Positions 1-63,885 of a stretch of DNA of 63,885 nucleotides are shown piece by piece. The notes beneath the pieces were generated by a model. The model made no database searches, had not been told where the DNA came from, and saw only the letters and a program-made list of their open reading frames with translations. The DNA comes from Gammaproteobacteria bacterium (GTDB taxonomy: Bacteria; Pseudomonadota; Gammaproteobacteria; Pseudomonadales; Azotimanducaceae), in the NCBI GenBank assembly GCA_028821405.1, contig JAPPGK010000007.1, forward strand, positions 1 to 63,885, in the 5' to 3' direction. Position numbers and translations under genes: made by a program. Each line of letters opens with the position of its first letter. Position 1 is the stretch's first letter.

Positions 1-45
1 AAGGGGACATCTCTGAATTGGAGAGAAGGGGACATCTCTGAATTG
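1..45. repeat. 20-bp direct repeat, two copies
   Basis: The 20-mer AAGGGGACATCTCTGAATTG occurs at 1-20 and again at 26-45, separated by GAGAG. It lies inside or at the truncated 3' end of the possible restriction-nuclease gene, whose reading frame runs through both copies and therefore gains a short repeated tail. Short GGGGACA-type repeats of this kind often mark REP-like or IS-end sequences; that assignment is inference, because the left window edge cuts the element. Confidence 0.6.
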
Positions 46-300
46 CTTTGACAACTCGAAGCCACCTCTACCCTTCGCCGATTTGACCTCGTAGCCTTCG
101 AGGTCGAGTCCGGAACCGGTGGAGGTGCCCGTGTCACGCACGAGGATCGAGGCGAACACCTCCCAGTCCTCGGACATCGCCACGCGTGAGCGTATTCCAC
201 GATCCTTGTAGAGGCGCACTTTGCCTTGCAGTGGACCGTACATATAGGCGTGGAAGTACACCATCGCCATATACACGTCCAAGGATTTCGGTAATGACAA
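1..300 (-). CDS. Possible restriction endonuclease fragment (3' end off window)
   Basis: An open frame with no stop runs from about 300 (TTG; alternative ATG at 270) to the left edge. It encodes a basic, aromatic N-terminal part and then a segment ending LDLEGYEVKSA. The D-x(n)-E-x-K arrangement there resembles the active site of PD-(D/E)XK nucleases. It starts about 33 bp after the stop of the C5 methyltransferase on the same strand, the usual layout of a type II restriction-modification pair. The last 15 codons are made of the 20-bp direct repeat, so the gene may be truncated by an inserted element. The family is not recognised with certainty; the nuclease call rests on motif and context. 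Confidence 0.45.
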   Translation of the reverse strand, partial: MSLPKSLDVYMAMVYFHAYMYGPLQGKVRLYKDRGIRSRVAMSEDWEVFASILVRDTGTSTGSGLDLEGYEVKSAKGRGGFELSKQFRDVPFSPIQRCPL

Positions 301-333
301 ACCGGGTCTGTCCGGGGTCTACGACACTCGGTC

Positions 334-1482
334 CTATGCAGCCACGCGTTGGGGAAAGTCTAGCTGGTCGCTCATGGGACTGGGTCTTTCGCCGAGGATG
401 AATCCGAAAGCATGGTCCACCAGCCACCGAACCGCGGGTACGCACACTGCATCGCCGAAGCCCAATTGCGCTTGCCGTCTTCCGACATTGATCGGGTAGT
501 CCCGGGCACCCTGCAAGCGTGCGTATTCCAGGCCAGTCAAAGGCCTAATCCGCAGTTGGCTTTGCCTGGTATCGACCAAGAACTGCACACTACTCCCGCC
601 CTGAGGGGTTCGGAGACATCCCGCGATGCAGTCATCGCGAAGTTCGCCCACAGTTTTTCCGTTTCGTACCCTCCGGAACATCGTGCCGACGCCTTCGCGG
701 CAGCCTCGCCGCAATTCGTCGACCTTCGATCGATGCCGAGGGTTCATTGCATGGACCGTCTCGGAGACGCGCTCGGGTGACCACCACAAGGACGAGTCGA
801 CGGGTATGTCCTCAAGGATGGAGGCAAGCGTGGTACTGCAACGCAAAGGTGGTTCGGGCAGCGGTAATTCTACGAAGGGCAAGTCGGGATGACGCAGTTG
901 AAAGTCGCGGATTGCTCGCGGACGCAACCTCGTCAGATCGCCGCTAAGGGGCAACGCATGCGGTAGCAGGTCGTGGCGCACCGCCAAGACAAACAACCTC
1001 GGTCGGCTTTGGGGGACAAACCAGCGCGCATCGACGAGCGTGATGTCTTGACTATAGCCAAGCTTCGCGAGTCGCTCACAAACGTTGCCAAGATCCTGTC
1101 CCCGGTGGGAAGTAAGGAACCCAGTGACGTTTTCGAACAACAACGCCTTAGGCGCGGAACCCTGTTGGCAAAGTCCAGCCACCAGCTCGAGGAAAGGCCA
1201 CACGGTTCCGGAGTGCTGACCCGCAAGCCCAGCTCGATTGCCCGCGAGAGAGAGATCGATGCAGGGGAAGGAAGCGGTAGCTAGCCCGATGTCCGCCGGA
1301 AGGTCGTCGACGGCAACTTCCCTGACGTCAGCGACCAGCAGGTGATCGCCGCCAAAACGGGCCCGGTACATCTCGGCCTTCTCGGGCGCGATGTCATTGG
1401 CGAAGGCGCAGTGCCATCCAAGTGGCTCGACTGCCTCGCGTACTAGGCCTATGCCAGCAAAAAACTCCGCGAAGCTAGACAT
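334..1482 (-). CDS. DNA (cytosine-5-)-methyltransferase
   Basis: A 382-residue C5-cytosine DNA methyltransferase, which would transfer a methyl group from S-adenosylmethionine to C5 of cytosine in a specific site. Motif I FAEFFAGIG is at residues 4-12. The catalytic Cys is C74 in FPCIDLSLAG (motif IV, with PCID in place of the common PCQP/PCQS). Motif VI is LLFENVTGFL, motif VIII is QSRPRLFVLAV, and the C-terminal motifs IX/X are LTGLEYARLQG and GFGDAVCVPA. All core motifs are present, so it looks intact. The ATG at 1482 is preferred over an upstream start because it follows GGAGG at good spacing and matches the family N-terminus. The gene immediately downstream may be its cognate nuclease fragment. 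It could now act as an orphan methyltransferase. Confidence 0.9.
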   Translation of the reverse strand: MSSFAEFFAGIGLVREAVEPLGWHCAFANDIAPEKAEMYRARFGGDHLLVADVREVAVDDLPADIGLATASFPCIDLSLAGNRAGLAGQHSGTVWPFLELVAGLCQQGSAPKALLFENVTGFLTSHRGQDLGNVCERLAKLGYSQDITLVDARWFVPQSRPRLFVLAVRHDLLPHALPLSGDLTRLRPRAIRDFQLRHPDLPFVELPLPEPPLRCSTTLASILEDIPVDSSLWWSPERVSETVHAMNPRHRSKVDELRRGCREGVGTMFRRVRNGKTVGELRDDCIAGCLRTPQGGSSVQFLVDTRQSQLRIRPLTGLEYARLQGARDYPINVGRRQAQLGFGDAVCVPAVRWLVDHAFGFILGERPSPMSDQLDFPQRVAA

Positions 1483-1599
1483 TGCGCCTCCGCCACGTCC
1501 TGTTGAGGGCGCCGTTGCGAAGAGCATAGCACCGTTGGGGCCGCGTGGGACGTATGGCGGCCCCGATTGACGCCGTCAGCGTGGTGATCTGCCTTGGTT

Positions 1600-2295
1600 C
1601 TACGTCGCGCTAACAGCCGCGGCGGAACTAGCGGCGACGGCTGCAGCCACGGCGGCCTGCTGTGCCGCGAGGACGGCCTGCTGTGCGGCCGCACCTACCA
1701 TGTTCCCTTCCGTGATGCGTTTAAGGTGCCGTTTGCGGCGCCGCAGGTCCTTCCTATCGAAATGGATGGGCAGGAGCCCGGTCGCGTTGGCCAGGGCGAC
1801 GACGATCACGGCTTCGGCGTCGGGCGACGTGGAGTCCCCGAAGATCACAGTCCTCAACTGGTCGACGAGGCGACGCTCGGGCACCGGATTAATGGTCGGG
1901 TACAACTTGCGGGTAAAGAACAACAGCACCTTGTCTTCATCGTCGCGCAGGATGCCGCGCCGGCAAAGCCCCTGGGCTACCCTGTGCCGCAACCGCTTGA
2001 GTTCCGCAAACCGCCGTACCCATGTCGTGGCACGCGCCCGCCGCTTGGCCGTCACGACCTTGTCGAGGCATTCGTCCAAGACCGGCTCGCCAAGCGGCGA
2101 CTGATCCATTAGGTCGACGAAGGCTTTCTTGTCATCGCTGATCCGGATCTTGCCCTTGAGGCCCAACTCGGCCAGCATCGCCCCGCCCAGGGCGTAGGCA
2201 TACATCGTCGCTTTGGACTCCAACGTGCCTTTCTCGTCGCGCAATGCCAGCAGCATCAGTTGTTCGTGCAGGTGGAGTTCGGTTCGATCATTCAT
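1600..2295 (-). CDS. GPP34 (GOLPH3/VPS74-like) family protein
   Basis: A protein of about 231 residues with the GPP34 N-terminal signature LHEQLMLLALRDEKGT, then GGAMLAELGLKGKI. In eukaryotes this fold binds phosphatidylinositol-4-phosphate and Golgi enzymes; bacterial members are mainly actinobacterial and have no settled role. A basic stretch (RRRKRHLKR) near residue 190 could contact membrane phosphate groups. The last 35 residues form an Ala/Gln-rich low-complexity tail. The start at 2295 overlaps the stop of the upstream secreted protein by 8 nt (ATGAATGA), which suggests translational coupling. Finding GPP34 outside Actinomycetota suggests transfer. Confidence 0.8.
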   Translation of the reverse strand: MNDRTELHLHEQLMLLALRDEKGTLESKATMYAYALGGAMLAELGLKGKIRISDDKKAFVDLMDQSPLGEPVLDECLDKVVTAKRRARATTWVRRFAELKRLRHRVAQGLCRRGILRDDEDKVLLFFTRKLYPTINPVPERRLVDQLRTVIFGDSTSPDAEAVIVVALANATGLLPIHFDRKDLRRRKRHLKRITEGNMVGAAAQQAVLAAQQAAVAAAVAASSAAAVSAT

Positions 2296-2938
2296 TGTAG
2301 AACGGGTCAGATCGGGGGTGGACGGTCTTCTGCCGTTCGTGACACTGGTCGGTGAGATAGGCAACGGCAGTGTCGACTCCGGTAATGTCAGTCTCCCGAA
2401 TCCGGTGACCACCACGCATGCGGAGTCTCAGCAGGCTTCCACCCCGCATGTAATTGGCAAGGCTATCGTTGCCCCGGGCGGGGAGGCCTATCAAAAAGTG
2501 CCCGTCGGCGAAGTGGACCTCAGTCACCCTCACGCGCAGGGTCAATACCTCATGTGAGTCGACTCGAAAGTCAAGCCTACCGGATTCGCCGGATCCCGCT
2601 TTTGTTAACCCCCAGAGTTCCCGATAGTAGTCGCAGTCCCCTGAACAATCCGTCTTCATGACAAAGGAGAGTGTGGGCGCGGTGGGCGTACTTTCCGCTT
2701 CGCTAACGGGCCCTAAGCTGCATGCGAATCTCAGCCTGGCCGCGTGGGTGCTGTCAAACGCCACGTCCTTGGGGGCGATGTAGTGCGATACGGACACGAC
2801 GAGGTTCTTTTCCCGTTCAATGGAGTGCTCGTACGCCCACGCGGGTGCGCCTTGGATTGACAAGCCGCGCGCTTCGGCCACGGGCGCAAATACCATCGGG
2901 ACCAGAGCCAACGAGAGAGAACGAGGTATGGGGACCAT
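2288..2938 (-). CDS. Hypothetical secreted protein
   Basis: A protein of about 216 residues starting MVPIPRSLSLALVPMVFAP, a short Sec signal peptide with probable cleavage after AEA. The mature part is mainly beta-like, with two cysteine-containing segments (FACSLG and KTDCSGDCDYY), suggesting disulphide bonds in the periplasm. No family recognised. Its stop overlaps the start of the GPP34 gene by 8 nt, so the two are probably co-expressed. The start at 2938 was chosen because upstream codons would place the hydrophobic signal about 40 residues inside the protein. Confidence 0.6.
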   Translation of the reverse strand: MVPIPRSLSLALVPMVFAPVAEARGLSIQGAPAWAYEHSIEREKNLVVSVSHYIAPKDVAFDSTHAARLRFACSLGPVSEAESTPTAPTLSFVMKTDCSGDCDYYRELWGLTKAGSGESGRLDFRVDSHEVLTLRVRVTEVHFADGHFLIGLPARGNDSLANYMRGGSLLRLRMRGGHRIRETDITGVDTAVAYLTDQCHERQKTVHPRSDPFYNE

Positions 2939-3033
2939 TGCTGTTCCTTCGCTTGGGGTAACTCTTGACCAACGAACTCCCCGGATGCCGCATCCTACTA
3001 GAGAGCCACACGGTTGAGTATTCCTGTGGCGGT

Positions 3034-3372
3034 ATGGCAACCTGTGACGGCATGAAACCGAAGTTCACACAACGCGTCCATTCCATCGTCGCCTGTATTC
3101 CACCGGGCCAGGTGGCGACCTATGCAGACATAGCCAGGTGGGCTTGTAGTGAAGGGGCGATCTCGGTGGTCAGCAGAGTGATGGGAGATGTGGAGGGTTG
3201 GCATCGAGTGGTTCACACGCCCGATGGGAAGCTGACCCAACAGCCTGATCACGAGCGGGCCGAACGCCAGCGGAAGCTGCTTGAGCAAGACAACGTGACC
3301 GTTGAAAAGCTGAAGGTGCATTACCGCGTCAAATACCTTGAAAGATACCGATGGTTGCCGAACGAGGGCTAG
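3034..3372 (+). CDS. Alkyltransferase-like protein (MGMT fold without active Cys)
   Basis: A short protein of about 112 residues with the DNA-binding domain of O6-alkylguanine-DNA alkyltransferases: FTQRVHSIVACIPPGQVATY, then RVMGD and GWHRVVHTPDGKL. In true MGMT/Ogt the last motif is PCHRV with the methyl-accepting Cys; here Trp stands at the Cys position, the hallmark of alkyltransferase-like proteins. Such proteins bind O6-alkylguanine lesions without repairing them and hand them to nucleotide-excision repair. Starts at 3034 or 3052 (MKPKFTQ) both fit; the earlier in-frame ATG at 2965 would overlap the divergent promoter region. Monocistronic and divergent from the secreted-protein/GPP34 pair. 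Confidence 0.85.
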   Translation: MATCDGMKPKFTQRVHSIVACIPPGQVATYADIARWACSEGAISVVSRVMGDVEGWHRVVHTPDGKLTQQPDHERAERQRKLLEQDNVTVEKLKVHYRVKYLERYRWLPNEG

Positions 3373-3575
3373 ACGGGCCTAGCGCGGAGACTGTTCAATC
3401 CGGTTCAGGAGATCCTCCGGCGTCTTGGGAAGGCTTGCTGGACACCCCGGTCAAGCGTTCAAGTGGAACCAAACGCGAACTGGGCCGACGTGGTTTTTCG
3501 CCGAGGCGTCGGTGTTGTCGACCATTCCTGGAAGGCTCTTGCAGATCATTCCGCGACTCCGCGAACGTGTGGTGA

Positions 3576-4370
3576 TCACTCCTCGGCACCTATTCCAAGG
3601 AGCCCTTCCAACCGGCTGACACTATGTCCTAGTTGTCCGAACACCTCCGCCCACCGACGGTCGATATCCCGGAACTTCGGTGCCAGCGTCTCTGCGTTAT
3701 TCTCAGCCCACTGAACACCATTCTGCTCCATCTCCGTCGTGATTCGCCTGACTTCCTTAATCAAGCCGTCCGCTTTATCCACCATGACGAGGATTTCCGC
3801 CCCGGCAAGAACCAACTCATCCTTCGCGTAGGCTTCCAGCTGCTTCAGTCGCGGGGTGATGCGGTCGATTCGACGTTCAATCGCCAGTTTGTCCGCAGCG
3901 ATGTTTCGCATACTCTCCATGAGGACAGCAATATCTGCGTTCGGCGATTGTTCCCCAAACCCGCGACCGTCCGGCTGGCCTTCGCCGGCAGCCCAATTAC
4001 ATGCGCTGCCGATTCGCTGAATCATTTCGTCGGTACCGGCAACAAAACCTTCAGAAGCAAGTGCTCGCCAAAGTCTCACCGCCTCTGCCCCGTTAGCGTG
4101 GGATGAGAATGTACTTCCCGACTCCATCTCGTTGTAGGTGGTCCCGCCCTCACAGCCACCGGCTATAATTCGTGTGCCTTCGGTAGCCACGCCGACTACA
4201 CGGGTTTCAGTACCATCGGTCAACCAGACCGCCACCCGCCAGTCGTCGATCCGCTCCTCGCGGTCGGCCGGCCGTTTCGGTGCTGCCGCTTGTATCGTGG
4301 CACAGAGCACGACGCCTAGCGCGAGCCCGTAGTACGCACTTGCGAAGGTTGTTCCGGTCGTTTGACTCAC
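3576..4370 (-). CDS. Hypothetical secreted coiled-coil protein
   Basis: 264 residues. The N-terminus (about residues 10-29, YYGLALGVVLCATIQAAA) looks like a Sec signal peptide. Residues about 45-90 form a small beta-rich part with two Cys. The C-terminal half, from about residue 145, is predicted helical with heptad spacing (KLAIERRIDRITPRLKQLEA, then a second stretch), so a periplasmic coiled coil is likely. No family recognised, and no close operon partner: flanking gaps are about 200 bp on both sides. Confidence 0.55.
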   Translation of the reverse strand: MSQTTGTTFASAYYGLALGVVLCATIQAAAPKRPADREERIDDWRVAVWLTDGTETRVVGVATEGTRIIAGGCEGGTTYNEMESGSTFSSHANGAEAVRLWRALASEGFVAGTDEMIQRIGSACNWAAGEGQPDGRGFGEQSPNADIAVLMESMRNIAADKLAIERRIDRITPRLKQLEAYAKDELVLAGAEILVMVDKADGLIKEVRRITTEMEQNGVQWAENNAETLAPKFRDIDRRWAEVFGQLGHSVSRLEGLLGIGAEE

Positions 4371-4548
4371 AGTGCGATCGTAGCACGGCGGTGACGTGCC
4401 ACTTTAAGGCACCGTTCACATCCACTCATTCACTGGAAGACCCTGCGAATCTTGCAGGATCCGGTCGCGCCGGGGTGGGCCGGCGACGGGCACTAGCCAA
4501 AGAGTGCGATGGTTTCCATCCTCTCTTCGAATCCAATCAATTGGGGAT

Positions 4549-5370
4549 CTAGTGAAACGGACGATCGCCCTTGACGGTGACGCGTAGGCCGCTGCGAGTC
4601 GCCGGGTAGTAGTCCCAGATCGCCATGTGCTGGACGCAGCGGTTGTCCCACATGGCGAGCGAGTGGGGTTTCCACCGGAACCGACATTGGAATGCCGGGT
4701 TCTTGACGTGCTCGAACAGGAAGTTGAGCAGCGCCTCGCTCTCTGAACGGCGCAACCCCTCGATGCGCCGGGTGAAACCGGCGTTCACGTACAACGCCCT
4801 GCGCCCGGTCACCGGATGTGTGCGAACGACCGGATGGGAAGCGCGGGGGTAGCCCCGCTGCGGCGGGTGATCCCCGTAGTAGCCAGCGTAGTCGGACTCA
4901 TGGCGGGCGGTAAGCCCGTCCAGCAGGTTCCTGATCGGCTCGCTTAAGGCCTCGTAGGCGGCGTACATGTTGGCGAACAGGGTGTCGCCGCCGTGCGCGG
5001 GCACTTCGTGCAGGTGCAGGATGCTGCCGAGCGGCGGCTCCTCGTCGGCGGAAACGTCCGAGTGCCAGCCGCCGCCGTTGTTGCGCCGCGAATCCTTGTC
5101 GGTGTGGATGACCATCAGCGCGGGATCGTCGTGGGCGTAGGGCGCAGCGGGATGGATGTGCAGTTCCCCGAAGCGACGTCCGAATGCCAGGTGTTGTGCG
5201 GGCGACATGTGCTGGTCGCGCATGAAGAGAACCAGGTGTTCCATCCAAGCGTCGTGGATCTCCTGGACAAGCTCGTCTCCAAGCGGCGAACCGAGGTCGA
5301 CCCCGTTCACGATGGCGCCGATTCCGGGCGTGAGCGGCTCGACCTCGATGCGGCGGTAGGGGTCAGCCAT
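4549..5370 (-). CDS. TauD/TfdA-family 2-oxoglutarate dioxygenase
   Basis: A 273-residue Fe(II)/2-oxoglutarate dioxygenase of the taurine/alpha-ketoacid-dependent hydroxylase type. The facial triad is visible: HxD in GGWHSDVSADEEPP and the distal His in CVQHMAIWDYYP, followed by the 2-oxoglutarate-binding Arg in SGLRVTVKGDRP. TauD/AtsK enzymes oxidise sulfonates or alkyl sulfates and release sulfite or sulfate. It is the last gene of an operon with two sulfatases and their maturase, which supports a role on an organosulfur compound; the substrate is inference. The start ATG at 5370 overlaps the upstream sulfatase stop by 8 nt. Confidence 0.88.
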   Translation of the reverse strand: MADPYRRIEVEPLTPGIGAIVNGVDLGSPLGDELVQEIHDAWMEHLVLFMRDQHMSPAQHLAFGRRFGELHIHPAAPYAHDDPALMVIHTDKDSRRNNGGGWHSDVSADEEPPLGSILHLHEVPAHGGDTLFANMYAAYEALSEPIRNLLDGLTARHESDYAGYYGDHPPQRGYPRASHPVVRTHPVTGRRALYVNAGFTRRIEGLRRSESEALLNFLFEHVKNPAFQCRFRWKPHSLAMWDNRCVQHMAIWDYYPATRSGLRVTVKGDRPFH

Positions 5371-6748
5371 CGTTCGTCTCCAGCGTGTCGAGCAGCGCGC
5401 TGCGTAAGCGCGCAACGGTTTCGGGTTGTGCGCCAGCGAGGTTCTTCAACTCTCCTGGGTCAACCTCAAGGTCGTATAGAGCGGCCGGTGCGTCGTGGGC
5501 CGGGTCGAATTCGCCGTACCACGAGCGACCTCCGGACTCGGGGTCGAAGTTGTGCACGTATTTCAGTCCATCTTCGTAGATCGCGCGCCAACCACCGAGG
5601 CCGACGGCCTTCCGCGACGCCAGCGCATGGTCGGTCAACACCTGTCCCCTGCCGCTTGGAGAATCTGCGCCCGCGAGATGGATGATCGTTGCGGCAACGT
5701 CTACGAGATCGACCCGCGCATCGCGAACCGACCGTGCCTCGATGCCGGGACCGGCCAGCACGAGCGGGATGTGCACGGATGGCTCGTAGGGCACGACCTT
5801 GCCCCAGAGGTCGTGGTCGCCGAGCATTTCGCCGTGGTCCGAGGCGTAGATCACGACGGTGTCGTCGAGGACGTCCCGGTCGCCCAGGTACTCGAGATAG
5901 CTGCCCAAGTGCGCGTCGATGTTCTCGATCATGGCCGCGTAGTTGGCCCGGATGGCGTTGTGCTGCTCCGTATCGTACTCGCTCGAGGCGACCGGCGGCG
6001 GCAGGTCGGCATCGAGCCAGCGCGATTGCATCGACGCGGTCACGTCCATCGGTTCGTGGGGACCGTTGAAGTTCACCTGCAGGAACCAGGGCGCGTCGTT
6101 TGACGCCGCTTCCAGTAGCTGCAACCCGTTGGCGGCGATCCAGTTGTCGCAATAGGCGTAGTCCGGCAGCGGCGTGGGCGCCGTGTTGGTGTAGTTGGCG
6201 CGGCCCTTTCCGGTGCGTCCGGCGTAGTCATCGAGATGGGTGTCGAGCAGGCCGTGCTTGCCGAGGAATGCCTGGAACGGCTCGCTGCGACCCTTTTTGT
6301 GGCCGGCGACGAAGTCGTGTTTTCCGGCGTTGTCGATGCCGTCGGTGAAGCCGAGGCGATGGAGGTCCGCGTCGGGGCCGTCGCCGTGGCGCCCGTTCGC
6401 TCCCCAATTCATCGAAGCCTTCAGGAGATCGAATTTGCCGCAGCCGAACACCTGGTAGCCAGCATCGCGCAGCGCATGGTAGAGGTTGGGGTCGTTGGGG
6501 TCCACGTCGTGCTGGTTGTGTTTCACCGCCTGGGCATCGTAGGCCGCCACCGCCGCCAGGCAGCCGCGTGCCGGCGAACACAGCGGCGAAGGCGTCATCG
6601 CGTTGCGAAACGCCAGGCCGGTCGCGGCGAGTCTGTCGAGATTGGGTGTGCGCACACCCGGCGTGTCGTTGTATCCCGTCCAGTCGCCGCGGTGCTGGTC
6701 CGGGAAGAACAACAGGATGTTCGGCTGCGCTGTCAAGATTGCACACAC
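5363..6748 (-). CDS. Type I (formylglycine) sulfatase
   Basis: 461-residue alkaline-phosphatase-superfamily sulfatase that would hydrolyse sulfate esters. The modification motif is C57-S-P-A-R (PLCSPARG), the Cys-type CxPxR sequence converted to formylglycine. Metal-binding elements are FPDQHRGD at the N-terminus and YASDHGEMLGDH near residue 305. No signal peptide is evident, so it is probably cytoplasmic. The start shown is a GTG overlapping the FGE gene by 16 nt; a TTG at 6736 would instead give a 4-nt TTGA overlap and also leaves the fold complete. Third gene of the sulfatase operon. Confidence 0.92.
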   Translation of the reverse strand: MCAILTAQPNILLFFPDQHRGDWTGYNDTPGVRTPNLDRLAATGLAFRNAMTPSPLCSPARGCLAAVAAYDAQAVKHNQHDVDPNDPNLYHALRDAGYQVFGCGKFDLLKASMNWGANGRHGDGPDADLHRLGFTDGIDNAGKHDFVAGHKKGRSEPFQAFLGKHGLLDTHLDDYAGRTGKGRANYTNTAPTPLPDYAYCDNWIAANGLQLLEAASNDAPWFLQVNFNGPHEPMDVTASMQSRWLDADLPPPVASSEYDTEQHNAIRANYAAMIENIDAHLGSYLEYLGDRDVLDDTVVIYASDHGEMLGDHDLWGKVVPYEPSVHIPLVLAGPGIEARSVRDARVDLVDVAATIIHLAGADSPSGRGQVLTDHALASRKAVGLGGWRAIYEDGLKYVHNFDPESGGRSWYGEFDPAHDAPAALYDLEVDPGELKNLAGAQPETVARLRSALLDTLETNDG

Positions 6749-7665
6749 CGAAACCCGGCGTTGCCGGTCGCGGAGTCGGGCGTGTTGGCGTAGCGGGCCG
6801 CGACCCGGTAGCGGTTGCAGTAGCTGTCGTGGCAGAGGTACGAGCCGCCCTTGAGCACCTTCGCGTCACCCCGTGGGGGACCGGTCGGATTGTCGGGGGA
6901 GTGGCTCAGATGCCAGTCCGCGCTGAACCAGTCCGCGCACCACTCCCAGACGTTGCCGGACATGTTGTAGAGACCGTAGCCGTTGGGTCGGAACGATTCG
7001 GCGGGCGCCGTGCTGAGGTAGCCGTCGCCTTGCGTGTTGACGTCCGGGAACGCGCCCTGCCAGACGTTGCAGCGATGCCGGCCGCCCGGTGTCAACTCGT
7101 CGCCCCAGGGCAGGCGCTTGCCCGCGAGGCCACCGCGGGCGGCGTACTCCCATTCTGCCTCGGTGGGAAGTCGTCTACCGGCCCATTGACAGTAGGCGGT
7201 GGCATCGTTCCACGAGACGTGGACAACCGGGTGGTGGCGCCGGCCTTTCAGGTTCGAACCCGGGCCCTCCGGCTTCGCCCAGAACGCGCCGTCCACGGCG
7301 ATCCACCACGGCACGGCCTTCACGTCCCGCGCAAACGTGCGCTGTTTCGACTTCGGCAGCAGGCCGCGGAACACGTAGGACCAGCCGAACGCCTCCGCTT
7401 CGGTTCGGTAGCCGGTGGCATTGACGAATTCGGCGAACCGGCGGTTGGTGACGGTCGTCGCGTCGATCCAGAAAGGGTCGACGCGTACTTCCCGCACCGG
7501 ACCCTCGCCGTCCTCCTGTCGGGCATCGGCGTCTTCGGAACCCATGAGGAAAGTGCCGCCGGGTAGTTCGACCATCGCGCTGACCGGATCGCCGCAGGCC
7601 TCGATGGCTGCGGACGAAGTTTGCGTGTCTCCCGGCCGTGCGGGCGCGCAGCAGGCTTCAGCCAT
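6733..7665 (-). CDS. Formylglycine-generating enzyme (sulfatase maturase, SUMF1)
   Basis: 310-residue FGE-sulfatase domain protein that oxidises the sulfatase Cys to formylglycine with O2 and copper. Core motifs: [11 protein letters not shown] (about 35-45), [15 protein letters not shown], and the catalytic end [15 protein letters not shown], with the paired Cys C278 and C283 at the positions of the human FGE copper-binding cysteines, then [14 protein letters not shown]. It is therefore a true maturase and not one of the many SUMF1-fold proteins that lack these Cys. It sits between its two likely clients; its ATG overlaps the upstream sulfatase stop by 8 nt (ATGGCTGA). Confidence 0.93.
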
Positions 7666-9067
7666 AGCGTGTCCAATAGCTCGAGCCCCGTCCCGTGTAG
7701 CCAGCCTCCCAGTCATCCCGGTAGCGAAGCAACTCGGTTCTGAGTTCTGCGACGATGTCCGCCGAACCCGGGACTTCGGCCAGGTTGCGGGTCTCCCACG
7801 GATCGGTTTCGAGGTCAAACAACTGGGTCTGCCGCTGCCGGTCGCGGACGGCGTATTCGATCAGCTTGTGGGTTCGGTTCTTGACGGCCCGTTGCGAAGA
7901 GATGTAGGCGAAGTAGAGAGCGTCGCGGCCCCTTTCGGTCGGATCGGCCATGGCCGGAACCAGGCTTTGGCCTTCGACGCTCGACGGTCTCGGCGTCCCG
8001 GTCAACTCGCAAAGGGTGGCGAAGATATCGAAGAGATAGACGTAGGCCTCGCTCCGGCGTCCTGCGGGAACCCCGGGTCCCGCGAAGATGAGCGGCACGC
8101 GCACGCTGTGCTCGTAGCAGTTCTGCTTGCCCATTAGGCCGTGCTGCCCGACCGCCAGGCCGTTGTCCCCGGCGAGGACGATCAGCGTGTTGTCGGTGAG
8201 CCCCCGATCGTCGAGTGCGTCGAGCACGCGGCCGAACTCGTGGTCCAGGTGGCTGATCATCGCGTAGTACTCGGCGATGTGGCGCCGGACTTCCTCGGGC
8301 GTGCGCGGAAACTCGGCGAGCATTTCGTCGCGGATGCGCAAGGAGCCGTTGTCGAAGGGGTGCGCGCCTAGGAAGTTCGGCGGCAGCGCGACCTCGTCCG
8401 GCGAATATAGGGTGCGGAAGCGTTCCGGCATGGTGCGTGGGTCGTGCGGCGCAAGCAGCGAGACGTAGGCGAAGAACGGCACGTCGCCGTCCTGGCGGCC
8501 GATGTAGTCCACGGCGGCGTCGCAGAGAATCTCGCTGGAATGCCTTCCCGCGTGGATGTGGTCGCACTCCCGCCAGTGGATCTCGTTGTTGCCGAAGGCC
8601 GGCGGGTTGGGAATGTACGCCAGGCGCGTGTCGTAGGCGCCGCTCGGATCGTAGTGGTACACGGGGACGTTCCAGTGGTCGGCCATCCCGCCGAACATGA
8701 TCTCGTCGCCCTCGGCGAACCCCCGGTTGAAGGACGCCCGGCCATTGTGCCACTTGCCGGCGCCCCAGGTGCGGTAGCCCTGGCCGCGGAGTGCTTCGCC
8801 GAGCATGGTGTGTTCGTCCGGGATGCTGCTGCCCGAGTCGTGCAGGTGGAACAGCGACCGGCCGGTGTGCAGCATGGCGCGGCTCGGCATGCAGATGGCG
8901 CCATGGGTTCCGCAGGGGATGTGGGCGTGGGTGAAAGTCGTCCCTCGTGCCACCAGGCGGTCGATGTTCGGCGTCGAGATGGCACTGTTGCCGAGCGCGC
9001 GGATGGTGTCGAACCGCTGGTCGTCGGTGAAGAACAGCAGCACGTTCGGTGGCTTGGCTTGGGGCAT
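7658..9067 (-). CDS. Type I (formylglycine) sulfatase
   Basis: About 469 residues, first gene of the operon sulfatase - FGE - sulfatase - tauD. Motif C59-M-P-S-R ([14 protein letters not shown]) is the canonical Cys-type sulfatase signature; metal ligands include FFTDDQR near residue 15 and [12 protein letters not shown] near residue 310. No signal peptide. The ATG at 9067 is preferred because the family N-terminus [12 protein letters not shown] follows directly. Differences from the second sulfatase (active-site loop and C-terminus) suggest different sulfated substrates handled in one pathway. Confidence 0.92.
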
Positions 9068-9170
9068 GCGCGTCTTGGTGGGTGGCCGTGCAGCGACTGA
9101 TTGAACCACAAGCGGTGCGTGCGGGGTGGATGGGCTATGCTGGCGGTGATGATCGAAGAGTTACTTCGGC

Positions 9171-9371
9171 ATGACTGAAACGATCCGTATCGTTCCTTGC
9201 CCGAGCTGCCGAAAGCCGGTCAAGTGGTCGAGCGAGAACCGTCATCGTCCGTTCTGCTCGGAACGCTGCCGGTTGATCGACTTCGGCGACTGGGCCAACG
9301 AGCGCCACCGGATTCCGGGCGAACAGTTCGAAGACGTCTCGTCGGACGACATGGAGGAGGACCATCGATGA
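9171..9371 (+). CDS. yacG: DNA gyrase inhibitor YacG (zinc-binding)
   Basis: 66-residue zinc protein with a four-Cys site: CPSC near residue 10 and FCSERCR near residue 29, then the YacG signature [16 protein letters not shown]. In E. coli YacG binds GyrB and inhibits gyrase. Length is typical. In many gammaproteobacteria it lies with coaE; here it stands alone between the divergent sulfatase operon and the convergent acylphosphatase. Confidence 0.92.
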
Positions 9372-9385
9372 CGCGTGGAGAAACG

Positions 9386-9670
9386 CTAACGAACGCCGAA
9401 TCCACGGGTCTCTTCCTGGGGGATCTCCCAGGCGACGTCGACGTTCCGGACCCAAGCATAGCGCGGCCCTTGGCGACACCATTCGATCAGGCGTTCCACC
9501 GTCGCCTGCGGCCCCTCGGCAACGACTTCGACTCGGCCATCGGGCAGGTTTCTGACCCAGCCATTGAGGCCCAGCGAATCGGCCTCGATGGCCGTCGAGT
9601 AGCGGAATCCCACGCCCTGGACCCGACCGCCGATCAGCAGGTGGGCGCGCTTGGTCGTCGATTGCGTCAT
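9386..9670 (-). CDS. acyP: Acylphosphatase
   Basis: 94-residue acylphosphatase, which hydrolyses carboxyl-phosphate bonds such as acetyl phosphate. The signature GRVQGVGFR (residues 15-23, catalytic Arg23) and [13 protein letters not shown] (catalytic Asn41) are both present. The ATG at 9670 gives the usual family length; longer upstream starts would read into the antisense of the serine-hydrolase gene. Confidence 0.93.
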
Positions 9671-10915
9671 GTTCGGCGGCAGTCTAACGCGCCGCGGTTT
9701 CTCGGGGGCGCGCTGGTCTTGGCCGCGATGGCGGCCACGGTCGGCGCCGTGGAGTTGCCGCGCGCCGAGCCGGAGGCCGTGGGAATGACGAAGCAAGGCT
9801 TGACCGCCGTCGCAGAAGAGATGGACCGGCTGGTGGCCGACGGCGAGTTGGTGGGCATGACCGCGATGATCGCGCGGCGCGGCCAGATCGTCTTCGAACA
9901 TGCGACGGGAACGCTTGACCTCGAAACCGGCACGCCGATGCGATTGGACTCGCTGATCCGCATCTACTCCATGACGAAGCCGATCACGAGCGCCGGCGCG
10001 CTGATGCTCGTCGACGACGGCAAGCTGGACCTCGACGAACCGGTCACGAAGTTCTTCCCCGAGTGGAACGGCCAGACCGCCTACGAAGGCGACGAGGTCG
10101 TTCCTGTCGATCCGCCGGTGACTGCCAAGCATCTCCTGCTACACACCTCGGGATTGGCGTATGGCTACGACGGAGATACGCCTGTCGACAAGGCCTACCA
10201 GGAAGCCGGTCTGATCGACGACTGGGACTACCTCGTCCGGGACACCAACATCCTGGTGCGAAAACTCGCCGATATTCCCCTACTGTTCCAGCCCGGCACG
10301 CGCTGGCACTACAGCTTCTCCACCGACGTCCTGGGCCAACTGATCGAACGGGTCAGTGGGATGCCGCTGGATGAATATCTCGACGAGCGACTGTTCGGGC
10401 CCTTGGGCATGGAGGATGTCTATTTCGACGTGCCCGCCGATGTCGTGCACCGGTTCGGCACGGACCACGAGTTCAAGGACGGCAATTTCGTCGTCCAGGA
10501 CAACCCGCGCGAAGATCCCGAATTCATCGGCGTCACGTTCCTTTCCGGTGGCGGCGGGCTGGTGATGCCGACGGAAAGCTACGTGCGCTTCTGCCAGATG
10601 ATCCTGAACGGCGGCACGCTCGACGGTACCCGCGTGCTCGAACCGGAGACGGTGGCGCTGATGACCACCGACCAGTTGCCGGGGGGCATCTGGCCGAACA
10701 GCGGGTTCGGACTCGGCTTCGCAGTGGTCACGGAGGACGGCGGCGCTACGTCCCGTGGCTCCTATTCCTGGGGCGGTGCCGCCGGAACCTTCTTCTGGAT
10801 CGATCCCGGCCATGAACTCGTGGCGGTGTTCATGCCGCAGTACATCGGCATGCCGAATGCGATCCAGGAGAGACTCAAAGGGCTCGTCTACGCCGCAGTT
10901 GACGCCGCGGAGTAG
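9662..10915 (+). CDS. Serine hydrolase, class C beta-lactamase fold (PF00144)
   Basis: About 417 residues. The N-terminus has a likely signal peptide ([15 protein letters not shown]). Active-site motif SxxK is [11 protein letters not shown] near residue 103; the second motif is [12 protein letters not shown] near residue 220, and the third region is [11 protein letters not shown] near residue 370. This matches esterase/penicillin-binding-like members (EstB type) and not a classical AmpC. It would act in the periplasm or envelope. The start is uncertain: TTG at 9662 is the only codon giving a full signal peptide, but it overlaps the start of the divergent acylphosphatase; the next ATG (9728) would leave too short a leader. 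Confidence 0.8.
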
Positions 10916-10998
10916 GCCGCGAACCGACCACTGACCAGCTCGAGCAGGGTTCCCGGGCGAAGAGCGTGACGTACGATTGCTGACCTGCTAGGAAACCT

Positions 10999-11134
10999 CT
11001 GTTCAAGTCCGTCCCTGGACTTGAACAGTAGCGAAACAAATAGTTTCGCTCGCAAATTCAATGGCTTACGCCATCGAATTTGGCGGCACATCCCTGTGCC
11101 GCGCTAGGGAAGGTCTTGTTCAGACCTTCCCTAG
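10999..11134. repeat. Array of five consecutive perfect or near-perfect hairpins
   Basis: Five adjacent inverted repeats fill this intergenic stretch: 10999-11028 (12-bp stem, 6-nt loop), 11030-11050 (8 bp, loop 5), 11053-11082 (13 pairs with one mismatch, loop TTAC), 11083-11102 (8 bp, loop TCCC) and 11104-11134 (13 bp, loop 5). Spacers between stems are 0-2 nt. Read as sequence only; a BIME/REP-like element, a structured RNA, or a composite terminator after the serine hydrolase are all possible. Confidence 0.8.
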
Positions 11135-11179
11135 TTCGCGAGAGCCGGCCTCGTAGGTAACGGCACGCAAAATCCGCTA

Positions 11180-11298
11180 GCAAGAAAAACCGAGGCGGAC
11201 ACGCTTGCGGTCGAAGTGTCGGACTTCGGGCCGATCGTTGAGGCAAGGGTCGATCTGCGACCGCTGACGGTGTTCGTGGGACCGAGCAACACCGGGAA
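11180..11298 (+). pseudogene. 5' fragment of an AAA/ABC-type ATPase
   Basis: One frame encodes SDFGPIVEARVDLRPLTVF followed by VGPSNTGK, the N-terminus and Walker A of a SMC/OLD-like AAA ATPase. Homologues continue with about 300 or more residues, but here the coding sense stops exactly at the 25-bp tandem repeat that begins at 11299. No good start codon lies upstream next to the hairpin array. It is a truncated remnant, probably of a defence-type ATPase. Confidence 0.6.
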
Positions 11299-11349
11299 GT
11301 TGAAGGTCGCCATCCCCGCCGGGGTTGAAGGTCGCCATCCCCGCCGGGG
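11299..11349. repeat. 25-bp tandem repeat, two copies
   Basis: Two head-to-tail copies of a 25-bp unit begin at 11299 and 11324. Each contains GGTCGCCATCCCCGCCGGGG, which carries the small palindrome CCCCGCCGGGG. The repeat marks the breakpoint of the truncated ATPase, so it may be the end of an inserted or deleted element. Confidence 0.7.
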
Positions 11350-11499
11350 TTTCGATTTCGGTGGACCACGAGCCAGACAGGGTGCCGGGTGTGCTCGACA
11401 TGCTGAGGAGCCGAACTGACATTGGATCGTCCGGATAGTCCCGTTCACACCCTGGGCCTCCCATTCGGTGCCGTTTCGAAGCGGTGTTGGCGAGCCGTG

Positions 11500-12759
11500 T
11501 CACGTACGGGTACGGCGCGTCCGCCGGCGAGGTGTCCCGGTGATCGCGGGAACGGTCGCCCGCTGGCCTTCGATGGCGGATTTCACGGTGCCCGGAACCG
11601 GCAGCGACTTGGACGCATCCTGCCAGATGTCCCCGAATCGCTCGGCGGTCTCGGCGGCGGCATTCACGAAGGCGTCCGGGTCGGCGTGGGCCCTATCCGC
11701 AACGGCTGCGAAGTCGTCGAGCGTCAGATCCCGCCACCGTCTGGTTGCCCCGAGTTTCAGCGCCATGTCGTCGCCCGGTATGTAGGGGGCCGTGCACAGA
11801 AGGTCGTAGGCGGGCGACAGCTCCGCGGTTCTGCCATCGCGGTAGATCAAGGACCAGTTTTTCATGTGCAGGTCGCCGTTGCCGACAAGCGCAGCGTACA
11901 TCAGCCGCCGGGAGAACTCGCCAACATCGCCCTGGTTGCCCGAGAACAACGCCAAGACGGTCGCGATGTTGGCGTAGGAGTACTGGTCGTACTTGTTGCC
12001 GGGCCATAGACCGAACACCTGCGCAAAGTCCTCTGCGTGCACGCGCCCCTCCTCCGTTCGGTCGTAGCGCCGGGTCGCCAGCGCGTTCGCGCCGGCCATC
12101 CGGCCATCGGCCACTTCGGGTGGCAACCCCTCGATCCGGCTCATGGGAACGAGCCTCGCCTCGGGAACTTCGATGCCGACCATCCCGGCCAGCGACATCA
12201 TCGAATACTCGTTCTCGGGAATGGCGTCGTGATGGACGGATGGCAGTTTCAGAATCCAGTCCCCACCGATGCCCCGCGCAGGGACCGTCAACCCCCCCGC
12301 CGCCTTCTCGACCGCCGAGAACTTCAACTGCACGCCCGCCAGCGAGAACCGCAGGACATCGGGCGGCGAATCGGAACCGCCGATTGGCGTGGCGGGCGGG
12401 CTGCGATGGTCGCGCCCGTCGGGCGGGACCACCACGACGGCGCCGGGCAGATCACGACCTAGAAACCCGAGCAGTTCGAACTCCCGGGTCTCGCGAACGC
12501 CCGCCTTGGCCGCGAGGTAGGTTCGGAGGCGCCCCTCCGGGAGCAGATTCGAGAAGAACACCGGGACTTCCCCGGAGATCGTGTGTTTGCCGGTGCCTGT
12601 GACGTTGCCGTACTCGTCCAGGAACGACCGGCTGAGCGTGGGGCGGTCTCGCCGGCTAGCGTATTCCGGGAGGAATTCGAAGCGGATGCGCCCGTTGCGG
12701 AACCTGACGATCTCCCCCACGTCCTGTCCGTGGAGGCGGACCGTCAGAACGTCGCTCAT
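11500..12759 (-). CDS. hipA: HipA-family Ser/Thr kinase toxin
   Basis: 419-residue HipA-like kinase. The N-terminal subdomain includes TGTGKHTISGEVPVFFSNLL; the ATP-binding part has FSLAGVQLKFSA; the catalytic segment VGNGDLHMKNW (near residue 294) and the metal-binding PAYDLLCT follow. HipA of E. coli phosphorylates glutamyl-tRNA synthetase and causes growth arrest. All catalytic elements are present, so the toxin is probably active. Its start overlaps the stop of hipB by 4 nt (ATGA), and an AT-rich operator lies upstream of the pair. Confidence 0.93.
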   Translation of the reverse strand: MSDVLTVRLHGQDVGEIVRFRNGRIRFEFLPEYASRRDRPTLSRSFLDEYGNVTGTGKHTISGEVPVFFSNLLPEGRLRTYLAAKAGVRETREFELLGFLGRDLPGAVVVVPPDGRDHRSPPATPIGGSDSPPDVLRFSLAGVQLKFSAVEKAAGGLTVPARGIGGDWILKLPSVHHDAIPENEYSMMSLAGMVGIEVPEARLVPMSRIEGLPPEVADGRMAGANALATRRYDRTEEGRVHAEDFAQVFGLWPGNKYDQYSYANIATVLALFSGNQGDVGEFSRRLMYAALVGNGDLHMKNWSLIYRDGRTAELSPAYDLLCTAPYIPGDDMALKLGATRRWRDLTLDDFAAVADRAHADPDAFVNAAAETAERFGDIWQDASKSLPVPGTVKSAIEGQRATVPAITGTPRRRTRRTRT

Positions 12760-13073
12760 GCTCCGTCTCCACGACCGACCACCAACTCGACAGCCGAGGG
12801 GGGCTGGCTGCCGTCACCGCCAGGCTCTCTCAACAGCCCGTAGACGACGGGCACCGCATGCCGGGGCACAAGCGCGAATTCGAACCCCACCGACCTCGCC
12901 ATCCGAACCGCTTCGGACAGCTTCGGGTCGACCAACCCCTTCTCGATCTGGGAGATGCGGGACTGGAAGATGCTCGTGAGCTCCTCCATGCCGCGTTGGG
13001 TCATGCGTTGACGCTTGCGGGCCTTCCGCACTTCGACATGCCACGTTCGGGGGGATATGCTCGGCGTCGGCAT
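12756..13073 (-). CDS. hipB: HipB-like antitoxin (XRE helix-turn-helix)
   Basis: 105 residues with an XRE-type helix-turn-helix, RMTQRGMEELTSIFQSRISQ then IEKGLVDPKLS. This is the antitoxin and autorepressor of the HipBA module. It has a C-terminal extension of about 35 residues with a predicted beta strand (FEFALVPRH). It is coupled to hipA by a 4-nt overlap. Confidence 0.9.
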   Translation of the reverse strand: MPTPSISPRTWHVEVRKARKRQRMTQRGMEELTSIFQSRISQIEKGLVDPKLSEAVRMARSVGFEFALVPRHAVPVVYGLLREPGGDGSQPPSAVELVVGRGDGA

Positions 13074-13108
13074 GGCGTATCCGCCCGTGCATTTGATATG
13101 TGGGAAGT

Positions 13109-13142
13109 ATATATCAATTAGATTAATACGTATTGAATATAT
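13109..13142. promoter_or_regulatory. Probable hipBA operator/promoter
   Basis: In an otherwise GC-rich window this stretch is almost pure A/T. It has an imperfect inverted repeat, ATATATCAAT (13109-13118) against ATTGAATATAT (13132-13142), and inside it the perfect palindrome AATACGTATT (13125-13134). It lies about 36 bp upstream of hipB, as expected for an autorepressed toxin-antitoxin operon. Confidence 0.65.
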
Positions 13143-13472
13143 TTTGCCGTCGAGTTGGCCCTAAAGTCCGTTACTGCCGACAACAAAGCCACGGCCGATT
13201 GGCGAAATCCGGTTGTACGAACTGATGGCAACGGGCCACCGAAGCGGTCGGGCCGCACGTTGACGAACATTGCGCACGGTCGGAGATGAATCGCGAGCTA
13301 CGCGGTGGTCCAAGAGCTCGTTGCCGCTCCCGTTGGCGTTTAGCTCGCTGGTCTTGGAACAGCGCATCGAGCCGCTCATGGTCGGCTCGCGCGGCGAGAT
13401 GCGCTAGGTTCTGTTCAGCCGCACGGCGAATTCGTGCGTCCTTAGGCCGGCCGCCTCGATGATCGAATCGTC
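13143..13472. other. Intergenic stretch without a clear gene
   Basis: About 330 bp between the hipBA operator and the SDR stop. The minus strand has an open frame with a basic, helical stretch (GGRPKDARIRRAAEQNLAHL) that overlaps the 3' end of the SDR gene, but no start, homologue or family is recognised. It could be a decayed gene tail. Confidence 0.3.
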
Positions 13473-14546
13473 CTACACCCGGTGTTCGAACCCTTCCCGC
13501 AGCTTGGGCTTCACCTTGGCGACGGTCAGCAGCGATTCGACACAATCCCGCAGCGACTCGTCAAAGGGCCGGAACTCGACGCCCGTGACCGCCTTGATGC
13601 GGTCGTTGCGCAGCTCGCATCCGGCCCAGATGCCGCGGTACTTGGTTTCGCGTTCCCTTATGTAGTCGGGGAAGTTGTCCGTCGTTTCAGGCGTGTCGTG
13701 GCCAAGCTCCGGGAGTAGCCGGTCGATGCCGGCGCAGATGTCCTCCACGTTCACCTTGTCGGTGGACCAGGCGATGTACCGCTCGCCGTTCTTCACGTGG
13801 ACGCTCGTGAGGAGCCCGATATGGCAGTCCGCGTCGTCGCGCACGTCGACGGTCATCCAGGGACGATAGGCACCGCTCTGGGCGCATTCCCCGAGTAGCA
13901 TCATCTCGATATTGTGCTGCCAGGGACCCCTGTTCTTCTGGTGTGCCGACTGAATGGGCCCGACGTTGTCCGCGGGGCAGCATGTGACTGCCTCCCAGTC
14001 GCCGTTTTTCTCGGCGGCGTCCGAGAACGCGTTCTCGGCGATGATCTTGGCCATCGAATAGCCTTGGCGCTCTGGCGTGCGCTTCGGGTTGAACTCGTCC
14101 GGATAGCGGTCCTCGTAGAACACCGGTCGGCGAGCGAACTCGTTCATGTCGGCATCGGACATCACCGCCGCGACGCTTGAGGTCACAACCACGCGGCGCA
14201 CCGTCCGCGCCTTGTTGACGCTCTCGATGATGTGGTTGCAGACCCGGTTGACGTACTCGTGGTCGCTGTAGCTCGACACGTGGGAGACGTGGGCGACGCC
14301 GTGGCAGCCGGGAAAGATGTCGTCGAAGCAGCCGTCTTCGTCGAGGTCAGCGGAATGGATGGTGAGCCGGCCGGAGGCGTATCCAGGCATGACCCGCAGG
14401 AAATCGGTGCGTTCCGGGTCGTTGGCATCCCGGACGCACGCTCGCACCCGATAGCCCTTGTCGAGTAGCCGGCGTACTACCCAGCCGCCGATGAATCCGG
14501 CGGCGCCCGTTACCGCGACCGTTCCGCCCTTGGGAATCGGGCCCAT
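13473..14546 (-). CDS. NAD(P)-dependent epimerase/reductase, extended SDR
   Basis: 357 residues with a Rossmann fold: VTGAAGFIGGWVVRRLL at residues about 12-28 (GxxGxxG) and the catalytic YSMAK near residue 167, with the upstream Ser in VVVTSSVAAV. The overall shape resembles dihydroflavonol-4-reductase/cinnamoyl-CoA-reductase-like members, which reduce a ketone or aldehyde on a large substrate. Good ribosome site (GAGGTG) before the ATG. No operon partner indicates its substrate. Confidence 0.85.
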   Translation of the reverse strand: MGPIPKGGTVAVTGAAGFIGGWVVRRLLDKGYRVRACVRDANDPERTDFLRVMPGYASGRLTIHSADLDEDGCFDDIFPGCHGVAHVSHVSSYSDHEYVNRVCNHIIESVNKARTVRRVVVTSSVAAVMSDADMNEFARRPVFYEDRYPDEFNPKRTPERQGYSMAKIIAENAFSDAAEKNGDWEAVTCCPADNVGPIQSAHQKNRGPWQHNIEMMLLGECAQSGAYRPWMTVDVRDDADCHIGLLTSVHVKNGERYIAWSTDKVNVEDICAGIDRLLPELGHDTPETTDNFPDYIRERETKYRGIWAGCELRNDRIKAVTGVEFRPFDESLRDCVESLLTVAKVKPKLREGFEHRV

Positions 14547-14650
14547 GTGTCACCTCGCGTTGGTTGAGTTGGCAAGCGAGCCAGCATAGTTCGATCAACC
14601 GAGACGGCACAACGGGTCGCTGTTGGGTTTACGGCAAGTGGTGAGCAATC

Positions 14651-14762
14651 ACTGACGTCGGAATCAGGCGTTCCGCATCGTCGCGACCGTCCGCACTGCA
14701 AGCGTTACTGACGTCGGAATCAGGCGTTCCACATCGGCGCGACCGTCCTCACTGCAAGCGTA
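14651..14762. repeat. 56-bp tandem duplication
   Basis: Two head-to-tail 56-bp units (14651-14706 and 14707-14762) share a start of ACTGACGTCGGAATCAGGCG and differ at only a few positions. The second unit ends 8 bp before the stop of the minus-strand gene at 14770. No coding sense or family recognised. Confidence 0.75.
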
Positions 14763-14769
14763 TAGGTTG

Positions 14770-15333
14770 CTAACCCCTGAGTCCGTCGGATTGCGCGTTC
14801 GAGTAACGCACCCGGTTTAGGAACTGCGCCTTGGAGAGCTTGGCCAGCGGTCGATAGTCGCGCAGGTGGGCGGTGTCCGGCCAGTCGATATAGTCCGTCG
14901 GCTCGATCCGGTGGAGTCGCAATGCCCAGAGCGTCGTTGCGCCGCGCGACACCTCGCCGGGGACAGCGTCGTCGACCGCGCGCAGCCAAGCCTCGTCGGG
15001 TACGGTTCGGCGCACATGATCAAGCTGTTCGTGTGTCGCGTAGTCCCAAACGCGCCAGAGGAAGTACGAGGAGTTGCGCAACACCGTCCACGGCGGGCCG
15101 TTCCACCAGACACAGCGCGCGATGCGGGCCGAGGCGTCGGACAGGGGCAAGGGGTGATAGCACGGCGGGAGCCAGTTGCCTCGCCAGTTCCGCACGTTCG
15201 GCTGCGGGTCGTAGCGCAATGAGACGACGGTCTGACTCGGAGGTGAACGCGTTCGAAATGCCGCGGATCGACACCGGGTCCGGTCGCCGAACACGGGATT
15301 GAGCCGATTCGCCACCCAAGTCGGACTCGTCAT
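14770..15333 (-). CDS. Hypothetical partner of AbiEii nucleotidyltransferase
   Basis: About 187 residues, basic and Trp/Tyr rich (LRYDPQPNVRNWRGNW, YFLWRVWDYAT). No family recognised. The ATG at 15333 lies 4 bp after the AbiEii stop; a GTG at 15351 would instead overlap it by 14 nt. Either way the two genes are one transcription unit, so this may be the cognate antitoxin or a second effector subunit. Partner genes of AbiEii-type toxins are very diverse, and this one does not resemble AbiEi. Confidence 0.55.
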   Translation of the reverse strand: MTSPTWVANRLNPVFGDRTRCRSAAFRTRSPPSQTVVSLRYDPQPNVRNWRGNWLPPCYHPLPLSDASARIARCVWWNGPPWTVLRNSSYFLWRVWDYATHEQLDHVRRTVPDEAWLRAVDDAVPGEVSRGATTLWALRLHRIEPTDYIDWPDTAHLRDYRPLAKLSKAQFLNRVRYSNAQSDGLRG

Positions 15334-15337
15334 CCGC

Positions 15338-15976
15338 TCATTTCCGGTCACGAGTCACGGCGTGGCGACGGATTGCTGCCATCGTGGCGGCGTCGATCGA
15401 CGAATGCTCGTCGGCGGGCGGATTTGCCAACGCGATGGCAATCTCCTGGGCAGAGCGTCCATCGATGGTGTAGAACGCGGCGGCGGACATCTCTGGCCAC
15501 GCTTCGAAAGCGGCGGCGATGTCAGCGTAGTCCTTGGCGGCACCCCGGTTACAGATCGCTTCCAGCTTCGCACGCACGAGGTCGCGAGGAGAAGCGACTG
15601 GGACGCCGTTTGGTGCCGGCCGCGAAGGATCGAGCGCGGGCGGTACGAGTCCGGTCACTTCGAGGAACGTCACCAGGATGTCCCGATCAGCGCCAGGACA
15701 GGTGGCCTCGATCACGCCATCTCCGCCCCGGAGCCGGGCGTCGGCCAGCCATGGCAAAGCCGAGATCGAGGCACGCCGGACATCGGGCGCCGGTGTGAAG
15801 AAGTCGAAGTCCACGGACTCGCGGTGGTGCAGGTAGAGTGCCAGCGCCGTGCCGCCGTACAGGCGTAGTGCCCCGGGCAATGGCCCCATGCTGCGCCACA
15901 GGCGACGCATGTCGTCGTCCATGAAGTCGTCGTGGATTGGCCGAGCTTCGGTTTCTTCGATGGCGCACGAGGCCAT
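15338..15976 (-). CDS. AbiEii/AbiGii-type nucleotidyltransferase toxin
   Basis: 212 residues with the nucleotidyltransferase signature LRLYGGTALALYLHHRESVD then FDFF: GG-T and the DxD pair of the pol-beta fold. A later SPRDLVRAKLEAICNRGAAK segment with a Lys and DYADIAAA matches the AbiEii family (PF08843). AbiE toxins transfer nucleotides onto tRNA 3' ends and act in phage abortive infection. It lies first in a two-gene unit with an unknown protein. Confidence 0.8.
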   Translation of the reverse strand: MASCAIEETEARPIHDDFMDDDMRRLWRSMGPLPGALRLYGGTALALYLHHRESVDFDFFTPAPDVRRASISALPWLADARLRGGDGVIEATCPGADRDILVTFLEVTGLVPPALDPSRPAPNGVPVASPRDLVRAKLEAICNRGAAKDYADIAAAFEAWPEMSAAAFYTIDGRSAQEIAIALANPPADEHSSIDAATMAAIRRHAVTRDRK

Positions 15977-16236
15977 GGCGTAGCGGGAGTCGACTTTGCG
16001 CCGACAGTATCACAGGGGCGAAGCGAACGTGCTCACCGTCAGGCCACCGGATCCGGCAGCGGCACGGATGAATGGGTGAACCCCGATTACTACGAGACCG
16101 GTCCCGCACTCTATTATTCGCCCGTGCTGGCGAACGCCGCGCTGATCCGCGATCCGGCGTTGCCGTTCGGGGACCTTTAGCCGTTGCGTACCAACCACCA
16201 AAGTTGCATTGACGGACAAGTCGAGGACCATCGCTT
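15977..16236. other. Divergent intergenic region with a possible coding remnant
   Basis: 260 bp between divergent genes. Plus-strand positions about 16066-16180 read as DEWVNPDYYETGPALYYSPV and continue LANAALIRDPALPFGDL before a stop. This has the composition of a real protein C-terminus, but no upstream coding sense connects to it. It is either the tail of a deleted gene or chance; no promoter could be assigned. Confidence 0.3.
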
Positions 16237-19128
16237 ATGACCCACACGAACATTCTGCCCATCGATACCCGCGAGGCCACGCTTGAGGTGGTCGGCGGCA
16301 AGGGCCGCTCGCTCGCGGAGATGGCAAATGCCGGGCTCGCCGTTCCCGGCGGCTTCTACGTAACGACGGCGGCCTACCGGCGCTTCGTCGCCGACAACGG
16401 TCTGCAGGCAAGGATCATCGAACTGGCCAGGCCGACGATTGGCGAGTTCACGCTCTCCTTCGACAAGGCCTCCGAGGCGATCCAGGCGCTGTTCCAATCG
16501 GACGCCATGTCCGACGCGATGGCAGCCGAAATCGCCGCCGCGTACCAAGCTATCGAGGGCGACAACCCGGCGGTGGCGGTGCGCTCGTCAGCCAACGCCG
16601 AAGATCTCCCCGACATGTCCTTCGCCGGTCAGCAGGACACCTACCTCAATGTACGGGGCGCCGACGCGGTCGTGGCCGCCGTGCGGAACTGCTGGGCATC
16701 CCTGTGGACGCCACGGGCCATGGCCTACCGTCACGAGATGGGCATCGAGCACGATGCCGTCGCCATGGCGGTCGTCGTCCAGTTGATGGTCTCGTCGGAT
16801 GTCTCCGGCATTCTCTTTACCGCCAACCCGGCCACCGGCGAGCGTTCGGAGATGATCATCAACGCGAGCTTCGGCCTCGGCGAAGCCGTCGTCGGCGGCC
16901 AGGTGACACCCGACACGTACACGGTCGATCGTGAAACCATGCAAGCCAAGGACACGATCATCGGCGCCAAGGAACAGAAGATCGTTGCCGATGGCGACCA
17001 GGGCACGAAGCTTGAGGATATCGCCGAAGATGAACGCGGCGAGTCCTCCCTGTCGGACGAATCCATTGAGGAACTGGTCACCCTCGCCGTCAAGGCCGAG
17101 GCGCATTTCGACGGGGTTCCCCAGGACATCGAGTGGGCCTACGCCAGCGGCAGGCTCTACATGCTGCAGTCGCGGCCCATCACCAACCTGCCGCCGCAGC
17201 CCATCGAGGTCGAGTGGGAGCCGCCGCCGCCCGCGCAGATTCTCGCGCGCCGGCAGATCGTCGAGAACATCCCGGACCCCTGCACGCCGTTGTTCGACGA
17301 GATGTACCTGTGGGTGGGGCTCGAGACCGGGAAGGACGGCGAGCTCCGAAAGAGCATCATGGAAGGTGGCGGTCCGATGTTCATCTCCATGCACGGCTAT
17401 GCCTATCAGCGTTTCGACTGGCCCTTCATCATCCAGGCGCGAAAGGAACGGCTTACCGAAGCCATGACCGAAGCGGAACTGGATGCGGCCGAGATCAAGG
17501 CGGAAGAGGCGGAGGCCGAGGGATACGCGGATCGCACCGCCCGGGCCGGGAAGAAGCTCAGCGAGCGAATGAAGGGCGGCGCGATACCGTCACATCGGCC
17601 TGGTGCAGCTCAACAGGCCGAAATGGCCGAACACGACATCGGCCTGTTCCTTGATTCGCTCTCCGACGAGGAGCGCTCGGCCTACGAGGATTGGGCGGCT
17701 TCCTCGGGACTCAACAACGTCACTGCCCTCGTCACCAAGCCGGAGAGCCAGAACCCAACCTTCGGTGCGTTCAACCGGACCCAGGTCAACGAGAACCAGA
17801 TCAAGGATTTCTACGACTGGGCGAAACCCAACATCCTGGCGGCGCGGGCCAAGTGGGAGCAGTTGGACGTTGCAGAAGCGTCCGACGAGCAGCTGCTCGA
17901 AGGGATCCGCGAACTGGCCATCGCGGGCGGCAGTTTCTGGAGCGGCAACGGCGGCCATACGTTCGGCGTGGCCAAGTCGACGGACGATCAGCTGCAGGCG
18001 TTCCTTCGGGAAGCCCTACCGGACCACCATTTCACCAGCGGCCAGTTCCTGTCCGGATTCAAGGGCAAGACGATGGAAGCCAATGAACACCTGTTCACGA
18101 TCGCGAGCCAGATCCGCGAGGATGAAGCCCTTTCGGAACTGGTCATCACCACGCCGGCCAAGCGGTTGATGCAGACCCTCGAGGCCACCCCGGCGGCGTC
18201 ATCGGTCGTCGAGGCAATCAACGGCTATCTCGACATCTACGGCCACCTGGGCTACAGCCTGGACTTTGCGGAGCCGTTGCCTCTCGAGGATCCCTCCGGA
18301 CTCCTGGCAACGCTCAAGACGATGGTCTCGGACAAGGACTACAACCCCAAGAACCACGAGCTGGAGGCAACTCGCAAGCGCGAGAAGGCGATGGCGGACA
18401 TCCTCGAACTGCTCGACGGTCTGCAATACTGGCAGTTCCGCTTCCGCCACTGGTTCACCCACCGGTTCTACTTCATCCGCGAGGAGGTGATGTTCTACCT
18501 GTACCAGGCCTGGCCCGCACTGAGGCCCTTGGCGCTGGAACTGGGCCAGCGTCTGACGGATGTCGGCACCCTCCCGGATCGGGACCACGTCTTCTATCTC
18601 AAGTTCGACGAACTTAAGCAGGCGGCCACCGCCCGCAAGGAAAACGAGGCCGTCCCCGAGCTCCGCGAACTGGCGGAGGAACGGTTTGAGCTCCGGGAGG
18701 CACGCAAGCGCCTGCATCCGCCGGGCACCGTGCCCTTCGATGCGAGCGCCGATCCGGGCGTCAAGTTCAAGGAGACCCAGTTCGTCAACGATCCGAACTC
18801 GGATACGATGATCGGCGTGCCGGTCAGCCCCGGGACGATCACCGCACCCGCGAGTCTGATTAACTCACCGGCCGAGTTCGATCAGATGCGGCCCGGTTCG
18901 ATCCTAGTCTGCCCGATGACCAATCCGGCCTGGACGCCGCTCTTCGCGCACGCGTCCGGGCTGGTCACGGACATGGGCGGCATCCTGGGCCATGGCTCCA
19001 TCGTCGCCCGGGAATACGGTATCCCGGCGGTGGTGGGGACCGGCACCAGCACCCAGCGAATCAAGCAAGGCCAACAGATCGCCGTAGACGGCGACGTCGG
19101 CACTGTGAAGCTGTTGGAGGACGAGTAG
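16237..19128 (+). CDS. PEP synthase-like / rifampicin phosphotransferase-like enzyme
   Basis: 963 residues. The N-terminal half is the ATP-grasp domain of PEP synthase/PPDK (VGGKGRSLAEM near residue 20, AVRSSANAEDLPDMSFAGQQ near 115, LQSRPITNLP near 310). The C-terminal end is the swivelling phosphohistidine domain with the catalytic His in GGILGHGSIVAREYG near residue 925. The TIM-barrel PEP/pyruvate domain of true PEP synthase is absent, so the architecture is that of rifampicin phosphotransferase and related kinases, which phosphorylate an acceptor with the beta-phosphate of ATP. The middle 550 residues are the probable substrate domain and are not recognised in detail. Substrate unknown. 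Confidence 0.8.
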   Translation: MTHTNILPIDTREATLEVVGGKGRSLAEMANAGLAVPGGFYVTTAAYRRFVADNGLQARIIELARPTIGEFTLSFDKASEAIQALFQSDAMSDAMAAEIAAAYQAIEGDNPAVAVRSSANAEDLPDMSFAGQQDTYLNVRGADAVVAAVRNCWASLWTPRAMAYRHEMGIEHDAVAMAVVVQLMVSSDVSGILFTANPATGERSEMIINASFGLGEAVVGGQVTPDTYTVDRETMQAKDTIIGAKEQKIVADGDQGTKLEDIAEDERGESSLSDESIEELVTLAVKAEAHFDGVPQDIEWAYASGRLYMLQSRPITNLPPQPIEVEWEPPPPAQILARRQIVENIPDPCTPLFDEMYLWVGLETGKDGELRKSIMEGGGPMFISMHGYAYQRFDWPFIIQARKERLTEAMTEAELDAAEIKAEEAEAEGYADRTARAGKKLSERMKGGAIPSHRPGAAQQAEMAEHDIGLFLDSLSDEERSAYEDWAASSGLNNVTALVTKPESQNPTFGAFNRTQVNENQIKDFYDWAKPNILAARAKWEQLDVAEASDEQLLEGIRELAIAGGSFWSGNGGHTFGVAKSTDDQLQAFLREALPDHHFTSGQFLSGFKGKTMEANEHLFTIASQIREDEALSELVITTPAKRLMQTLEATPAASSVVEAINGYLDIYGHLGYSLDFAEPLPLEDPSGLLATLKTMVSDKDYNPKNHELEATRKREKAMADILELLDGLQYWQFRFRHWFTHRFYFIREEVMFYLYQAWPALRPLALELGQRLTDVGTLPDRDHVFYLKFDELKQAATARKENEAVPELRELAEERFELREARKRLHPPGTVPFDASADPGVKFKETQFVNDPNSDTMIGVPVSPGTITAPASLINSPAEFDQMRPGSILVCPMTNPAWTPLFAHASGLVTDMGGILGHGSIVAREYGIPAVVGTGTSTQRIKQGQQIAVDGDVGTVKLLEDE

Positions 19129-19179
19129 GCGACGAGCCGAGGAGGTCGCCGGAACTCCTAGCCCTCGTCCGACGGACCG

Positions 19180-20091
19180 TCAGGCCTCGCGTAGACGGGC
19201 TTCGAGTTCGGCAATGCGCCGTTCCGCAACCTTCCGCTTGGCGGATTCCTCGACTGCCCTGGCGGCTTCCCGCTTTGCCCTGGCGGCTTCCCGCTCTGCC
19301 CTGGCGGCTTGCCGCTCTGCCCTGGCAGCTGCCTGCTCTGCCTTGGCGGCCTCCTCGTTTGCTCGCGCTACTTCCGATCTGCGTTGCGCCTCGGCCTCTT
19401 TCCAACCCGGCATCGTCTCGCCCGTCTCGGGATCTCGCAGGCGCAACTCCCCATCCAGCGGCAGCACGTCGAGGCCCAGCACCTCGCTCGCAAACCCGAC
19501 GCCGGTGGCGCCCGACGGCAGCGGCTCGCCGTAGCCATCGGCGCCGAGTCGCCAGCCCTCCAAGCGGGGTCCGCCGTCCCGACGTACGTCCAAGGGATCG
19601 AACAGCCAGTACTCGCGCACTCCGAGCGCACCGTAGAGCGGCGGCTTGGCGTAGACGTCCTTCCGCCAGCTGTATTTCGAAATCACTTCGAGCACGAGAT
19701 CCGGCACCTTCGACTCCTCCCAGAGCTTGTATGAGAGTCGGCGATGCCTGCCGACGCCGAACACGACCATGGCGTCCGGGACCACGACGGCTGAGCGATT
19801 GCCGCGTTCGAAGTAGAACCCGAGGTCGCATGCCGCGAACACGTCGTCGCGGTCGAGAAACCGCGACTGCACGACTTGCACCACGTGCGTGCGTGAGTCC
19901 CAGTGGTCGGTCGATTCCACGGCTGAACCGTCGCAGTAGGGATAGCCGTCGTCGTCACAGTCCACCGGCGGCACGGGCTTGTATAGCGCCTTGGCGTGAA
20001 CAACGGACAGGGGCGGCTGGGTATGCGGCGGTGCGGGGCGTGGCGGGGTCGGTACATCTACCGCCCCCGCAGGCGGGATCGTGCTTGGCAT
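19180..20091 (-). CDS. Uma2-family PD-(D/E)XK nuclease-like protein with coiled-coil tail
   Basis: About 303 residues. The Uma2 core is VVPDAMVVFGV, then PDLVLEVISKYSWRKD and GVREYWLFDPLDV, giving the D...E-x-(S)K-type active site. The last 80 residues are a charged Ala/Arg/Glu coiled coil built from heptads (AARAERE units). A paralogue with the same plan is at 24422 on the other strand. Uma2 genes are highly expanded in some bacteria, and their function is unsettled. Confidence 0.8.
   Translation of the reverse strand: MPSTIPPAGAVDVPTPPRPAPPHTQPPLSVVHAKALYKPVPPVDCDDDGYPYCDGSAVESTDHWDSRTHVVQVVQSRFLDRDDVFAACDLGFYFERGNRSAVVVPDAMVVFGVGRHRRLSYKLWEESKVPDLVLEVISKYSWRKDVYAKPPLYGALGVREYWLFDPLDVRRDGGPRLEGWRLGADGYGEPLPSGATGVGFASEVLGLDVLPLDGELRLRDPETGETMPGWKEAEAQRRSEVARANEEAAKAEQAAARAERQAARAEREAARAKREAARAVEESAKRKVAERRIAELEARLREA
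19256..19360. repeat. 21-bp tandem repeats inside the Uma2 coiled coil
   Basis: Five degenerate 21-bp units of the type GCCCTGGCGGCTTCCCGCTC run head to tail and encode seven-residue coiled-coil heptads in the minus-strand Uma2 gene. The near-identity of the first three units suggests recent slippage expansion. Confidence 0.65.
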
Positions 20092-20344
20092 GGCGGGAAC
20101 GTACCACAAATGGCAACCAGCAACGGAAGTGGCCGGGAAGGATCAGTCATCCGATGCCGCGGGCGCTAACGAAATTGCCCCCGCTGGCTGTACGACATCG
20201 CGGATTTGATCGTGGGAAAAAGCCGTTTCTCTGGGTGCGAGATTGCCCCGCCGGGCAGTCACGACGGACAGGCGATTGAGGCGCAGGGCGCTGCGCGGCT
20301 CGAAGTCTCGTCTCGTGTCCTGCCCGGCTGGTCGTTCTCGAACG

Positions 20345-21280
20345 TTACCTGATCGCCACCGGATTGATGACTGCCTGCACCGCCCCTTCGAAGCGCGGCT
20401 GTCCCAGCACGAATAGGAACTCCCAGCCCTCGTCCGCCGCCAGCGCCCGGACGTCCATGTTCTCCAGGATGTAGATGCCGTTCTTGGCCAGCAGTTCGGG
20501 GTGGACGGGGAACATCAACTCCGGGTTCTCATGCGGTACCGCCTCTAGGCCCCACGTGTCGGCACCCACCGCGACCACGTCTAGACTCGCGAGGTACTTG
20601 GCGCCGCCCATCCCGAGGCCGGGTTCGCCGCCCATGAAGGTCTCGTTGTCCACCCCGGCGAGGTTGAGCCAACCGGTGTGGAAGAGCACCACGTCGCCCT
20701 TGCCGATCTCGACGCCCTGTGCGGTGGCCTGTGCCTTGATCTCGGCCTCGTTGAACACGGTGCCTGCCGGCAACGGGTTCTCGCCGAAGTGGCGGGTCAT
20801 GTCGAGAAGTACACCGCGGCCGACCATCGGCGGGATCTTCTCGATGGAAAGCGCCGTGAGCCCCTTCGTGGTGACGAAGTCCTTGGCGTGCAACCCGTTG
20901 TAGTAGACGTGGTCGATGCCCATGTGCCCCAAGCCGTCCAGTTGGCTGCCGATGCCCATCCAGGTGTAGAGCAGGTCGTCGTTGCCCGTGGCCCGGTTCG
21001 CACCCATGGTGGGTCCGAGGTCCTGGCCCGGCTGAATGACAGTGATTGCGTAGTGCCGGGGCGGATAGGCGGGCGACTCCCACCCGGTAACGACGCCGAG
21101 CGCATAGGTCTTGCCGGTTTTCACCAACCGGGCCGCCTCGACGACCTTGTCCGGCGACAGGTGGTTGACGGCGCCCAACGTATCGCCTGCGCCGTGCTCG
21201 GATGGATACCAGTCCGCCTCCTCCGCAGATGCGGCCAATGCGAGCGCCGCTAGGACGCCTAGAATGTGGATGTTCCGCAT
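20345..21280 (-). CDS. Cyclase-family (kynurenine formamidase-like) metal hydrolase, secreted
   Basis: 311 residues. Signal peptide MRNIHILGVLAALALAASA, then the cyclase fold (PF04199). The metal motif region reads SQLDGLGHMGIDHVYYNG, the variant of HxGTHxD typical of cyclase-family proteins that keep a WDGLxH-like sequence. Members hydrolyse amides or lactones, such as N-formylkynurenine; the substrate here is unknown. A strong ribosome site GGGGGAG precedes the ATG at 21280, which supports this start over longer upstream frames. Confidence 0.85.
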   Translation of the reverse strand: MRNIHILGVLAALALAASAEEADWYPSEHGAGDTLGAVNHLSPDKVVEAARLVKTGKTYALGVVTGWESPAYPPRHYAITVIQPGQDLGPTMGANRATGNDDLLYTWMGIGSQLDGLGHMGIDHVYYNGLHAKDFVTTKGLTALSIEKIPPMVGRGVLLDMTRHFGENPLPAGTVFNEAEIKAQATAQGVEIGKGDVVLFHTGWLNLAGVDNETFMGGEPGLGMGGAKYLASLDVVAVGADTWGLEAVPHENPELMFPVHPELLAKNGIYILENMDVRALAADEGWEFLFVLGQPRFEGAVQAVINPVAIR

Positions 21281-21566
21281 GTCTCCCCCATGAGAGTTTC
21301 TCGAATGAGCCATGATAGGCCCGTGACGCTCGATGCGTACCGGTGGCGGCTGGCCAAGGCGCGACACCTTTTGCGCGCGACCAGCTACGGCAGTTCTACT
21401 GATCGCCGGGGAACTGGTGTGGCCAATCTCGCCAGATGACTTGGTCGAATGGGCGACGATCTGAGGTGGGCATGTACGTAATGCATTGTTTGTCATGGAG
21501 TTTTCGATTGGCACGGGTCTTGTTTGGACCGGGCATGGATCTGGCAGCAGCAAAAGAGGAGTTCTC

Positions 21567-22508
21567 ATGCGAAAGGCAATGGCGTTTTCGACATCGGCGG
21601 TTCTCGCCCTGATGTCAACCGCGGCGACGGCGGAGACCGAGCAACGGTCGTTCGGGGTATCGGCCGGGGGTCGTTTCGTACTCGACACCGACTGGGGCGA
21701 GGTCAGCGTCGAGACGTGGGGCCGCGACGCGGTGGATGTCGTCGTCGAGCGGTCGGGCAAGTTCGAGCAGCTCGGATTCGATGAACAGGACGGCACCGTG
21801 ACTGTCCGGGCGCGAAAGGAGAACCAGGGCTTGCGGGGATGGTTCGGCTCGCGAGGCCCTAGCCCCGTGTTCCGCATTACCGTGCCGGCGCGCTTCGATC
21901 TAGACCTGAGGACGGCGGGCGGCAACATGGGCATCGCAGACATCGACGGCGACATCGTCGCCGGTACCAGCGGCGGCAAACTTGCGGTCGGCGAGGTCAC
22001 GGGTTCCGTGCGGGCATGGACTTCGGGGGGATCCATTCGCATCGCGGGCGCTGACGGGTCGGTGGATGCCACGACCTCGGGTGGTTCGATCCGACTTGCG
22101 CGGGCGGGAGGGCCGGTCAATGCTCGGACTAGCGGCGGGACGATTTGGATCGGCGCCTCGCAGGGTCCAACCGTGGCCCATACTTCCGGAGGGTCCATCG
22201 AACTAGGTGCTGTTGCGGGCGCCATCGACGCGCGGACCACCGGCGGATCCATCAGCGCGACGCTCGCGGAACAACCTGTCGGCGACTCCCAGTTGCGAAC
22301 CACCGGCGGCAGTATTGGACTGGTTGTGGCGGGGGACCTGAAGTTCGAGATCGACGCACGGACCACCGGTGGCCGAGTCTCCGCGGACCTGCCCAACCTC
22401 GCGCCGGTCACCGTCAACAAATCAGTCTTGGAAGCGCCGGTCAACGGCGGCGGCCCGAAACTCACCCTGCGAACCACCGGCGGCTCGATCCGTTTGGGAA
22501 CACTGTAG
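21567..22508 (+). CDS. DUF4097 beta-helix-like envelope protein
   Basis: 313 residues starting MRKAMAFSTSAVLALMSTAA, a clear signal peptide, after the ribosome site GAGGAG. The rest is a repeat protein: about nine copies of a roughly 19-residue unit centred on TSGGSI or TTGGSI, which stack as short beta strands (DUF4097/adhesin-like). It would sit in the periplasm or on the surface. No catalytic residues are apparent. It lies upstream of the UGSC gene, separated by about 126 bp. Confidence 0.82.
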   Translation: MRKAMAFSTSAVLALMSTAATAETEQRSFGVSAGGRFVLDTDWGEVSVETWGRDAVDVVVERSGKFEQLGFDEQDGTVTVRARKENQGLRGWFGSRGPSPVFRITVPARFDLDLRTAGGNMGIADIDGDIVAGTSGGKLAVGEVTGSVRAWTSGGSIRIAGADGSVDATTSGGSIRLARAGGPVNARTSGGTIWIGASQGPTVAHTSGGSIELGAVAGAIDARTTGGSISATLAEQPVGDSQLRTTGGSIGLVVAGDLKFEIDARTTGGRVSADLPNLAPVTVNKSVLEAPVNGGGPKLTLRTTGGSIRLGTL

Positions 22509-22634
22509 GGAGACGGCGAGTCCCCGGATCGGGCCACGAACGCCTTGGTGTCGTGTCCGTCGGGGCCGTCGGTTCGTGTGGCGGGCTCGGGTGTGGTGGT
22601 ATAACCAGCGGACCATCGCGACAACGGGACAACC

Positions 22635-24275
22635 ATGGAAATGACGAACCCCTGCGGCGCTTTCGACGTCAAGTCGACGCCGCTAGCACCCCGCATCGAC
22701 TTGGGCCCGGATGCGACCATCGGTCTCTTCGCCAACGACAAGAAGAACGCCGATGTGCTTCTCGAACACGTTCAACGGGGGCTTCGGGAATCCCATGGTG
22801 TCGAACGGTTCCGTTGGTTCCGGAAGGAAGCGACCCAGCCGGCGGCGTTCACCGACCAGTTCATCGCCGAATGCCACGCCGTGGTGGGTGCCGTCTGCGA
22901 CTGAGGATCCTGCACGTCGTGGTGTATCCATGACTGCATCGAACTCGAGAAACGCGGCCTCCCGACCGTGGCGGTGTGCACCGACGAGTTCTTCGCCCTG
23001 GCCAAGACCGAGGCCATGGGCTGGGACATGCCCGGTTTGCCGCTCGCGGTGGTGCCCCATCCCCTGGCGAAACGCAACGCTGAAGAGTGCCGTGAATTCG
23101 CGGCGGGCGTGCTCGGCGAGATTGGGGAAGCGCTGACCAACGATCCCGGGTTGCTGGCCGCGAAGTACCGCAAAAAGACCGTGCAGGCGGGTAGCCGGCG
23201 TCGCTACCGGTCGCTCTTCGAGAGCGAGTTCAACGCACCGGATGCACCGCCGACGTTCAAGGGGCCCGATTCCATCGAAGCCATGAACCGCGTGTTCTAC
23301 CGACGCGGCTGGACGGACGGATTGCCCGTGCTGCCGCCAACCCCAAGGCGCGTGGAGGCAATGCTCGAGGGGCGTCAATCCGACCTGGCGATCGGGCTCG
23401 TCGAACCTCGGCTGGGCCGGGCGACTTTGGGCAAGATCGCAGCAAACGCGGTCATGGCAGGGTGCGAGCCGGCGCATTTTCCCGTCGTTCTCGCGGCTGT
23501 TAGGGCCATGATCGACGAGGGCTTCAACCTCAAGGCCCTGCAGTCAACCACGCATCCGTGCACCGTGGCGTGCCTCGTGGGCGGACCCGTAGCCGACGAA
23601 CTCGACGTCAACGGTGCGTACAACGTATTCGGCCAGGGTAACCGGGCCAACGCGGCCATCGGGCGCGCCATCCGCCTCGTGCTCACCAACATAGGCGGCG
23701 CCTCGCCCGGCGCGCTGGACCGCTCGACCATGGGATCGCCCGCCAAGTACGCCCTGTGCTTCCGGGAGAACCTGGATGCGAGCCCGTGGCCTTCCTATCA
23801 CGAGGAGTTGGGACTCGACCCGGCCGACAGCCACGTTACGGTGTTCGGCGTGGAAGGTCCTCACAACGTCAATGACCACTACGGCCGCACGGGGGAGGAA
23901 ATCCTGCTGACCATCGCCGGCACCCTGGCATCGCCCGGGGCGAACAACTTCTACCTTGGCGGGCAGCCCGTGGTGGTCATCGGACCGGAACACGCTGAGG
24001 TCATCGCGGCCGACGGCTTCTCCAAGATGGACGTGAAACGGTTCTTGGCCGATCGGGCGATCGTGCCGCGCGCGGTCGTCTCCGACGCCATGGTCGATGC
24101 GGTCGCGGATCGCAATCCCGCGCAGTTGTTGGGGGAAGGCGCCGCCGACGGCGTGCGGTTCGTGACCGACCCGGACCAACTGATCGTGCTTGTCGCGGGC
24201 GGGGCGGGGCGCCATTCGGCGGTACTGCCCACGTTCGGCGGCTCGACGCGGGCGGTTACGCGGCGGACTGAATAG
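22635..24275 (+). CDS. UGSC-family selenoprotein (in-frame UGA as Sec90)
   Basis: Frame 22635-24275 contains one internal UGA at 22902-22904 and reads GAVCD-U-GSCTSWCIHDC at that point, exactly the UGSC family motif in which U is selenocysteine. Coding sense is continuous on both sides: before it APRIDLGPDATIGLFANDKK, after it IELEKRGLPTVAV. With UGA as Sec the product is 546 residues. A SECIS-like hairpin follows at 22916-22934. The first about 210 residues are the UGSC domain (redox CxxU-like function proposed for the family); residues about 220-546 form a second domain starting near FYRRGWTDGLPVLPPTPRR, whose role I do not know. If the UGA were read as stop, two unlinked truncated proteins would result. 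Confidence 0.85.
22916..22934 (+). promoter_or_regulatory. Bacterial SECIS-like hairpin of the UGSC gene
   Basis: A 7-bp stem GTCGTGG/CCATGAC (one G-U pair) closes the loop TGTAT. The loop starts 19 nt after the UGA and has a G at its second position, fitting the published bacterial SECIS model (loop 16-37 nt downstream, G in the first two loop bases). The hairpin is within the coding sequence, as in all bacterial SECIS elements. Confidence 0.65.
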
Positions 24276-24421
24276 TCCACTGTAGGAAATATCGCACGGC
24301 AATTTCAGCCGATTCTCACCTCGGCAACGGTCCTTTTCGTTAACGCTCGCGACCCCCGATGGCGAACATTGGCGGTTCATCGGTACGGCTTCGAGAGATC
24401 GAGCTGTGGTACGTTTCGGCC

Positions 24422-25282
24422 ATGCGCAACGCGACCGTTCCACGGTCGCTCGTCGGCGACGCCGGCGAACAACACGCGGAAGTAGGTTCCATGCCAACAA
24501 CCCACCCGAACACCCCGTCCACGGATGTGCGACGCCGCGGTGCGCGTCGCCCGGCCGCAAAACCCTTGTCGGTGGTCCACGCCGCGGCGCTTTACCAACC
24601 GGTGCCGCCGGTCGGTTGTGACGACGACGGCTATCCGTGCGACGACTCAGCGGCCGTGGACAATTCGGACCACAACATCGTGTCGGGCTACATCAAGCAC
24701 GTGGTGGGGGAGCGGTACGCCGACCGGGACGACGTGTTCGCGAACGCCGACTTGGGGCTCTATTTCGAACAGGGCAATCGATCGGCCCTCGTCGTACCGG
24801 ATGTCCTCGTCGCTTTCGGGGTCGAGGGCGGCAGCCGGCTGTCGTACAAGGTCTGGGAGGAGGGCAAGCCGCCGGACCTCGTCGTGGAAGTGCTGTCGCA
24901 TAGGACTTGGCGGAAAGATCTGCGCGACAAACCAGGCCTATACGAGGCGCTTGGCATCGCCGAGTACTGGTCCTTCGATCAGCATCGTCAGAGTGATGGT
25001 CCGCCGCTCCTCGTGCGACGCCTCGAGAACCGTAGCTATTGCGTCGAGGGAGATGGCATAACCGGACACAGCGCGATCCTTGGTCTCGACATCCGGGTCG
25101 CAGGCACCTTGCTGCGATTGCACGACCCGGCGACGGGCCTCGATCTCCCCGACTACAACGAGGCAGTGGCCATGTACCGGCAGGCGCAATCACAGATTGC
25201 GGAGGAGGAGGAAGCCAGGAAGGCGGCAGAACGACGCATCGCCGAGTTGGGGCAACAACTGCGCCGATCCAAAGGCGCTTGA
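24422..25282 (+). CDS. Uma2-family PD-(D/E)XK nuclease-like protein
   Basis: About 286 residues, paralogous to the Uma2 protein at 19180-20091. Core motifs: VVPDVLVAFGV, PPDLVVEVLSHRTWRKD, GIAEYWSFDQ. A shorter C-terminal helical tail (EEEEARKAAERRIAELGQQL) replaces the long coiled coil. Both paralogues share the N-terminal PLSVVHA(A/K)ALY(Q/K)PVPPV and even an upstream sequence of the form TGGTACGTT..GCCATG, so the duplication included the leader. ATG 24422 is chosen by that match; 24359 is possible. Confidence 0.8.
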   Translation: MRNATVPRSLVGDAGEQHAEVGSMPTTHPNTPSTDVRRRGARRPAAKPLSVVHAAALYQPVPPVGCDDDGYPCDDSAAVDNSDHNIVSGYIKHVVGERYADRDDVFANADLGLYFEQGNRSALVVPDVLVAFGVEGGSRLSYKVWEEGKPPDLVVEVLSHRTWRKDLRDKPGLYEALGIAEYWSFDQHRQSDGPPLLVRRLENRSYCVEGDGITGHSAILGLDIRVAGTLLRLHDPATGLDLPDYNEAVAMYRQAQSQIAEEEEARKAAERRIAELGQQLRRSKGA

Positions 25283-25285
25283 GCG

Positions 25286-26842
25286 CTAACGTTCGGACGT
25301 CGCGCCGCTCCCTTCATGCACCAGCCGGTTGACCAACGGCGCGACCGCCATGACCACGACACCGATACCCACGCCCCACCACCCCAAGGTGGCGAAGGTA
25401 TCGGTGTAGATCGGGAGCGACACGACCGGATCGACCTCGGCCCCGGGTACCCGGTCGATGGCGGCAAACCCCGCGATCCAGCCGGCCAGGTACTGCGCGG
25501 CCGCACCGGATAGGAACCAGACGCCCATCATCAGGCCGACCACCTTCACGGCGGAGAGGCGGGTCACCATGGAGAGGCCCACCGGCGACAGGCACAGTTC
25601 GCCGGTGGTGTGCAGGAAGTAGGCGAACACCAGCCAGAGTACGGCGACTTGCCCGGCGCTGTCGGCGAACGATGCGCCCGCGACCAGCACCAGGAACCCC
25701 AACCCCGCCTGCAATACGCCGAGGCCGAACTTCATCGGCGTCGAGGGTTCGATGCCGCGTTTCGAGAGGATGTCCCAGACCATGGCGAAGGCGGGCGCCA
25801 GCAGGATGATGAACGCGGGGTTGAAGAAGCCCATCTGTGCGGCCTGCATCTCGATCCCGACCAGCGTGGTCTCGACGTTGCGTTCCGTGAACAACACCAT
25901 GGACGTGCCTGCCTGCTCGAACAGCGTCCAGAAAACCACGGAAACGGCGGTCAACATCAGCACGACCACCATCCGGTCGCGTTCGACCTTGGTGCACTTG
26001 GCCAGGGCGTACCAGACGATTCCCAGTACGGCGCCACCGGCGGCGAGTGCCAGCAGGCCGCCGACGAGGTCCCGCCACTGCATCAACCACCATGCGGCCG
26101 CGACACCGACGAGGCTCGCCGCGTAGATCCAGTGCTCCTTGGTGATTCCCGCCACCCGGCTCGCCAAACGCGCAGGCGCCGACGCTTCGCCCGCGCCGTG
26201 GAAGTGGCGCTGGCCACCGAGGAAGCAAAACAGGCCAGCCAGCATCCCGATACCGGCGAGGCCGAAACCGTATTTCCAGCCGTAGGTCTGACCCAGCCAG
26301 CCGCACAGCAGGATCGCGGCCAGCGCGCCGAGATTGATGCCCATGTAGAAGATGGTGAAACCCTGGTCCCGGCGCGGATCCTCGTCGGCGTAGAGTTGCC
26401 CGACGATGGTCGAGATGCTCGGTTTCAGGAAGCCGACGCCGATGATGATGAACGCCAGCGCCAGGTACATGATCGACAGGGCACCGTCGTCGCGGCTCAG
26501 CACGCCGTCGACAACATTGGCCGGTTCGCCTTCGAAGGCCATCAGGACGTGGCCGCAGCAGAGCAGGATCGCGCCGCAGGTCACCGCGCGGCGAAAGCCG
26601 AGGTAGCGATCCGCGATGAAGCCCCCGATGATCGGCATCAGGTAGACCAAGGAGCCGTAGGTGGCGACCACGCCGGCCGACACGGCGTCGTCGAACAGGA
26701 AGTGCTCGGTGAGGTAGAGCACCAGGAGCGCGCGCATGCCGTAGAAGCTGAACCGCTCCCACATCTCCGTCGCGAAGCAGATGTAGAGGCCCGTCGGATG
26801 TCCGAGTAATTCGCCCCGCGCGGGCTCGACGGCTGCGTTCAT
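25286..26842 (-). CDS. POT/PTR-family proton-dependent oligopeptide transporter
   Basis: About 518 residues, 12-14 hydrophobic segments. The POT signature ATEMWERFSFYGMRALLVLY (ExxERF region) is at the N-terminus, and the second motif GAL-rich FYMGINLGALAAILL follows near residue 150. POT transporters import di- and tripeptides with protons across the inner membrane. Start ATG 26842 precedes a soluble leader MNAAVEPARGELLGHPTG that matches the family. Confidence 0.93.
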   Translation of the reverse strand: MNAAVEPARGELLGHPTGLYICFATEMWERFSFYGMRALLVLYLTEHFLFDDAVSAGVVATYGSLVYLMPIIGGFIADRYLGFRRAVTCGAILLCCGHVLMAFEGEPANVVDGVLSRDDGALSIMYLALAFIIIGVGFLKPSISTIVGQLYADEDPRRDQGFTIFYMGINLGALAAILLCGWLGQTYGWKYGFGLAGIGMLAGLFCFLGGQRHFHGAGEASAPARLASRVAGITKEHWIYAASLVGVAAAWWLMQWRDLVGGLLALAAGGAVLGIVWYALAKCTKVERDRMVVVLMLTAVSVVFWTLFEQAGTSMVLFTERNVETTLVGIEMQAAQMGFFNPAFIILLAPAFAMVWDILSKRGIEPSTPMKFGLGVLQAGLGFLVLVAGASFADSAGQVAVLWLVFAYFLHTTGELCLSPVGLSMVTRLSAVKVVGLMMGVWFLSGAAAQYLAGWIAGFAAIDRVPGAEVDPVVSLPIYTDTFATLGWWGVGIGVVVMAVAPLVNRLVHEGSGATSER

Positions 26843-26901
26843 GGGCAAGGTCCGTTGTTGTTTCCTGTAGACGAGGAGACTCGGGGACTCGACCCCGGAA
26901 A

Positions 26902-28047
26902 TCAACGGTCCTCGATGAACGGGCTCTGGTATTCGGGCCGCGCCACGAACGTGGCGTCGGTCAAGGCGTGGAGAAACGCCAGCAGCTCTGCGCGTTCCGT
27001 GGGCGTCATGTCGAATCCACGGACGAACTGGCTCTTGTAGGCGTTGACGCGGCCGTCGCCAACGTGTTGCCCGGTTTCGACGTTGCGCCCGCCGGCGGCG
27101 TAGAAATCGAGCACCGCCGCGAGGTCCGCCAAGCTGCCGTCGTGCATATACGGCGCTGTCAGGGCGACGTTGCGAAGGGTCGGCGCCCGGAACTTGCCCC
27201 GGTCGCCGGGTTCGCCGGTGAGGTCGTACAACCCCTGGTCTTCGCGTGGATAGGCGTCTTTGCCGCCGACGTTGTAGAGCCCGGTGTTGTGGAACGCGTT
27301 GTCGAGTATCGCAACGCTATCGTGCGTGCTCGACTGGGTGAAGTTGAAACCGCCGTGGCAGTGGTGGCATTCGAACTTCTCGGAGAAGAAGTGCTGCAGT
27401 CCGTTGAGGGCGACGGCGTCGAGCGCGTCGTCGTTCGCGGCGTAGGCGTACTCGTCGAAAGGCGACTCGAAGGACACCAGCGATCGGACGAAGCAGGCCA
27501 GTGCGTCGACGATATGCGCGAACCCAAGCGCGCCATGGCGCGGGAACGCGTCGTCGTACAGATCCTGGTAGAGCGGGTCGTCGCGGAACCGCGCGAGGAC
27601 CTCCTCTTCGCGACCGGCGATCCCGAGTTCGACGGGGTTGTCGCCGAACATGGGGATGAGCAACTGCTGTTCGATGGTCGAAAGACCCGGGTGCACCCAC
27701 ATCAGGGTGTCGTTGTAGGCCACGTTGACGAGCGCGAGCGTATTGCGCGAATTGACGCCGCCGGTGGAACCCACGGCCCGGGCTCGAGGTTCGCTGAAGG
27801 CGTGCTCCGGCCGATGGCAGGACGCACACGCCTGCTTGCCGTTCCCGGACAGCCGCGTGTCGTAGAAGAAGTGTCGACCGAGTTCGACCTTGGCGGCGGT
27901 CATCGGGTTGCCCTCGGGCACCGGCGGGCGCGGAAAACCCGCGGGGATGTCCCACGCGTAGTCCTCTTGCGTTCCACATCCGACGCAAACGAGGGCCAAG
28001 ACGAGGCAAGCGATCGCCGGTCCGGTCATGGCGTGAATAGCGCTCAC
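26902..28047 (-). CDS. mbnH: MbnH-family di-heme enzyme (metallo-mystery pair cytochrome c peroxidase-like)
   Basis: About 381 residues. Lipoprotein-type signal (ACLVLALVCVGCG), then a MauG/cytochrome-c-peroxidase fold with two haem motifs, CASCH (near residue 95) and CHHCH (near 230), and the C-terminal TAPYMHDGSLADL segment. It directly follows MbnP with a 4-nt GTGA overlap. MbnH is known to oxidise a Trp of MbnP to kynurenine, creating a copper site; such pairs occur in methanobactin operons and elsewhere. No methanobactin precursor gene was seen nearby. GTG 28047 is chosen for the coupling; ATG 28029 is an alternative. Confidence 0.88.
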   Translation of the reverse strand: MSAIHAMTGPAIACLVLALVCVGCGTQEDYAWDIPAGFPRPPVPEGNPMTAAKVELGRHFFYDTRLSGNGKQACASCHRPEHAFSEPRARAVGSTGGVNSRNTLALVNVAYNDTLMWVHPGLSTIEQQLLIPMFGDNPVELGIAGREEEVLARFRDDPLYQDLYDDAFPRHGALGFAHIVDALACFVRSLVSFESPFDEYAYAANDDALDAVALNGLQHFFSEKFECHHCHGGFNFTQSSTHDSVAILDNAFHNTGLYNVGGKDAYPREDQGLYDLTGEPGDRGKFRAPTLRNVALTAPYMHDGSLADLAAVLDFYAAGGRNVETGQHVGDGRVNAYKSQFVRGFDMTPTERAELLAFLHALTDATFVARPEYQSPFIEDR

Positions 28048-28787
28048 GGGGCGAAACGGAACACCGTTTGACCCTCGCAGTCGTCGAGGCACAACCCCGT
28101 GTTCGGATCCAGACCGAGTCTGGCTAGCAGACCGCGGCACGCGGCACTGGCGGCGTAGGCTTCCATGCAATTGTCCTCGACCGCGGTCTCGACGTGCGCA
28201 AGCAGGGCGTCGAGATCGATGACAATCGTCCCCGTGCCGGGCGATTCGCTCGGGAGCCGGATGCGGGCGAGGTTGGGTCGTCGGCAGGGTCTGCCCGGCG
28301 GGCGCACCGCGGAAGCGGAAAGGCAGCCCGTGCTGCCGAGATGAAATGACCACTCGTTGGCGATATCGAGCCGGACGAATTTGTACCCCGATTGCCATGT
28401 CCAGAACATGGATGGAACGTTGAGCGGCGACTCCGCGAGCAGGGGATTGCCGTGGTTTCGGTCGAACGGTATGCCGAGCAGGAACTCGATGGCTTCGTAG
28501 CGTCCGTTCGGCACTCGGCCGGCGACGACGGGGTTCTCCCGTTGGCCACCGAGCGCAACCAAGGCCGTGGTGGCGTCCTGCCATGGATTCTCGTCGAGAA
28601 CCACGGCAACGGCGTCTCCATCGGCATCGACCAGCACCCAGTCCGAGACGAAGAGTCGCAGCGAGTAGTCGGCCACGAGGGTGGATTGCACCTCGAAGTC
28701 GAGACGAACCGGCGTCATGGATGGCTGACAGCCACCAAGCGCCAATGCGAAGGCAGTCACCAGGAAAGCGTGGGTCCGAGTAGGCAC
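28044..28787 (-). CDS. mbnP: MbnP-family copper-binding protein (metallo-mystery pair, four-Cys)
   Basis: 247-residue lipoprotein: signal HAFLVTAFALALGGC with the lipobox Cys near residue 20. Core includes MFWTWQSGYKFVRLDI, the conserved MbnP segment with Trp residues that MbnH can oxidise, and the cysteine pairs GCLSAS...RPC and AACRGL...GLCLDDC of the four-Cys motif. It binds copper in the periplasm or outer membrane. First gene of the mbnP-mbnH pair, divergent from the large surface protein. Confidence 0.88.
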   Translation of the reverse strand: MPTRTHAFLVTAFALALGGCQPSMTPVRLDFEVQSTLVADYSLRLFVSDWVLVDADGDAVAVVLDENPWQDATTALVALGGQRENPVVAGRVPNGRYEAIEFLLGIPFDRNHGNPLLAESPLNVPSMFWTWQSGYKFVRLDIANEWSFHLGSTGCLSASAVRPPGRPCRRPNLARIRLPSESPGTGTIVIDLDALLAHVETAVEDNCMEAYAASAACRGLLARLGLDPNTGLCLDDCEGQTVFRFAP

Positions 28788-28878
28788 GTACCCGGTGCCA
28801 TTGGCACGGATGGCGGGCTGCGTGGCTGGTGCGGATTTGTTAACTTTCGCACCCCATCAACGGGTTGCTGGAATACTC

Positions 28879-31830
28879 GTGACCCGCGCAGTAATCATCG
28901 CGATGCTGGTTCCGGTACTGCTAGCCGATGCCGCACGCGGCGACGATGCTATACCCCGCTATGTCGCCCAACAAGGCGATGATCGCGGCGACTGTTCGCT
29001 GCCCGTGCGGCCGTGCCGGACCATCCCGTACGCGCTATCGGTCGCCGGCAAGGGTGACCAGGTGCGCGTTGCCCGAGGCACCTACGCGCTTGCCGAGGTT
29101 CTCGACGCCATCGAGGTCGTCGGCAGTGCCGTCGACGTGCAGGGCGGATTCGACCGCTTCGACCACTTCCTCCGGCAAGCACCGGCGACCAATCGAACAA
29201 CGTTGACCGGCGTGCCCGTCGCGTTCCGCGACGCCCTACAAGCACGGGGATTCCAGGTCGTCGTCGACCGCAAGGGCTTGGATGCGGCGGATCGAGCGGC
29301 GCTTGCCGGGTTCCAGGCGAGTCGGACGAGCAGTGCCGGGGCGGATTGCATCGCCAACAGCGCCGGCGCCTACCCCTGCGACAACGTCGACCTGTTGTCC
29401 CACGTCGCCCTCTCCGACCTGTCGTCCAAGCCCGGCGTCGCCGCCGACATCTGGGGCTTCGTGGACCTCAACACCGAGCGCGAATACGCACTTCTCGGGG
29501 TCGAGAACGGTCTCGCGGTAATCGACGTCTCGGACCCAACCGCGCCATTCGAGGTGGGTACGGTGCCCGGCTCGGTGTCGGATTGGCGGGACGTCAAGAT
29601 TACGCAACGCTACGACGATGCCGCGCACCGATGGCGCACCTACGCGTACGTGAGCACCGAGTACGGCGGCCGCTTGGTCGTCGTTGACCTGACCGAATTG
29701 CCAAACCGCGTTCGCCTTGGCCGTCGATCCGATACCTCCGCGCACAACGTGTACGTGAGCAACGTCGACTACACAACCGGCGTCCCGCTCGACGAAAGCC
29801 GGACGCCGCCGTTGCTGCAGGTGCTTGGCAGCGCGTTCAACCGCGGCGCATTTCGTTCTTTCGACACGAGCGATCCACTGAACCTGGTTGAGGTTGCCGT
29901 GTCGCCGCGCGGCTACAGCCACGATGCCACTTCCATGCTGGTGGTGGACGACCGGACATCGGCGTGCAAGACGGACACCGAGGCCTGCGAGGTGCTGCTC
30001 GACTTCAACGAGAGTCACATCGAGATCTGGGATTTCAGCGATCAGCACGCCCCGAAGCTTCTGAGTTCCACAACCTACGAGAATGCGGGATACGTCCATT
30101 CGGGATGGTGGACCGAGGACGGTCGCTACCTGTTCGTGCACGACGAGTTCGACGAGAGCGACGCGGATCTCGACACCACGGTTCGCGTCTTCGATCTCGC
30201 CGATTTGACGGATCCTCGGCTCGTCAAGGTCTGGACCGGGCCCACGGCCGCCATCGACCACAACGGCTATGTCCGTGGCAACCGCTACTTCATGTCCAAC
30301 TACACACGGGGTCTCACGATCCTCGACATCACCGATCCCGCCGACCCGTCGGCGGTCGGCTTCTTCGACACCCATCCGTCCTCCGACAACGCCAGTTTTA
30401 GCGGCGCCTGGGGCGCCTATCCGTTCCTGCCCAGCGGCAACGTCCTTGTGAGCGACTTTTCCGGTGGCCTTTTCGTGTTGGCGGATCGGACGCGTTCATC
30501 CGAGGGTGTCCGAATCGGCTTCGCCGCGAGGTCATTCGGCGGCGAAGAAGGCGACGAGGTCGCGGTCACCGTGGAGCGTACCGGTAGCGGTGGTGCCGTG
30601 GGAGTGGATTACGCAGTACTCGTCGGTTCGGCGGATAGCGCTGACATCGAGGCGGTCACCGGGACCCTTCACTGGCCGGAAACGTCGGTCGACGCCGAGG
30701 TATCGCGCAGCATCGCGGTGCCATTGCTTCGCGACGACCTCGCCGAGCCGATCGAGCGGGCGTTCGTTCGGCTCAGCAATCCGACGGGCGGTGCCGTGCT
30801 GACGGACGTCAACATGGCGTATGTATTTGTAGGCGACGCCGGCCGAGGGCCGTCGGTCGGCTTTGCCGCGACGCAGATGGCCGTGGACGAGACCGCGGGC
30901 CGGCTGATCGCCACGGTGCGACGTTTGGGAAGTCCATTGGGTGCGGCGTCGGTCGATTTCAATGTCGGCTCGCTAACCGCGTTGCCCGGCGCGGACTACG
31001 TGGAGGTCCAACCCGGACGATTGTCTTGGACTGACGGGGACGCGACGGCGCGGACCATCGTCGTGCCCTTGGTCACCGACAACGAGGAAGAACCCCGGGA
31101 GCGTTTCGAGATTCGCCTGTCTTCGCCGACCGGTGCCACCTTGGGGACCGACCGCATCCTGGTCGACATCAATGGCGACGGCTCGGCGGTCACGGGGTTC
31201 ATGTTGTACGACAACGCGACTCGGCAAGACCTCCAGCCGATACTGGACGGTAAGAGACTCGCCACGCACGCCGTTCCGGGCAACACGGGCATCCGGGTCG
31301 AAGTCAAGAAACCGAACGGGGTGCAGAGCGTGGGACTGACCGTCGATGGCGCAGCGGAGACGCACACCGACAACGACGCACCGTACGTGTTCCACATCCT
31401 GGGCGATGCCCCGGCAGGTGACTACACATTGCGAGCCACGCCTTATCCGGAGAACGACCTCGGCGGCGTCGCCGGCGAGCCCCTCGCCGTCACCTTCTCG
31501 GTCGGAGACGAACCGGACGTCCCGTCAACCGACGCCTCGTTGCTGCAACTCGAACTGAGCGGCATCGACTTGCGTTTCGATACCGACGTTGCCAGCTACG
31601 AGGCAACCGTGGGGCCGCAGGTCGCTCGCACGACGGTGTCGGCGAGCGCGGCCGCGGGAGCGACCTACGTGATCGGCCCGGACGATGCCGATGCCCACAC
31701 CCATGGCCACCAGGTGGATCTCGCGATCGGGGCGACCGCCATCGACGTCGCCGTCACCGCCGAAGACGGCGAGGCGACCAAGACCTACACCGTGGCGGTG
31801 TTTCGCGCCCCCTTCACGACGGGCCCATAG
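28879..31830 (+). CDS. Choice-of-anchor B family surface protein with Calx-beta and cadherin-like domains
   Basis: About 983 residues. GTG at 28879 starts a signal peptide (AVIIAMLVPVLLADAARG). Residues about 110-540 are LVIVD-type beta-propeller repeats of the choice-of-anchor B family (GVENGLAVIDVSDPTAPFEV, IWDFSDQHAPKLL, GLTILDITDPADP). Then come two Calx-beta-like domains (VAVTVERTGSGGAVGVDY, LIATVRRLGSPLGAAS), an Ig-like domain near residue 780 and a C-terminal cadherin-like beta sandwich (DASLLQLELSGIDLRF). No LPXTG or PEP-CTERM sorting tail, so it may be secreted. Its divergent neighbours are mbnP/mbnH. Upstream in-frame ATG codons would place the signal peptide inside the protein. Confidence 0.82.
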   Translation: MTRAVIIAMLVPVLLADAARGDDAIPRYVAQQGDDRGDCSLPVRPCRTIPYALSVAGKGDQVRVARGTYALAEVLDAIEVVGSAVDVQGGFDRFDHFLRQAPATNRTTLTGVPVAFRDALQARGFQVVVDRKGLDAADRAALAGFQASRTSSAGADCIANSAGAYPCDNVDLLSHVALSDLSSKPGVAADIWGFVDLNTEREYALLGVENGLAVIDVSDPTAPFEVGTVPGSVSDWRDVKITQRYDDAAHRWRTYAYVSTEYGGRLVVVDLTELPNRVRLGRRSDTSAHNVYVSNVDYTTGVPLDESRTPPLLQVLGSAFNRGAFRSFDTSDPLNLVEVAVSPRGYSHDATSMLVVDDRTSACKTDTEACEVLLDFNESHIEIWDFSDQHAPKLLSSTTYENAGYVHSGWWTEDGRYLFVHDEFDESDADLDTTVRVFDLADLTDPRLVKVWTGPTAAIDHNGYVRGNRYFMSNYTRGLTILDITDPADPSAVGFFDTHPSSDNASFSGAWGAYPFLPSGNVLVSDFSGGLFVLADRTRSSEGVRIGFAARSFGGEEGDEVAVTVERTGSGGAVGVDYAVLVGSADSADIEAVTGTLHWPETSVDAEVSRSIAVPLLRDDLAEPIERAFVRLSNPTGGAVLTDVNMAYVFVGDAGRGPSVGFAATQMAVDETAGRLIATVRRLGSPLGAASVDFNVGSLTALPGADYVEVQPGRLSWTDGDATARTIVVPLVTDNEEEPRERFEIRLSSPTGATLGTDRILVDINGDGSAVTGFMLYDNATRQDLQPILDGKRLATHAVPGNTGIRVEVKKPNGVQSVGLTVDGAAETHTDNDAPYVFHILGDAPAGDYTLRATPYPENDLGGVAGEPLAVTFSVGDEPDVPSTDASLLQLELSGIDLRFDTDVASYEATVGPQVARTTVSASAAAGATYVIGPDDADAHTHGHQVDLAIGATAIDVAVTAEDGEATKTYTVAVFRAPFTTGP

Positions 31831-31972
31831 GGGCGACCCTGGAACCTCGCGGTCGCCCGGATTCGCGACACGCCGGGGGTTCGCGCCGATTCCGTAGGGC
31901 GACCCTTGCGGCGCCCGCGTTCGTTGCGGTGCCCCGTCCGGGGCGTGTCGCAGGGCGGGGACAAGCCCCGCC
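31831..31972. repeat. Intergenic palindromic (REP-like) cluster, possible terminator
   Basis: Between convergent genes lie the perfect inverted repeat GGGCGACC/GGTCGCCC (31831-31858, 12-nt loop), a related GGGCGACCC-type copy near 31897, and the hairpin GGCGGGG-ACAAG-CCCCGCC (31954-31972). Similar sequences recur at 43595-43612 and 53059-53088, so this is a dispersed repeat family. It may also end transcription from both sides. Confidence 0.65.
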
Positions 31973-33057
31973 TACGCCTGATTGGCGCGCACGATGTCGC
32001 CCATGCCTTCCCACTCGTCCCACATGTCGCAGAGCGCGTTCTTGGAACGTTCCCAGGGGTTGTTGCCTTCCTCGTATTCCAGCCACTCGCCGCGCTGGCC
32101 CCGGTCGGGGTGGTCGGAGACGCCGTTGACCATCTTGTCCGGCTGCCGCTTCTTGTTGCGAATCCGGAAGATGATGTTCATCCGCGTTTCCGTGCCCTCG
32201 TTGCGCGTTCCGGAATGCGGCATGTGGAAGAGGGTGATGCAGGCATCGCCCGGTTCCATCAGCACCTGCGTCGGCCTCGGCCAGCGCACCCCGTCGGGGG
32301 TCGTCTCGGAGGCGTCGTCTAGGAATTGCTCGCGCACGGACTCCGGAAGGTAGACGTGCCCGCAGCGGTTCGTCGCGTTGTAGTTGAGTCGCGGCCAACC
32401 CGGTCCTTCGGGTCCGATGCAGTCATTGACCGAGCGTTGCCAGCGGAAGAACCTCTCGGTGACGTGGTGGGCGCCACGCAGCAGCGCGGTCTGACCGCAG
32501 CCTTCGCGGGTCTGGTCGTTCAGGCAAACGAACGCGAATGCCGTGAAACTACCCATCCCCAAGGTCATTTCCGGATCCTCGAACAACGGCACGCTGTTGT
32601 GACCCATCACCTCGGGACTTCTCCCGATGTCGCCCTTGGGTCCCGAAGCGATGTAGTGGTTGTAGATCTCCTCCGGGGTGCCCGTCTGGACTTCCTGCGG
32701 CACACCGATGGTGCACAGCCCGTCCATGTGTGATTCCGCCCCGTAGTAGGGCTGGTCCTTGTCCCTGTAGCCCAGGTTGTTGAAGTGGTCGCCGGGTTTG
32801 CGCACCCGGTTGGCGCCCACCTGGCAGACGATGGGCGGGTCGAAGTAGCCCATTGCCTCGTGCAGGATCGGCGTGACCGTGGACGCGTTCACGAGGTCAG
32901 TCAGTTCCGTAGCACCGCCCACGTAGACGCCCTCTTCGGGATTTCGGATCTTGTCGATGGCGGCGTCGACCAGGTCCTGGGATACGGCGTTCTTCAGAAC
33001 GATGTAGCCGTCGTCGTAGAGTGTCTGCTTCTGTCCAAGCGTAAGTGCGTCGGTCAC
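31972..33057 (-). CDS. Phytanoyl-CoA dioxygenase (PhyH) family protein
   Basis: 361 residues, PhyH-type Fe(II)/2-oxoglutarate dioxygenase. Iron ligands: HxD in ESHMDGLCT (near residue 110) and the distal His in FHMPHSGTRNEG (near 283), with the co-substrate Arg in TRMNIIFRIRN. The closest paralogue in the window is 37737-38789, which shares GPEGPGWPRL and the C-terminal DHPDRG...E(W/F)L(E/D)YEE plan. The oxidised substrate is unknown; bacterial PhyH proteins act on lipids, halogenated compounds and natural products. Confidence 0.85.
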   Translation of the reverse strand: MTDALTLGQKQTLYDDGYIVLKNAVSQDLVDAAIDKIRNPEEGVYVGGATELTDLVNASTVTPILHEAMGYFDPPIVCQVGANRVRKPGDHFNNLGYRDKDQPYYGAESHMDGLCTIGVPQEVQTGTPEEIYNHYIASGPKGDIGRSPEVMGHNSVPLFEDPEMTLGMGSFTAFAFVCLNDQTREGCGQTALLRGAHHVTERFFRWQRSVNDCIGPEGPGWPRLNYNATNRCGHVYLPESVREQFLDDASETTPDGVRWPRPTQVLMEPGDACITLFHMPHSGTRNEGTETRMNIIFRIRNKKRQPDKMVNGVSDHPDRGQRGEWLEYEEGNNPWERSKNALCDMWDEWEGMGDIVRANQA

Positions 33058-33126
33058 CTGTGTCCCTCCGGATCCCCAGCGGTTGATTCTAAGCGATGTT
33101 CGGTTCGTGTCCTCGTGGTCTCGGCA

Positions 33127-33972
33127 TCAGCGTCTCGGCGTGAATCCGTAGACGCGCTGCGCGTTCCCACCCATGAGGGCGGATCGCTCCGAGTCGCTCA
33201 AACGATCTGAGTCCCGGAACGCGTCGACGCCCTCGGCGTAGCTCACCAATAGGACCGCGCGGGTCCAGTCCGTGCCCCACAGGCATCGCTCGATGCCGAA
33301 CGCGTCGAAGATGCGCCGAAGCGGATCCCAGATGTCGTCGAACGGGAACGGCTCGTGGGAGAGCGTACAAGCCCCGGTGATCTTGATGGCGACGTTGTCG
33401 TATTGGGCGAGGGCCAGCACCTTGGGCAGATCGGCAAAGGGTTGTGCAGGCGCCGGCGGTTCGAAGGGCTGGCGGAGACCGAGATGGTCGAGCACGATGC
33501 GCGCCCCCGGGTTGCGTTGCGCCAAGCCGCCGAGGAGCGGCGCATTGCCCCAGCACAGGACGTTCACGGCCAACCCGGTCTCGGCACCGGCGGCGAGAAT
33601 CCGATTGAGCCCGGGATCGTCGGCCTCCACCGCGAAGGGATCGGGCAGCATGATCCGCGCCCCCACGACGGCGTCGGCGCGGGCCCACTCCGCCACCTGT
33701 TCGGCGACATCGGGCGCGCTGGGGTCGAACGGTTTGACAAGGCCGAATCGACCGGGATGCCGAGCGTGGACCTCCAATGCATAGCTCGCGTCGTACCGGT
33801 ACATGCTGTAGGGCGAGACCAGGATCGCCCCGTCGACGCCGACCTCGTCCATCGCCGCGACCATCTGATCGCCGGTCACCTCCGGTGGCCCGTGCAGGAA
33901 CCCGATCCACGGCCGCTCGGGACGGTCGCGCTCGTAGGCGTGGACCTGGGCGTCGATTACCGGCGTAGCCAT
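33127..33972 (-). CDS. Amidohydrolase family 2 (PF04909) TIM-barrel hydrolase
   Basis: 281 residues. N-terminal metal motif DAQVHAYERD, then LDHLGLRQP near residue 160 and the C-terminal metal Asp in LWGTDWTRAV near 230, the pattern of amidohydrolase-2/decarboxylase-lactonase enzymes. The first motif has QVH where many members have (T/N)xH. About 70 bp upstream of the PhyH gene on the same strand, so it may be co-transcribed with it. Confidence 0.82.
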   Translation of the reverse strand: MATPVIDAQVHAYERDRPERPWIGFLHGPPEVTGDQMVAAMDEVGVDGAILVSPYSMYRYDASYALEVHARHPGRFGLVKPFDPSAPDVAEQVAEWARADAVVGARIMLPDPFAVEADDPGLNRILAAGAETGLAVNVLCWGNAPLLGGLAQRNPGARIVLDHLGLRQPFEPPAPAQPFADLPKVLALAQYDNVAIKITGACTLSHEPFPFDDIWDPLRRIFDAFGIERCLWGTDWTRAVLLVSYAEGVDAFRDSDRLSDSERSALMGGNAQRVYGFTPRR

Positions 33973-34070
33973 AACCGTCGAATCATACAGGCACGCTCAT
34001 GGCGGGAGGTGTCGGGCTTCGTCAGCCATCGTCAGCCGAGGCTCACTTGATCTTCCCGGCGGGCAATTCG

Positions 34071-34092
34071 CGATGCTATTCTTGTAGCATCG
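34071..34092 (+). promoter_or_regulatory. Perfect hairpin in the leader of the envelope-repeat pair
   Basis: CGATGCTA-TTCTTG-TAGCATCG forms an 8-bp perfect stem, ending 33 nt before the start of the next gene. It could be a protein-binding operator or a leader RNA structure. No second promoter element was assigned with confidence. Confidence 0.4.
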
Positions 34093-34124
34093 ACTTCGTA
34101 GCCTACGGGGCGGGTGCAGTGCTC

Positions 34125-35912
34125 ATGGCCAGGAGCGAGTCCGGACAAGGATCTCCACGACGAAGGCGATGGGGCCTTGCTCTGGCGGCGGTGGGCCTAG
34201 GCCTTGTGGTCGCCTTGTTCGTCGTCGGACCTCGCGAATTTCGACCGATGGACGAAGGGTCGATTGAAGCACCGGCGCCTTCAACGGTCGCCCCGCGTCC
34301 CATGCTCAAGCCTGGCGTCGCAACGCTGGCCGAGATCGCCTCGATCGAAGACGACTTCTCCCGCAATTCGGCTCTCTACGCCTTGGTTGCCGATGCACCA
34401 CGGACGCGTCTTGAGGAGTGGCTCGCGGAAGTCGAGACGCTCCCGGCGACACGACACCGCTCCGACGTTGCGCGCGTGCTCTACATCCGATTCACGGTTT
34501 CCGATCCCGAAGCGGCCCTTCAACACGCGCTGCGGGGCATGACGAAGGCGTCGTGGCTGGCCGCCATATTCCGCACCTGGGGACAGGTCGATCCCGATGC
34601 CGCCGCGGCACGTGCCGGGACGCTGCAACCTTCCGCCAAGGCGGCCGCGTCCCGTGCCTTGCTTGAACTTGATCTGCCGCGTGACGAGTTGCGCGCCATG
34701 GTGGCGCGTTTGGACGAGAGTGGGCCCGACCGCAACCTCCAGCGGGGGGTCCAACTCATGACCGGGAAGCCTCAACTCACGCCAAACGCGTACCTTCTCG
34801 CGGAGATCGAAGCACGAAGCCACGCCAAGCGCGAAGGCGAGTCGTACGCAGATGCCTGGCACCGCGCGATTGGCGTGGAGGAAGCCCTGGTCCGCCAGTT
34901 CCTCGTCGGTCAAATCGCCCTCGATTGGGTGTTGGAGGATCCCGTGGCTGCGTTGGCGGCCCTTGAATCGTGGGACACCGACGATGCCTATCAAGTGAGC
35001 GTGTCGGGCGGCGGCTTCGCTCCGCACCTTCCAATCCGGCGGATTCTTCGGTCTCGCCTCGTTTCGGAGTGGGCCAAGAACGATGCGCACGCGGCGCTTT
35101 CGTGGTCGTTGGGCCTGGATGACGCCGACATGCAGATCTACGTTCCTGCCGCCCTGTCCACATTGGCCGAATACAACCCGGCGGCAGCGATCGCGCGCCT
35201 TGCGGATCTTCCCGACCCGCTACGCGCGGGGGCCGCCAACGGCGTGTTGTGGACGCTCGCGCGCACCGACCTAGACCGCGCGCTGCGTCTGTTCGAGTCG
35301 CTCGGCATCGAGGAGCAGGCCCAAAACACGATGGCGCTGCGCCAGAACCTGATCAGCCAGCGGTCGCCGCAGCGCGCCCTGGAGTGGGCACTGTCTGTTG
35401 ATCCACGTATTCGCGCCCGCGAAGTCTCAGATCTCCTCGCTATCGTGTCCCTCCAAGACGTCGCAGAGGCCGTGCGACTGCTTGAATCCATCGAAAACCC
35501 CGCCATTCGCGCGGCAGCCGCGCCCAATCTCGTCGGGCAACAGGTACACCGCGATGCGCACGAGGCATTGGCCTGGGCGCGGAAATTCCAACCAGAGACG
35601 GAGCGAGAGAAGCTCGTCGTGCGGGTGTTCAACACCTGGGCCCGCACGGACCCCGGCGATGCTTGCCGGGCCCTATTGGAGTCGCGCGGTGGTCCGACTC
35701 GCGACCGCGCCGCCGCAGCCATGGTGCCAAGCGTCTTGGGCCACGACGTGTACTTGGCAGAACGCCTGTTCGACGCCATCGAAACGCCCGAACAGCAAAC
35801 CGCCGCAGCGCAAACCCTTTATGCGTACTTCACCGACATCGAACCGAGGCAGCGCAAGGCGGAGCGCTACCGCAGGTACCTGCCGTCGGAGGATGAGGAG
35901 GAAGCCCCTTGA
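34125..35912 (+). CDS. Membrane-anchored alpha-helical repeat protein, paralogue 1
   Basis: About 595 residues. A basic N-terminus with one transmembrane segment (WGLALAAVGLGLVVALFVVG, residues about 16-35), then about 500 residues of helical repeats with recurring DP-x-A-A-x-x-W/A motifs (VDPDAAAARA, EDPVAALAALESW, NDAHAALSWSL, RSPQRALEWAL, TDPGDACRAL), a TPR/HEAT-like solenoid likely facing the periplasm. Start ATG 34125 chosen because it places the transmembrane segment near the N-terminus. Directly coupled (TGATG) to a paralogue downstream. No known family recognised. Confidence 0.65.
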   Translation: MARSESGQGSPRRRRWGLALAAVGLGLVVALFVVGPREFRPMDEGSIEAPAPSTVAPRPMLKPGVATLAEIASIEDDFSRNSALYALVADAPRTRLEEWLAEVETLPATRHRSDVARVLYIRFTVSDPEAALQHALRGMTKASWLAAIFRTWGQVDPDAAAARAGTLQPSAKAAASRALLELDLPRDELRAMVARLDESGPDRNLQRGVQLMTGKPQLTPNAYLLAEIEARSHAKREGESYADAWHRAIGVEEALVRQFLVGQIALDWVLEDPVAALAALESWDTDDAYQVSVSGGGFAPHLPIRRILRSRLVSEWAKNDAHAALSWSLGLDDADMQIYVPAALSTLAEYNPAAAIARLADLPDPLRAGAANGVLWTLARTDLDRALRLFESLGIEEQAQNTMALRQNLISQRSPQRALEWALSVDPRIRAREVSDLLAIVSLQDVAEAVRLLESIENPAIRAAAAPNLVGQQVHRDAHEALAWARKFQPETEREKLVVRVFNTWARTDPGDACRALLESRGGPTRDRAAAAMVPSVLGHDVYLAERLFDAIETPEQQTAAAQTLYAYFTDIEPRQRKAERYRRYLPSEDEEEAP

Positions 35913-37465
35913 TGCCGCCTTTGGGACGACGGGTGATCGTCACCGCCGTCGCCTACGCCCTGGTATCGACGGCATGCATCGCCGCTCGACCGTCGGTCGC
36001 TGCGGCGGAGTCGTCGAACCGGAGCGCATCCGAAACGCCGGCCGAGAATGCTCTGGCTCGAATCATCGCGATCGCGAACCGCTTCGAGCGCAACGCGGCG
36101 CTCTACCGTTTCGTTGCGGATGCCGACCGGCAGCGGATCGAAGCGTTGCTCGCGGCGCTGGTTGCGGAGCCTAGGTCGCCCCAGAGAGACGACGCGGCTC
36201 GCGTCCTCTACGTGCGTTTCGCGTCCCTTGAACCCGGTGCGGCCGTCGAACACGCCCTGCACAGCCATGCCAGGCCCCAGGTCTTTGAGGCGGTATTCCG
36301 CGCCTGGGCACACGTGGACCTCGAGGCGGCGGTGGCGCGGGCGTCCAATCTCTCGACGTCGATGAAGCAGGACGCAGCCCGAGCCATTCTCGATCTCGAC
36401 CTGACGGCGTCAGAGCGTGCGTCGATCGCCGAACGGCTTGGCACACAGCCGGCACTCGTCGAGATCGAGCACGTGGCGCCGCCGCGCGCCGACGAACCCT
36501 ACGAGGAGACACTAGCTCGAATCGCCGCCATCGAAGACGGCAGGGCTCGGTACACAGAGGCTGTTTCCGTATCGGTGGCTTGGGCGGCAAAGGATCCGGT
36601 CGGCGCGTTGGCGGCACTAGTCGATTGGGATGGGAACGAAGACATGAGGGGTTTCTGGCTCGGCCAGGTGATGGAAGCCTGGGCCGACTCCGACGCCCGC
36701 GCCGCGGTGGATTGGCTGCTAACGCAAGACGAGCGCGTGGTGGCGGGCCTGGCGGAATCTGCCTTCGCGGCCCTCGCGAAGTCCGACCTGGCGGACGCGG
36801 AGTCGCTGGTAGAGACCCTGCCGGAAGGGCCGGCCAGGCTCGCGGCGCAGATCAGCGTGTTCTCCGTGATCCTCGAGCGGGGCCAGTTGGACATTGCGCT
36901 TGCGGCCTTCGAAGAACTGGACCCCCGAAACCGGCAACGCCATGCGTTGGGCGTTGGTCGCCGTTTGGCACGTGAAGACCCGGAGTGGGCAATTGCTTGG
37001 TCGATGGATCTGGACGAGCCGATTCGAAGAGACACGCTTGGCTGGGTGTTGTTCAGTATCCAGGAGTCGGACCCCGAATTGGCGAAGCAGCTTGCCGAGG
37101 AGGTCGACGACACCTCGTTGCGAATCCGGGCCGCGCAGGTGCTAGTGCAGAGGGGAGAGCCATCGGAGGCGTTGCGCTGGGTCGCAACACTCGGCAGCGA
37201 AAGGGAAACCGCGCCGTTGGTGGCACAAGTCTTCGCCATCTGGTCGGCAGACGATTTGCCGACGGCGATGGATGCTGTCATGGAATACCCGCCGGGGCCC
37301 GTGCGCGACCGGGCCCTCGCAGCCATGATGTCGAGTCGACTGCGGGTGTTCGATACGGATACCGCCGAAGCCCTGCTCAACGCGTTCGACTCGCCGGCCG
37401 AAAAGTCCAAGGCGGAGGCGAAGCTTCGCGCCCATCGAGCTAGCAATGGGTCGGACGTACGGTGA
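35912..37465 (+). CDS. Secreted alpha-helical repeat protein, paralogue 2
   Basis: 517 residues. Signal peptide at residues 6-33 (RRVIVTAVAYALVSTACIAA); the Cys could also be lipidated. The rest matches the plan of its neighbour: an ALYRFVADA segment near residue 65 parallels ALYALVADA there, followed by repeats with DPVGALAALVDWD, SDARAAVDWLL, EDPEWAIAWSM, GEPSEALRWV. The ATG at 35912 overlaps the previous stop by 1 nt (TGATG). The pair looks like a tandem duplication that diverged in its anchor: transmembrane in the first, signal peptide in the second. Confidence 0.65.
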   Translation: MPPLGRRVIVTAVAYALVSTACIAARPSVAAAESSNRSASETPAENALARIIAIANRFERNAALYRFVADADRQRIEALLAALVAEPRSPQRDDAARVLYVRFASLEPGAAVEHALHSHARPQVFEAVFRAWAHVDLEAAVARASNLSTSMKQDAARAILDLDLTASERASIAERLGTQPALVEIEHVAPPRADEPYEETLARIAAIEDGRARYTEAVSVSVAWAAKDPVGALAALVDWDGNEDMRGFWLGQVMEAWADSDARAAVDWLLTQDERVVAGLAESAFAALAKSDLADAESLVETLPEGPARLAAQISVFSVILERGQLDIALAAFEELDPRNRQRHALGVGRRLAREDPEWAIAWSMDLDEPIRRDTLGWVLFSIQESDPELAKQLAEEVDDTSLRIRAAQVLVQRGEPSEALRWVATLGSERETAPLVAQVFAIWSADDLPTAMDAVMEYPPGPVRDRALAAMMSSRLRVFDTDTAEALLNAFDSPAEKSKAEAKLRAHRASNGSDVR

Positions 37466-37618
37466 AGCCGCGATGACCAACCGTGTGCAGCGTTGGGCGA
37501 CGCTCTTGGTTGTGGTGCCACCCCGAGCGAGGCTCAAGCACGGTCCTTGAATCTGGCGTCCTTGCGAGCCGGCGAGGTAGGCGTCAGCGTGTCTGCCGTT
37601 CATTGGTCAGACCCTCGA

Positions 37619-37706
37619 TCAAGTACGAGTCAAGTAAATAACTGTCTGATATATCTTCAATTTTTGTTGCTGAACGATGGATTCGTCAAGTGCGGATCAA
37701 GTAAAT
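37619..37706. repeat. Paired TCAAGT direct repeats in an AT-rich spacer
   Basis: Two 21-bp units TCAAGTRCGRRTCAAGTAAAT lie at 37619-37639 and 37686-37706 (18 of 21 positions identical). Each unit holds two TCAAGT hexamers 11 bp apart, one helical turn. The stretch between them is unusually AT-rich for this window (about 37634-37690) and sits between convergent genes. It could be a protein-binding site or a remnant of a mobile element. Confidence 0.6.
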
Positions 37707-37736
37707 TCGGCAGCGTTGCGCTCTCGACGGGCGCGT

Positions 37737-38789
37737 CTACTGCTGTAGGCGCGCTTGGGCCACCACCTCCGCCATACCGTCCCACTCGCTCCAGTGGTCG
37801 CACATGGCGTCTATGGCAACCCTCCAGGGATCGTAGTCCTCGGGATAGTCGAGGAACTCGCCCTCCCAGCCCCGGTCCGGATGATCGCTGTCGCCTAGAA
37901 CCGTAGCCCCGCCGGGTCGTTCGTGGCGTAGCCGGAAGTAGACGTTCATGCGCGGGTCGGCCCCGGCATTGACGCTGCCCCCGTGGGGACAGGCGTGCAG
38001 CGCGATCACGGCGTCTCCCTCGTCGAGCAGGATCGGCGTCGGCGCCGGCCAGGCGACCCCGTTGACGATCTCCGCATCGGCGGTGAACTTCTCGCGCACC
38101 GGCTGTGGCATGGGGGTCAGCGAGACACCGCCGTCTCGCGGTGCCAGCCGCGGCCAACCGGGACCCTCCGGGCCGACATTCCCGCCGGCGTCGCGCTGCA
38201 TGCGGAAGAACGCCTCGACGTCTTCATGGGCACCTTTAAGGAGGCATAGGTTGCCGCGGCCGAACTCGGTCTGATCGTTGAGCGCTACGCCGACGAACGC
38301 CGTGAAGCTGCCGAGCGCCAAGGTGCACGCGGGATCCTGGAAGAACGGCGTCTTGTTGGCGCCCATCTCGGTGGCGTCCCCCTTGCCGAAATGGGGCGTT
38401 CGCGGGGCTTCCCAGGAATCGACCTCGTCCGCCACCGGCAAATCCGGCGAGTACCACATGCCGTCGACGTGGGGTTGCCAGCCGTAGTTCGGCATGGATG
38501 TGTCGGGCTGGGGATAGAGGATCGCGGCGAATGCGCTCTGCGGCGGATCATACGGCCCCATGGTGTTGCGCATGATCTCGCCGAGGCGGCTCTTGTTCAC
38601 GAGGTCGGGGAGCGGGCTGTCACTGGCCAGGTCGTGGTAGGGCCGGCGAACGCCTTCCCGGACGGCGTGCATGTTGACGGCGCGGCGCGCCCGGAAGGTC
38701 AGTTCCCGAGGTACCGCTTCGCGGATGACGATGAAACCGTCGGCGAGGAAGCGTCGTTTCTCGTCCAGGGTGAGTTCGGTGGCGCCCAT
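37737..38789 (-). CDS. Phytanoyl-CoA dioxygenase (PhyH) family protein
   Basis: 350 residues. HxD is QPHVDGMWY (near residue 105) and the distal His is ALHACPHGGSVNAG (near 265), with Arg in DPRMNVYFRLRH. It aligns along its length with the PhyH at 31972-33057 and is probably an in-genome duplication. It is divergent from the glutathione peroxidase/CoA-transferase operon and shares its intergenic region (about 70 bp). Confidence 0.85.
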   Translation of the reverse strand: MGATELTLDEKRRFLADGFIVIREAVPRELTFRARRAVNMHAVREGVRRPYHDLASDSPLPDLVNKSRLGEIMRNTMGPYDPPQSAFAAILYPQPDTSMPNYGWQPHVDGMWYSPDLPVADEVDSWEAPRTPHFGKGDATEMGANKTPFFQDPACTLALGSFTAFVGVALNDQTEFGRGNLCLLKGAHEDVEAFFRMQRDAGGNVGPEGPGWPRLAPRDGGVSLTPMPQPVREKFTADAEIVNGVAWPAPTPILLDEGDAVIALHACPHGGSVNAGADPRMNVYFRLRHERPGGATVLGDSDHPDRGWEGEFLDYPEDYDPWRVAIDAMCDHWSEWDGMAEVVAQARLQQ

Positions 38790-38859
38790 GACTTGCTAAC
38801 CCACTCCACTTCGCAATAATCGACCGGCTATCCATGCTAGCAGAGGGGGGATGGACGAG

Positions 38860-39330
38860 ATGGCGCGTTTCCACGAGTTCACCATGGACACCATCACCGG
38901 CGAGCCGCTCGGCTTCGAGAAGTACAAGGGTGCCGCGTGCCTCGTGGTCAACCTGGCCAGTCAGTGAGGAATGACGCGTCAGTACGCAGGTCTGCGTACC
39001 CTTGAAGAAGATGGCGCCGTCAAGGTGCTCGGGTTTCCCTGCAACCAATTCGGTCGCCAGGAGCCGGGTACGAACGAGGAGATACTCGAGTTCGCGAGCA
39101 CCCGGTACGACGCGAATTTCCAGATGTTCGCGAAGACCGAGGTCAACGGCGACGGCGCTTGCGCCCTCTACGAGTTTCTGAAGGCCGAGCACCCCCGAGC
39201 CGATGGCAATCCCGACATCGCCTGGAACTTCACCAAGTTCCTGGTCGACGGCGACGGTCGCGTGGTCGCGCGCTACGAGCCGAGGGTGACACCCGCCGAG
39301 ATCGCCGCCGACCTCGCAAACCACTTGTAG
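38860..39330 (+). CDS. Selenocysteine-containing glutathione peroxidase (in-frame UGA as Sec36)
   Basis: 156 residues if UGA 38965-38967 is Sec: CLVVNLASQ-U-GMTRQYAGL is the glutathione peroxidase active site, where family members carry Cys or Sec. The other active-site motifs follow: FPCNQFGRQEPG (Gln) and AWNFTKFLVDG (Trp, Asn). The enzyme reduces peroxides with glutathione or thioredoxin. Start ATG 38860 has a ribosome site AGAGGGGGG at good spacing; ATG 38851 is too close to it. A strong SECIS hairpin follows the UGA. Reading UGA as stop would leave an N-terminal piece of 35 residues and a second piece lacking the active residue. It is 20 bp ahead of the CoA-transferase, so it probably leads that operon. 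Confidence 0.93.
38982..38999 (+). promoter_or_regulatory. Bacterial SECIS hairpin of the glutathione peroxidase gene
   Basis: Perfect 7-bp stem GTACGCA/TGCGTAC with the loop GGTC. The loop begins 22 nt after the UGA, inside the 16-37 nt window, and starts with GG. The top, GCAGGTCTGC, is the same as the apical part of the E. coli fdhF SECIS (as I remember that sequence), which SelB binds. This is the strongest single piece of evidence for Sec decoding in the window. Confidence 0.85.
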
Positions 39331-39349
39331 GACATGAGGAGGCAAATCG

Positions 39350-40537
39350 ATGCCAGCCCTTGACGGATTGCGCGTTCTCGACATGACGCAGTACGAAGCG
39401 GGCACGTCCTGCACCCAGGCGCTGGCCTGGCTCGGTGCCGACGTGGTCAAGGTGGAACGCCCCGGTCACGGCGACCCCGGTCGCGGCATCGGCGGCAGCA
39501 GCGAGTACTTCATGGTCTGGAACTCCAACAAGCGCAGCGTCGTCCTCGACTTGTCAAAGCCGCGCGGGCGGCAACTGCTGTTCGACATGCTGCCCAACTA
39601 CGACGTGTTCGTGGAGAACTACGGCCCCGGCGTCGTCGAGAAACTCGGCATCGACTACGACGCATGCAAGGCCGTCAAGCCCGACATCATCTACGGCCGC
39701 ATCAAGGGCTTCGGCACCTCGGGCCCGTGGTCGCACTACAAGTGCTTCGACATGGTGGCGCAGTCGGCGGCGGGCGCGTTCTCGATCACCGGCGAGGCGG
39801 AGGGCCCGCCCATGCGGCCCGGACCAACGACCGGCGATGCCGGGACGGGGGTGCAGATGGCGCTCGCCATCGTCTCCGCCTACGTGCAGAGACTGAATAC
39901 CGGCAAGGGCCAGCTCATCGAGATTTCCATGCAGGAGGCGATGACCTACTACCTGCGTACCGCCACCGCCAGCGGCCGGTACGGCGAGCGGGCCGTGGGG
40001 CGCTCGGGCAACGGTGCGACGCCGAACATGAGCCTCTACCCCTGCAAGGGCGACGGCGCCAACGACTACGTCTACATCATGGCGGTCACGGGCCGCATGT
40101 GGGAGGCGCTGTGCCGGGTGATCGGCCGCGAGGACCTGTTCCACGACCCGCGCTACCAGGATCCCCGGGACCGCTACCGCAACCGCGATGCGATCAAGGC
40201 CGAGATCGCTAAGTGGACGATTGAGCGGGACAAGTACGACGCCATGCACGAACTCGCGGAAGGTGGCGTACCGGCCAGCGCGGTACTCGATACCAGCGAC
40301 CTGTACCGCAATCCGCACCTCGTCGAGCGCGGCTTCGTACACGAACTCGACCATCCCGCAGTCGGCCCGATCAAGCTGCTCGGCTGGCCGGCCCGGATGT
40401 CGGCCAGTGAGGTCCCGATCCGTGCGGCACCACTGTTGGGCGCACACTCCCGGGAGGTGCTCGGCTCGGATCTCGGCCTCGCCGGCGCGGAGATCGACGG
40501 TCTCGTCGACGCAGGCGTGGTTGGAACGGAGGCCTGA
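39350..40537 (+). CDS. CaiB/BaiF class III CoA-transferase
   Basis: 395 residues. N-terminal Rossmann part (LRVLDMTQYEAGTSCTQALA, LGADVVKVERPG), the catalytic Asp in GPTTGDAGTGVQMA near residue 165, and the C-terminal LGAHSREVLGSDLG. These enzymes move CoA between a carboxylic acid and an acyl-CoA donor. A clear ribosome site AGGAGG precedes the ATG. Second gene of the operon GPx - CoA-transferase - SDR - LLM oxidoreductase - CoA-transferase. Confidence 0.92.
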   Translation: MPALDGLRVLDMTQYEAGTSCTQALAWLGADVVKVERPGHGDPGRGIGGSSEYFMVWNSNKRSVVLDLSKPRGRQLLFDMLPNYDVFVENYGPGVVEKLGIDYDACKAVKPDIIYGRIKGFGTSGPWSHYKCFDMVAQSAAGAFSITGEAEGPPMRPGPTTGDAGTGVQMALAIVSAYVQRLNTGKGQLIEISMQEAMTYYLRTATASGRYGERAVGRSGNGATPNMSLYPCKGDGANDYVYIMAVTGRMWEALCRVIGREDLFHDPRYQDPRDRYRNRDAIKAEIAKWTIERDKYDAMHELAEGGVPASAVLDTSDLYRNPHLVERGFVHELDHPAVGPIKLLGWPARMSASEVPIRAAPLLGAHSREVLGSDLGLAGAEIDGLVDAGVVGTEA

Positions 40538-40539
40538 TC

Positions 40540-41361
40540 GTGGCGGAACTCGAAGGGCTCGAGGGGAAGGTAGCGCTGGTTACCGGCGCGGGACGACTGC
40601 GTGGCATCGGCCGGGCTGCAGCGGTGGCGTTGGCGCGTCTCGGCGCGGACGTCGCGATCAGCGGCACGGGCCGCGATCCGGCCACGTTTCCGGCCGACGA
40701 AAAGGCCATCGGGTGGCGGGACGTGGAGAGTGTCGCCGATCAGATCCGCGATTGCGGACGCCGCGCGTTGCCGCTGGTGTTCGACGTCGCCGACCTGACG
40801 CAGGTCAACGAAGCCGTGGAGCGGATCGTCAACGAACTCGGCCGCATCGACATCCTCATCAACAACGCCGCCATCGCCCGGGGTGCGGATCGCACCACCG
40901 TTGAGACGCTCGATCCCGGTCTCTTCCAGCGCGTCGTCGACGTGAAGGTTCGCGGCACGTTCCTGTGCACCCAGGCGGTCATCCGGCACATCTACCAGCA
41001 GGACCAGGGCGGCAAGATCGTCAACATCGCGTCCATCGCGGGCAAGCGCGGTAGCGCCAACACCCTCGCCTACAACGCCGCCAACTTCGCGATGATCGGC
41101 ATGACCCAGTCCATGGCCCGGGAGTTCGGACCGCGGGGTGTCAACGTGAACTGCGTATGCCCGGGCGCTGTGGACACATCGCGGATGGACGACGTGCGCC
41201 CCGACGACCGCCCCGCGCGCAAGCGCCCCGGCGATCCCGTCAACCGCTGGGGCAGCGACGACGAGGTCGGCGAGTTCGTCGCCTATCTCTGCACACAAGC
41301 CGCGTCCTGGATCCACGGCCAGTCCATCAACCAGGACGGCGGCGCGGTGATGGAACACTAA
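40540..41361 (+). CDS. Short-chain dehydrogenase/reductase with altered active site
   Basis: 273 residues, classical SDR: cofactor motif VTGAGRLRGIGRAAAVAL, NNAAIARG, catalytic Ser in VNIASIAGKRG, catalytic Tyr in AYNAANFAMIG. The Lys of the usual YxxxK is Asn here (Tyr-Asn-Ala-Ala-Asn; codon AAC), while the rest of the motif and the C-terminal NQDGGAVMEH are normal. Loss of this Lys normally abolishes activity, so it may be a non-catalytic or modified enzyme, unless the codon is an assembly error. GTG start 2 bp after the CoA-transferase stop. Confidence 0.88.
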   Translation: MAELEGLEGKVALVTGAGRLRGIGRAAAVALARLGADVAISGTGRDPATFPADEKAIGWRDVESVADQIRDCGRRALPLVFDVADLTQVNEAVERIVNELGRIDILINNAAIARGADRTTVETLDPGLFQRVVDVKVRGTFLCTQAVIRHIYQQDQGGKIVNIASIAGKRGSANTLAYNAANFAMIGMTQSMAREFGPRGVNVNCVCPGAVDTSRMDDVRPDDRPARKRPGDPVNRWGSDDEVGEFVAYLCTQAASWIHGQSINQDGGAVMEH

Positions 41362-41409
41362 GCCCGCGCTATTGCTTCACCCGCACGTTAACCAAGGAGC
41401 CATTCAACC

Positions 41410-42246
41410 GTGAAAATCGGCATCTGCATGTTCGCCACGGACTACGCGATACGCATCGACGACCTCGCCCGGGAAGTCGAAGCGCGAGGTTTCGAATCGC
41501 TGTTCGTCCCGGAGCACACCCATATTCCCACGAGCCGCCGAAGCCCCTGGCCGGGCGGACCGAACCTGCCGAGGGAGTACTGGCACACCTTGGATCCCTT
41601 CGTGGCCTTGACGGCGGCGGCGGCGGCGACGACGACCCTACGCGTGGGTACCGGCATCTGCCTTCTGCCGGAACACGACCCCATCGTCACCGCCAAGGAG
41701 ATCGCCAGCCTCGACCTGCTCTCCAACGGGCGCGTCGACGTGGGCATCGGCGCCGGCTGGAACGCGGAGGAGATGGAGAACCACGGCACCGAGTTCGCGA
41801 CCCGGTTCCGGGTGATGAGCGAACGCGCCAAGGTGATGAAAACGCTTTGGGCCGAGGAGGAACCCGAGTTCCACGGCGAGTTCACCGACTTCGACCCGGT
41901 CTGGTCGTACCCGAAGCCCGTGCAGAAACCGAATCCGCCGATCCTCATCGGCGGCGAGTCGATCCACACCCTGCGCCGAGTGGTCGACTACGGCGACGGG
42001 TGGCTACCCCGTGCCCGGGGCGGATTCGATCCCCACGAAGGCGTCGCTCGACTGCGCGCCGTTGCCGACGCCGCCGAACGCGACATGGCAACCCTGTCCA
42101 TCAACGTCTTCGGGGCCCCGTCGAATGCCGCCGTACTCGACCTCTACCGGGAAGCCGGCATCGACCGCGCCATCCTGTCGGTGCCGTCCGCGGCCTCGGA
42201 CGTCGTGTTGCCGCTCCCGGACAGCCACGCCAAGCACCTTCCGTAG
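41410..42246 (+). CDS. LLM-class (luciferase-like) flavin/F420-dependent oxidoreductase
   Basis: 278 residues, TIM-barrel luciferase-like monooxygenase. Segments ARGFESLFVPEHTHIP, TTTLRVGTGICLLPEHDPI, GRVDVGIGAGWNAEEMENHG and PPILIGGESIHTLRRV are typical of F420/FMN-dependent members (TIGR03619-like). Starts at GTG after AAGGAG. In operon with two CoA-transferases and an SDR, it may oxidise or reduce a CoA-linked intermediate. Confidence 0.88.
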   Translation: MKIGICMFATDYAIRIDDLAREVEARGFESLFVPEHTHIPTSRRSPWPGGPNLPREYWHTLDPFVALTAAAAATTTLRVGTGICLLPEHDPIVTAKEIASLDLLSNGRVDVGIGAGWNAEEMENHGTEFATRFRVMSERAKVMKTLWAEEEPEFHGEFTDFDPVWSYPKPVQKPNPPILIGGESIHTLRRVVDYGDGWLPRARGGFDPHEGVARLRAVADAAERDMATLSINVFGAPSNAAVLDLYREAGIDRAILSVPSAASDVVLPLPDSHAKHLP

Positions 42247-42268
42247 AAACCGACCCACAGGAGCGAGC

Positions 42269-43528
42269 GTGCAAGGACCCTATGCCGGACTAAAGGTCGT
42301 CGAACTCGGCCGCTTCATCGCCGCCCCGTACTGCGGCCAACTGCTCGCCGATGGCGGCGCCGACGTCATCAAGGTCGAACCACTGGTGGGCGACGACGCG
42401 CGGCGCAACGGCACCCGCTTCTCGCCCACCGAGGCGCGCCAGTACCTGAACAAGAACCGCGGCAAGCGCAGCATCGCGCTACAGCTCTCGGACCCTCGCA
42501 TCATGCGGATCGTGCAGGGCCTGCTGCACAAGGCCGATGTCACCATCGTCAACTTCCGTCCCAGCCAGGGCGAGAAGCTCGGCCTCGACTACGACACGGT
42601 CTCCCGAACCAACCCGCGCATCGTCTACGCCCAGAACACGGCTTTCGGCCCAAGGGGTCCATTGGCCGGCAAGCCGGGCATGGACATTCTCCTGCAGGCC
42701 TACACGGGTATGACGCCAATGACGGAATCCGGCCCGAGACCGCCGGCCGATCCGTTCGTGGACTACACGGCGGCGCTGTTGATGGCCTGGGGCATCGCCA
42801 CGGCGCTCTACAACCGCGAGCGAACTGGGGTGGGGCAGAAGCTCGATGTGTCGCTTCTCCAAGCCGCGCTCGTGATCCAGAACAACTCGGTACATCACGT
42901 CGATGCCGTGGACGGTTGGCGCAAGGGTTTCGTCGACCACTTGAAGACGGCCTTCGCAGAGGGTCGAAGCCTGACCGAGGTGCTAGGCGAACGCGAGACC
43001 CTGAAGCCGTCGATCAACCCGCCGTACTACGGTTTCTTCAAGACGAAGGACGGCTACATCGCCATCGCCGCCGGTGGCCGCGGACTCCAAGTGAGAGTCG
43101 CCAAGCTCCTCGGCATCGAAGACCCGGCGTTGACCGATCCCAACTTCAAGATCGATGACATCGCGGCGTATACGCGCCGGATGCGGCGGCGTTCGGCCGC
43201 CCGACTCGCGGAGGAAACGACATCGAGCTGGCTCGCGAGATTTGACGCGGCGGGCCTGCCCGCCGGCGAGTACCGGTTGAAGGACGAGATCTTCGAGGAT
43301 CCCCACGTCTGGGAGAACGGCTACCTGACACGCCTGGAACACGACGAAGTAGGAGGCATGACCGTCGTCGCGCCCCCTGTCAGGTTCAGCGAAACGCCGT
43401 TGTCGACCACATCGGCATCGCCGGCGCTGGGCAAGCACACCCGGGAGATCCTCGCCGAAACGGGCTTGTCGGAGGAGGCCATCGATGCCCTGGTGGACGA
43501 CGGCGTCGTACGGACCTCTACGTCGTAA
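42269..43528 (+). CDS. CaiB/BaiF class III CoA-transferase
   Basis: 419 residues starting at GTG after AGGAG. LKVVELGRFIAAPYCGQLLA and GADVIKVEPLVGDDARRNG form the N-terminal part; the catalytic Asp is probably in PPADPFVDYTAALLMAWG, where the family has a D-x-x-T/A pattern; the C-terminus is LGKHTREILAETGLS. It is diverged from the first CoA-transferase of the operon, so the two probably use different acyl groups. Last gene before a REP-like hairpin. Confidence 0.9.
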   Translation: MQGPYAGLKVVELGRFIAAPYCGQLLADGGADVIKVEPLVGDDARRNGTRFSPTEARQYLNKNRGKRSIALQLSDPRIMRIVQGLLHKADVTIVNFRPSQGEKLGLDYDTVSRTNPRIVYAQNTAFGPRGPLAGKPGMDILLQAYTGMTPMTESGPRPPADPFVDYTAALLMAWGIATALYNRERTGVGQKLDVSLLQAALVIQNNSVHHVDAVDGWRKGFVDHLKTAFAEGRSLTEVLGERETLKPSINPPYYGFFKTKDGYIAIAAGGRGLQVRVAKLLGIEDPALTDPNFKIDDIAAYTRRMRRRSAARLAEETTSSWLARFDAAGLPAGEYRLKDEIFEDPHVWENGYLTRLEHDEVGGMTVVAPPVRFSETPLSTTSASPALGKHTREILAETGLSEEAIDALVDDGVVRTSTS

Positions 43529-43594
43529 GGGGCGGCCCTAACGTGCCCGCCAGGGCCGGTCTCCTGAGAATCGGTCCATCATGGAGTTGCGGTT

Positions 43595-43612
43595 CGGGCG
43601 GGGACAAGCCCG
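43595..43612. repeat. REP-like hairpin between convergent genes
   Basis: CGGGC-GGGGACAA-GCCCG within the string GGGCGGGGACAAGCCCG, a close copy of the hairpin at 31954-31972. It lies between the CoA-transferase operon and a minus-strand PhyH gene and may act as a bidirectional terminator. Confidence 0.55.
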
Positions 43613-43622
43613 CTACGGGGTC

Positions 43623-44498
43623 TTAGCCGATGGCCGGTATGTCGGGACCGTTGACGTCGTACCCGAAACGTACCCGGTCCATCATCGTCAGCGGGTCGCG
43701 CAGATCCACCATGCCGGGTCCGGCGACGGACATGCCATGCTGATAGCCGAGGACGCGCCGTAGGCGTTCGGGCATCTTGGCGACCTCTTCGCGCGGGACC
43801 CCGATGTACTGGTTCTCTTGCTGGCGCAGATACGACAGGTTGAAGTTGATGTCGACGGCGAGCCGGGTCTGGTCCTTGCTGGTGTTGGCGCCCCCGCCGT
43901 GCCACAGGGCGCCGGTCCACGCCAACAGCGAACCGGCACCCATCTCCACCTGAACGGTCTCGACATCGGGCGGCTGACGCACCTTCTGGTCATGCCACTT
44001 GTGCGAACCGGGCACCAGAACCGTGGCGCCGTTCTCCTTGGTGAAGTCGTCGACGGCGATCACGACGTTCACGACGAACGGGGGATGCGGCCGTGGCAAC
44101 GGCCAGAGGCCGTCGTCTTGATGCAGCCCCTGTGCCTTCGCGCCCGGGAGCAGGTCGAACATGACGACCACCGAGACCTGGATCTTGTAGCCGAGGACGC
44201 CTTGGGCCAGCGCGAGCAGTTGCGGATCGCAAACCAGGTCGTCGACGCATCGGGTCTTGCCGAGCAGGTTGTGCGCCCGCACCATGGTCTTGTCAGGTCC
44301 CAGCAACTCGCGAATGGGATTGACTTCCCGCCGCAGGTCTTGACCGAGCCTTTCAATGCGCTCTGGACTGGTCCAATCGGGAACCACCACGTAGCCCTGC
44401 TCATCGATCTCCGCGAGCCAGCCCGATAGGCCGGGCACGTGGACTTCCTCGCCGTAGACGGTGGCGATGTCAGGGTTCGTGTTTCCGTTCGAGCTCAC
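43623..44498 (-). CDS. Phytanoyl-CoA dioxygenase (PhyH) family protein
   Basis: 291 residues. Iron ligands HxD in GLHQDDGLWPL (near residue 135) and His in LWHGGGANTSKDQTR (near 205), followed by the Arg of RLAVDINFNLSYL. This is a different PhyH subfamily from the two paralogues at 31972 and 37737. GTG at 44498 is chosen because it follows GGGAAGAGG; longer starts read through the region upstream without coding sense. Confidence 0.83.
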   Translation of the reverse strand: MSSNGNTNPDIATVYGEEVHVPGLSGWLAEIDEQGYVVVPDWTSPERIERLGQDLRREVNPIRELLGPDKTMVRAHNLLGKTRCVDDLVCDPQLLALAQGVLGYKIQVSVVVMFDLLPGAKAQGLHQDDGLWPLPRPHPPFVVNVVIAVDDFTKENGATVLVPGSHKWHDQKVRQPPDVETVQVEMGAGSLLAWTGALWHGGGANTSKDQTRLAVDINFNLSYLRQQENQYIGVPREEVAKMPERLRRVLGYQHGMSVAGPGMVDLRDPLTMMDRVRFGYDVNGPDIPAIG

Positions 44499-44551
44499 AG
44501 CCTCTTCCCAACCGTCCTTGCGCAGCCTGTGCGCGGCGAGCATAACCCGAG

Positions 44552-45385
44552 TCAGCGTTTGCGAATCACGTAGACGATGTTGTCCCCGAGATCCAAGGTA
44601 CCCGGCAGTTTCGACCAAGCGAGTTCCCTCTCGACGACGAGCGCCCAAAGTTCTTCGTCCTCCCGGACTGCGTTGAGCGCGTCTTCTCCCGCCATGCCCA
44701 ACACGCCTGCGGCACGCTTCTCCACGACGTCCACTTCCTCGTTCGCCAGGAGCGCGTCCACGTCCGCACTCGTCATCATGTGGCAGTAGTGCTCGGTCTG
44801 ATGGCTATGTTCGCGGTCCTGGAATCCGGTTTCGAGCATCCAGCGCAGGTTGTCGATGCCGTTGGCCGCCTTCTCCGCAGGCAGCATGCCCATGAAAAGC
44901 ACCAAGGTATTGATCAAGGACATGACGCCGAGAACCACAATGCCGCCGGCTTTCACGACCCGCAGCATCTGGCGCACACCCTCCGACTCCTTGTCGAGCA
45001 GGTAACTCAAGGGACCGCCCACGCAGACCACGGCGTCGAACGACGCCGTGTCGAGTGCGCTCAAGTCCGCAAGATCCAAGACCCGGTATTCGTCCACTCG
45101 GTTGAGAACGCCGAGATCGCGCATATGGTCTTGGTTTAGCGCGAGTTGCACCTCGGAGAGGTCCGATACCACGAGCCGCCGCGCCATGTGGAGGAGTTCC
45201 TTGGTGTAGATGCCGGCCCCGGCCCCGATCTCCAATACATCCATGTCGGCGGTGATGTGCCGCCGCAGCACGTCCATGTGCACGAGAAAGTTGAGCTCGC
45301 CCCGCCGGTTGCGGGTCAGGCGTGTCCACTCCTTGTCGGCCACGCGATCATAGTGTGTCCGCGGGAATGCCGGATCGTAGCCCAC
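44552..45385 (-). CDS. Class I SAM-dependent methyltransferase
   Basis: 277 residues. Motif I VLEIGAGAGIYTKELLH near residue 50, acidic residue in LVVSDLSEVQLAL, and VCVGGPLSYLLD near motif IV. The substrate is not evident. It lies 54 bp upstream of the PhyH gene on the same strand and may be co-transcribed. Confidence 0.88.
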   Translation of the reverse strand: MGYDPAFPRTHYDRVADKEWTRLTRNRRGELNFLVHMDVLRRHITADMDVLEIGAGAGIYTKELLHMARRLVVSDLSEVQLALNQDHMRDLGVLNRVDEYRVLDLADLSALDTASFDAVVCVGGPLSYLLDKESEGVRQMLRVVKAGGIVVLGVMSLINTLVLFMGMLPAEKAANGIDNLRWMLETGFQDREHSHQTEHYCHMMTSADVDALLANEEVDVVEKRAAGVLGMAGEDALNAVREDEELWALVVERELAWSKLPGTLDLGDNIVYVIRKR

Positions 45386-45430
45386 GAGTCGTACTCCAAG
45401 CGTAAAACGTCGGCGTAGTCTGCGGGCCGC

Positions 45431-45733
45431 TCAGGCGGTTTTGCGATCGGCGAAGTCGACGGTAAGTCGCTTGCCGAGCACGGTTGCGGCCCTGTCCAAC
45501 GTCAGCAGCGTCACTGACGGGTTCTCCGGGTCGAGCAGGCGGGCCAGCGCAGAACGGCTAGTGCCCATGCGTCGGGCCATCTCGCTCTTGGTGATGCGCA
45601 GATCCGTCATCGTCTGGCCGACCTGCCACGCCAAGACACGCTTGACGGCGATCGCGTGGGCATCGGCCAATGATCCGTCTTCCTCCAGCAACTCGTCGAG
45701 CGTGCTGCCAAGGTGGGGGTTTCCGTTGGTCAT
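45431..45733 (-). CDS. HigA/XRE-type antitoxin-like regulator (orphan)
   Basis: 100 residues of the Fis/XRE-like group that pairs with HigB/RelE toxins: EEDGSLADAHAIAVKRVLAW, ITKSEMARRMGTSRSALARL then LDPENPSVTLLTLDRAA. No toxin gene is visible upstream, where one would be expected, so it may be solitary. ATG 45733 has a GGGAG ribosome site; ATG 45766 is possible. Confidence 0.78.
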   Translation of the reverse strand: MTNGNPHLGSTLDELLEEDGSLADAHAIAVKRVLAWQVGQTMTDLRITKSEMARRMGTSRSALARLLDPENPSVTLLTLDRAATVLGKRLTVDFADRKTA

Positions 45734-46020
45734 GTGGATGTCTCCCACTCGCTTGGCTTCGATCATCACCGGCAATGTACCGCAAAGGGCACACTCTCGC
45801 CGACGTGGACGACCGACGCGGACGACGTGGACCTGCCGTCCCGCACGCCCTATAGTTCGCACTCGGTGCGAAGGACGCCTCCGGTCCGCGGAAAGGGGTT
45901 CAATCCCGCCTTCCTCTCGATTGGCCTGCGGGCGAAACGAAGCGCACGGGTTGCGCAACATCGATGGTCTTCTTTCAGCCCGGTTAGCGGACGTCGGGCG
46001 TTGCGAAGGGAGATGCATCC

Positions 46021-48470
46021 ATGTCGGATCACCCGAAACGGACGTTGCCGCTGGCAGCGTCGATTACCCATCTGAAACGCGAAGCTAAGGCGTTGCGCAC
46101 GGCATTCGATGCCGGCGATGCCGATGGCCGTGACCGTCTCGCCGCCCATGTCGAGCCGTTGCCGGCCAGGTTGGCCCAGTCGCAGGCGCTCTTCGTCGTT
46201 GCCCGGGAATACGGCTTCCCGAGCTGGCCGGTGCTGAAGCGCCATGTCGAGCGGCGCACCCGAACGGTGTTCGCCGATGTCGAGGGCGTCGGTACGGCGC
46301 TCGCGGATCTGCTTGACGACGCGAATGTCCGCGTTGCGGATACCTTGGAGAGCGCCTTTGATTCGGACAGCGAAGTGCTCGTGCTCTACCTCGATGTGCG
46401 CCGAGCGGATCGCCTGCCGCCAGCGAGGGTGGCGGCGCTCCGGGCCCGCAAACTGGTCGTCACCGGGCCTGGCGCGACCTGGCTTTGCGGAATGCTCGAC
46501 CTGGAAATCGGTGGCGGCATGGTCTCGGAGGTCCAGCCGATCGAAATCGTTGACACCGGCGTGCTCGAGGGACGCCTGCCCGAGGGCACGATCCAACCGC
46601 TCTTGCGCCCGCCCTCACCGGACAGTTACACCCTGCGACGCGACCCGCGCCACATGGGGTGGCGCCCCGTACCCGACGAGTTGCGGGTCGGACGCGGGGC
46701 GGGCTTCGTCGAGGTCATCGCCCGCTTGGAGCGGGAGGCTGCTTCGGCCGTCGTGGCGCGCCAGGCGAACTGCGTCTTCGCCGGTGTGATGGCGCATCCC
46801 GACGGTTGGTCCCCGGCCTATCGCGAGTTGTTCCGTCGCCTGGTGACGGGGCTCGCGGAGCGTGACCTGGACGACTACAAACCCGCCGTGGTGCCGCGGG
46901 AGGTTCATCCGCCGGGCACCGTGGAGTTCGACCTCGACGCGTCGCAGCGCGGCTCGTCGCGCGGTGCCGACGCGACCAACCGTCGCAAGTTCTATTTCCA
47001 ATTCGACCGGGAAACTGTCTTGACGGCCACCTTGCGCCATAGCGGGTCGGATGCGGCAATTCGGATGCGGCAATGCTGTGCTTCCAGGGTGGTCCGCAAC
47101 AGCACGGCTGGACGCGCGAGGACGCCGAGCATGGCGAGACGCTGACCATTGCCGTGACGCTTCGCCAAGCCGCGATTGACGCGATGGCCGGCCGGTACTG
47201 GTGGCTTGATGTCATTAATTTCGACAGCGCACACGGCATGTCGGCCGAACTGACCGTGCGGTACGACGCGCTGGAAGGCGGCGACATCCGCCCCCTGCCG
47301 AGCAACGCGAGCTTCGAACACTTCCACTGGTTCGCCGAGCGATCGGGTTCGGACGACCCGCACGCGCGCCGGTTGGCCACGGCGCGGGCCTTCGGATTCG
47401 ACGACTGGAAAACGTTGCAGGACCACGTCGCGTGGTCGGAACCGTGGCTGCCGAAGGACGGTGCCCATATACGGAACAGGATTCTGCTCGAAGCGTTGGC
47501 CCACTACGGCGAGTCGTTCGACATTGCGGAGTTCGTCTTGCCCAAGCCACTGCCCAACGGTGCCCGTATGGATGACGAGGGCCTGCTCCGCGCGCTCAAG
47601 AAGCACGGCGAGTCGTTCGGTTTCGCGCAGCTCATGGAGGTCATTTCCAAGCCAGCACCTGTTGCGGAGGACTTGCACGAAGCGGTCGCAAAAGCGTTCG
47701 CCCGTGCGACGGCGGATACGCACGCCTCGGTCGACGTCGAACACCTTCTGCTGGCGCTCCTGGACGATGCCGTGGCAGACGACGTTTTGACCAAGTGCGG
47801 TGCGGACACGGCGCGGCTCCGGAAAGACCTGCTCGCCGGGCTTGAGTCGGCGAATAAAAGCCCAACGGCCTGCCTCTCCCCTGAGCTCTTCGGTGTCCTT
47901 TGCCGGGCCGGGTTCTACAGCGTCCTGGGCCGCGAGGGAATCAATTCGGCGAACGTCCTGGTCGGCGTGTTTGCGGAGCCCTGCCTCTCACGCGACCTCC
48001 TCCTGCGACAAGACGTGAGCAAGCAGGACGTAATCCGTTACCTGGCGCACGGAATTCCGAAGTCTTTGCCGAATTCCGGTCACTCGTCGGGTGTGGTGTC
48101 GGCGCCCGTGGAGGCGGTTCTGAACGCGGCCTTTGCCCGTGCCGAGCGGGAGCGGCACGAGGCGTTCGGAGTCGACCACGTTCTGCTCGCGTTAGTGAAC
48201 ATCCCCGACCGTTCGGAGCACCTGGTGTCACCTGCCGAGCGGCACCACATACGGAACGAACTCGACACCTTTGTGGCGAACACGCCAACGTGGTCCGGTG
48301 GTCCGCCTCGGCCGACGCGCGCTCTCAGTCGCGTGATGCAACAGGCGGTGGCGCGGTCAAGACGGAAAGGCGACGAGGCGGTCGATGTCGATTCCCTGGT
48401 CCGTGCCATCGCGACCGAGAACGGCACGTGCGCGGCGGCAGTCCTAGCCCACGGCGACACCGGCGAATGA
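46021..48470 (+). pseudogene. Clp-N domain / ankyrin-leader protein, frameshifted by a 14-bp duplication
   Basis: Two overlapping frames (46021 to about 47070, then about 47073-48470) together encode one protein of about 811 residues. The N-terminus (HLKREAKALRTAFDAGDADG, AREYGFPSWPVLKRHVE) is the leader found on many ankyrin-type proteins. The middle is of unknown family. The C-terminus has two Clp N-like repeats (DTHASVDVEHLLLALLDDAV and RHEAFGVDHVLLALVNI). The break is a tandem 14-bp duplication at 47047-47074; removing one copy restores GSDAAMLCFQGG in frame. The gene is therefore recently inactivated, phase-variable, or a sequencing artefact. Confidence 0.8.
47047..47074 (+). repeat. 14-bp tandem duplication causing the frameshift
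   Basis: TCGGATGCGGCAAT is repeated head to tail at 47047-47060 and 47061-47074. Fourteen is not a multiple of three, so it shifts the frame of the Clp-N protein; one copy gives continuous coding sense. Confidence 0.88.
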
Positions 48471-48561
48471 CGCCACCGGAGTGACCACGCGCCGGCGACG
48501 CTCGGTGCGTCGTGATGGCGCACGGATGGCTGGCGTTTTCGGGTCTTGCTGACTCAAGCAG

Positions 48562-48972
48562 TCAAGTCCAAGGGTTCACGACAGGAACCCCGGATGCGGC
48601 GAAGTCGTTCTTGTCCCTCGTCGCAACAGTCATGCGATGGACCTTCGCTATGGCAGCGATTTGACCATCCGCGACGTTGAGCCGGCGTCCGATACCCTCC
48701 GCCGCCGCGGCGAGGTCGCCGTAGGCCTCGGCCGCACGCTCATCGAACGAATAGATGCGGCCGACGAAGCGTTGGCGTGTCTTGGACCAGAAATCCAAGA
48801 GGCTCGTTCGCCTGCGACCCGTGGGCAGGCGTGCGATCCCGTAGCGCAGTTCGGCAAGTGCGATGGACGGCAGTGCCAGAAGCGGGTCGTTCTCTTCAAG
48901 CCACCGGACGACCTTGGGTTCGGGCAGCGTCCGGGTCAACTCGGATAGCACGTTGGTATCGAGCAGGATCAC
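48562..48972 (-). CDS. PIN-domain toxin (VapC/FitB-like)
   Basis: 136 residues. PIN active site: LLDTNVLSEL (Asp5), Glu in ALAELRYGIARLP, NVADGQIAAIAK and the last Asp in VATRDKNDF. Such toxins cleave RNA, often initiator tRNA or rRNA. Its start overlaps the antitoxin stop by 4 nt (ATGA). Confidence 0.92.
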   Translation of the reverse strand: MILLDTNVLSELTRTLPEPKVVRWLEENDPLLALPSIALAELRYGIARLPTGRRRTSLLDFWSKTRQRFVGRIYSFDERAAEAYGDLAAAAEGIGRRLNVADGQIAAIAKVHRMTVATRDKNDFAASGVPVVNPWT

Positions 48973-49208
48973 AACTCGATTGTCTTCTGCGGCTGATCGA
49001 GTTCATCAAGGAAGGGTTCGATGTCTTGGCCCGGTTCAACCAGAGCAATCAGGTCGTGCGGAAAACGCGACTGCGAGATGGGTGCTTGGGCGGCTCGGTC
49101 GAGTAGGTCGCGGACGTATGACTCGAGACTGCGACCGCTCAGACGAGCTCGTTGGCGGAGACGCTCCTTGGACTCGGGGGAGAGGTTTCGAACCGTGATG
49201 CTAGCCAT
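48969..49208 (-). CDS. FitA/VapB-like ribbon-helix-helix antitoxin
   Basis: 79 residues starting MASITVRNLSPESKERLRQR, the FitA-type ribbon-helix-helix followed by ARLSGRSLESYVRDLLDRAA and a C-terminal toxin-binding tail. It neutralises the PIN toxin and represses the operon. A perfect 20-bp palindrome lies 28 bp upstream. Confidence 0.9.
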   Translation of the reverse strand: MASITVRNLSPESKERLRQRARLSGRSLESYVRDLLDRAAQAPISQSRFPHDLIALVEPGQDIEPFLDELDQPQKTIEL

Positions 49209-49236
49209 CAACGTACCACTGGCAGTTCGGGACCGG

Positions 49237-49256
49237 AATGATTGCATGCAATCATT
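49237..49256. promoter_or_regulatory. Perfect 20-bp palindromic operator of the PIN toxin-antitoxin pair
   Basis: AATGATTGCATGCAATCATT is its own reverse complement over all 20 bases and lies just upstream of the antitoxin start. Autoregulatory operators of FitAB/VapBC are inverted repeats of this kind; a chance perfect 20-mer palindrome is very unlikely. Confidence 0.8.
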
Positions 49257-49417
49257 TTGTTGACAAGACTGGGAATCATGTTCGCGGATCGAAGTGCGGC
49301 ATGTGCCTAGTCCATCCGTTTGTTCATCCGTTTCCATCCAATTGTTGAAATGTGGCGTGACGGCGGTCTGGTTTCCATGGGGTAAAGTGCGCGGTCTTGG
49401 CTTGGTGAGGACGAACG

Positions 49418-50968
49418 ATGGTCTGGCAGCCGGAAATCGAGGAAATGAAGCGCCGGCGGGCGTTCGCCGAGGAGATGGGCGGCGAGGCCGGCATCGCCGA
49501 ACAGCGCCGGCGCGGCAAGTTGACGGTTCGGGAGCGCATCGACCTCATAACCGACGAAGGATCGTTCCAGGAGATCGGCAAGCTCGCCGGGGCGGCCACC
49601 TACGAGAACGACAAGCTCGTCCACGTCCGCCCGTCCAACATGATCATCGGCCTCGGCGAGGTGAACGGCCGCAAGGCCGTGCTGACGGCGGGCGACTTCA
49701 CGGTGCGCGGCGGCGCGTCGGACGGCGGCATCGGCAACAAGGGCGGCCATGCCCAGAGGATGGCGTTGGATTGGAAGCTGCCCTTCATCCGCCTGCTCGA
49801 CGCCACGGGCGGCAGCGTCAAGACCTTCGAGCAGATCGGGCGCACCTACATCCCCACCAATCCCGTCACGCCGGGGGTCGAGAACCTGCTCTGCCAGGTG
49901 CCGGTCGTGGCGGCGGTACTCGGTTCCGTTGCAGGGCTGCCTGCCGTCGACGCTTGCCTAGCCCACTTCAATGTCATGGTCAAGGGCACCAGCCAGGTGT
50001 TTCCCGGAGGTCCACCGGTCGTCAAGGCAGCGCTCGGTATCGACATCAGCAAGGAGGACTTGGGCGACGAACGCACGCAGGTCTACGGCAGCGGCGTGAT
50101 CGACAACCTCGCCGATACCGAAGCCGACGCCTTCGAGATGGTCAAGCGGTTCTTGAGCTACCTCCCGGACAACGTCTGGCAGATGCCGCCGCGAGTCGAT
50201 AGCGGCGACGATCCGAATCGCCGGGACGAGTACCTCCTGTCGGCCGTACCGCGGGAGAAACGACGCGTCTACGACGCCTACAAGATCATCGACGCGGTGG
50301 TCGACCGGGAGTCGTTCTTCGAGATCACGCCGTTCTACGGCCGCTCGCGGATTGTCGGGTTGGCGCGGGTCGACGGCTTTCCCGTCGGCGTGATGATCAA
50401 CAACCCGAAGCGTATCGGCGGCTCCATGGATGTCTCCGCGGGCGTCAAGGTGATCCGCTTCCTTCAGCTATGCGACACCTTCCACCTGCCGATGATCTAC
50501 CTCGCGGACGAGCCGGGTTTCATGGTGGGCCCGGAACAGCAGCGCCAGGGCATCGTGCGCGCGGGTGCGAAGATGCTGTGCGCGACGCTGCGCACGCGGA
50601 TGCCGTGGATCACCATCATCATCCGTCAGCTCTACGGCGTTGCCGGGCAGTGCCACGACCGCCCGAGCGGCATGTTCAAGCGCGTCGCCTGGCCGTCCGG
50701 CCACTGGGGCTCGATGCACATCTCGGGCGGCGTCTCCGCGGCATACAGGCGGGTCATTGCCGAGTCGGACGACCCCGAGGCCAAGCAGGCGGAGATCGAG
50801 GCGAAGCTCGAAGCGCTGTCGTCGCCGTTCCGAACCGCGGAGGCGTTCAACATCGAGGACATCATCGACCCAAGGGAGACCCGCCCGATGGTCTCGGAGT
50901 TCGTGCAGATGGCCCAGCCCATGCTCGAGACGCAATTGGGTCCGAGTCCGACGCCGTACATGCCTTGA
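49418..50968 (+). CDS. Acyl-CoA carboxylase carboxyltransferase (beta) subunit
   Basis: 516 residues, crotonase-fold carboxyltransferase: GKLTVRERIDLITDEGSFQE, SDGGIGNKGGHAQRMAL in the N-terminal half and GVMINNPKRIGGSMDVSAGV, AGAKMLCATLRTRMPW in the C-terminal half. It would move CO2 from carboxybiotin to an acyl-CoA (propionyl or methylcrotonyl type), or the reverse. No biotin carboxylase or biotin carrier gene is in the window, so the partner must lie elsewhere. First gene of a three-gene unit. Confidence 0.9.
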   Translation: MVWQPEIEEMKRRRAFAEEMGGEAGIAEQRRRGKLTVRERIDLITDEGSFQEIGKLAGAATYENDKLVHVRPSNMIIGLGEVNGRKAVLTAGDFTVRGGASDGGIGNKGGHAQRMALDWKLPFIRLLDATGGSVKTFEQIGRTYIPTNPVTPGVENLLCQVPVVAAVLGSVAGLPAVDACLAHFNVMVKGTSQVFPGGPPVVKAALGIDISKEDLGDERTQVYGSGVIDNLADTEADAFEMVKRFLSYLPDNVWQMPPRVDSGDDPNRRDEYLLSAVPREKRRVYDAYKIIDAVVDRESFFEITPFYGRSRIVGLARVDGFPVGVMINNPKRIGGSMDVSAGVKVIRFLQLCDTFHLPMIYLADEPGFMVGPEQQRQGIVRAGAKMLCATLRTRMPWITIIIRQLYGVAGQCHDRPSGMFKRVAWPSGHWGSMHISGGVSAAYRRVIAESDDPEAKQAEIEAKLEALSSPFRTAEAFNIEDIIDPRETRPMVSEFVQMAQPMLETQLGPSPTPYMP

Positions 50969-50977
50969 GACGTCGTC

Positions 50978-52060
50978 GTGACGGATAGCGGCAACCCGGG
51001 CCGCGACCACGTCGACCTGAACCGGGGCCGCCGCACCGATTCGGCATTGGCGGAGCGCTTCGAGGCATTTGCCGACCTCGAATGCGCACCGGCGGGTTCT
51101 GGCATGAGCGTGGACTCGCCTACCTACGCCCTGCTGGCACGCCATGTCGCCCGGCGTACATCCCTGCTCGCGTTGGCACGGGAATGTCGGCTTGGCCAAC
51201 CGATCCCCAACCTCCTGTTTGCCGCCGTCAAGCGTCTGTTGGGGGATGCGCCCGGTGAATCGCTCTCGGGGTTCTATTCGCGCATCGCACAAGGCGAGGA
51301 GCCTGCTGCGGCCTTGCCGCGGACGTTCGAGGATTTCTGCCTTCGGCACGCCGAACGGATCATCAACTTGGTCCGAGCCCGGAACGTGCAGACCAACGAG
51401 GTCCGCCGATGTTCGCATCTGATGCCCGCGTTCGGCCTCGTCGCCCAGACTACGGGCAAGGATCTGGCGTTGATCGACGTCGGTGCAGGTGCCGGTCTGA
51501 ACCTGCTTTGGGACCGGTTCGACTACCGCTACTCCAACGGTTCAACGTTTGGATCGGGGCGGTCGCCGGTATTGATCGAGTGCGAGAGTCGCGGCGAGAT
51601 GCCCGACATCCGGCCCCGGTTCCCGGCTGTGTCCTTCGCCGTGGGGGTCGATCTGAATCCCATCGACCTGGGCGATGAGGAGCACTACCTTTGGCTTAAG
51701 GCGCTCGTTTGGCCGGACCATGGCGACCGGATGGCGCTGCTCGCCAATGCGCGCAGCCTTTGGATGCGGGAAAGACCGCGCGTGGAAGCGGGTGATGCGT
51801 TGGAGAGGCTGCCGTCTCTCGCTGCCGAAGCACCCGCGGATGCCTCGCTATGCGTGTTCCATTGCCACGTGCTCAACCAGTGTTCCGTCGAGGCGCGGGC
51901 AGCGTTTGCGGCGGCGCTCCGGTCCGTTTCGCAGTGGCGGCCAGTGTTCCGCGTCGCCTCGGAGGGCGAGCGGATGGACGTCACTCTTGTCGAAGCGGGG
52001 CGTTCGGCTACGTTGCTGTCGGTACTGCGCAGCGCCCACGGTCGCTGGGTGCAGTGGTAG
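50978..52060 (+). CDS. DUF2332 family protein
   Basis: 360 residues. DUF2332 signatures: SPTYALLARHVARR, PIPNLLFAAVKRLLG, VQTNEVRRCSHLMPAF and DLALIDVGAGAGLNLLWDRF, the last resembling a methyltransferase motif I. GTG start 9 bp after the carboxyltransferase. The biochemical role of the family is unknown. Confidence 0.85.
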   Translation: MTDSGNPGRDHVDLNRGRRTDSALAERFEAFADLECAPAGSGMSVDSPTYALLARHVARRTSLLALARECRLGQPIPNLLFAAVKRLLGDAPGESLSGFYSRIAQGEEPAAALPRTFEDFCLRHAERIINLVRARNVQTNEVRRCSHLMPAFGLVAQTTGKDLALIDVGAGAGLNLLWDRFDYRYSNGSTFGSGRSPVLIECESRGEMPDIRPRFPAVSFAVGVDLNPIDLGDEEHYLWLKALVWPDHGDRMALLANARSLWMRERPRVEAGDALERLPSLAAEAPADASLCVFHCHVLNQCSVEARAAFAAALRSVSQWRPVFRVASEGERMDVTLVEAGRSATLLSVLRSAHGRWVQW

Positions 52061-52098
52061 CCTGACGGTTCTACGCGCTGACGAAAAAGAGGAGTCCC

Positions 52099-52854
52099 AT
52101 GGAACTTCGCGCGAATCGGGTCCGCCGAAAACTCGAAGCCGGCGAACCGGCGTTCGTTGTGGGCGGCGTCACGCACGCGGACGATATCGACGCCCTCGGC
52201 CCGATCGGCTTCGACGGCATCTGGCTCGAAGGCGAGCACGGCGGCGTCGATGCCGCCGATCTCGGCAACCTCACCCGGGCCTGCGACATCTGGGGAATGA
52301 CCTCCCTGGTCCGCGTCAACCGCAACGACCAGGGCCTCATCTACCGAACCCTGGACCGGGGCGCCCAGGCCATCGTGGTGCCCCACGTCGACACCCGCAC
52401 GGATGCCGAGAACGTCGTTGCCGGCGGCAAGTTCCCGCCGCTCGGCAAGCGCGGTCTGTTCATCAGCCGTCAAGGCTACGGCGTCGGCGACTACCTCGCC
52501 CGGGCCAACGACGAAACGCTGCTGATCGCGCTCATCGAGGACATCGAGGCGTGGCGGAATCTCGACGAGATCCTCGAAGTCGACGGCATCGGCGTGTTCT
52601 TCGTCGCGCCGTCGGATTTCGCGGCGTCGTTGGGCCACATCGGCAATGTCGGCCACCCCGACGTGCAGGAGAAGATCGAGGACTCGCTGCGCCGCATCGT
52701 TGCCGCCGGACGGACCGCCGGTACCCTGTGCATGAACGACAACGTCCAGCGCTTCGCCGAGATCGGCGTCAGGTGTTTCTTCACGTCGACGGGGCCTTGG
52801 GTGGCCGCCGGTGCCAGGGATTTCAAGGCGAATGCGTTGAAGGGGGTCCGTTAG
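52099..52854 (+). CDS. HpcH/HpaI-family aldolase
   Basis: 251 residues. TIM-barrel motifs FDGIWLEGEHGGVDAADLG, GAQAIVVPHVDTRTDAENVV, and VDGIGVFFVAPSDFAASLGH match class II pyruvate aldolases (2-keto-3-deoxy acid aldolase type). Ribosome site GAGGAG. Third gene of the unit with the carboxyltransferase and DUF2332. Confidence 0.9.
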   Translation: MELRANRVRRKLEAGEPAFVVGGVTHADDIDALGPIGFDGIWLEGEHGGVDAADLGNLTRACDIWGMTSLVRVNRNDQGLIYRTLDRGAQAIVVPHVDTRTDAENVVAGGKFPPLGKRGLFISRQGYGVGDYLARANDETLLIALIEDIEAWRNLDEILEVDGIGVFFVAPSDFAASLGHIGNVGHPDVQEKIEDSLRRIVAAGRTAGTLCMNDNVQRFAEIGVRCFFTSTGPWVAAGARDFKANALKGVR

Positions 52855-53013
52855 CTAATTCGCGCGACGCTTGCTGACCATTGCCGCTAGCCGTTCGTCC
52901 ATCCGTTCGCCGCTGACGAATTTGCCCTTCCGACGCCGAGACAGCAATTGCCGTAGTGCCTTGGCGAAGGCGTGCTGGTCGTCGGTGGGATGGATCGAGG
53001 ATTTGACGGTCAT
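52855..53013 (-). pseudogene. ParD antitoxin with internal deletion
   Basis: A 52-codon frame joins the ParD N-terminus (MTVKSSIHPTDDQHAFAKAL) straight to its C-terminal tail (RRRKGKFVSGERMDERLAAM). The roughly 30 residues that normally lie between (second helix and linker) are missing in frame. No parE toxin is nearby. Convergent with the aldolase gene; the two stops are adjacent. Confidence 0.7.
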
Positions 53014-53058
53014 GAAGCCTCCTGCGAGTCAGCGTACTACATTCACAAAGAAGCCGTA

Positions 53059-53088
53059 GGGGCGACCCTTAATGGAATGGTCCGCCCC
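53059..53088. repeat. REP-like palindrome
   Basis: GGGGCGACC and GGTCCGCCCC form an imperfect stem (one bulged base) around a 12-nt loop. It belongs with the GGGGCGACCCT-type copies at 31831 and about 31897. Confidence 0.45.
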
Positions 53089-53093
53089 GCTTC

Positions 53094-53445
53094 ATTCGGG
53101 CGGCCTCGAAGGCCAGAAGCACAAACGGTTCCGGGAGGTGTCCCGCCGGCTGGTGGAGGCGAGCGAGGAACTGTGCCGGGCGGGCTGAAGACCGGCCGTG
53201 ACCTGGGGCGAAACCCCCAAAAAGGGGGCTCTGCGGTTCGCTGACGACCGCGTTCGCGACGGCGCCGCGGAGGGGATCGACTTCGAACGTCTCGAGGCGG
53301 AGGTCCGGCGCCCCGGCTGGCGTGCGCGGGCTGCGGCGGCAGCGCGGCCTACGCCAGGCGGCGCGGACGAGCTTCGCGGAGACCGCCGACCTGCTCCACG
53401 ACCTGGCCGGGGTGGAGCCGCCGCGAAACCCGCCCTGCCCCTAGG
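53094..53445 (+). pseudogene. Decayed transposase fragments (ISKra4-like)
   Basis: Short coding pieces in different frames: GLEGQKHKRFREVSRRLVEA (ends at a stop near 53188), then GIDFERLEAEVRR, a CAGCGG knuckle, and SFAETADLLHDLAGVEPP. The last three occur in this order in ISKra4-family transposases as I know them (IDFExLExxVRR, zinc knuckle, SFxEAxxLLxELAGV). The pieces are separated by frameshifts and deletions. No terminal repeats recognised. Confidence 0.45.
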
Positions 53446-53629
53446 ATCCAACAGATTTGTCGTGCACCCCATCACTACGAGCACCGGCACCTTTCTGCTT
53501 CGCCATGCGATAGGCTATCCCCCGCTCAACGTGTCCAGTCGGCCCACATACCACAAGCCAGTGATCGGAGGCAGCAAACCCGACGGGTCTAAGGCAGCGC
53601 CCCCTACTTCACTTGGCGGTCCCTTCGCG

Positions 53630-54125
53630 GATGAGCAGTTCAGCGTCCTCAAAACAGACGATAGGAGAGAATCACGATCCGCGGTCCCACCCACGACGTG
53701 CCTCGGCTCACCCGGTGCCACTGCCGGAACGGAAGCCGGTATACCTACTCCGGAATCACCACGACAACCGTACCGCCTAGTATCGAGCAGGCTCCAACCG
53801 TCTGTCAGCCCGCCGGCCTGTCGTTCAACTCCGTCCTCGTCAACCTCTACCGGGACGTACGCGAAATAGTCGGATGGCATAGCGACGCCGAGCCGGAGTT
53901 CGGCGGCGTGGTAGACATCGCATCGATCAGCCTAGGCGTCTGGTGGGCCTTCCGGCTCCGCCACCGCCGCGACCACTCGCGTACGGAGTTGTGCGTTGCC
54001 ATAGACGGTACACTCCGGTTGCGGCACGGCCAGTCGGCCACCGGCGACCTTGGAAGCTCATGGTGCTGGGAAGCGTGACGAATCCCCCGCAGACCCACGT
54101 CTCTCACAACTTGGGCCGAACCCAG
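53630..54125 (+). pseudogene. AlkB-like 2OG-Fe(II) dioxygenase, frameshifted
   Basis: One frame reads ITIRGPTHDVPRLTR, SRYTYSGITTTT, FNSVLVNLYRD and the AlkB iron motif GWHSDAEPEFGG followed by DIASISLGVWWAFRL, then loses sense near 54030. The expected C-terminal part (WKLMVLGSVTNPPQTHVS) continues in another frame. A stop (TAG) lies in the 5' part, and the second iron His appears to be Leu. AlkB proteins demethylate alkylated DNA/RNA bases; this copy is dead. It abuts the nurA gene. Confidence 0.65.
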
Positions 54126-55079
54126 ATTGGCGTCGAGCCGTTTGATGTCGGGTACGGGGCTGGTTACGAAGCAGGGGAGGAGTCGCCGAAGGACATGGAG
54201 TGCGAGTTGGTCGAGGATGAGGGGGACTTTCGTGTTCATCGTCCAGCAGCTGAGGATCGGCCAAGACGCTTGGCGTTCGTGGACGGCACCATGCGGACTG
54301 ATGCCCGCTTGACCCGAACGGACGAGAATGGGGTGACAGTCTCCGGGCTGGCCGGAAGCTGGGGGGCCGGAGCCGCATTGAACAAGGACGGCGCTCTCTC
54401 CATCGAACGAGTGCAGGTGGGACGCGCCACGTTCTTCGGCGGAGGCCAGACGGTCCGCCTGCCGGATCGCACGAACGGCTGGTCATGGGACGCGTATTCC
54501 GAAGAGAGCGACGACTTCGAGTCGCTTCGGCGGCGTTTGCAGCGCTGTATGCGGGAAGCGGAAGGCCTTATCGCCGACGAACTCTCGGGGGAGGGTTGGC
54601 TCGCAGTGGTAGACGGACCGCTACACAGCATCCGGAGGAGCCGCGGCGTACCCGTCGTCGGCTACGTCAAGACACATCATCGGCGCATGCTCGCCGATGA
54701 GTTTTGGAGACGCGTCCCCCTGCTTTCGCGGGGCGAGCGATCAGGTTTGTTCGCTATCGGCGATGATGTGTATGGCTGCTATCTTCGCATCGGCGATGCC
54801 GGCCCTTGGGCCGGCCCTTGGGCGGGGATCGTCCGCGTGGAAGTTCCTGCGGGCGCGGGCCGACAGGAGGCCATAGAGGTCGCTGGGAGAGCATCGGCGT
54901 GGTTGCCAGAATACGCCTCGGCACTACACCGAGACGCTCGTGCACCCGTGAATCTCACGCCAATCGCCGGTTTGGAACGCCACCTCCGCCGTCTCCAGGG
55001 AAACCCACGCTTAGCGCTTCGGGCGGTTCGCGAAGCGGTGCTAGAGTTGAACGCTAGCAGCGAGGCGACGCAACAATGA
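54111..55079 (+). CDS. nurA: NurA-like 5'-3' nuclease
   Basis: About 322 residues from TTG 54111 (294 from ATG 54195, which has a weak ribosome site). Motif I RLAFVDGTMRTDARL carries the catalytic Asp of NurA; a second Asp is in WLAVVDGPLHSIRR, and GVPVVGYVKTHHRRM follows, as in NurA. The C-terminal part is ARAPVNLTPIAGLERHLRRL. NurA resects DNA ends together with the HerA translocase. Its stop overlaps the herA start by 4 nt (ATGA), the first of three tight junctions in the nurA-herA-sbcD-sbcC operon. The true start is unsure because the broken alkB gene ends in the same frame. Confidence 0.8.
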   Translation: MGRTQIGVEPFDVGYGAGYEAGEESPKDMECELVEDEGDFRVHRPAAEDRPRRLAFVDGTMRTDARLTRTDENGVTVSGLAGSWGAGAALNKDGALSIERVQVGRATFFGGGQTVRLPDRTNGWSWDAYSEESDDFESLRRRLQRCMREAEGLIADELSGEGWLAVVDGPLHSIRRSRGVPVVGYVKTHHRRMLADEFWRRVPLLSRGERSGLFAIGDDVYGCYLRIGDAGPWAGPWAGIVRVEVPAGAGRQEAIEVAGRASAWLPEYASALHRDARAPVNLTPIAGLERHLRRLQGNPRLALRAVREAVLELNASSEATQQ

Positions 55080-56896
55080 CCCGCACTGCAGAAGTTGTCG
55101 GACTGGTCGACGGCTCGGTCGAGACAGACTCGCGCCGGTTCTATGTCGTGCTTGACGAAAAGGCGGTTGTTCAACTGGACGAGATCGTCGCCGTTACGAC
55201 CGAGCTTCCGAATGGCAGCAAGGCTACGCACTACGGCATCGTGACAGAGTTGCTCTCACGCTTTGAGGGTGCGGAACTGCCGTCTGACACTGCCAGGGTT
55301 GTGCAGGAGATCTTGCCAGGAGAGCCGGTACGACGAGCCGAGATCCGTGTACTGCGAGTGGTCCCGGAGCTATTCATTGCTCCCAGTGCAGGCGCGACTG
55401 TTGAACGAGCCACAGGAGACCATCGGGCCGTAGCGCTGTTCGAAGACGAGATGAGGCACGGGATGCTGCCACTGGGGCTCGACCTGGGGGGCGACCCGGT
55501 CTTTGCGGACATGCGTTTCGTTGATGGCCGTGCGGGCGGGCACGTTTCGATCTCGGGCATCTCCGGAGTCGCGACAAAGACATCGTATGCGCTGTTCCTG
55601 CTGTACTTGTTGCTAGAGACGGATGGGGGCATGGACCTCCTCGGGGGGCGTAGCGGTCAAGCGAGTGCTCGCGCGCTCGTGTTCAACACGAAGGGCGAAG
55701 ACCTACTGCACCTAGACCGCGCCAACGCGGAGTTCAGGAAGAAGCCCGACGAAGCCGGCAAGTGGCAGGCTCTAGGAGTAGACGCGCCTGGACCATTTCG
55801 TTCCATTCAACTGTACGCGCCGCGGCAGGACGGAGTGACCAACTTGGTGGCCAACGTACGCACGCGCAACACCGCGGATGTAGCTCCGTACGGCTGGACG
55901 CCCGAGCAGTTCATTCGAGAACAGTTGCTACAGTTCTGTTTCACATCCGCCGATGAACGCGCGACCCAAGTGGGCTTCGTAGAGCAGCAAGTTCGTATAC
56001 AGCTACTGCGGCGGCTGCGGCGTTTGGCCGGAGACGCGACCGGGGCCGTCGTGATCCTAGAGTATCCCCCACCGAACACAGGCTTCAATCCGGATCGCTT
56101 AGCCGAGCGCGATCCGGAGGAGGCCGGGGCAGGTGAAGGGACGGTCGTTCGGGACTTTGGGGACTTCATTGACTTGTTCGAGCGTATCTCCAACGTCGAT
56201 GACGAACATCTCCTGAACGAGTGGTTCGGGCGCACTCAGGGCGGTACCCGACAGGCCTTCCTCAGGCGACTGCTTAGGCTGCGCCGCTACATAGGTCCGC
56301 TCATCGCATGCGACCTCAGCCCGATCTCTACAGAGAGCCAACGACTCCACGTAGTGGACATCTCCAGATTGCACGATGACGCACAACGATTCGTCGTGGG
56401 GGCGCTCCTGGATCGAATCTGGCGGGACAAGCATGGTACGGGACGGACGCCCCTTCGCTTTGTGGTTCTGGACGAGCTTAACAAGTACGCACCCACGAGC
56501 GGCTTCTCGCCTCTCAAGGAGCTACTGACAGACATAGCGGAACGTGGCCGCTCGCTGGGTGTGCTGTTGATCGGCGCCCAGCAAGCCGCCTCAGCTGTTG
56601 CCCAGGCGCTGCCGCGGAACGCGTCCCTAAAGGTGGCGGGCCGGCTCGACGCCAGCGAGTCGGAGGCCTATCGCTTTCTCACGCCCGCGTTGCGAGAGAG
56701 AGCCACCAGGTTCATGCCGGGAACGATGGTCGTTTCGCAGCCTATCGTCCCCGAACCGATACCCATACGTTTCCCCTTCCCACCGTTCGCCACCAATCCG
56801 GACGAGGCGGAGCGGGGGGGCGACGCGAGCGAAGCAAGGACCGAAGAGATCGGGCGACGGATAAGCGCCCTGGCGGGTCCGGAACCAGACCTGTGA
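55076..56896 (+). CDS. herA: HerA-like FtsK/AAA DNA translocase with divergent P-loop
   Basis: 606 residues. N-terminal HAS-barrel part (EVVGLVDGSVETDSRRFYVV), P-loop region VSISGISGVATKTSYALFLL near residue 163, Walker B LRFVVLDELNKYAP near 463, and a sensor-like GVLLIGAQQAASAVAQAL near 500. In the P-loop the residue before the Lys is Thr instead of Gly (VATKTS against the usual GSGKT/S). The arginine-finger region (VAGRLDASESEAYRFL) is present. It would pump DNA to the NurA nuclease. Start and stop overlap its neighbours by 4 nt each. Confidence 0.88.
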   Translation: MTRTAEVVGLVDGSVETDSRRFYVVLDEKAVVQLDEIVAVTTELPNGSKATHYGIVTELLSRFEGAELPSDTARVVQEILPGEPVRRAEIRVLRVVPELFIAPSAGATVERATGDHRAVALFEDEMRHGMLPLGLDLGGDPVFADMRFVDGRAGGHVSISGISGVATKTSYALFLLYLLLETDGGMDLLGGRSGQASARALVFNTKGEDLLHLDRANAEFRKKPDEAGKWQALGVDAPGPFRSIQLYAPRQDGVTNLVANVRTRNTADVAPYGWTPEQFIREQLLQFCFTSADERATQVGFVEQQVRIQLLRRLRRLAGDATGAVVILEYPPPNTGFNPDRLAERDPEEAGAGEGTVVRDFGDFIDLFERISNVDDEHLLNEWFGRTQGGTRQAFLRRLLRLRRYIGPLIACDLSPISTESQRLHVVDISRLHDDAQRFVVGALLDRIWRDKHGTGRTPLRFVVLDELNKYAPTSGFSPLKELLTDIAERGRSLGVLLIGAQQAASAVAQALPRNASLKVAGRLDASESEAYRFLTPALRERATRFMPGTMVVSQPIVPEPIPIRFPFPPFATNPDEAERGGDASEARTEEIGRRISALAGPEPDL

Positions 56897-58134
56897 AACT
56901 GCTGCACACCTCAGACTGGCATCTCGGGGCTAGGCTCGGACGCCATGATCGCGGTACAGATCACGATGTTGCCCTACGAGGTCTGTTTGACCTCGCCGAG
57001 GCGGAGCGGCCAGATCTCATTCTGCATACGGGCGACCTATTCGACGCTTCCCAGCCACCATACCTTGCGCTAGATCGTGGAATCAGAGCGCTGCGCCGCT
57101 TGGCCGCCGTCGCGCCGACCATCGTATTGTGCGGCAATCACGACTCCGCCCCACTCTTCCGGGTCATTGATCGCCTCGCCGCCGATGTAACGCCTCGGCG
57201 GCTTTGGTTCTTGACCTCGCCACAGACTGTTTGTTTTGCAGAGATCAGGAGCGATCCCGTCGCGGTAGCCTGTGTTCCTTTCATTAAACCCAGCGCAATC
57301 AACGACTACGCAAGTGACGATCCTTCGCAGTTCGAGGGCAACTACGCGGACGGCGTGCGCATGGTCAATGACCGTTTGCTCACCGACGCGGAGTCCCAGG
57401 TCGGCAAAAAGGGCATCGTCCTATACGCGGCGCACCTGCACGTCCACGGCGCTAGGCCGGGTAAGTCGGAGCGTCGGGTTACGGTTGGCGAGGACTATGC
57501 GACGCATGTCGAGGGTCTCCAGCGTGCAGTCTATTGCGCCTTTGGGCACATCCACGACTCACAGGCTCTTCCTGGTGGCACAGCCCCAGGGCGCTATGCG
57601 GGATCGCTCATCCCGATCGACTTCGGAGAGGCGGAACAGACCAAACAGGCCACGCTCGTAACAATCGACCGCGACGTCCAAGTTGAGTCCCGGACGCTGC
57701 CATCTGGACGGCCGCTAACGCCGTTTGTAGGCACGTTGGAGGAGTTCGAGGAACGCGCGGCCGCAGGCGGCTTCGACGGCTGCATCCTCAAAGCGCGCGT
57801 CGGCTCGGAGGACCCAATACCGGATCTTGCGGAACGCCTCTTGGAAGCGTCACCCGCCTGCACCGTTTTCGAGATCGTCAATGCGGTCGAGAATCAGCAC
57901 ATCAAACCCGTCCAAAGCAGCGAGGATGGTGGAACAGAGCCGACGCTCGAGCAGTTGTTCGCAGAGTGGCTGTCGACCGCAAGGCACGCGGCACCCTACG
58001 AAACTGTCACGGCGCTGTTTGGCGAAGCCTTAGGCGGCCTAGGGCAAGAAAGCGTGCCAGAGTTCGGGTTGACGGAGCTACTCTCGCGCGCCGACCGCAC
58101 GCTACGGACACTAGAGCAATCGCAGGCTGAGTGA
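56893..58134 (+). CDS. sbcD: SbcD/Mre11-type exonuclease subunit
   Basis: 413 residues, GTG start in a 4-nt overlap (GTGA) with herA. All phosphoesterase motifs are present: LLHTSDWHLG, LILHTGDLFD, LCGNHDS, YAAHLHVHGA and FGHIHDSQA. With SbcC/Rad50 it cuts DNA ends and hairpins. The C-terminal capping part is diverged from E. coli SbcD. Confidence 0.92.
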   Translation: MKLLHTSDWHLGARLGRHDRGTDHDVALRGLFDLAEAERPDLILHTGDLFDASQPPYLALDRGIRALRRLAAVAPTIVLCGNHDSAPLFRVIDRLAADVTPRRLWFLTSPQTVCFAEIRSDPVAVACVPFIKPSAINDYASDDPSQFEGNYADGVRMVNDRLLTDAESQVGKKGIVLYAAHLHVHGARPGKSERRVTVGEDYATHVEGLQRAVYCAFGHIHDSQALPGGTAPGRYAGSLIPIDFGEAEQTKQATLVTIDRDVQVESRTLPSGRPLTPFVGTLEEFEERAAAGGFDGCILKARVGSEDPIPDLAERLLEASPACTVFEIVNAVENQHIKPVQSSEDGGTEPTLEQLFAEWLSTARHAAPYETVTALFGEALGGLGQESVPEFGLTELLSRADRTLRTLEQSQAE

Positions 58135-61100
58135 TGCGACCGATCCGTCTGGTCATTGAAGGCTTGCGGTCGTTCCGGGCACCCGTGACCATTGACTTTG
58201 GTGACCGCGACCACATTGCGATCATTGGTGATACTGGCGCGGGAAAGTCATCCATCCTCGAGGCCATAACGTACGCGCTGTATGGGAAGACGACGTTCGC
58301 TGCACAGGCGAACCAGGAGTTGATGAACGATACGTCGACTAGGCTTCGCGTCGTACTACGGTTCCGGGTGGCGGGCGAGGAGTGGGAGGCGGCACGAACA
58401 CTTCGGCGAGCTGGCGATAACACTGTGGGAGGTGTGACCGCTACGCTCCAGAGGCTCGATGCCGATGGTGAAGCGGTCGAGATCGTGGAGCAGGTGACGC
58501 CCGTCAACGACCGCATTAAGGAACTCATCGGGCTCGACCGAGACGCTTTCCTACGCACGGTGGTGCTGCCCCAAGGTCGTTTCGCCCGTCTACTGGTCGA
58601 GGACAGTCCAGCCGACCGGAGCGTCATCCTTCGCCAAGTGTGGCGAACTGACGAGATGGAAGAAGTGGGACGTCTGGCGCATCAAGCCCGTGAGACGATT
58701 CTCGAGACGCGCGTTCGTCTGGAAGAGAAAGCAAAACTCTACCCCGCTAGTCCAGCAGCTCACTTGGACGAACTCCAAGATAAGTCAAATCAGGCGAATG
58801 CGGCGGCTCAGGCGGCATCTGAGATAGAGGCCAGAGTCAGCGAATCGGCAGATGACCTTGAGCAAGCGAAGGCAAGAGGCCGGCTGGCGCTGCGCGTCAT
58901 TGAGGACCTCACGCGGCCGGCGGTCTCCTTGGAGACTCTCGAACCCATAGCCGCTAAGGCCGAGGAGATAGATCAACAAGAGATACGCCTCACCGCCAAT
59001 CAGGACGCCCTTACCGAGAGCCTATCTCGCGTACCAGCGGATGATGACGGCCCGACGATCGCGGAGGTGGAAACGGCGATCGCGCAGCTAGACAGCCTGT
59101 TGGAGCTTCTTGTGAGCGATGCGGAGACGAAAGCGGCAGAACTGCGGAAGAGTCGCGAGGAGGCTCAGAAGAAGATCGCAGCCGCGGCGAGGCTGGCTCG
59201 AGCTGCCGAGGACGCGCGTGAAAAGGTGAACGAGCACGGTCGTGATCGCGACCGCCTGGTGGACGAAGTAGAGACTGCACAGTGTCGTCGTGAGGCTGTC
59301 GCCGCACGATGGGACACTTGTTCGGCAAGTGGCGAAGCGTTGGATGGGGTGAGCGGCAACCTCACCGACCTACAGGCGCGGGAAGGCGAGCTGGAGACGC
59401 ACTATGAGAACGCCCTTGATGAGTGCAATCTCCTCGAACGCGCGCTAAGCCTAGCAGACGACCACCTGACACTCGCACGGAAGGTAAACTTGGTGGCAGC
59501 GGCCTCCCAGGGGCTGCACCCCGGGGGAGATTGCCCGATCTGTAGTAGACCGCTGGATCCCGATTGGGTTGCCCCGGCGAGTGGCGACCTAGACGAGGCT
59601 ATGGCGGCCTTCGAGAACGCAAAACGGCAAGCCCGAGATGCGCGCACCCAAGCCACCAGACTGGAAGGGCAACGCCAGAGCTTGGGTGCGCACATCAAAG
59701 AAGCGGAAGCCGATGTGCAAAGCGCCGAGAAAAGCCACGAGGCGGCGCTCTCCGAACTGGCCCGAATGGTTGACGTAGAAGTCGAGACGGATCTGCCCGA
59801 ACGACCCGAGTTGTTGGCACCGTTCGACACAGCTGCGGCTGCAGCCGACACTGCGCTGACGGCTCATGACGACAACGGCCAGCAACTCGACCAGGAGCGT
59901 CAGCGGCTTGAGACCGAGGCGCGAGTTGCGGAAGAGTCATCAGGAAACGCAGTGGACGCCGCAACGACGGCCAACCGCAAAGCGGCACAAGCGCTTGTCC
60001 GTGTAGCCGGTGCGGTGCAGGCGGTCCCGGAGACATTCAAACCCGACCTTTCGCTTCCTGAGGACCCGCTCCACTTGGTGTCGGTAGAGGCGGCCGACAT
60101 CGAAGCTCGCCGGACGGCGGCCATTTCGCGACGTACGGTCTTAGCCGACCGCGCGTCGGAGAGACAGCGGCTGCAAGGGGAACTGTCGCCCGTCCAAGCA
60201 GCCTTGGCGGAGCTTAGAGGTCGGCGCCAGCGCGAGGTCGACTCACCGACCGCGGACGTTGTGCGCCAAGTCAACGACTACCGAGACGCATTGCTTCAGG
60301 CCCAGAGCCAACTGGAGTTAAACGAAGAGATGCCCGGAGCCCTGAACACCCAGGCGATAGATGCGGTGGCCGCACGCATCGCGGATCAACTGAACTGGGC
60401 GACAAGGCTGGTGACGAAGGCAAAAGCCATCAGCCGGGACGCAAGAGAAGCGGAGGCAGCGGCGCGCGAGGGCCTAAAGGGCCTTGGCGAACACCTCGGC
60501 GTGGAGATTGACGCGGTGGAGGAGATTACCGCCAGAGCCCGCGAGGCTGCTACTGAGGCTGAACTCAGGCGGCGGCGTGCGAAGGAGGAACTCGACAGCT
60601 TCGACGCAATCAAAGGTGACGTAGAGGAACTACTGGTGTTGGTCCGCGAAGTAGGCTCCAGGGAGCGAGCGTTTACTGACCTCGAGAACGCGCTCAAACC
60701 TGGCGCGTTCATGAAGTGGCTCACCCAGCGACGCTCGCGGAGCCTCCTCCTGTACGCTTCACGAACTCTGGAGCAGATGACGGGCGGTCGCTACGCATTC
60801 GCGGATCCCGATGACGTCGAGGATCGGTGGCGCATCTTTGACAACGAGTCTGGTCAGGTGCGTTCGCCCGATAGCCTGTCGGGGGGCGAGCAATTCATCG
60901 CTTCGTTGGCGCTCGCTATCGGTATGGTCGAGATGATGGCTCGCGGTGGGGGACGTCTGGAATCCTTGTTCCTCGACGAGGGATTCGGTGCGCTCGATCG
61001 CAGCAACCTTGACGCGGCTCTGGAGGCGTTGACGACGGCGGTAACTGGTGGACGTATGCTGGGCGTCATCTCGCATGTCCGCGCGGTTGCCGAGCAGTTC

Positions 61101-61223
61101 GACCAAGTACTCGCCGTGACTCGGGGCGTTTCTGGTAGTGACGTCGAGTGGCTGACAGATCAACAGCGGGACCAGTTGGCCGATTTCGAAACGCCTAGTG
61201 CGCTCTCTGGGATGTTGGAGTAA
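58134..61223 (+). CDS. sbcC: SbcC/Rad50-type ATPase
   Basis: 1029 residues from ATG 58134 (TGATG overlap with sbcD; GTG 58131 is equivalent). Walker A IIGDTGAGKSSILEA near residue 33, a long antiparallel coiled coil with the zinc hook C467-P-I-C (GGDCPICSRPLDPD), ABC signature DSLSGGEQFIASLALAIGM near 916 and Walker B LESLFLDEGFGALD near 945. It tethers and opens DNA ends for SbcD. Size and order are normal for SbcC; the last gene of the operon. Confidence 0.93.
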   Translation: MRPIRLVIEGLRSFRAPVTIDFGDRDHIAIIGDTGAGKSSILEAITYALYGKTTFAAQANQELMNDTSTRLRVVLRFRVAGEEWEAARTLRRAGDNTVGGVTATLQRLDADGEAVEIVEQVTPVNDRIKELIGLDRDAFLRTVVLPQGRFARLLVEDSPADRSVILRQVWRTDEMEEVGRLAHQARETILETRVRLEEKAKLYPASPAAHLDELQDKSNQANAAAQAASEIEARVSESADDLEQAKARGRLALRVIEDLTRPAVSLETLEPIAAKAEEIDQQEIRLTANQDALTESLSRVPADDDGPTIAEVETAIAQLDSLLELLVSDAETKAAELRKSREEAQKKIAAAARLARAAEDAREKVNEHGRDRDRLVDEVETAQCRREAVAARWDTCSASGEALDGVSGNLTDLQAREGELETHYENALDECNLLERALSLADDHLTLARKVNLVAAASQGLHPGGDCPICSRPLDPDWVAPASGDLDEAMAAFENAKRQARDARTQATRLEGQRQSLGAHIKEAEADVQSAEKSHEAALSELARMVDVEVETDLPERPELLAPFDTAAAAADTALTAHDDNGQQLDQERQRLETEARVAEESSGNAVDAATTANRKAAQALVRVAGAVQAVPETFKPDLSLPEDPLHLVSVEAADIEARRTAAISRRTVLADRASERQRLQGELSPVQAALAELRGRRQREVDSPTADVVRQVNDYRDALLQAQSQLELNEEMPGALNTQAIDAVAARIADQLNWATRLVTKAKAISRDAREAEAAAREGLKGLGEHLGVEIDAVEEITARAREAATEAELRRRRAKEELDSFDAIKGDVEELLVLVREVGSRERAFTDLENALKPGAFMKWLTQRRSRSLLLYASRTLEQMTGGRYAFADPDDVEDRWRIFDNESGQVRSPDSLSGGEQFIASLALAIGMVEMMARGGGRLESLFLDEGFGALDRSNLDAALEALTTAVTGGRMLGVISHVRAVAEQFDQVLAVTRGVSGSDVEWLTDQQRDQLADFETPSALSGMLE

Positions 61224-61276
61224 GTGCGCTTGGCTCAGCAAAGCAAAAGCGAGCCGGCACAGATCGCGAGAAATGA

Positions 61277-61640
61277 ATGCACCTTAAGGAACTCAGTCTG
61301 GTCAACTTCCGGTCATTCTCGGACGAAGCCGTGTCGTTCGAGCCCAAGCTCACCGTTCTGGTCGGCGAGAACAATGGTGGTAAGCGCAATATCATCGATG
61401 CCATACGACTGGTTTCGACGCCTCTAACGGGGCGCCGAGACCTCACTGTGGGCTAGGCGACATTCGGTTTGGGAGCGAATCACTTAGTCTGGATCTGTGT
61501 GCGACCTTTGATGCACTGTCTCCGCCGCAGCATGGTCGGCCCGGTCGATGCACTCCGGTTCCAGCGTTGTCTGTTCCTTCAGCACTTCGTTCGACGGTCA
61601 TCGTTCGGACTCAGGCCGATGGGCTCCCCACAGGCCACTA
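61277..61640 (+). pseudogene. OLD-family/AAA ATPase N-terminus, truncated and frameshifted
   Basis: The 59-codon frame MHLKELSLVNFRSFSDEAVS... TVLVGENNGGKRNIIDAIRL is the start of an OLD/RecF-like ATPase (Walker A GENNGGKRN, with Arg where Ser is usual). A stop at 61454-61456 is followed in a different frame by DIRFGSESLSLDLCATFDAL, which matches the next segment of such proteins. Coding sense then fades. It lies 53 bp after sbcC, so a fifth operon gene may have been lost. Confidence 0.6.
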
Positions 61641-62114
61641 CACGGCCACCGACGCCTTGGGCGACTGATGAAGGCGGCTTCGCGCCGCGCCGAAGAGCAG
61701 GGGTCGGAGCCCGTCGGCACGTCAGCGACGCACGCCTCGTCGGTTTGAGGCGGTCCGGATGCGCAGGTGCGCGGTCCGGGCCGCTACCTTCACCCACCGA
61801 TCCGCATCCCGGGCGGTCAACGACAAGCCCACGCCTCTCTGACAGGCCAAGCCAAAGATGTCGCATTCCCCACCCCGGTGGTCCCCTAGGCTTCTCCCGG
61901 TCATCATCCCCTGCGCGAGCGGCCAGCGACAGTCCCGCGGTCGTGGCCGCCGCCGTGGGTTTCACGCGGCCGAACGCCGCCAAGCCGGTCCACCAGCAGG
62001 TCATCCAGTCCGGAGGTAAGCGTCGCTCGGAGCGCTGGGTCGGCGCTCCGGCCGGAAACTAGGGCTGGTAGTATTTGGCCGTCCTTTCTTGTTGGAGTTT
62101 GAGAGCGTCAGTCG
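61641..62114. other. Non-coding spacer, probable decayed DNA
   Basis: About 470 bp between the OLD remnant and the HsdR-N-type gene. Open frames on both strands have no family resemblance, and no clear repeat or promoter was seen. Most likely the rest of the deleted OLD-like gene and later debris. Confidence 0.35.
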
Positions 62115-63188
62115 ATGGACCTGGAAGCTACCCTACGGACAGCAGTAAGGAACCTGAGATCGGATCGTCTCGAGAACGAAGCTCAGGTCAAACAGGCGGT
62201 CATCCTACCTGTCCTGCGCGCATTGGGTTGGGACGATGCGGATCCCGCATCGTTCAAACCAGAGTACGCTGTTGGGCGTGGCTTGGTCGACTACGCCTTG
62301 CTGGACCGGGGCAAACCACGCGTGTTCATCGAGGCTAAACGGACAGGCGCGATTAGCGCGGATGGGGAAGACCAACTCTTTCGGTATGCCGCGCATCAAG
62401 GCGTGCCCCTCCTGGTCCTGACCGATGGAGATGTCTGGGCTCTATACCTCAGCATGGCGGAAGGCCTTCCTAGCGAGCGGCGCTTCTTTGACGTGGAGCT
62501 GCAGCGAGCCAACATTGTGGAGTGTGCCCAGGCATTTGCAGACCTCCTCAAAAGAGACCGCGTTGTTTCTGGTGAGGCAAGAAGAGAGGCGGAGCGACGA
62601 CACGAGCAACTTCGAAATCGCCTTAGAGCGCGAGATGGGATCCTGTCGGCTTGGCACGAGTTGCTGAACGGCCCGGACGAGATGCTACGGGACTTGCTCG
62701 CCGAAAAGGTCGAAACTGACTCTGGCAGCAAACCGGATCCGGAAGACGTTGAGGCGTTCTTGCGGGGTTTGAAATCGTCCTTCGGTTCATCCCCGGTCCC
62801 CCCGAAGCCCCTACCGAAACGCGCCCCCGAGCCCCGACGGACTCAAGCCAGTGGGAGGGTCGTCGGATTTGTACTCGGCACGCAGCGTGTTGAAGCTGGT
62901 AGCGCACGACGCACGTTGACCGAACTCATCCAGAGTCTGGCCAAAGAAACACCAGAGTTCATGGAGCGAATGGCGGACGAAACGGTTGGCAAAAGGCGAC
63001 GATTGCTGGCGCGGCAACGTGATGATCTATATAACACGCCGCATCTAGTAACCCACTCAATCGACCTGGGCAACGGCTGGTGGATGGGCACGAACCTAAG
63101 CCAAGCTAACATTCGAAAGCACATAGAAACGGCCTGTAGAATCGCGGGCATCGAATATGGCTCTCAGTTGACACTCGTCGAGAAATGA
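62115..63188 (+). CDS. Stand-alone HsdR N-terminal-type PD-(D/E)XK nuclease
   Basis: 357 residues. The N-terminal part matches the type I restriction R-subunit N-terminal domain (PF13588): ENEAQVKQAVILPVLRALGW, GRGLVDYALLDRGKPRVFIE then AKRTG, giving D...ExK, and FRYAAHQGVPLLVLTDGDVW. The helicase part of HsdR is missing; instead a coiled coil (SGEARREAERRHEQLRNRLR) and a C-terminal domain of about 120 residues with GFVLGTQRVEAGSARRTLTE follow. Probably a defence nuclease. Lies 0.9 kb after sbcC in the same orientation, after a spacer. Confidence 0.72.
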   Translation: MDLEATLRTAVRNLRSDRLENEAQVKQAVILPVLRALGWDDADPASFKPEYAVGRGLVDYALLDRGKPRVFIEAKRTGAISADGEDQLFRYAAHQGVPLLVLTDGDVWALYLSMAEGLPSERRFFDVELQRANIVECAQAFADLLKRDRVVSGEARREAERRHEQLRNRLRARDGILSAWHELLNGPDEMLRDLLAEKVETDSGSKPDPEDVEAFLRGLKSSFGSSPVPPKPLPKRAPEPRRTQASGRVVGFVLGTQRVEAGSARRTLTELIQSLAKETPEFMERMADETVGKRRRLLARQRDDLYNTPHLVTHSIDLGNGWWMGTNLSQANIRKHIETACRIAGIEYGSQLTLVEK

Positions 63189-63539
63189 AACCCGTACGCC
63201 GACACTCCGGGGGCCCAAGCCTGGCATCTTGTTCTGCGCAGGCGTCTCGTGGCATACCGGCCGGATCGGTCAGCGCGTGCGTCTCAGGATGCCACCCCCG
63301 CCACCCATTCAACGGGCGGACGGCCGCCGATTTGAGGCAGTGGCGCGTGACGGGAATCTGCTAGCGAAAACGGGGGTAAGTGACGATCAGGAAGCCGCCG
63401 CCGTGCGTGTAAGCTCCGCCACATCGACCGCACACCCGACTTCCACCGTGGTCCGATCCTCAATTCCCCTTACGAGGTACCGGGCCGCCACTGAGTGCTT
63501 GACGACGACCGGGAGCACCTAACGGTGTATACCCATGAC
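63189..63539. other. Intergenic, nothing recognised
   Basis: About 350 bp without a convincing gene on either strand. Short open frames show no family similarity or ribosome site, and no clear inverted repeat was found. Confidence 0.4.
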
Positions 63540-63799
63540 CTAGGGCCGCCTCCGGTCCTTAGCGTCCATCTTGTGAAGGTCTTCAACGCACGAACCCACC
63601 TCGGCCGACATCCCGTCATAGCGGACATCCAAAGCGTCCTTGAGTTGAGCGAGGCGTGGAGGATCTGGTGGTAGACCTCTTCCCGACGCTTCCAGCGGCG
63701 TTCCTTGGCGAACCTTCGAAGCACGAACGGGACCACAGCGGCGGCCCGTACGATGGCGACCGTACTTGTGGCCACCGTGGTCGACACGAACGAGATCAA
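63540..63799 (-). pseudogene. Small membrane-anchored hypothetical, frameshifted
   Basis: One frame gives an N-terminal hydrophobic helix and basic stretch (VRAAAVVPFVLRRFAKERRW, KRREEVYHQIL). Just after this the coding sense switches frame to LAQLKDALDVRYDGMSAEVG, SCVEDLHKMDAKD, ending at 63540. Joined, they read as one plausible protein of about 86 residues. No family is recognised; the frameshift is inferred from composition. Confidence 0.4.
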
Positions 63800-63885
63800 T
63801 GGGATCGGTCAAGGGCATCTTGTTGATAATCAGGGCAATCGCATTTGAGATTCACTTGACCTGCTGGGCGGCTCGGACCATGTCG

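Follow-up and report, generated by a model that had tools for sequence, protein, structure and literature searches.

An operon of nurA, herA, sbcD and sbcC in a gammaproteobacterium, probably a mobile cassette for DNA-end processing

Genes for a NurA-family nuclease, a HerA translocase and the SbcD and SbcC homologues of Mre11 and Rad50 lie together in one operon of a gammaproteobacterial contig, which raises the question of where such a set came from and what it does in its host. The window analysed here is this whole contig, 63,885 nucleotides long, from a 4.77-Mb assembly of 122 contigs that is 97.6% complete. The answer that we favour is that the operon is probably a self-contained accessory cassette for DNA-end processing, which moves between bacteria as a unit. 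This reading is drawn from comparison of sequences, namely from the intact proteins, the low GC3, a break in synteny, the patchy distribution, relatives in other phyla, agreeing trees and copies on plasmids. The cassette may act on foreign DNA ends, by destroying or processing them; the choice between retention for conflict with phages and plasmids and retention for repair of host breaks is close to even.

Four intact genes and their bacterial affinities

The operon occupies positions 54111-61223 of the plus strand, and all four of its genes are intact in the open reading frames. Gene nurA (54111-55079) overlaps herA (55076-56896) by 4 nt, herA overlaps sbcD (56893-58134) by 4 nt, and sbcD overlaps sbcC (58134-61223) by 1 nt, or by 4 nt if the GTG codon at 58131 rather than the ATG at 58134 is used as the sbcC start. 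The herA and sbcD genes begin with ATG and GTG, respectively; the TTG start of nurA is uncertain, since the block conserved among its relatives opens at GVEPF, a few codons 3′ of the TTG. The gene order and the overlaps of 4, 4 and 1 nt given in the preliminary description of this DNA are thus borne out by the reading frames and by the family matches of their products.

In a Pfam profile search, NurA matched PF09376 with 29 bits, above the cut-off of 21, and comparison with solved structures related it to the Deinococcus radiodurans NurA of 7f6d (E 3.5e-15). Residues D58, K187 and R277 correspond to D53, K201 and R309 of drNurA, the residue positions of both NurA and HerA having been paired by eye on alignments to the 7f6d chains. 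No Pfam family scored above its cut-off for HerA, and the only match, to MC1, was sub-threshold; at the same time, its residues 4-584 are homologous to the solved D. radiodurans HerA (7f6d) with an E value of 7.8e-111. Its motif residues K168/T169, D466/E467 and D209 are present, the Walker B motif reads LDELNKY, and the P-loop, GISGVATKT, has the same letters as that of drHerA. The reference residues of drNurA, together with the drHerA Walker A residues K175 and T176, are those given in the sections of PMC9960219 consulted. The odd Walker A of HerA was considered as a sign of decay and rejected, because 98 of 100 HerA sequences share the nine-residue form GxSGxxxK[ST] and K175/T176 of drHerA are assigned to Walker A in that source; the eight-residue form GxxGxGK[ST] occurs in none of the 100, a tally that takes in one duplicate genome and a distant two-gene type.

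SbcD scored 112.4 bits with TIGR00619, above the cut-off of 77.65, and SbcC reached 191.6 bits with TIGR00618, below the cut-off of 478.5, with both AAA_23 and SbcC_Walker_B above their Pfam cut-offs. The phosphoesterase motifs of SbcD are present, as are the Walker A, the CPIC (CxxC) hook, the signature and the Walker B of SbcC. The motif names used for all four proteins are those that we take to apply to these families. It is very unlikely that the operon is inert debris in a decaying island: its neighbouring genes are indeed broken, but the four frames are open, diagnostic residues are kept over 7.1 kb and the gene overlaps are intact.

The same data bear on the suggestion that this is an archaeal-style resection module. 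The part of the suggestion that concerns function stands, since the four functions are united in one operon as in the archaeal cluster described in the consulted part of PMC5448004. The part that concerns descent does not, and acquisition of an archaeal operon by a bacterium seems most improbable. HerA matches that of Deinococcus, and its solved relatives at E < 1 comprise only drHerA and the weakly similar 8xau (E 0.0075), with no archaeal HerA among them; the best-scoring profile models for both SbcD and SbcC are bacterial. Archaeal origin was rejected on these HerA structure matches and SbcD/SbcC model scores. The operon thus resembles the archaeal nurA/herA/mre11/rad50 cluster in its four functions and in a presumed division of labour, and differs from it in its bacterial sequence types and in its patchy occurrence, as opposed to the essential role reported in archaea.

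A probably acquired stretch in a host that has RecB and RecC

Sister species share synteny with the left flank of the operon (~48.2-53.04 kb), the matching pieces being 78-92% identical. This synteny stops near 53040, which puts the left edge of the acquired stretch at 53041-53118; a short repeat within it (53054-53118) recurs in the genus. The flank match extends to window position 53024 in G508, the next 8 kb of whose contig are without a match, to 53040 in G547, whose contig stops 0.5 kb further on, and to 52848 in G535 and G475. On the other side, among the remaining 15 genomes of the genus, G562 and G508 alone match the 2.66 kb to the right of sbcC (61224-63885), and no matching piece exceeds 55 bp. 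The GC3 of the four operon genes is 0.671-0.703, against a mean of 0.804 (sd 0.062) in 31 window reading frames of at least 250 aa, picked from positions 1-53,000 with a codon-position filter, of which two lie below 0.703. These features suggest that the operon lies in acquired, low-GC3 DNA beyond the synteny break near 53040. A point against this reading is that the assembly from which the contig comes is fragmented. The last 55 bp of the contig (63831-63885) are a repeat, of which contigs C102, C55 and C40 of the same genome carry exact copies 52-55 bp long and six G562 contigs carry, near their ends, copies of 93-95% identity. A scan of the window for a tRNA that could point to tRNA-linked integration found none.

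The genes around the operon proved to be largely as the preliminary description had them. The AlkB-like 2OG-Fe(II) oxygenase at 53698-54078 (plus strand; PF13532, 43.5 bits), held to be dead, is a fragment that spans profile positions 65-154 of 194. Downstream of sbcC, a 59-aa N-terminal remnant at 61277-61456 (plus strand) matches positions 1-47 of 374 of the ATPase family AAA_15 (PF13175, 46.3 bits), a family that we take to be OLD-like, and it is followed by an HsdR_N-domain protein at 62115-63188 (plus strand; PF04313, 41.7 bits; GC3 0.616). The supposed transposase debris is the exception: the stretch 53198-53866 matched no family in the Pfam search.

The operon is not the only end-processing system of its host, and that candidate was rejected. 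Adjacent genes on contig C99 of the same genome encode a RecB-like protein (UvrD and PDDEXK_1) and RecC (Exonuc_V_gamma and RecC_C), and a further UvrD/PDDEXK_1 protein is also encoded in the genome. The check for a housekeeping system elsewhere, which the preliminary description had proposed, therefore yielded RecB and RecC, and a search with the window SbcC as query found no second SbcC in the genome. RecC was present in 14 of 16 genomes of the genus, including all eight carriers of the module and six of the eight others. In the family, 11 of 200 sampled genomes had an SbcC, which was the module copy in nine of them and a different SbcC gene in G398 and G470. The SbcC_Walker_B model had a match in nine of the 16 genus genomes, in seven of them through the module copy; in G567 it lay over the cut-off in a non-module gene (a 648-aa frame). 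The ninth genome, G434, gave a weak match, additional weak ones occurred in G000, G457 and G547, and the SbcC of G562, which is cut by a contig end, gave none. Clear SbcC therefore appears to occur in the genus almost only inside the module, with G567 as the exception among the 16.

The module itself is patchily distributed. HerA was found in three of the 398 genomes sampled from the phylum, the host genome being one of the three, in two of 390 of the order and in 10 of 200 of the family, which, along with the presence of RecB and RecC, does not fit a sole resection system inherited vertically across the phylum. G460 and the remaining two hits in the phylum belong to the distant two-gene nurA-herA type. 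If G562 is included, in which the contig stops inside sbcC, the four-gene set occurs in nine of the 200 genomes of the family. Within the genus, eight of 16 genomes carry it: the window genome and G457 in order A, with nurA first, and six others in order B, herA-sbcD-sbcC-nurA, although no nurA can be seen in G562. Among the eight genomes lacking the module, two have a completeness of only 74% and 81%. The order-B copy of G557 is located elsewhere than the other five, which lie at one common site, with flank pieces 73-93% identical to G535 and, for G562, a match on one side only. In G491 and G562, herA is read in two frames split just 5′ of the P-loop, which may reflect decay, an assembly error or a real split gene.

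Gene orders, trees and probable joint transfer

A scan of one genome per species with the HerA alignment gave at least 593 pattern matches, of which at least 584 were confirmed, and the best 80 of these confirmed matches were examined as relatives, one of them (L051) being G457 itself. All four genes were present in 56 of the best 80, in order A in 38 and in order B in 18, so that the survey for the same gene order, also proposed in the preliminary description, found it well beyond the window. Among the remaining 24, seven (L057, L058, L059, L095, L108, L112 and L121) have 3-10 kb of sequence after herA and no sbcDC, and 17 meet a contig end. Matches in two frames were obtained for the sbcC of L048 and L081 and for the nurA of L053. 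In the loci examined, the four genes occur together in seven phyla by the names of the submitters, some of which look wrong (L088 as Dehalococcoides mccartyi, and L072 and L084 as Acidobacteria that fall among Acidimicrobiia).

The HerA tree comprised 95 rows, five of the 100 having been dropped beforehand (L035, L036, L046, L050 and L051), and L088 was assigned to order A by hand; all trees come from a quick method that used a simple model and flagged long branches. The window HerA falls, with a support of 100, in a clade of eight rows from five phyla, which consists of two Acidobacteriota, two Gemmatimonadota, one Spirochaetota, one Actinomycetota and two members of the genus. The order-B copies of the genus fall among Actinomycetota, so the genus appears to have acquired at least two versions of the module from different sources. 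Over the rows with a clear gene order, a single change of order is needed on the HerA tree. The NurA and SbcD trees of 30 selected loci gave the same main groups, also with one order change, and from this agreement of the three trees it follows that the genes would travel as a unit. In the SbcD tree, the window and G457 copies are sisters (support 87) and may come from one acquisition.

Stretches of vertical inheritance are suggested at the same time. Of 16 usable locus pairs, nine share a flank of at least 1.5 kb (the pair L029-L048 was left out of this comparison owing to its opposite orientation), and flanks are held in common by the Gemmatimonadota copies. This sharing and the constancy of the order-B site in five genus genomes point to vertical inheritance there.

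Six HerA matches, two of them partial, were found in plasmid records. A Streptomyces linear plasmid carries order B adjoining Wadjet JetA/JetC, a conjugative cyanobacterial plasmid carries order A with transposases and a Cas6 gene in the vicinity, and a Nostoc plasmid carries nurA-herA cut by the end of the record; the sixth match, in an 11.85-Mb Nonomuraea replicon listed as a plasmid, is not counted as plasmid-borne. Viral contigs contained four distant nurA-herA pairs, and phage records contained two partial HerA matches. A literature search for the sample origin of the nearest relatives, with six identifiers, found no paper. Inserted reading frames occur inside the module in 13 loci. The possibility that they are extra dedicated genes was rejected: of the seven inserted proteins scanned, five are unrelated (an MscS channel, ABC-3, a Mutator transposase, a luciferase-like protein and a carbonic anhydrase) and two have no family.

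Host breaks or invading DNA

By analogy with the published homologues, SbcCD would recognise and clip DNA ends, hairpin ends included, and pass the opened ends to HerA-NurA. The clipped end would then be threaded into the HerA hexamer, which would pump duplex DNA to the NurA dimer for digestion of the 5′ strand. The predicted 6:2 HerA-NurA complex with translocation-driven resection would be a feature of the Deinococcus type. In a host with RecBC, the cassette would offer a second, differently gated route of end degradation.

One use of such a route would be accessory repair of double-strand breaks, in which the module gives extra resection under stress and spreads by transfer with no selection by parasites; we give this somewhat less than an even chance. 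The consulted sections of PMC9960219 report that 3′ tails are formed in vitro by the homologous complex of D. radiodurans, and the module keeps one conserved site in a genus subgroup and in several other lineages, with metabolic genes among the neighbours at conserved sites. Against repair as its purpose stand the RecC of all eight carriers, the half of the genus that does without the module (including the two incomplete genomes) and the plasmid-borne copies. Studies of the Deinococcus and Thermus homologues concern repair and report modest effects in the portions of PMC9960219 and PMC5448004 consulted, and Thermus nurA and hepA are individually dispensable according to that of PMC13140390.

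The other use would be a dedicated anti-phage or anti-plasmid system, in which the cassette degrades invading linear DNA and its patchiness tracks parasite pressure. This reading is possible, if on balance doubtful. It agrees with the patchy presence and the mobility of the module, and with the neighbours of several copies: in L048 a type IV restriction enzyme (E 9.8e-85), separated from sbcC by ~70 nt, a full-length PLD_Helicase (4.5e-236) and a partial IIG-like match (2.4e-16) near the G457 copy, the Wadjet genes of the Streptomyces plasmid, and the HsdR_N gene and OLD-like fragment beside the window operon. Moreover, the hairpin ends of phage N15 are processed by E. coli SbcCD unless TelN protects them, as stated in the consulted part of PMC12624138. 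However, no PADLOC system model covers the module as a set, ordinary genes flank other copies, and the defence matches in the flank sets are few and also occur in the actinobacterial and background sets. With PADLOC 2.0.0, NurA had no match, and HerA and SbcC had only partial ATPase matches (mad8, mad3, LmuB and others).

The PADLOC scan of flanks was performed at E 1e-10 on three sets of reading frames picked by length and codon-position GC. The first was reduced from 133 to 124 frames by leaving out loci L046 and L050, the second to 123 by leaving out 79 of 202 for size, and the third to 72 by leaving out 18 of 90 (RecB/RecC-type genes, syntenic-flank copies and spurious-looking frames). Matches were obtained to 74 families in the 124 flank frames, 49 in the 123 from actinobacterial and related flanks (DpdE, DpdF, ZorD and PsyrT models included) and 35 in the 72 from background regions (mainly one methyltransferase and a DinG); many of them are overlapping models of a handful of proteins, and the tally, which itemises 25 families per set, supports no rate or enrichment. 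The genes at the order-B site of the genus are a glycosyl hydrolase, AAA/DUF4143, TPR and transporter/acyltransferase genes. In the spirochaete locus L053, a sulfatase adjoins nurA, and five flank proteins scanned singly gave no PADLOC match.

More tentatively still, and at clearly less than an even chance, the module may be an uncatalogued mobile anti-invader system, in which SbcCD would sense the ends and HerA-NurA would drive their degradation, as a portable functional analogue of RecBCD. If so, such a system would have reached seven or more bacterial phyla, with two arrangements of its genes, and in this genus it would be carried atop the RecBC of the host, perhaps because phages that disable RecBCD spare it. 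Whichever use applies, and provided that the cassette is an accessory machine, the eight carriers and the eight other genomes of the genus form a natural comparison for the question of whether resection machinery for DNA ends is exchanged as a kind of immunity.

Several known systems share parts of the module. The solved D. radiodurans NurA-HerA complex (7f6d, 7wrw and 7wrx) is similar in HerA residues 4-584, the P-loop letters and the NurA residues; in contrast to it, the window operon includes SbcCD, and RecB and RecC are encoded elsewhere in the genome. The Deinococcales locus L112 shows no sbcDC within 10 kb downstream of herA, and in L111 the contig stops 0.9 kb past herA. SbcCD of the E. 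coli type has the same SbcD/SbcC motifs and solved relatives, whereas in the window SbcCD is tied to HerA-NurA. HerA-DUF4297 and similar defence systems also pair a HerA-class ATPase with a nuclease, but the similarity is weak (NF042943, 11.9 bits, far below its cut-off of 800; 8xau, E 0.0075), and the window HerA has NurA and SbcCD as its partners. Capture of HerA/FtsK domains by defence systems is discussed in PMC10853773, the consulted part of which is without NurA, Mre11 or SbcC.

Among the open-licence papers searched, titles and abstract openings gave no description of the four-gene set as a mobile family of many phyla. The closest precedent, by which a bacterial layout of this kind is already known, is nurA-hepA-sbcD-sbcC of Oceanithermus profundus (PMC5448004, consulted in part), where SbcD and SbcC likewise follow HerA. 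It is read there as a recruitment in one organism, in contrast to the present loci, where the four genes would travel jointly across phyla and a second gene order occurs.

The HerA P-loop and herA in two frames

The P-loop of the HerA family is one residue longer than the usual form, and this nine-residue motif, GxSGxxxK[ST], was found in 98 of the 100 HerA family sequences tallied, which include one duplicate genome and the distant two-gene type; the herA gene of the window lies at 55076-56896. In two further genomes of the same genus, G491 (L035:9411-11050) and G562 (L036:1684-3377), both with a module of the herA-sbcD-sbcC-nurA type, herA is divided into two overlapping frames with the break just N-terminal of the P-loop. 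The break point is at an almost identical position in both copies, and this arrangement could reflect decay, an assembly error or a genuine split that puts the HAS-barrel and the motor domain in separate proteins.

Neighbours of other copies and viral pairs

Close to the module of the congeneric genome G457, three proteins are encoded (L029:124-5003), namely, one that partially matches the IIG type, a 208-aa protein and a full-length PLD_Helicase. A NACHT-domain protein (L045:5282-7354) is encoded close to the module on a conjugative cyanobacterial plasmid. Four viral contigs (L127, L128, L129 and L130) carry distant nurA-herA pairs without adjoining sbcDC; in L128, an SbcD-like ORF is located on the opposite strand, more remote from the pair.

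Ends of the contig

At the contig end opposite to the module, a DNA cytosine methyltransferase gene is located at 334-1527 (PADLOC MTase_II, E 2.8e-102), with a low GC3 of 0.655. The contig terminates in a 55-bp repeat (63831-63885), copies of which occur on three further contigs of the same genome and close to the ends of six G562 contigs; this repeat is perhaps the end of an assembly-breaking mobile element.
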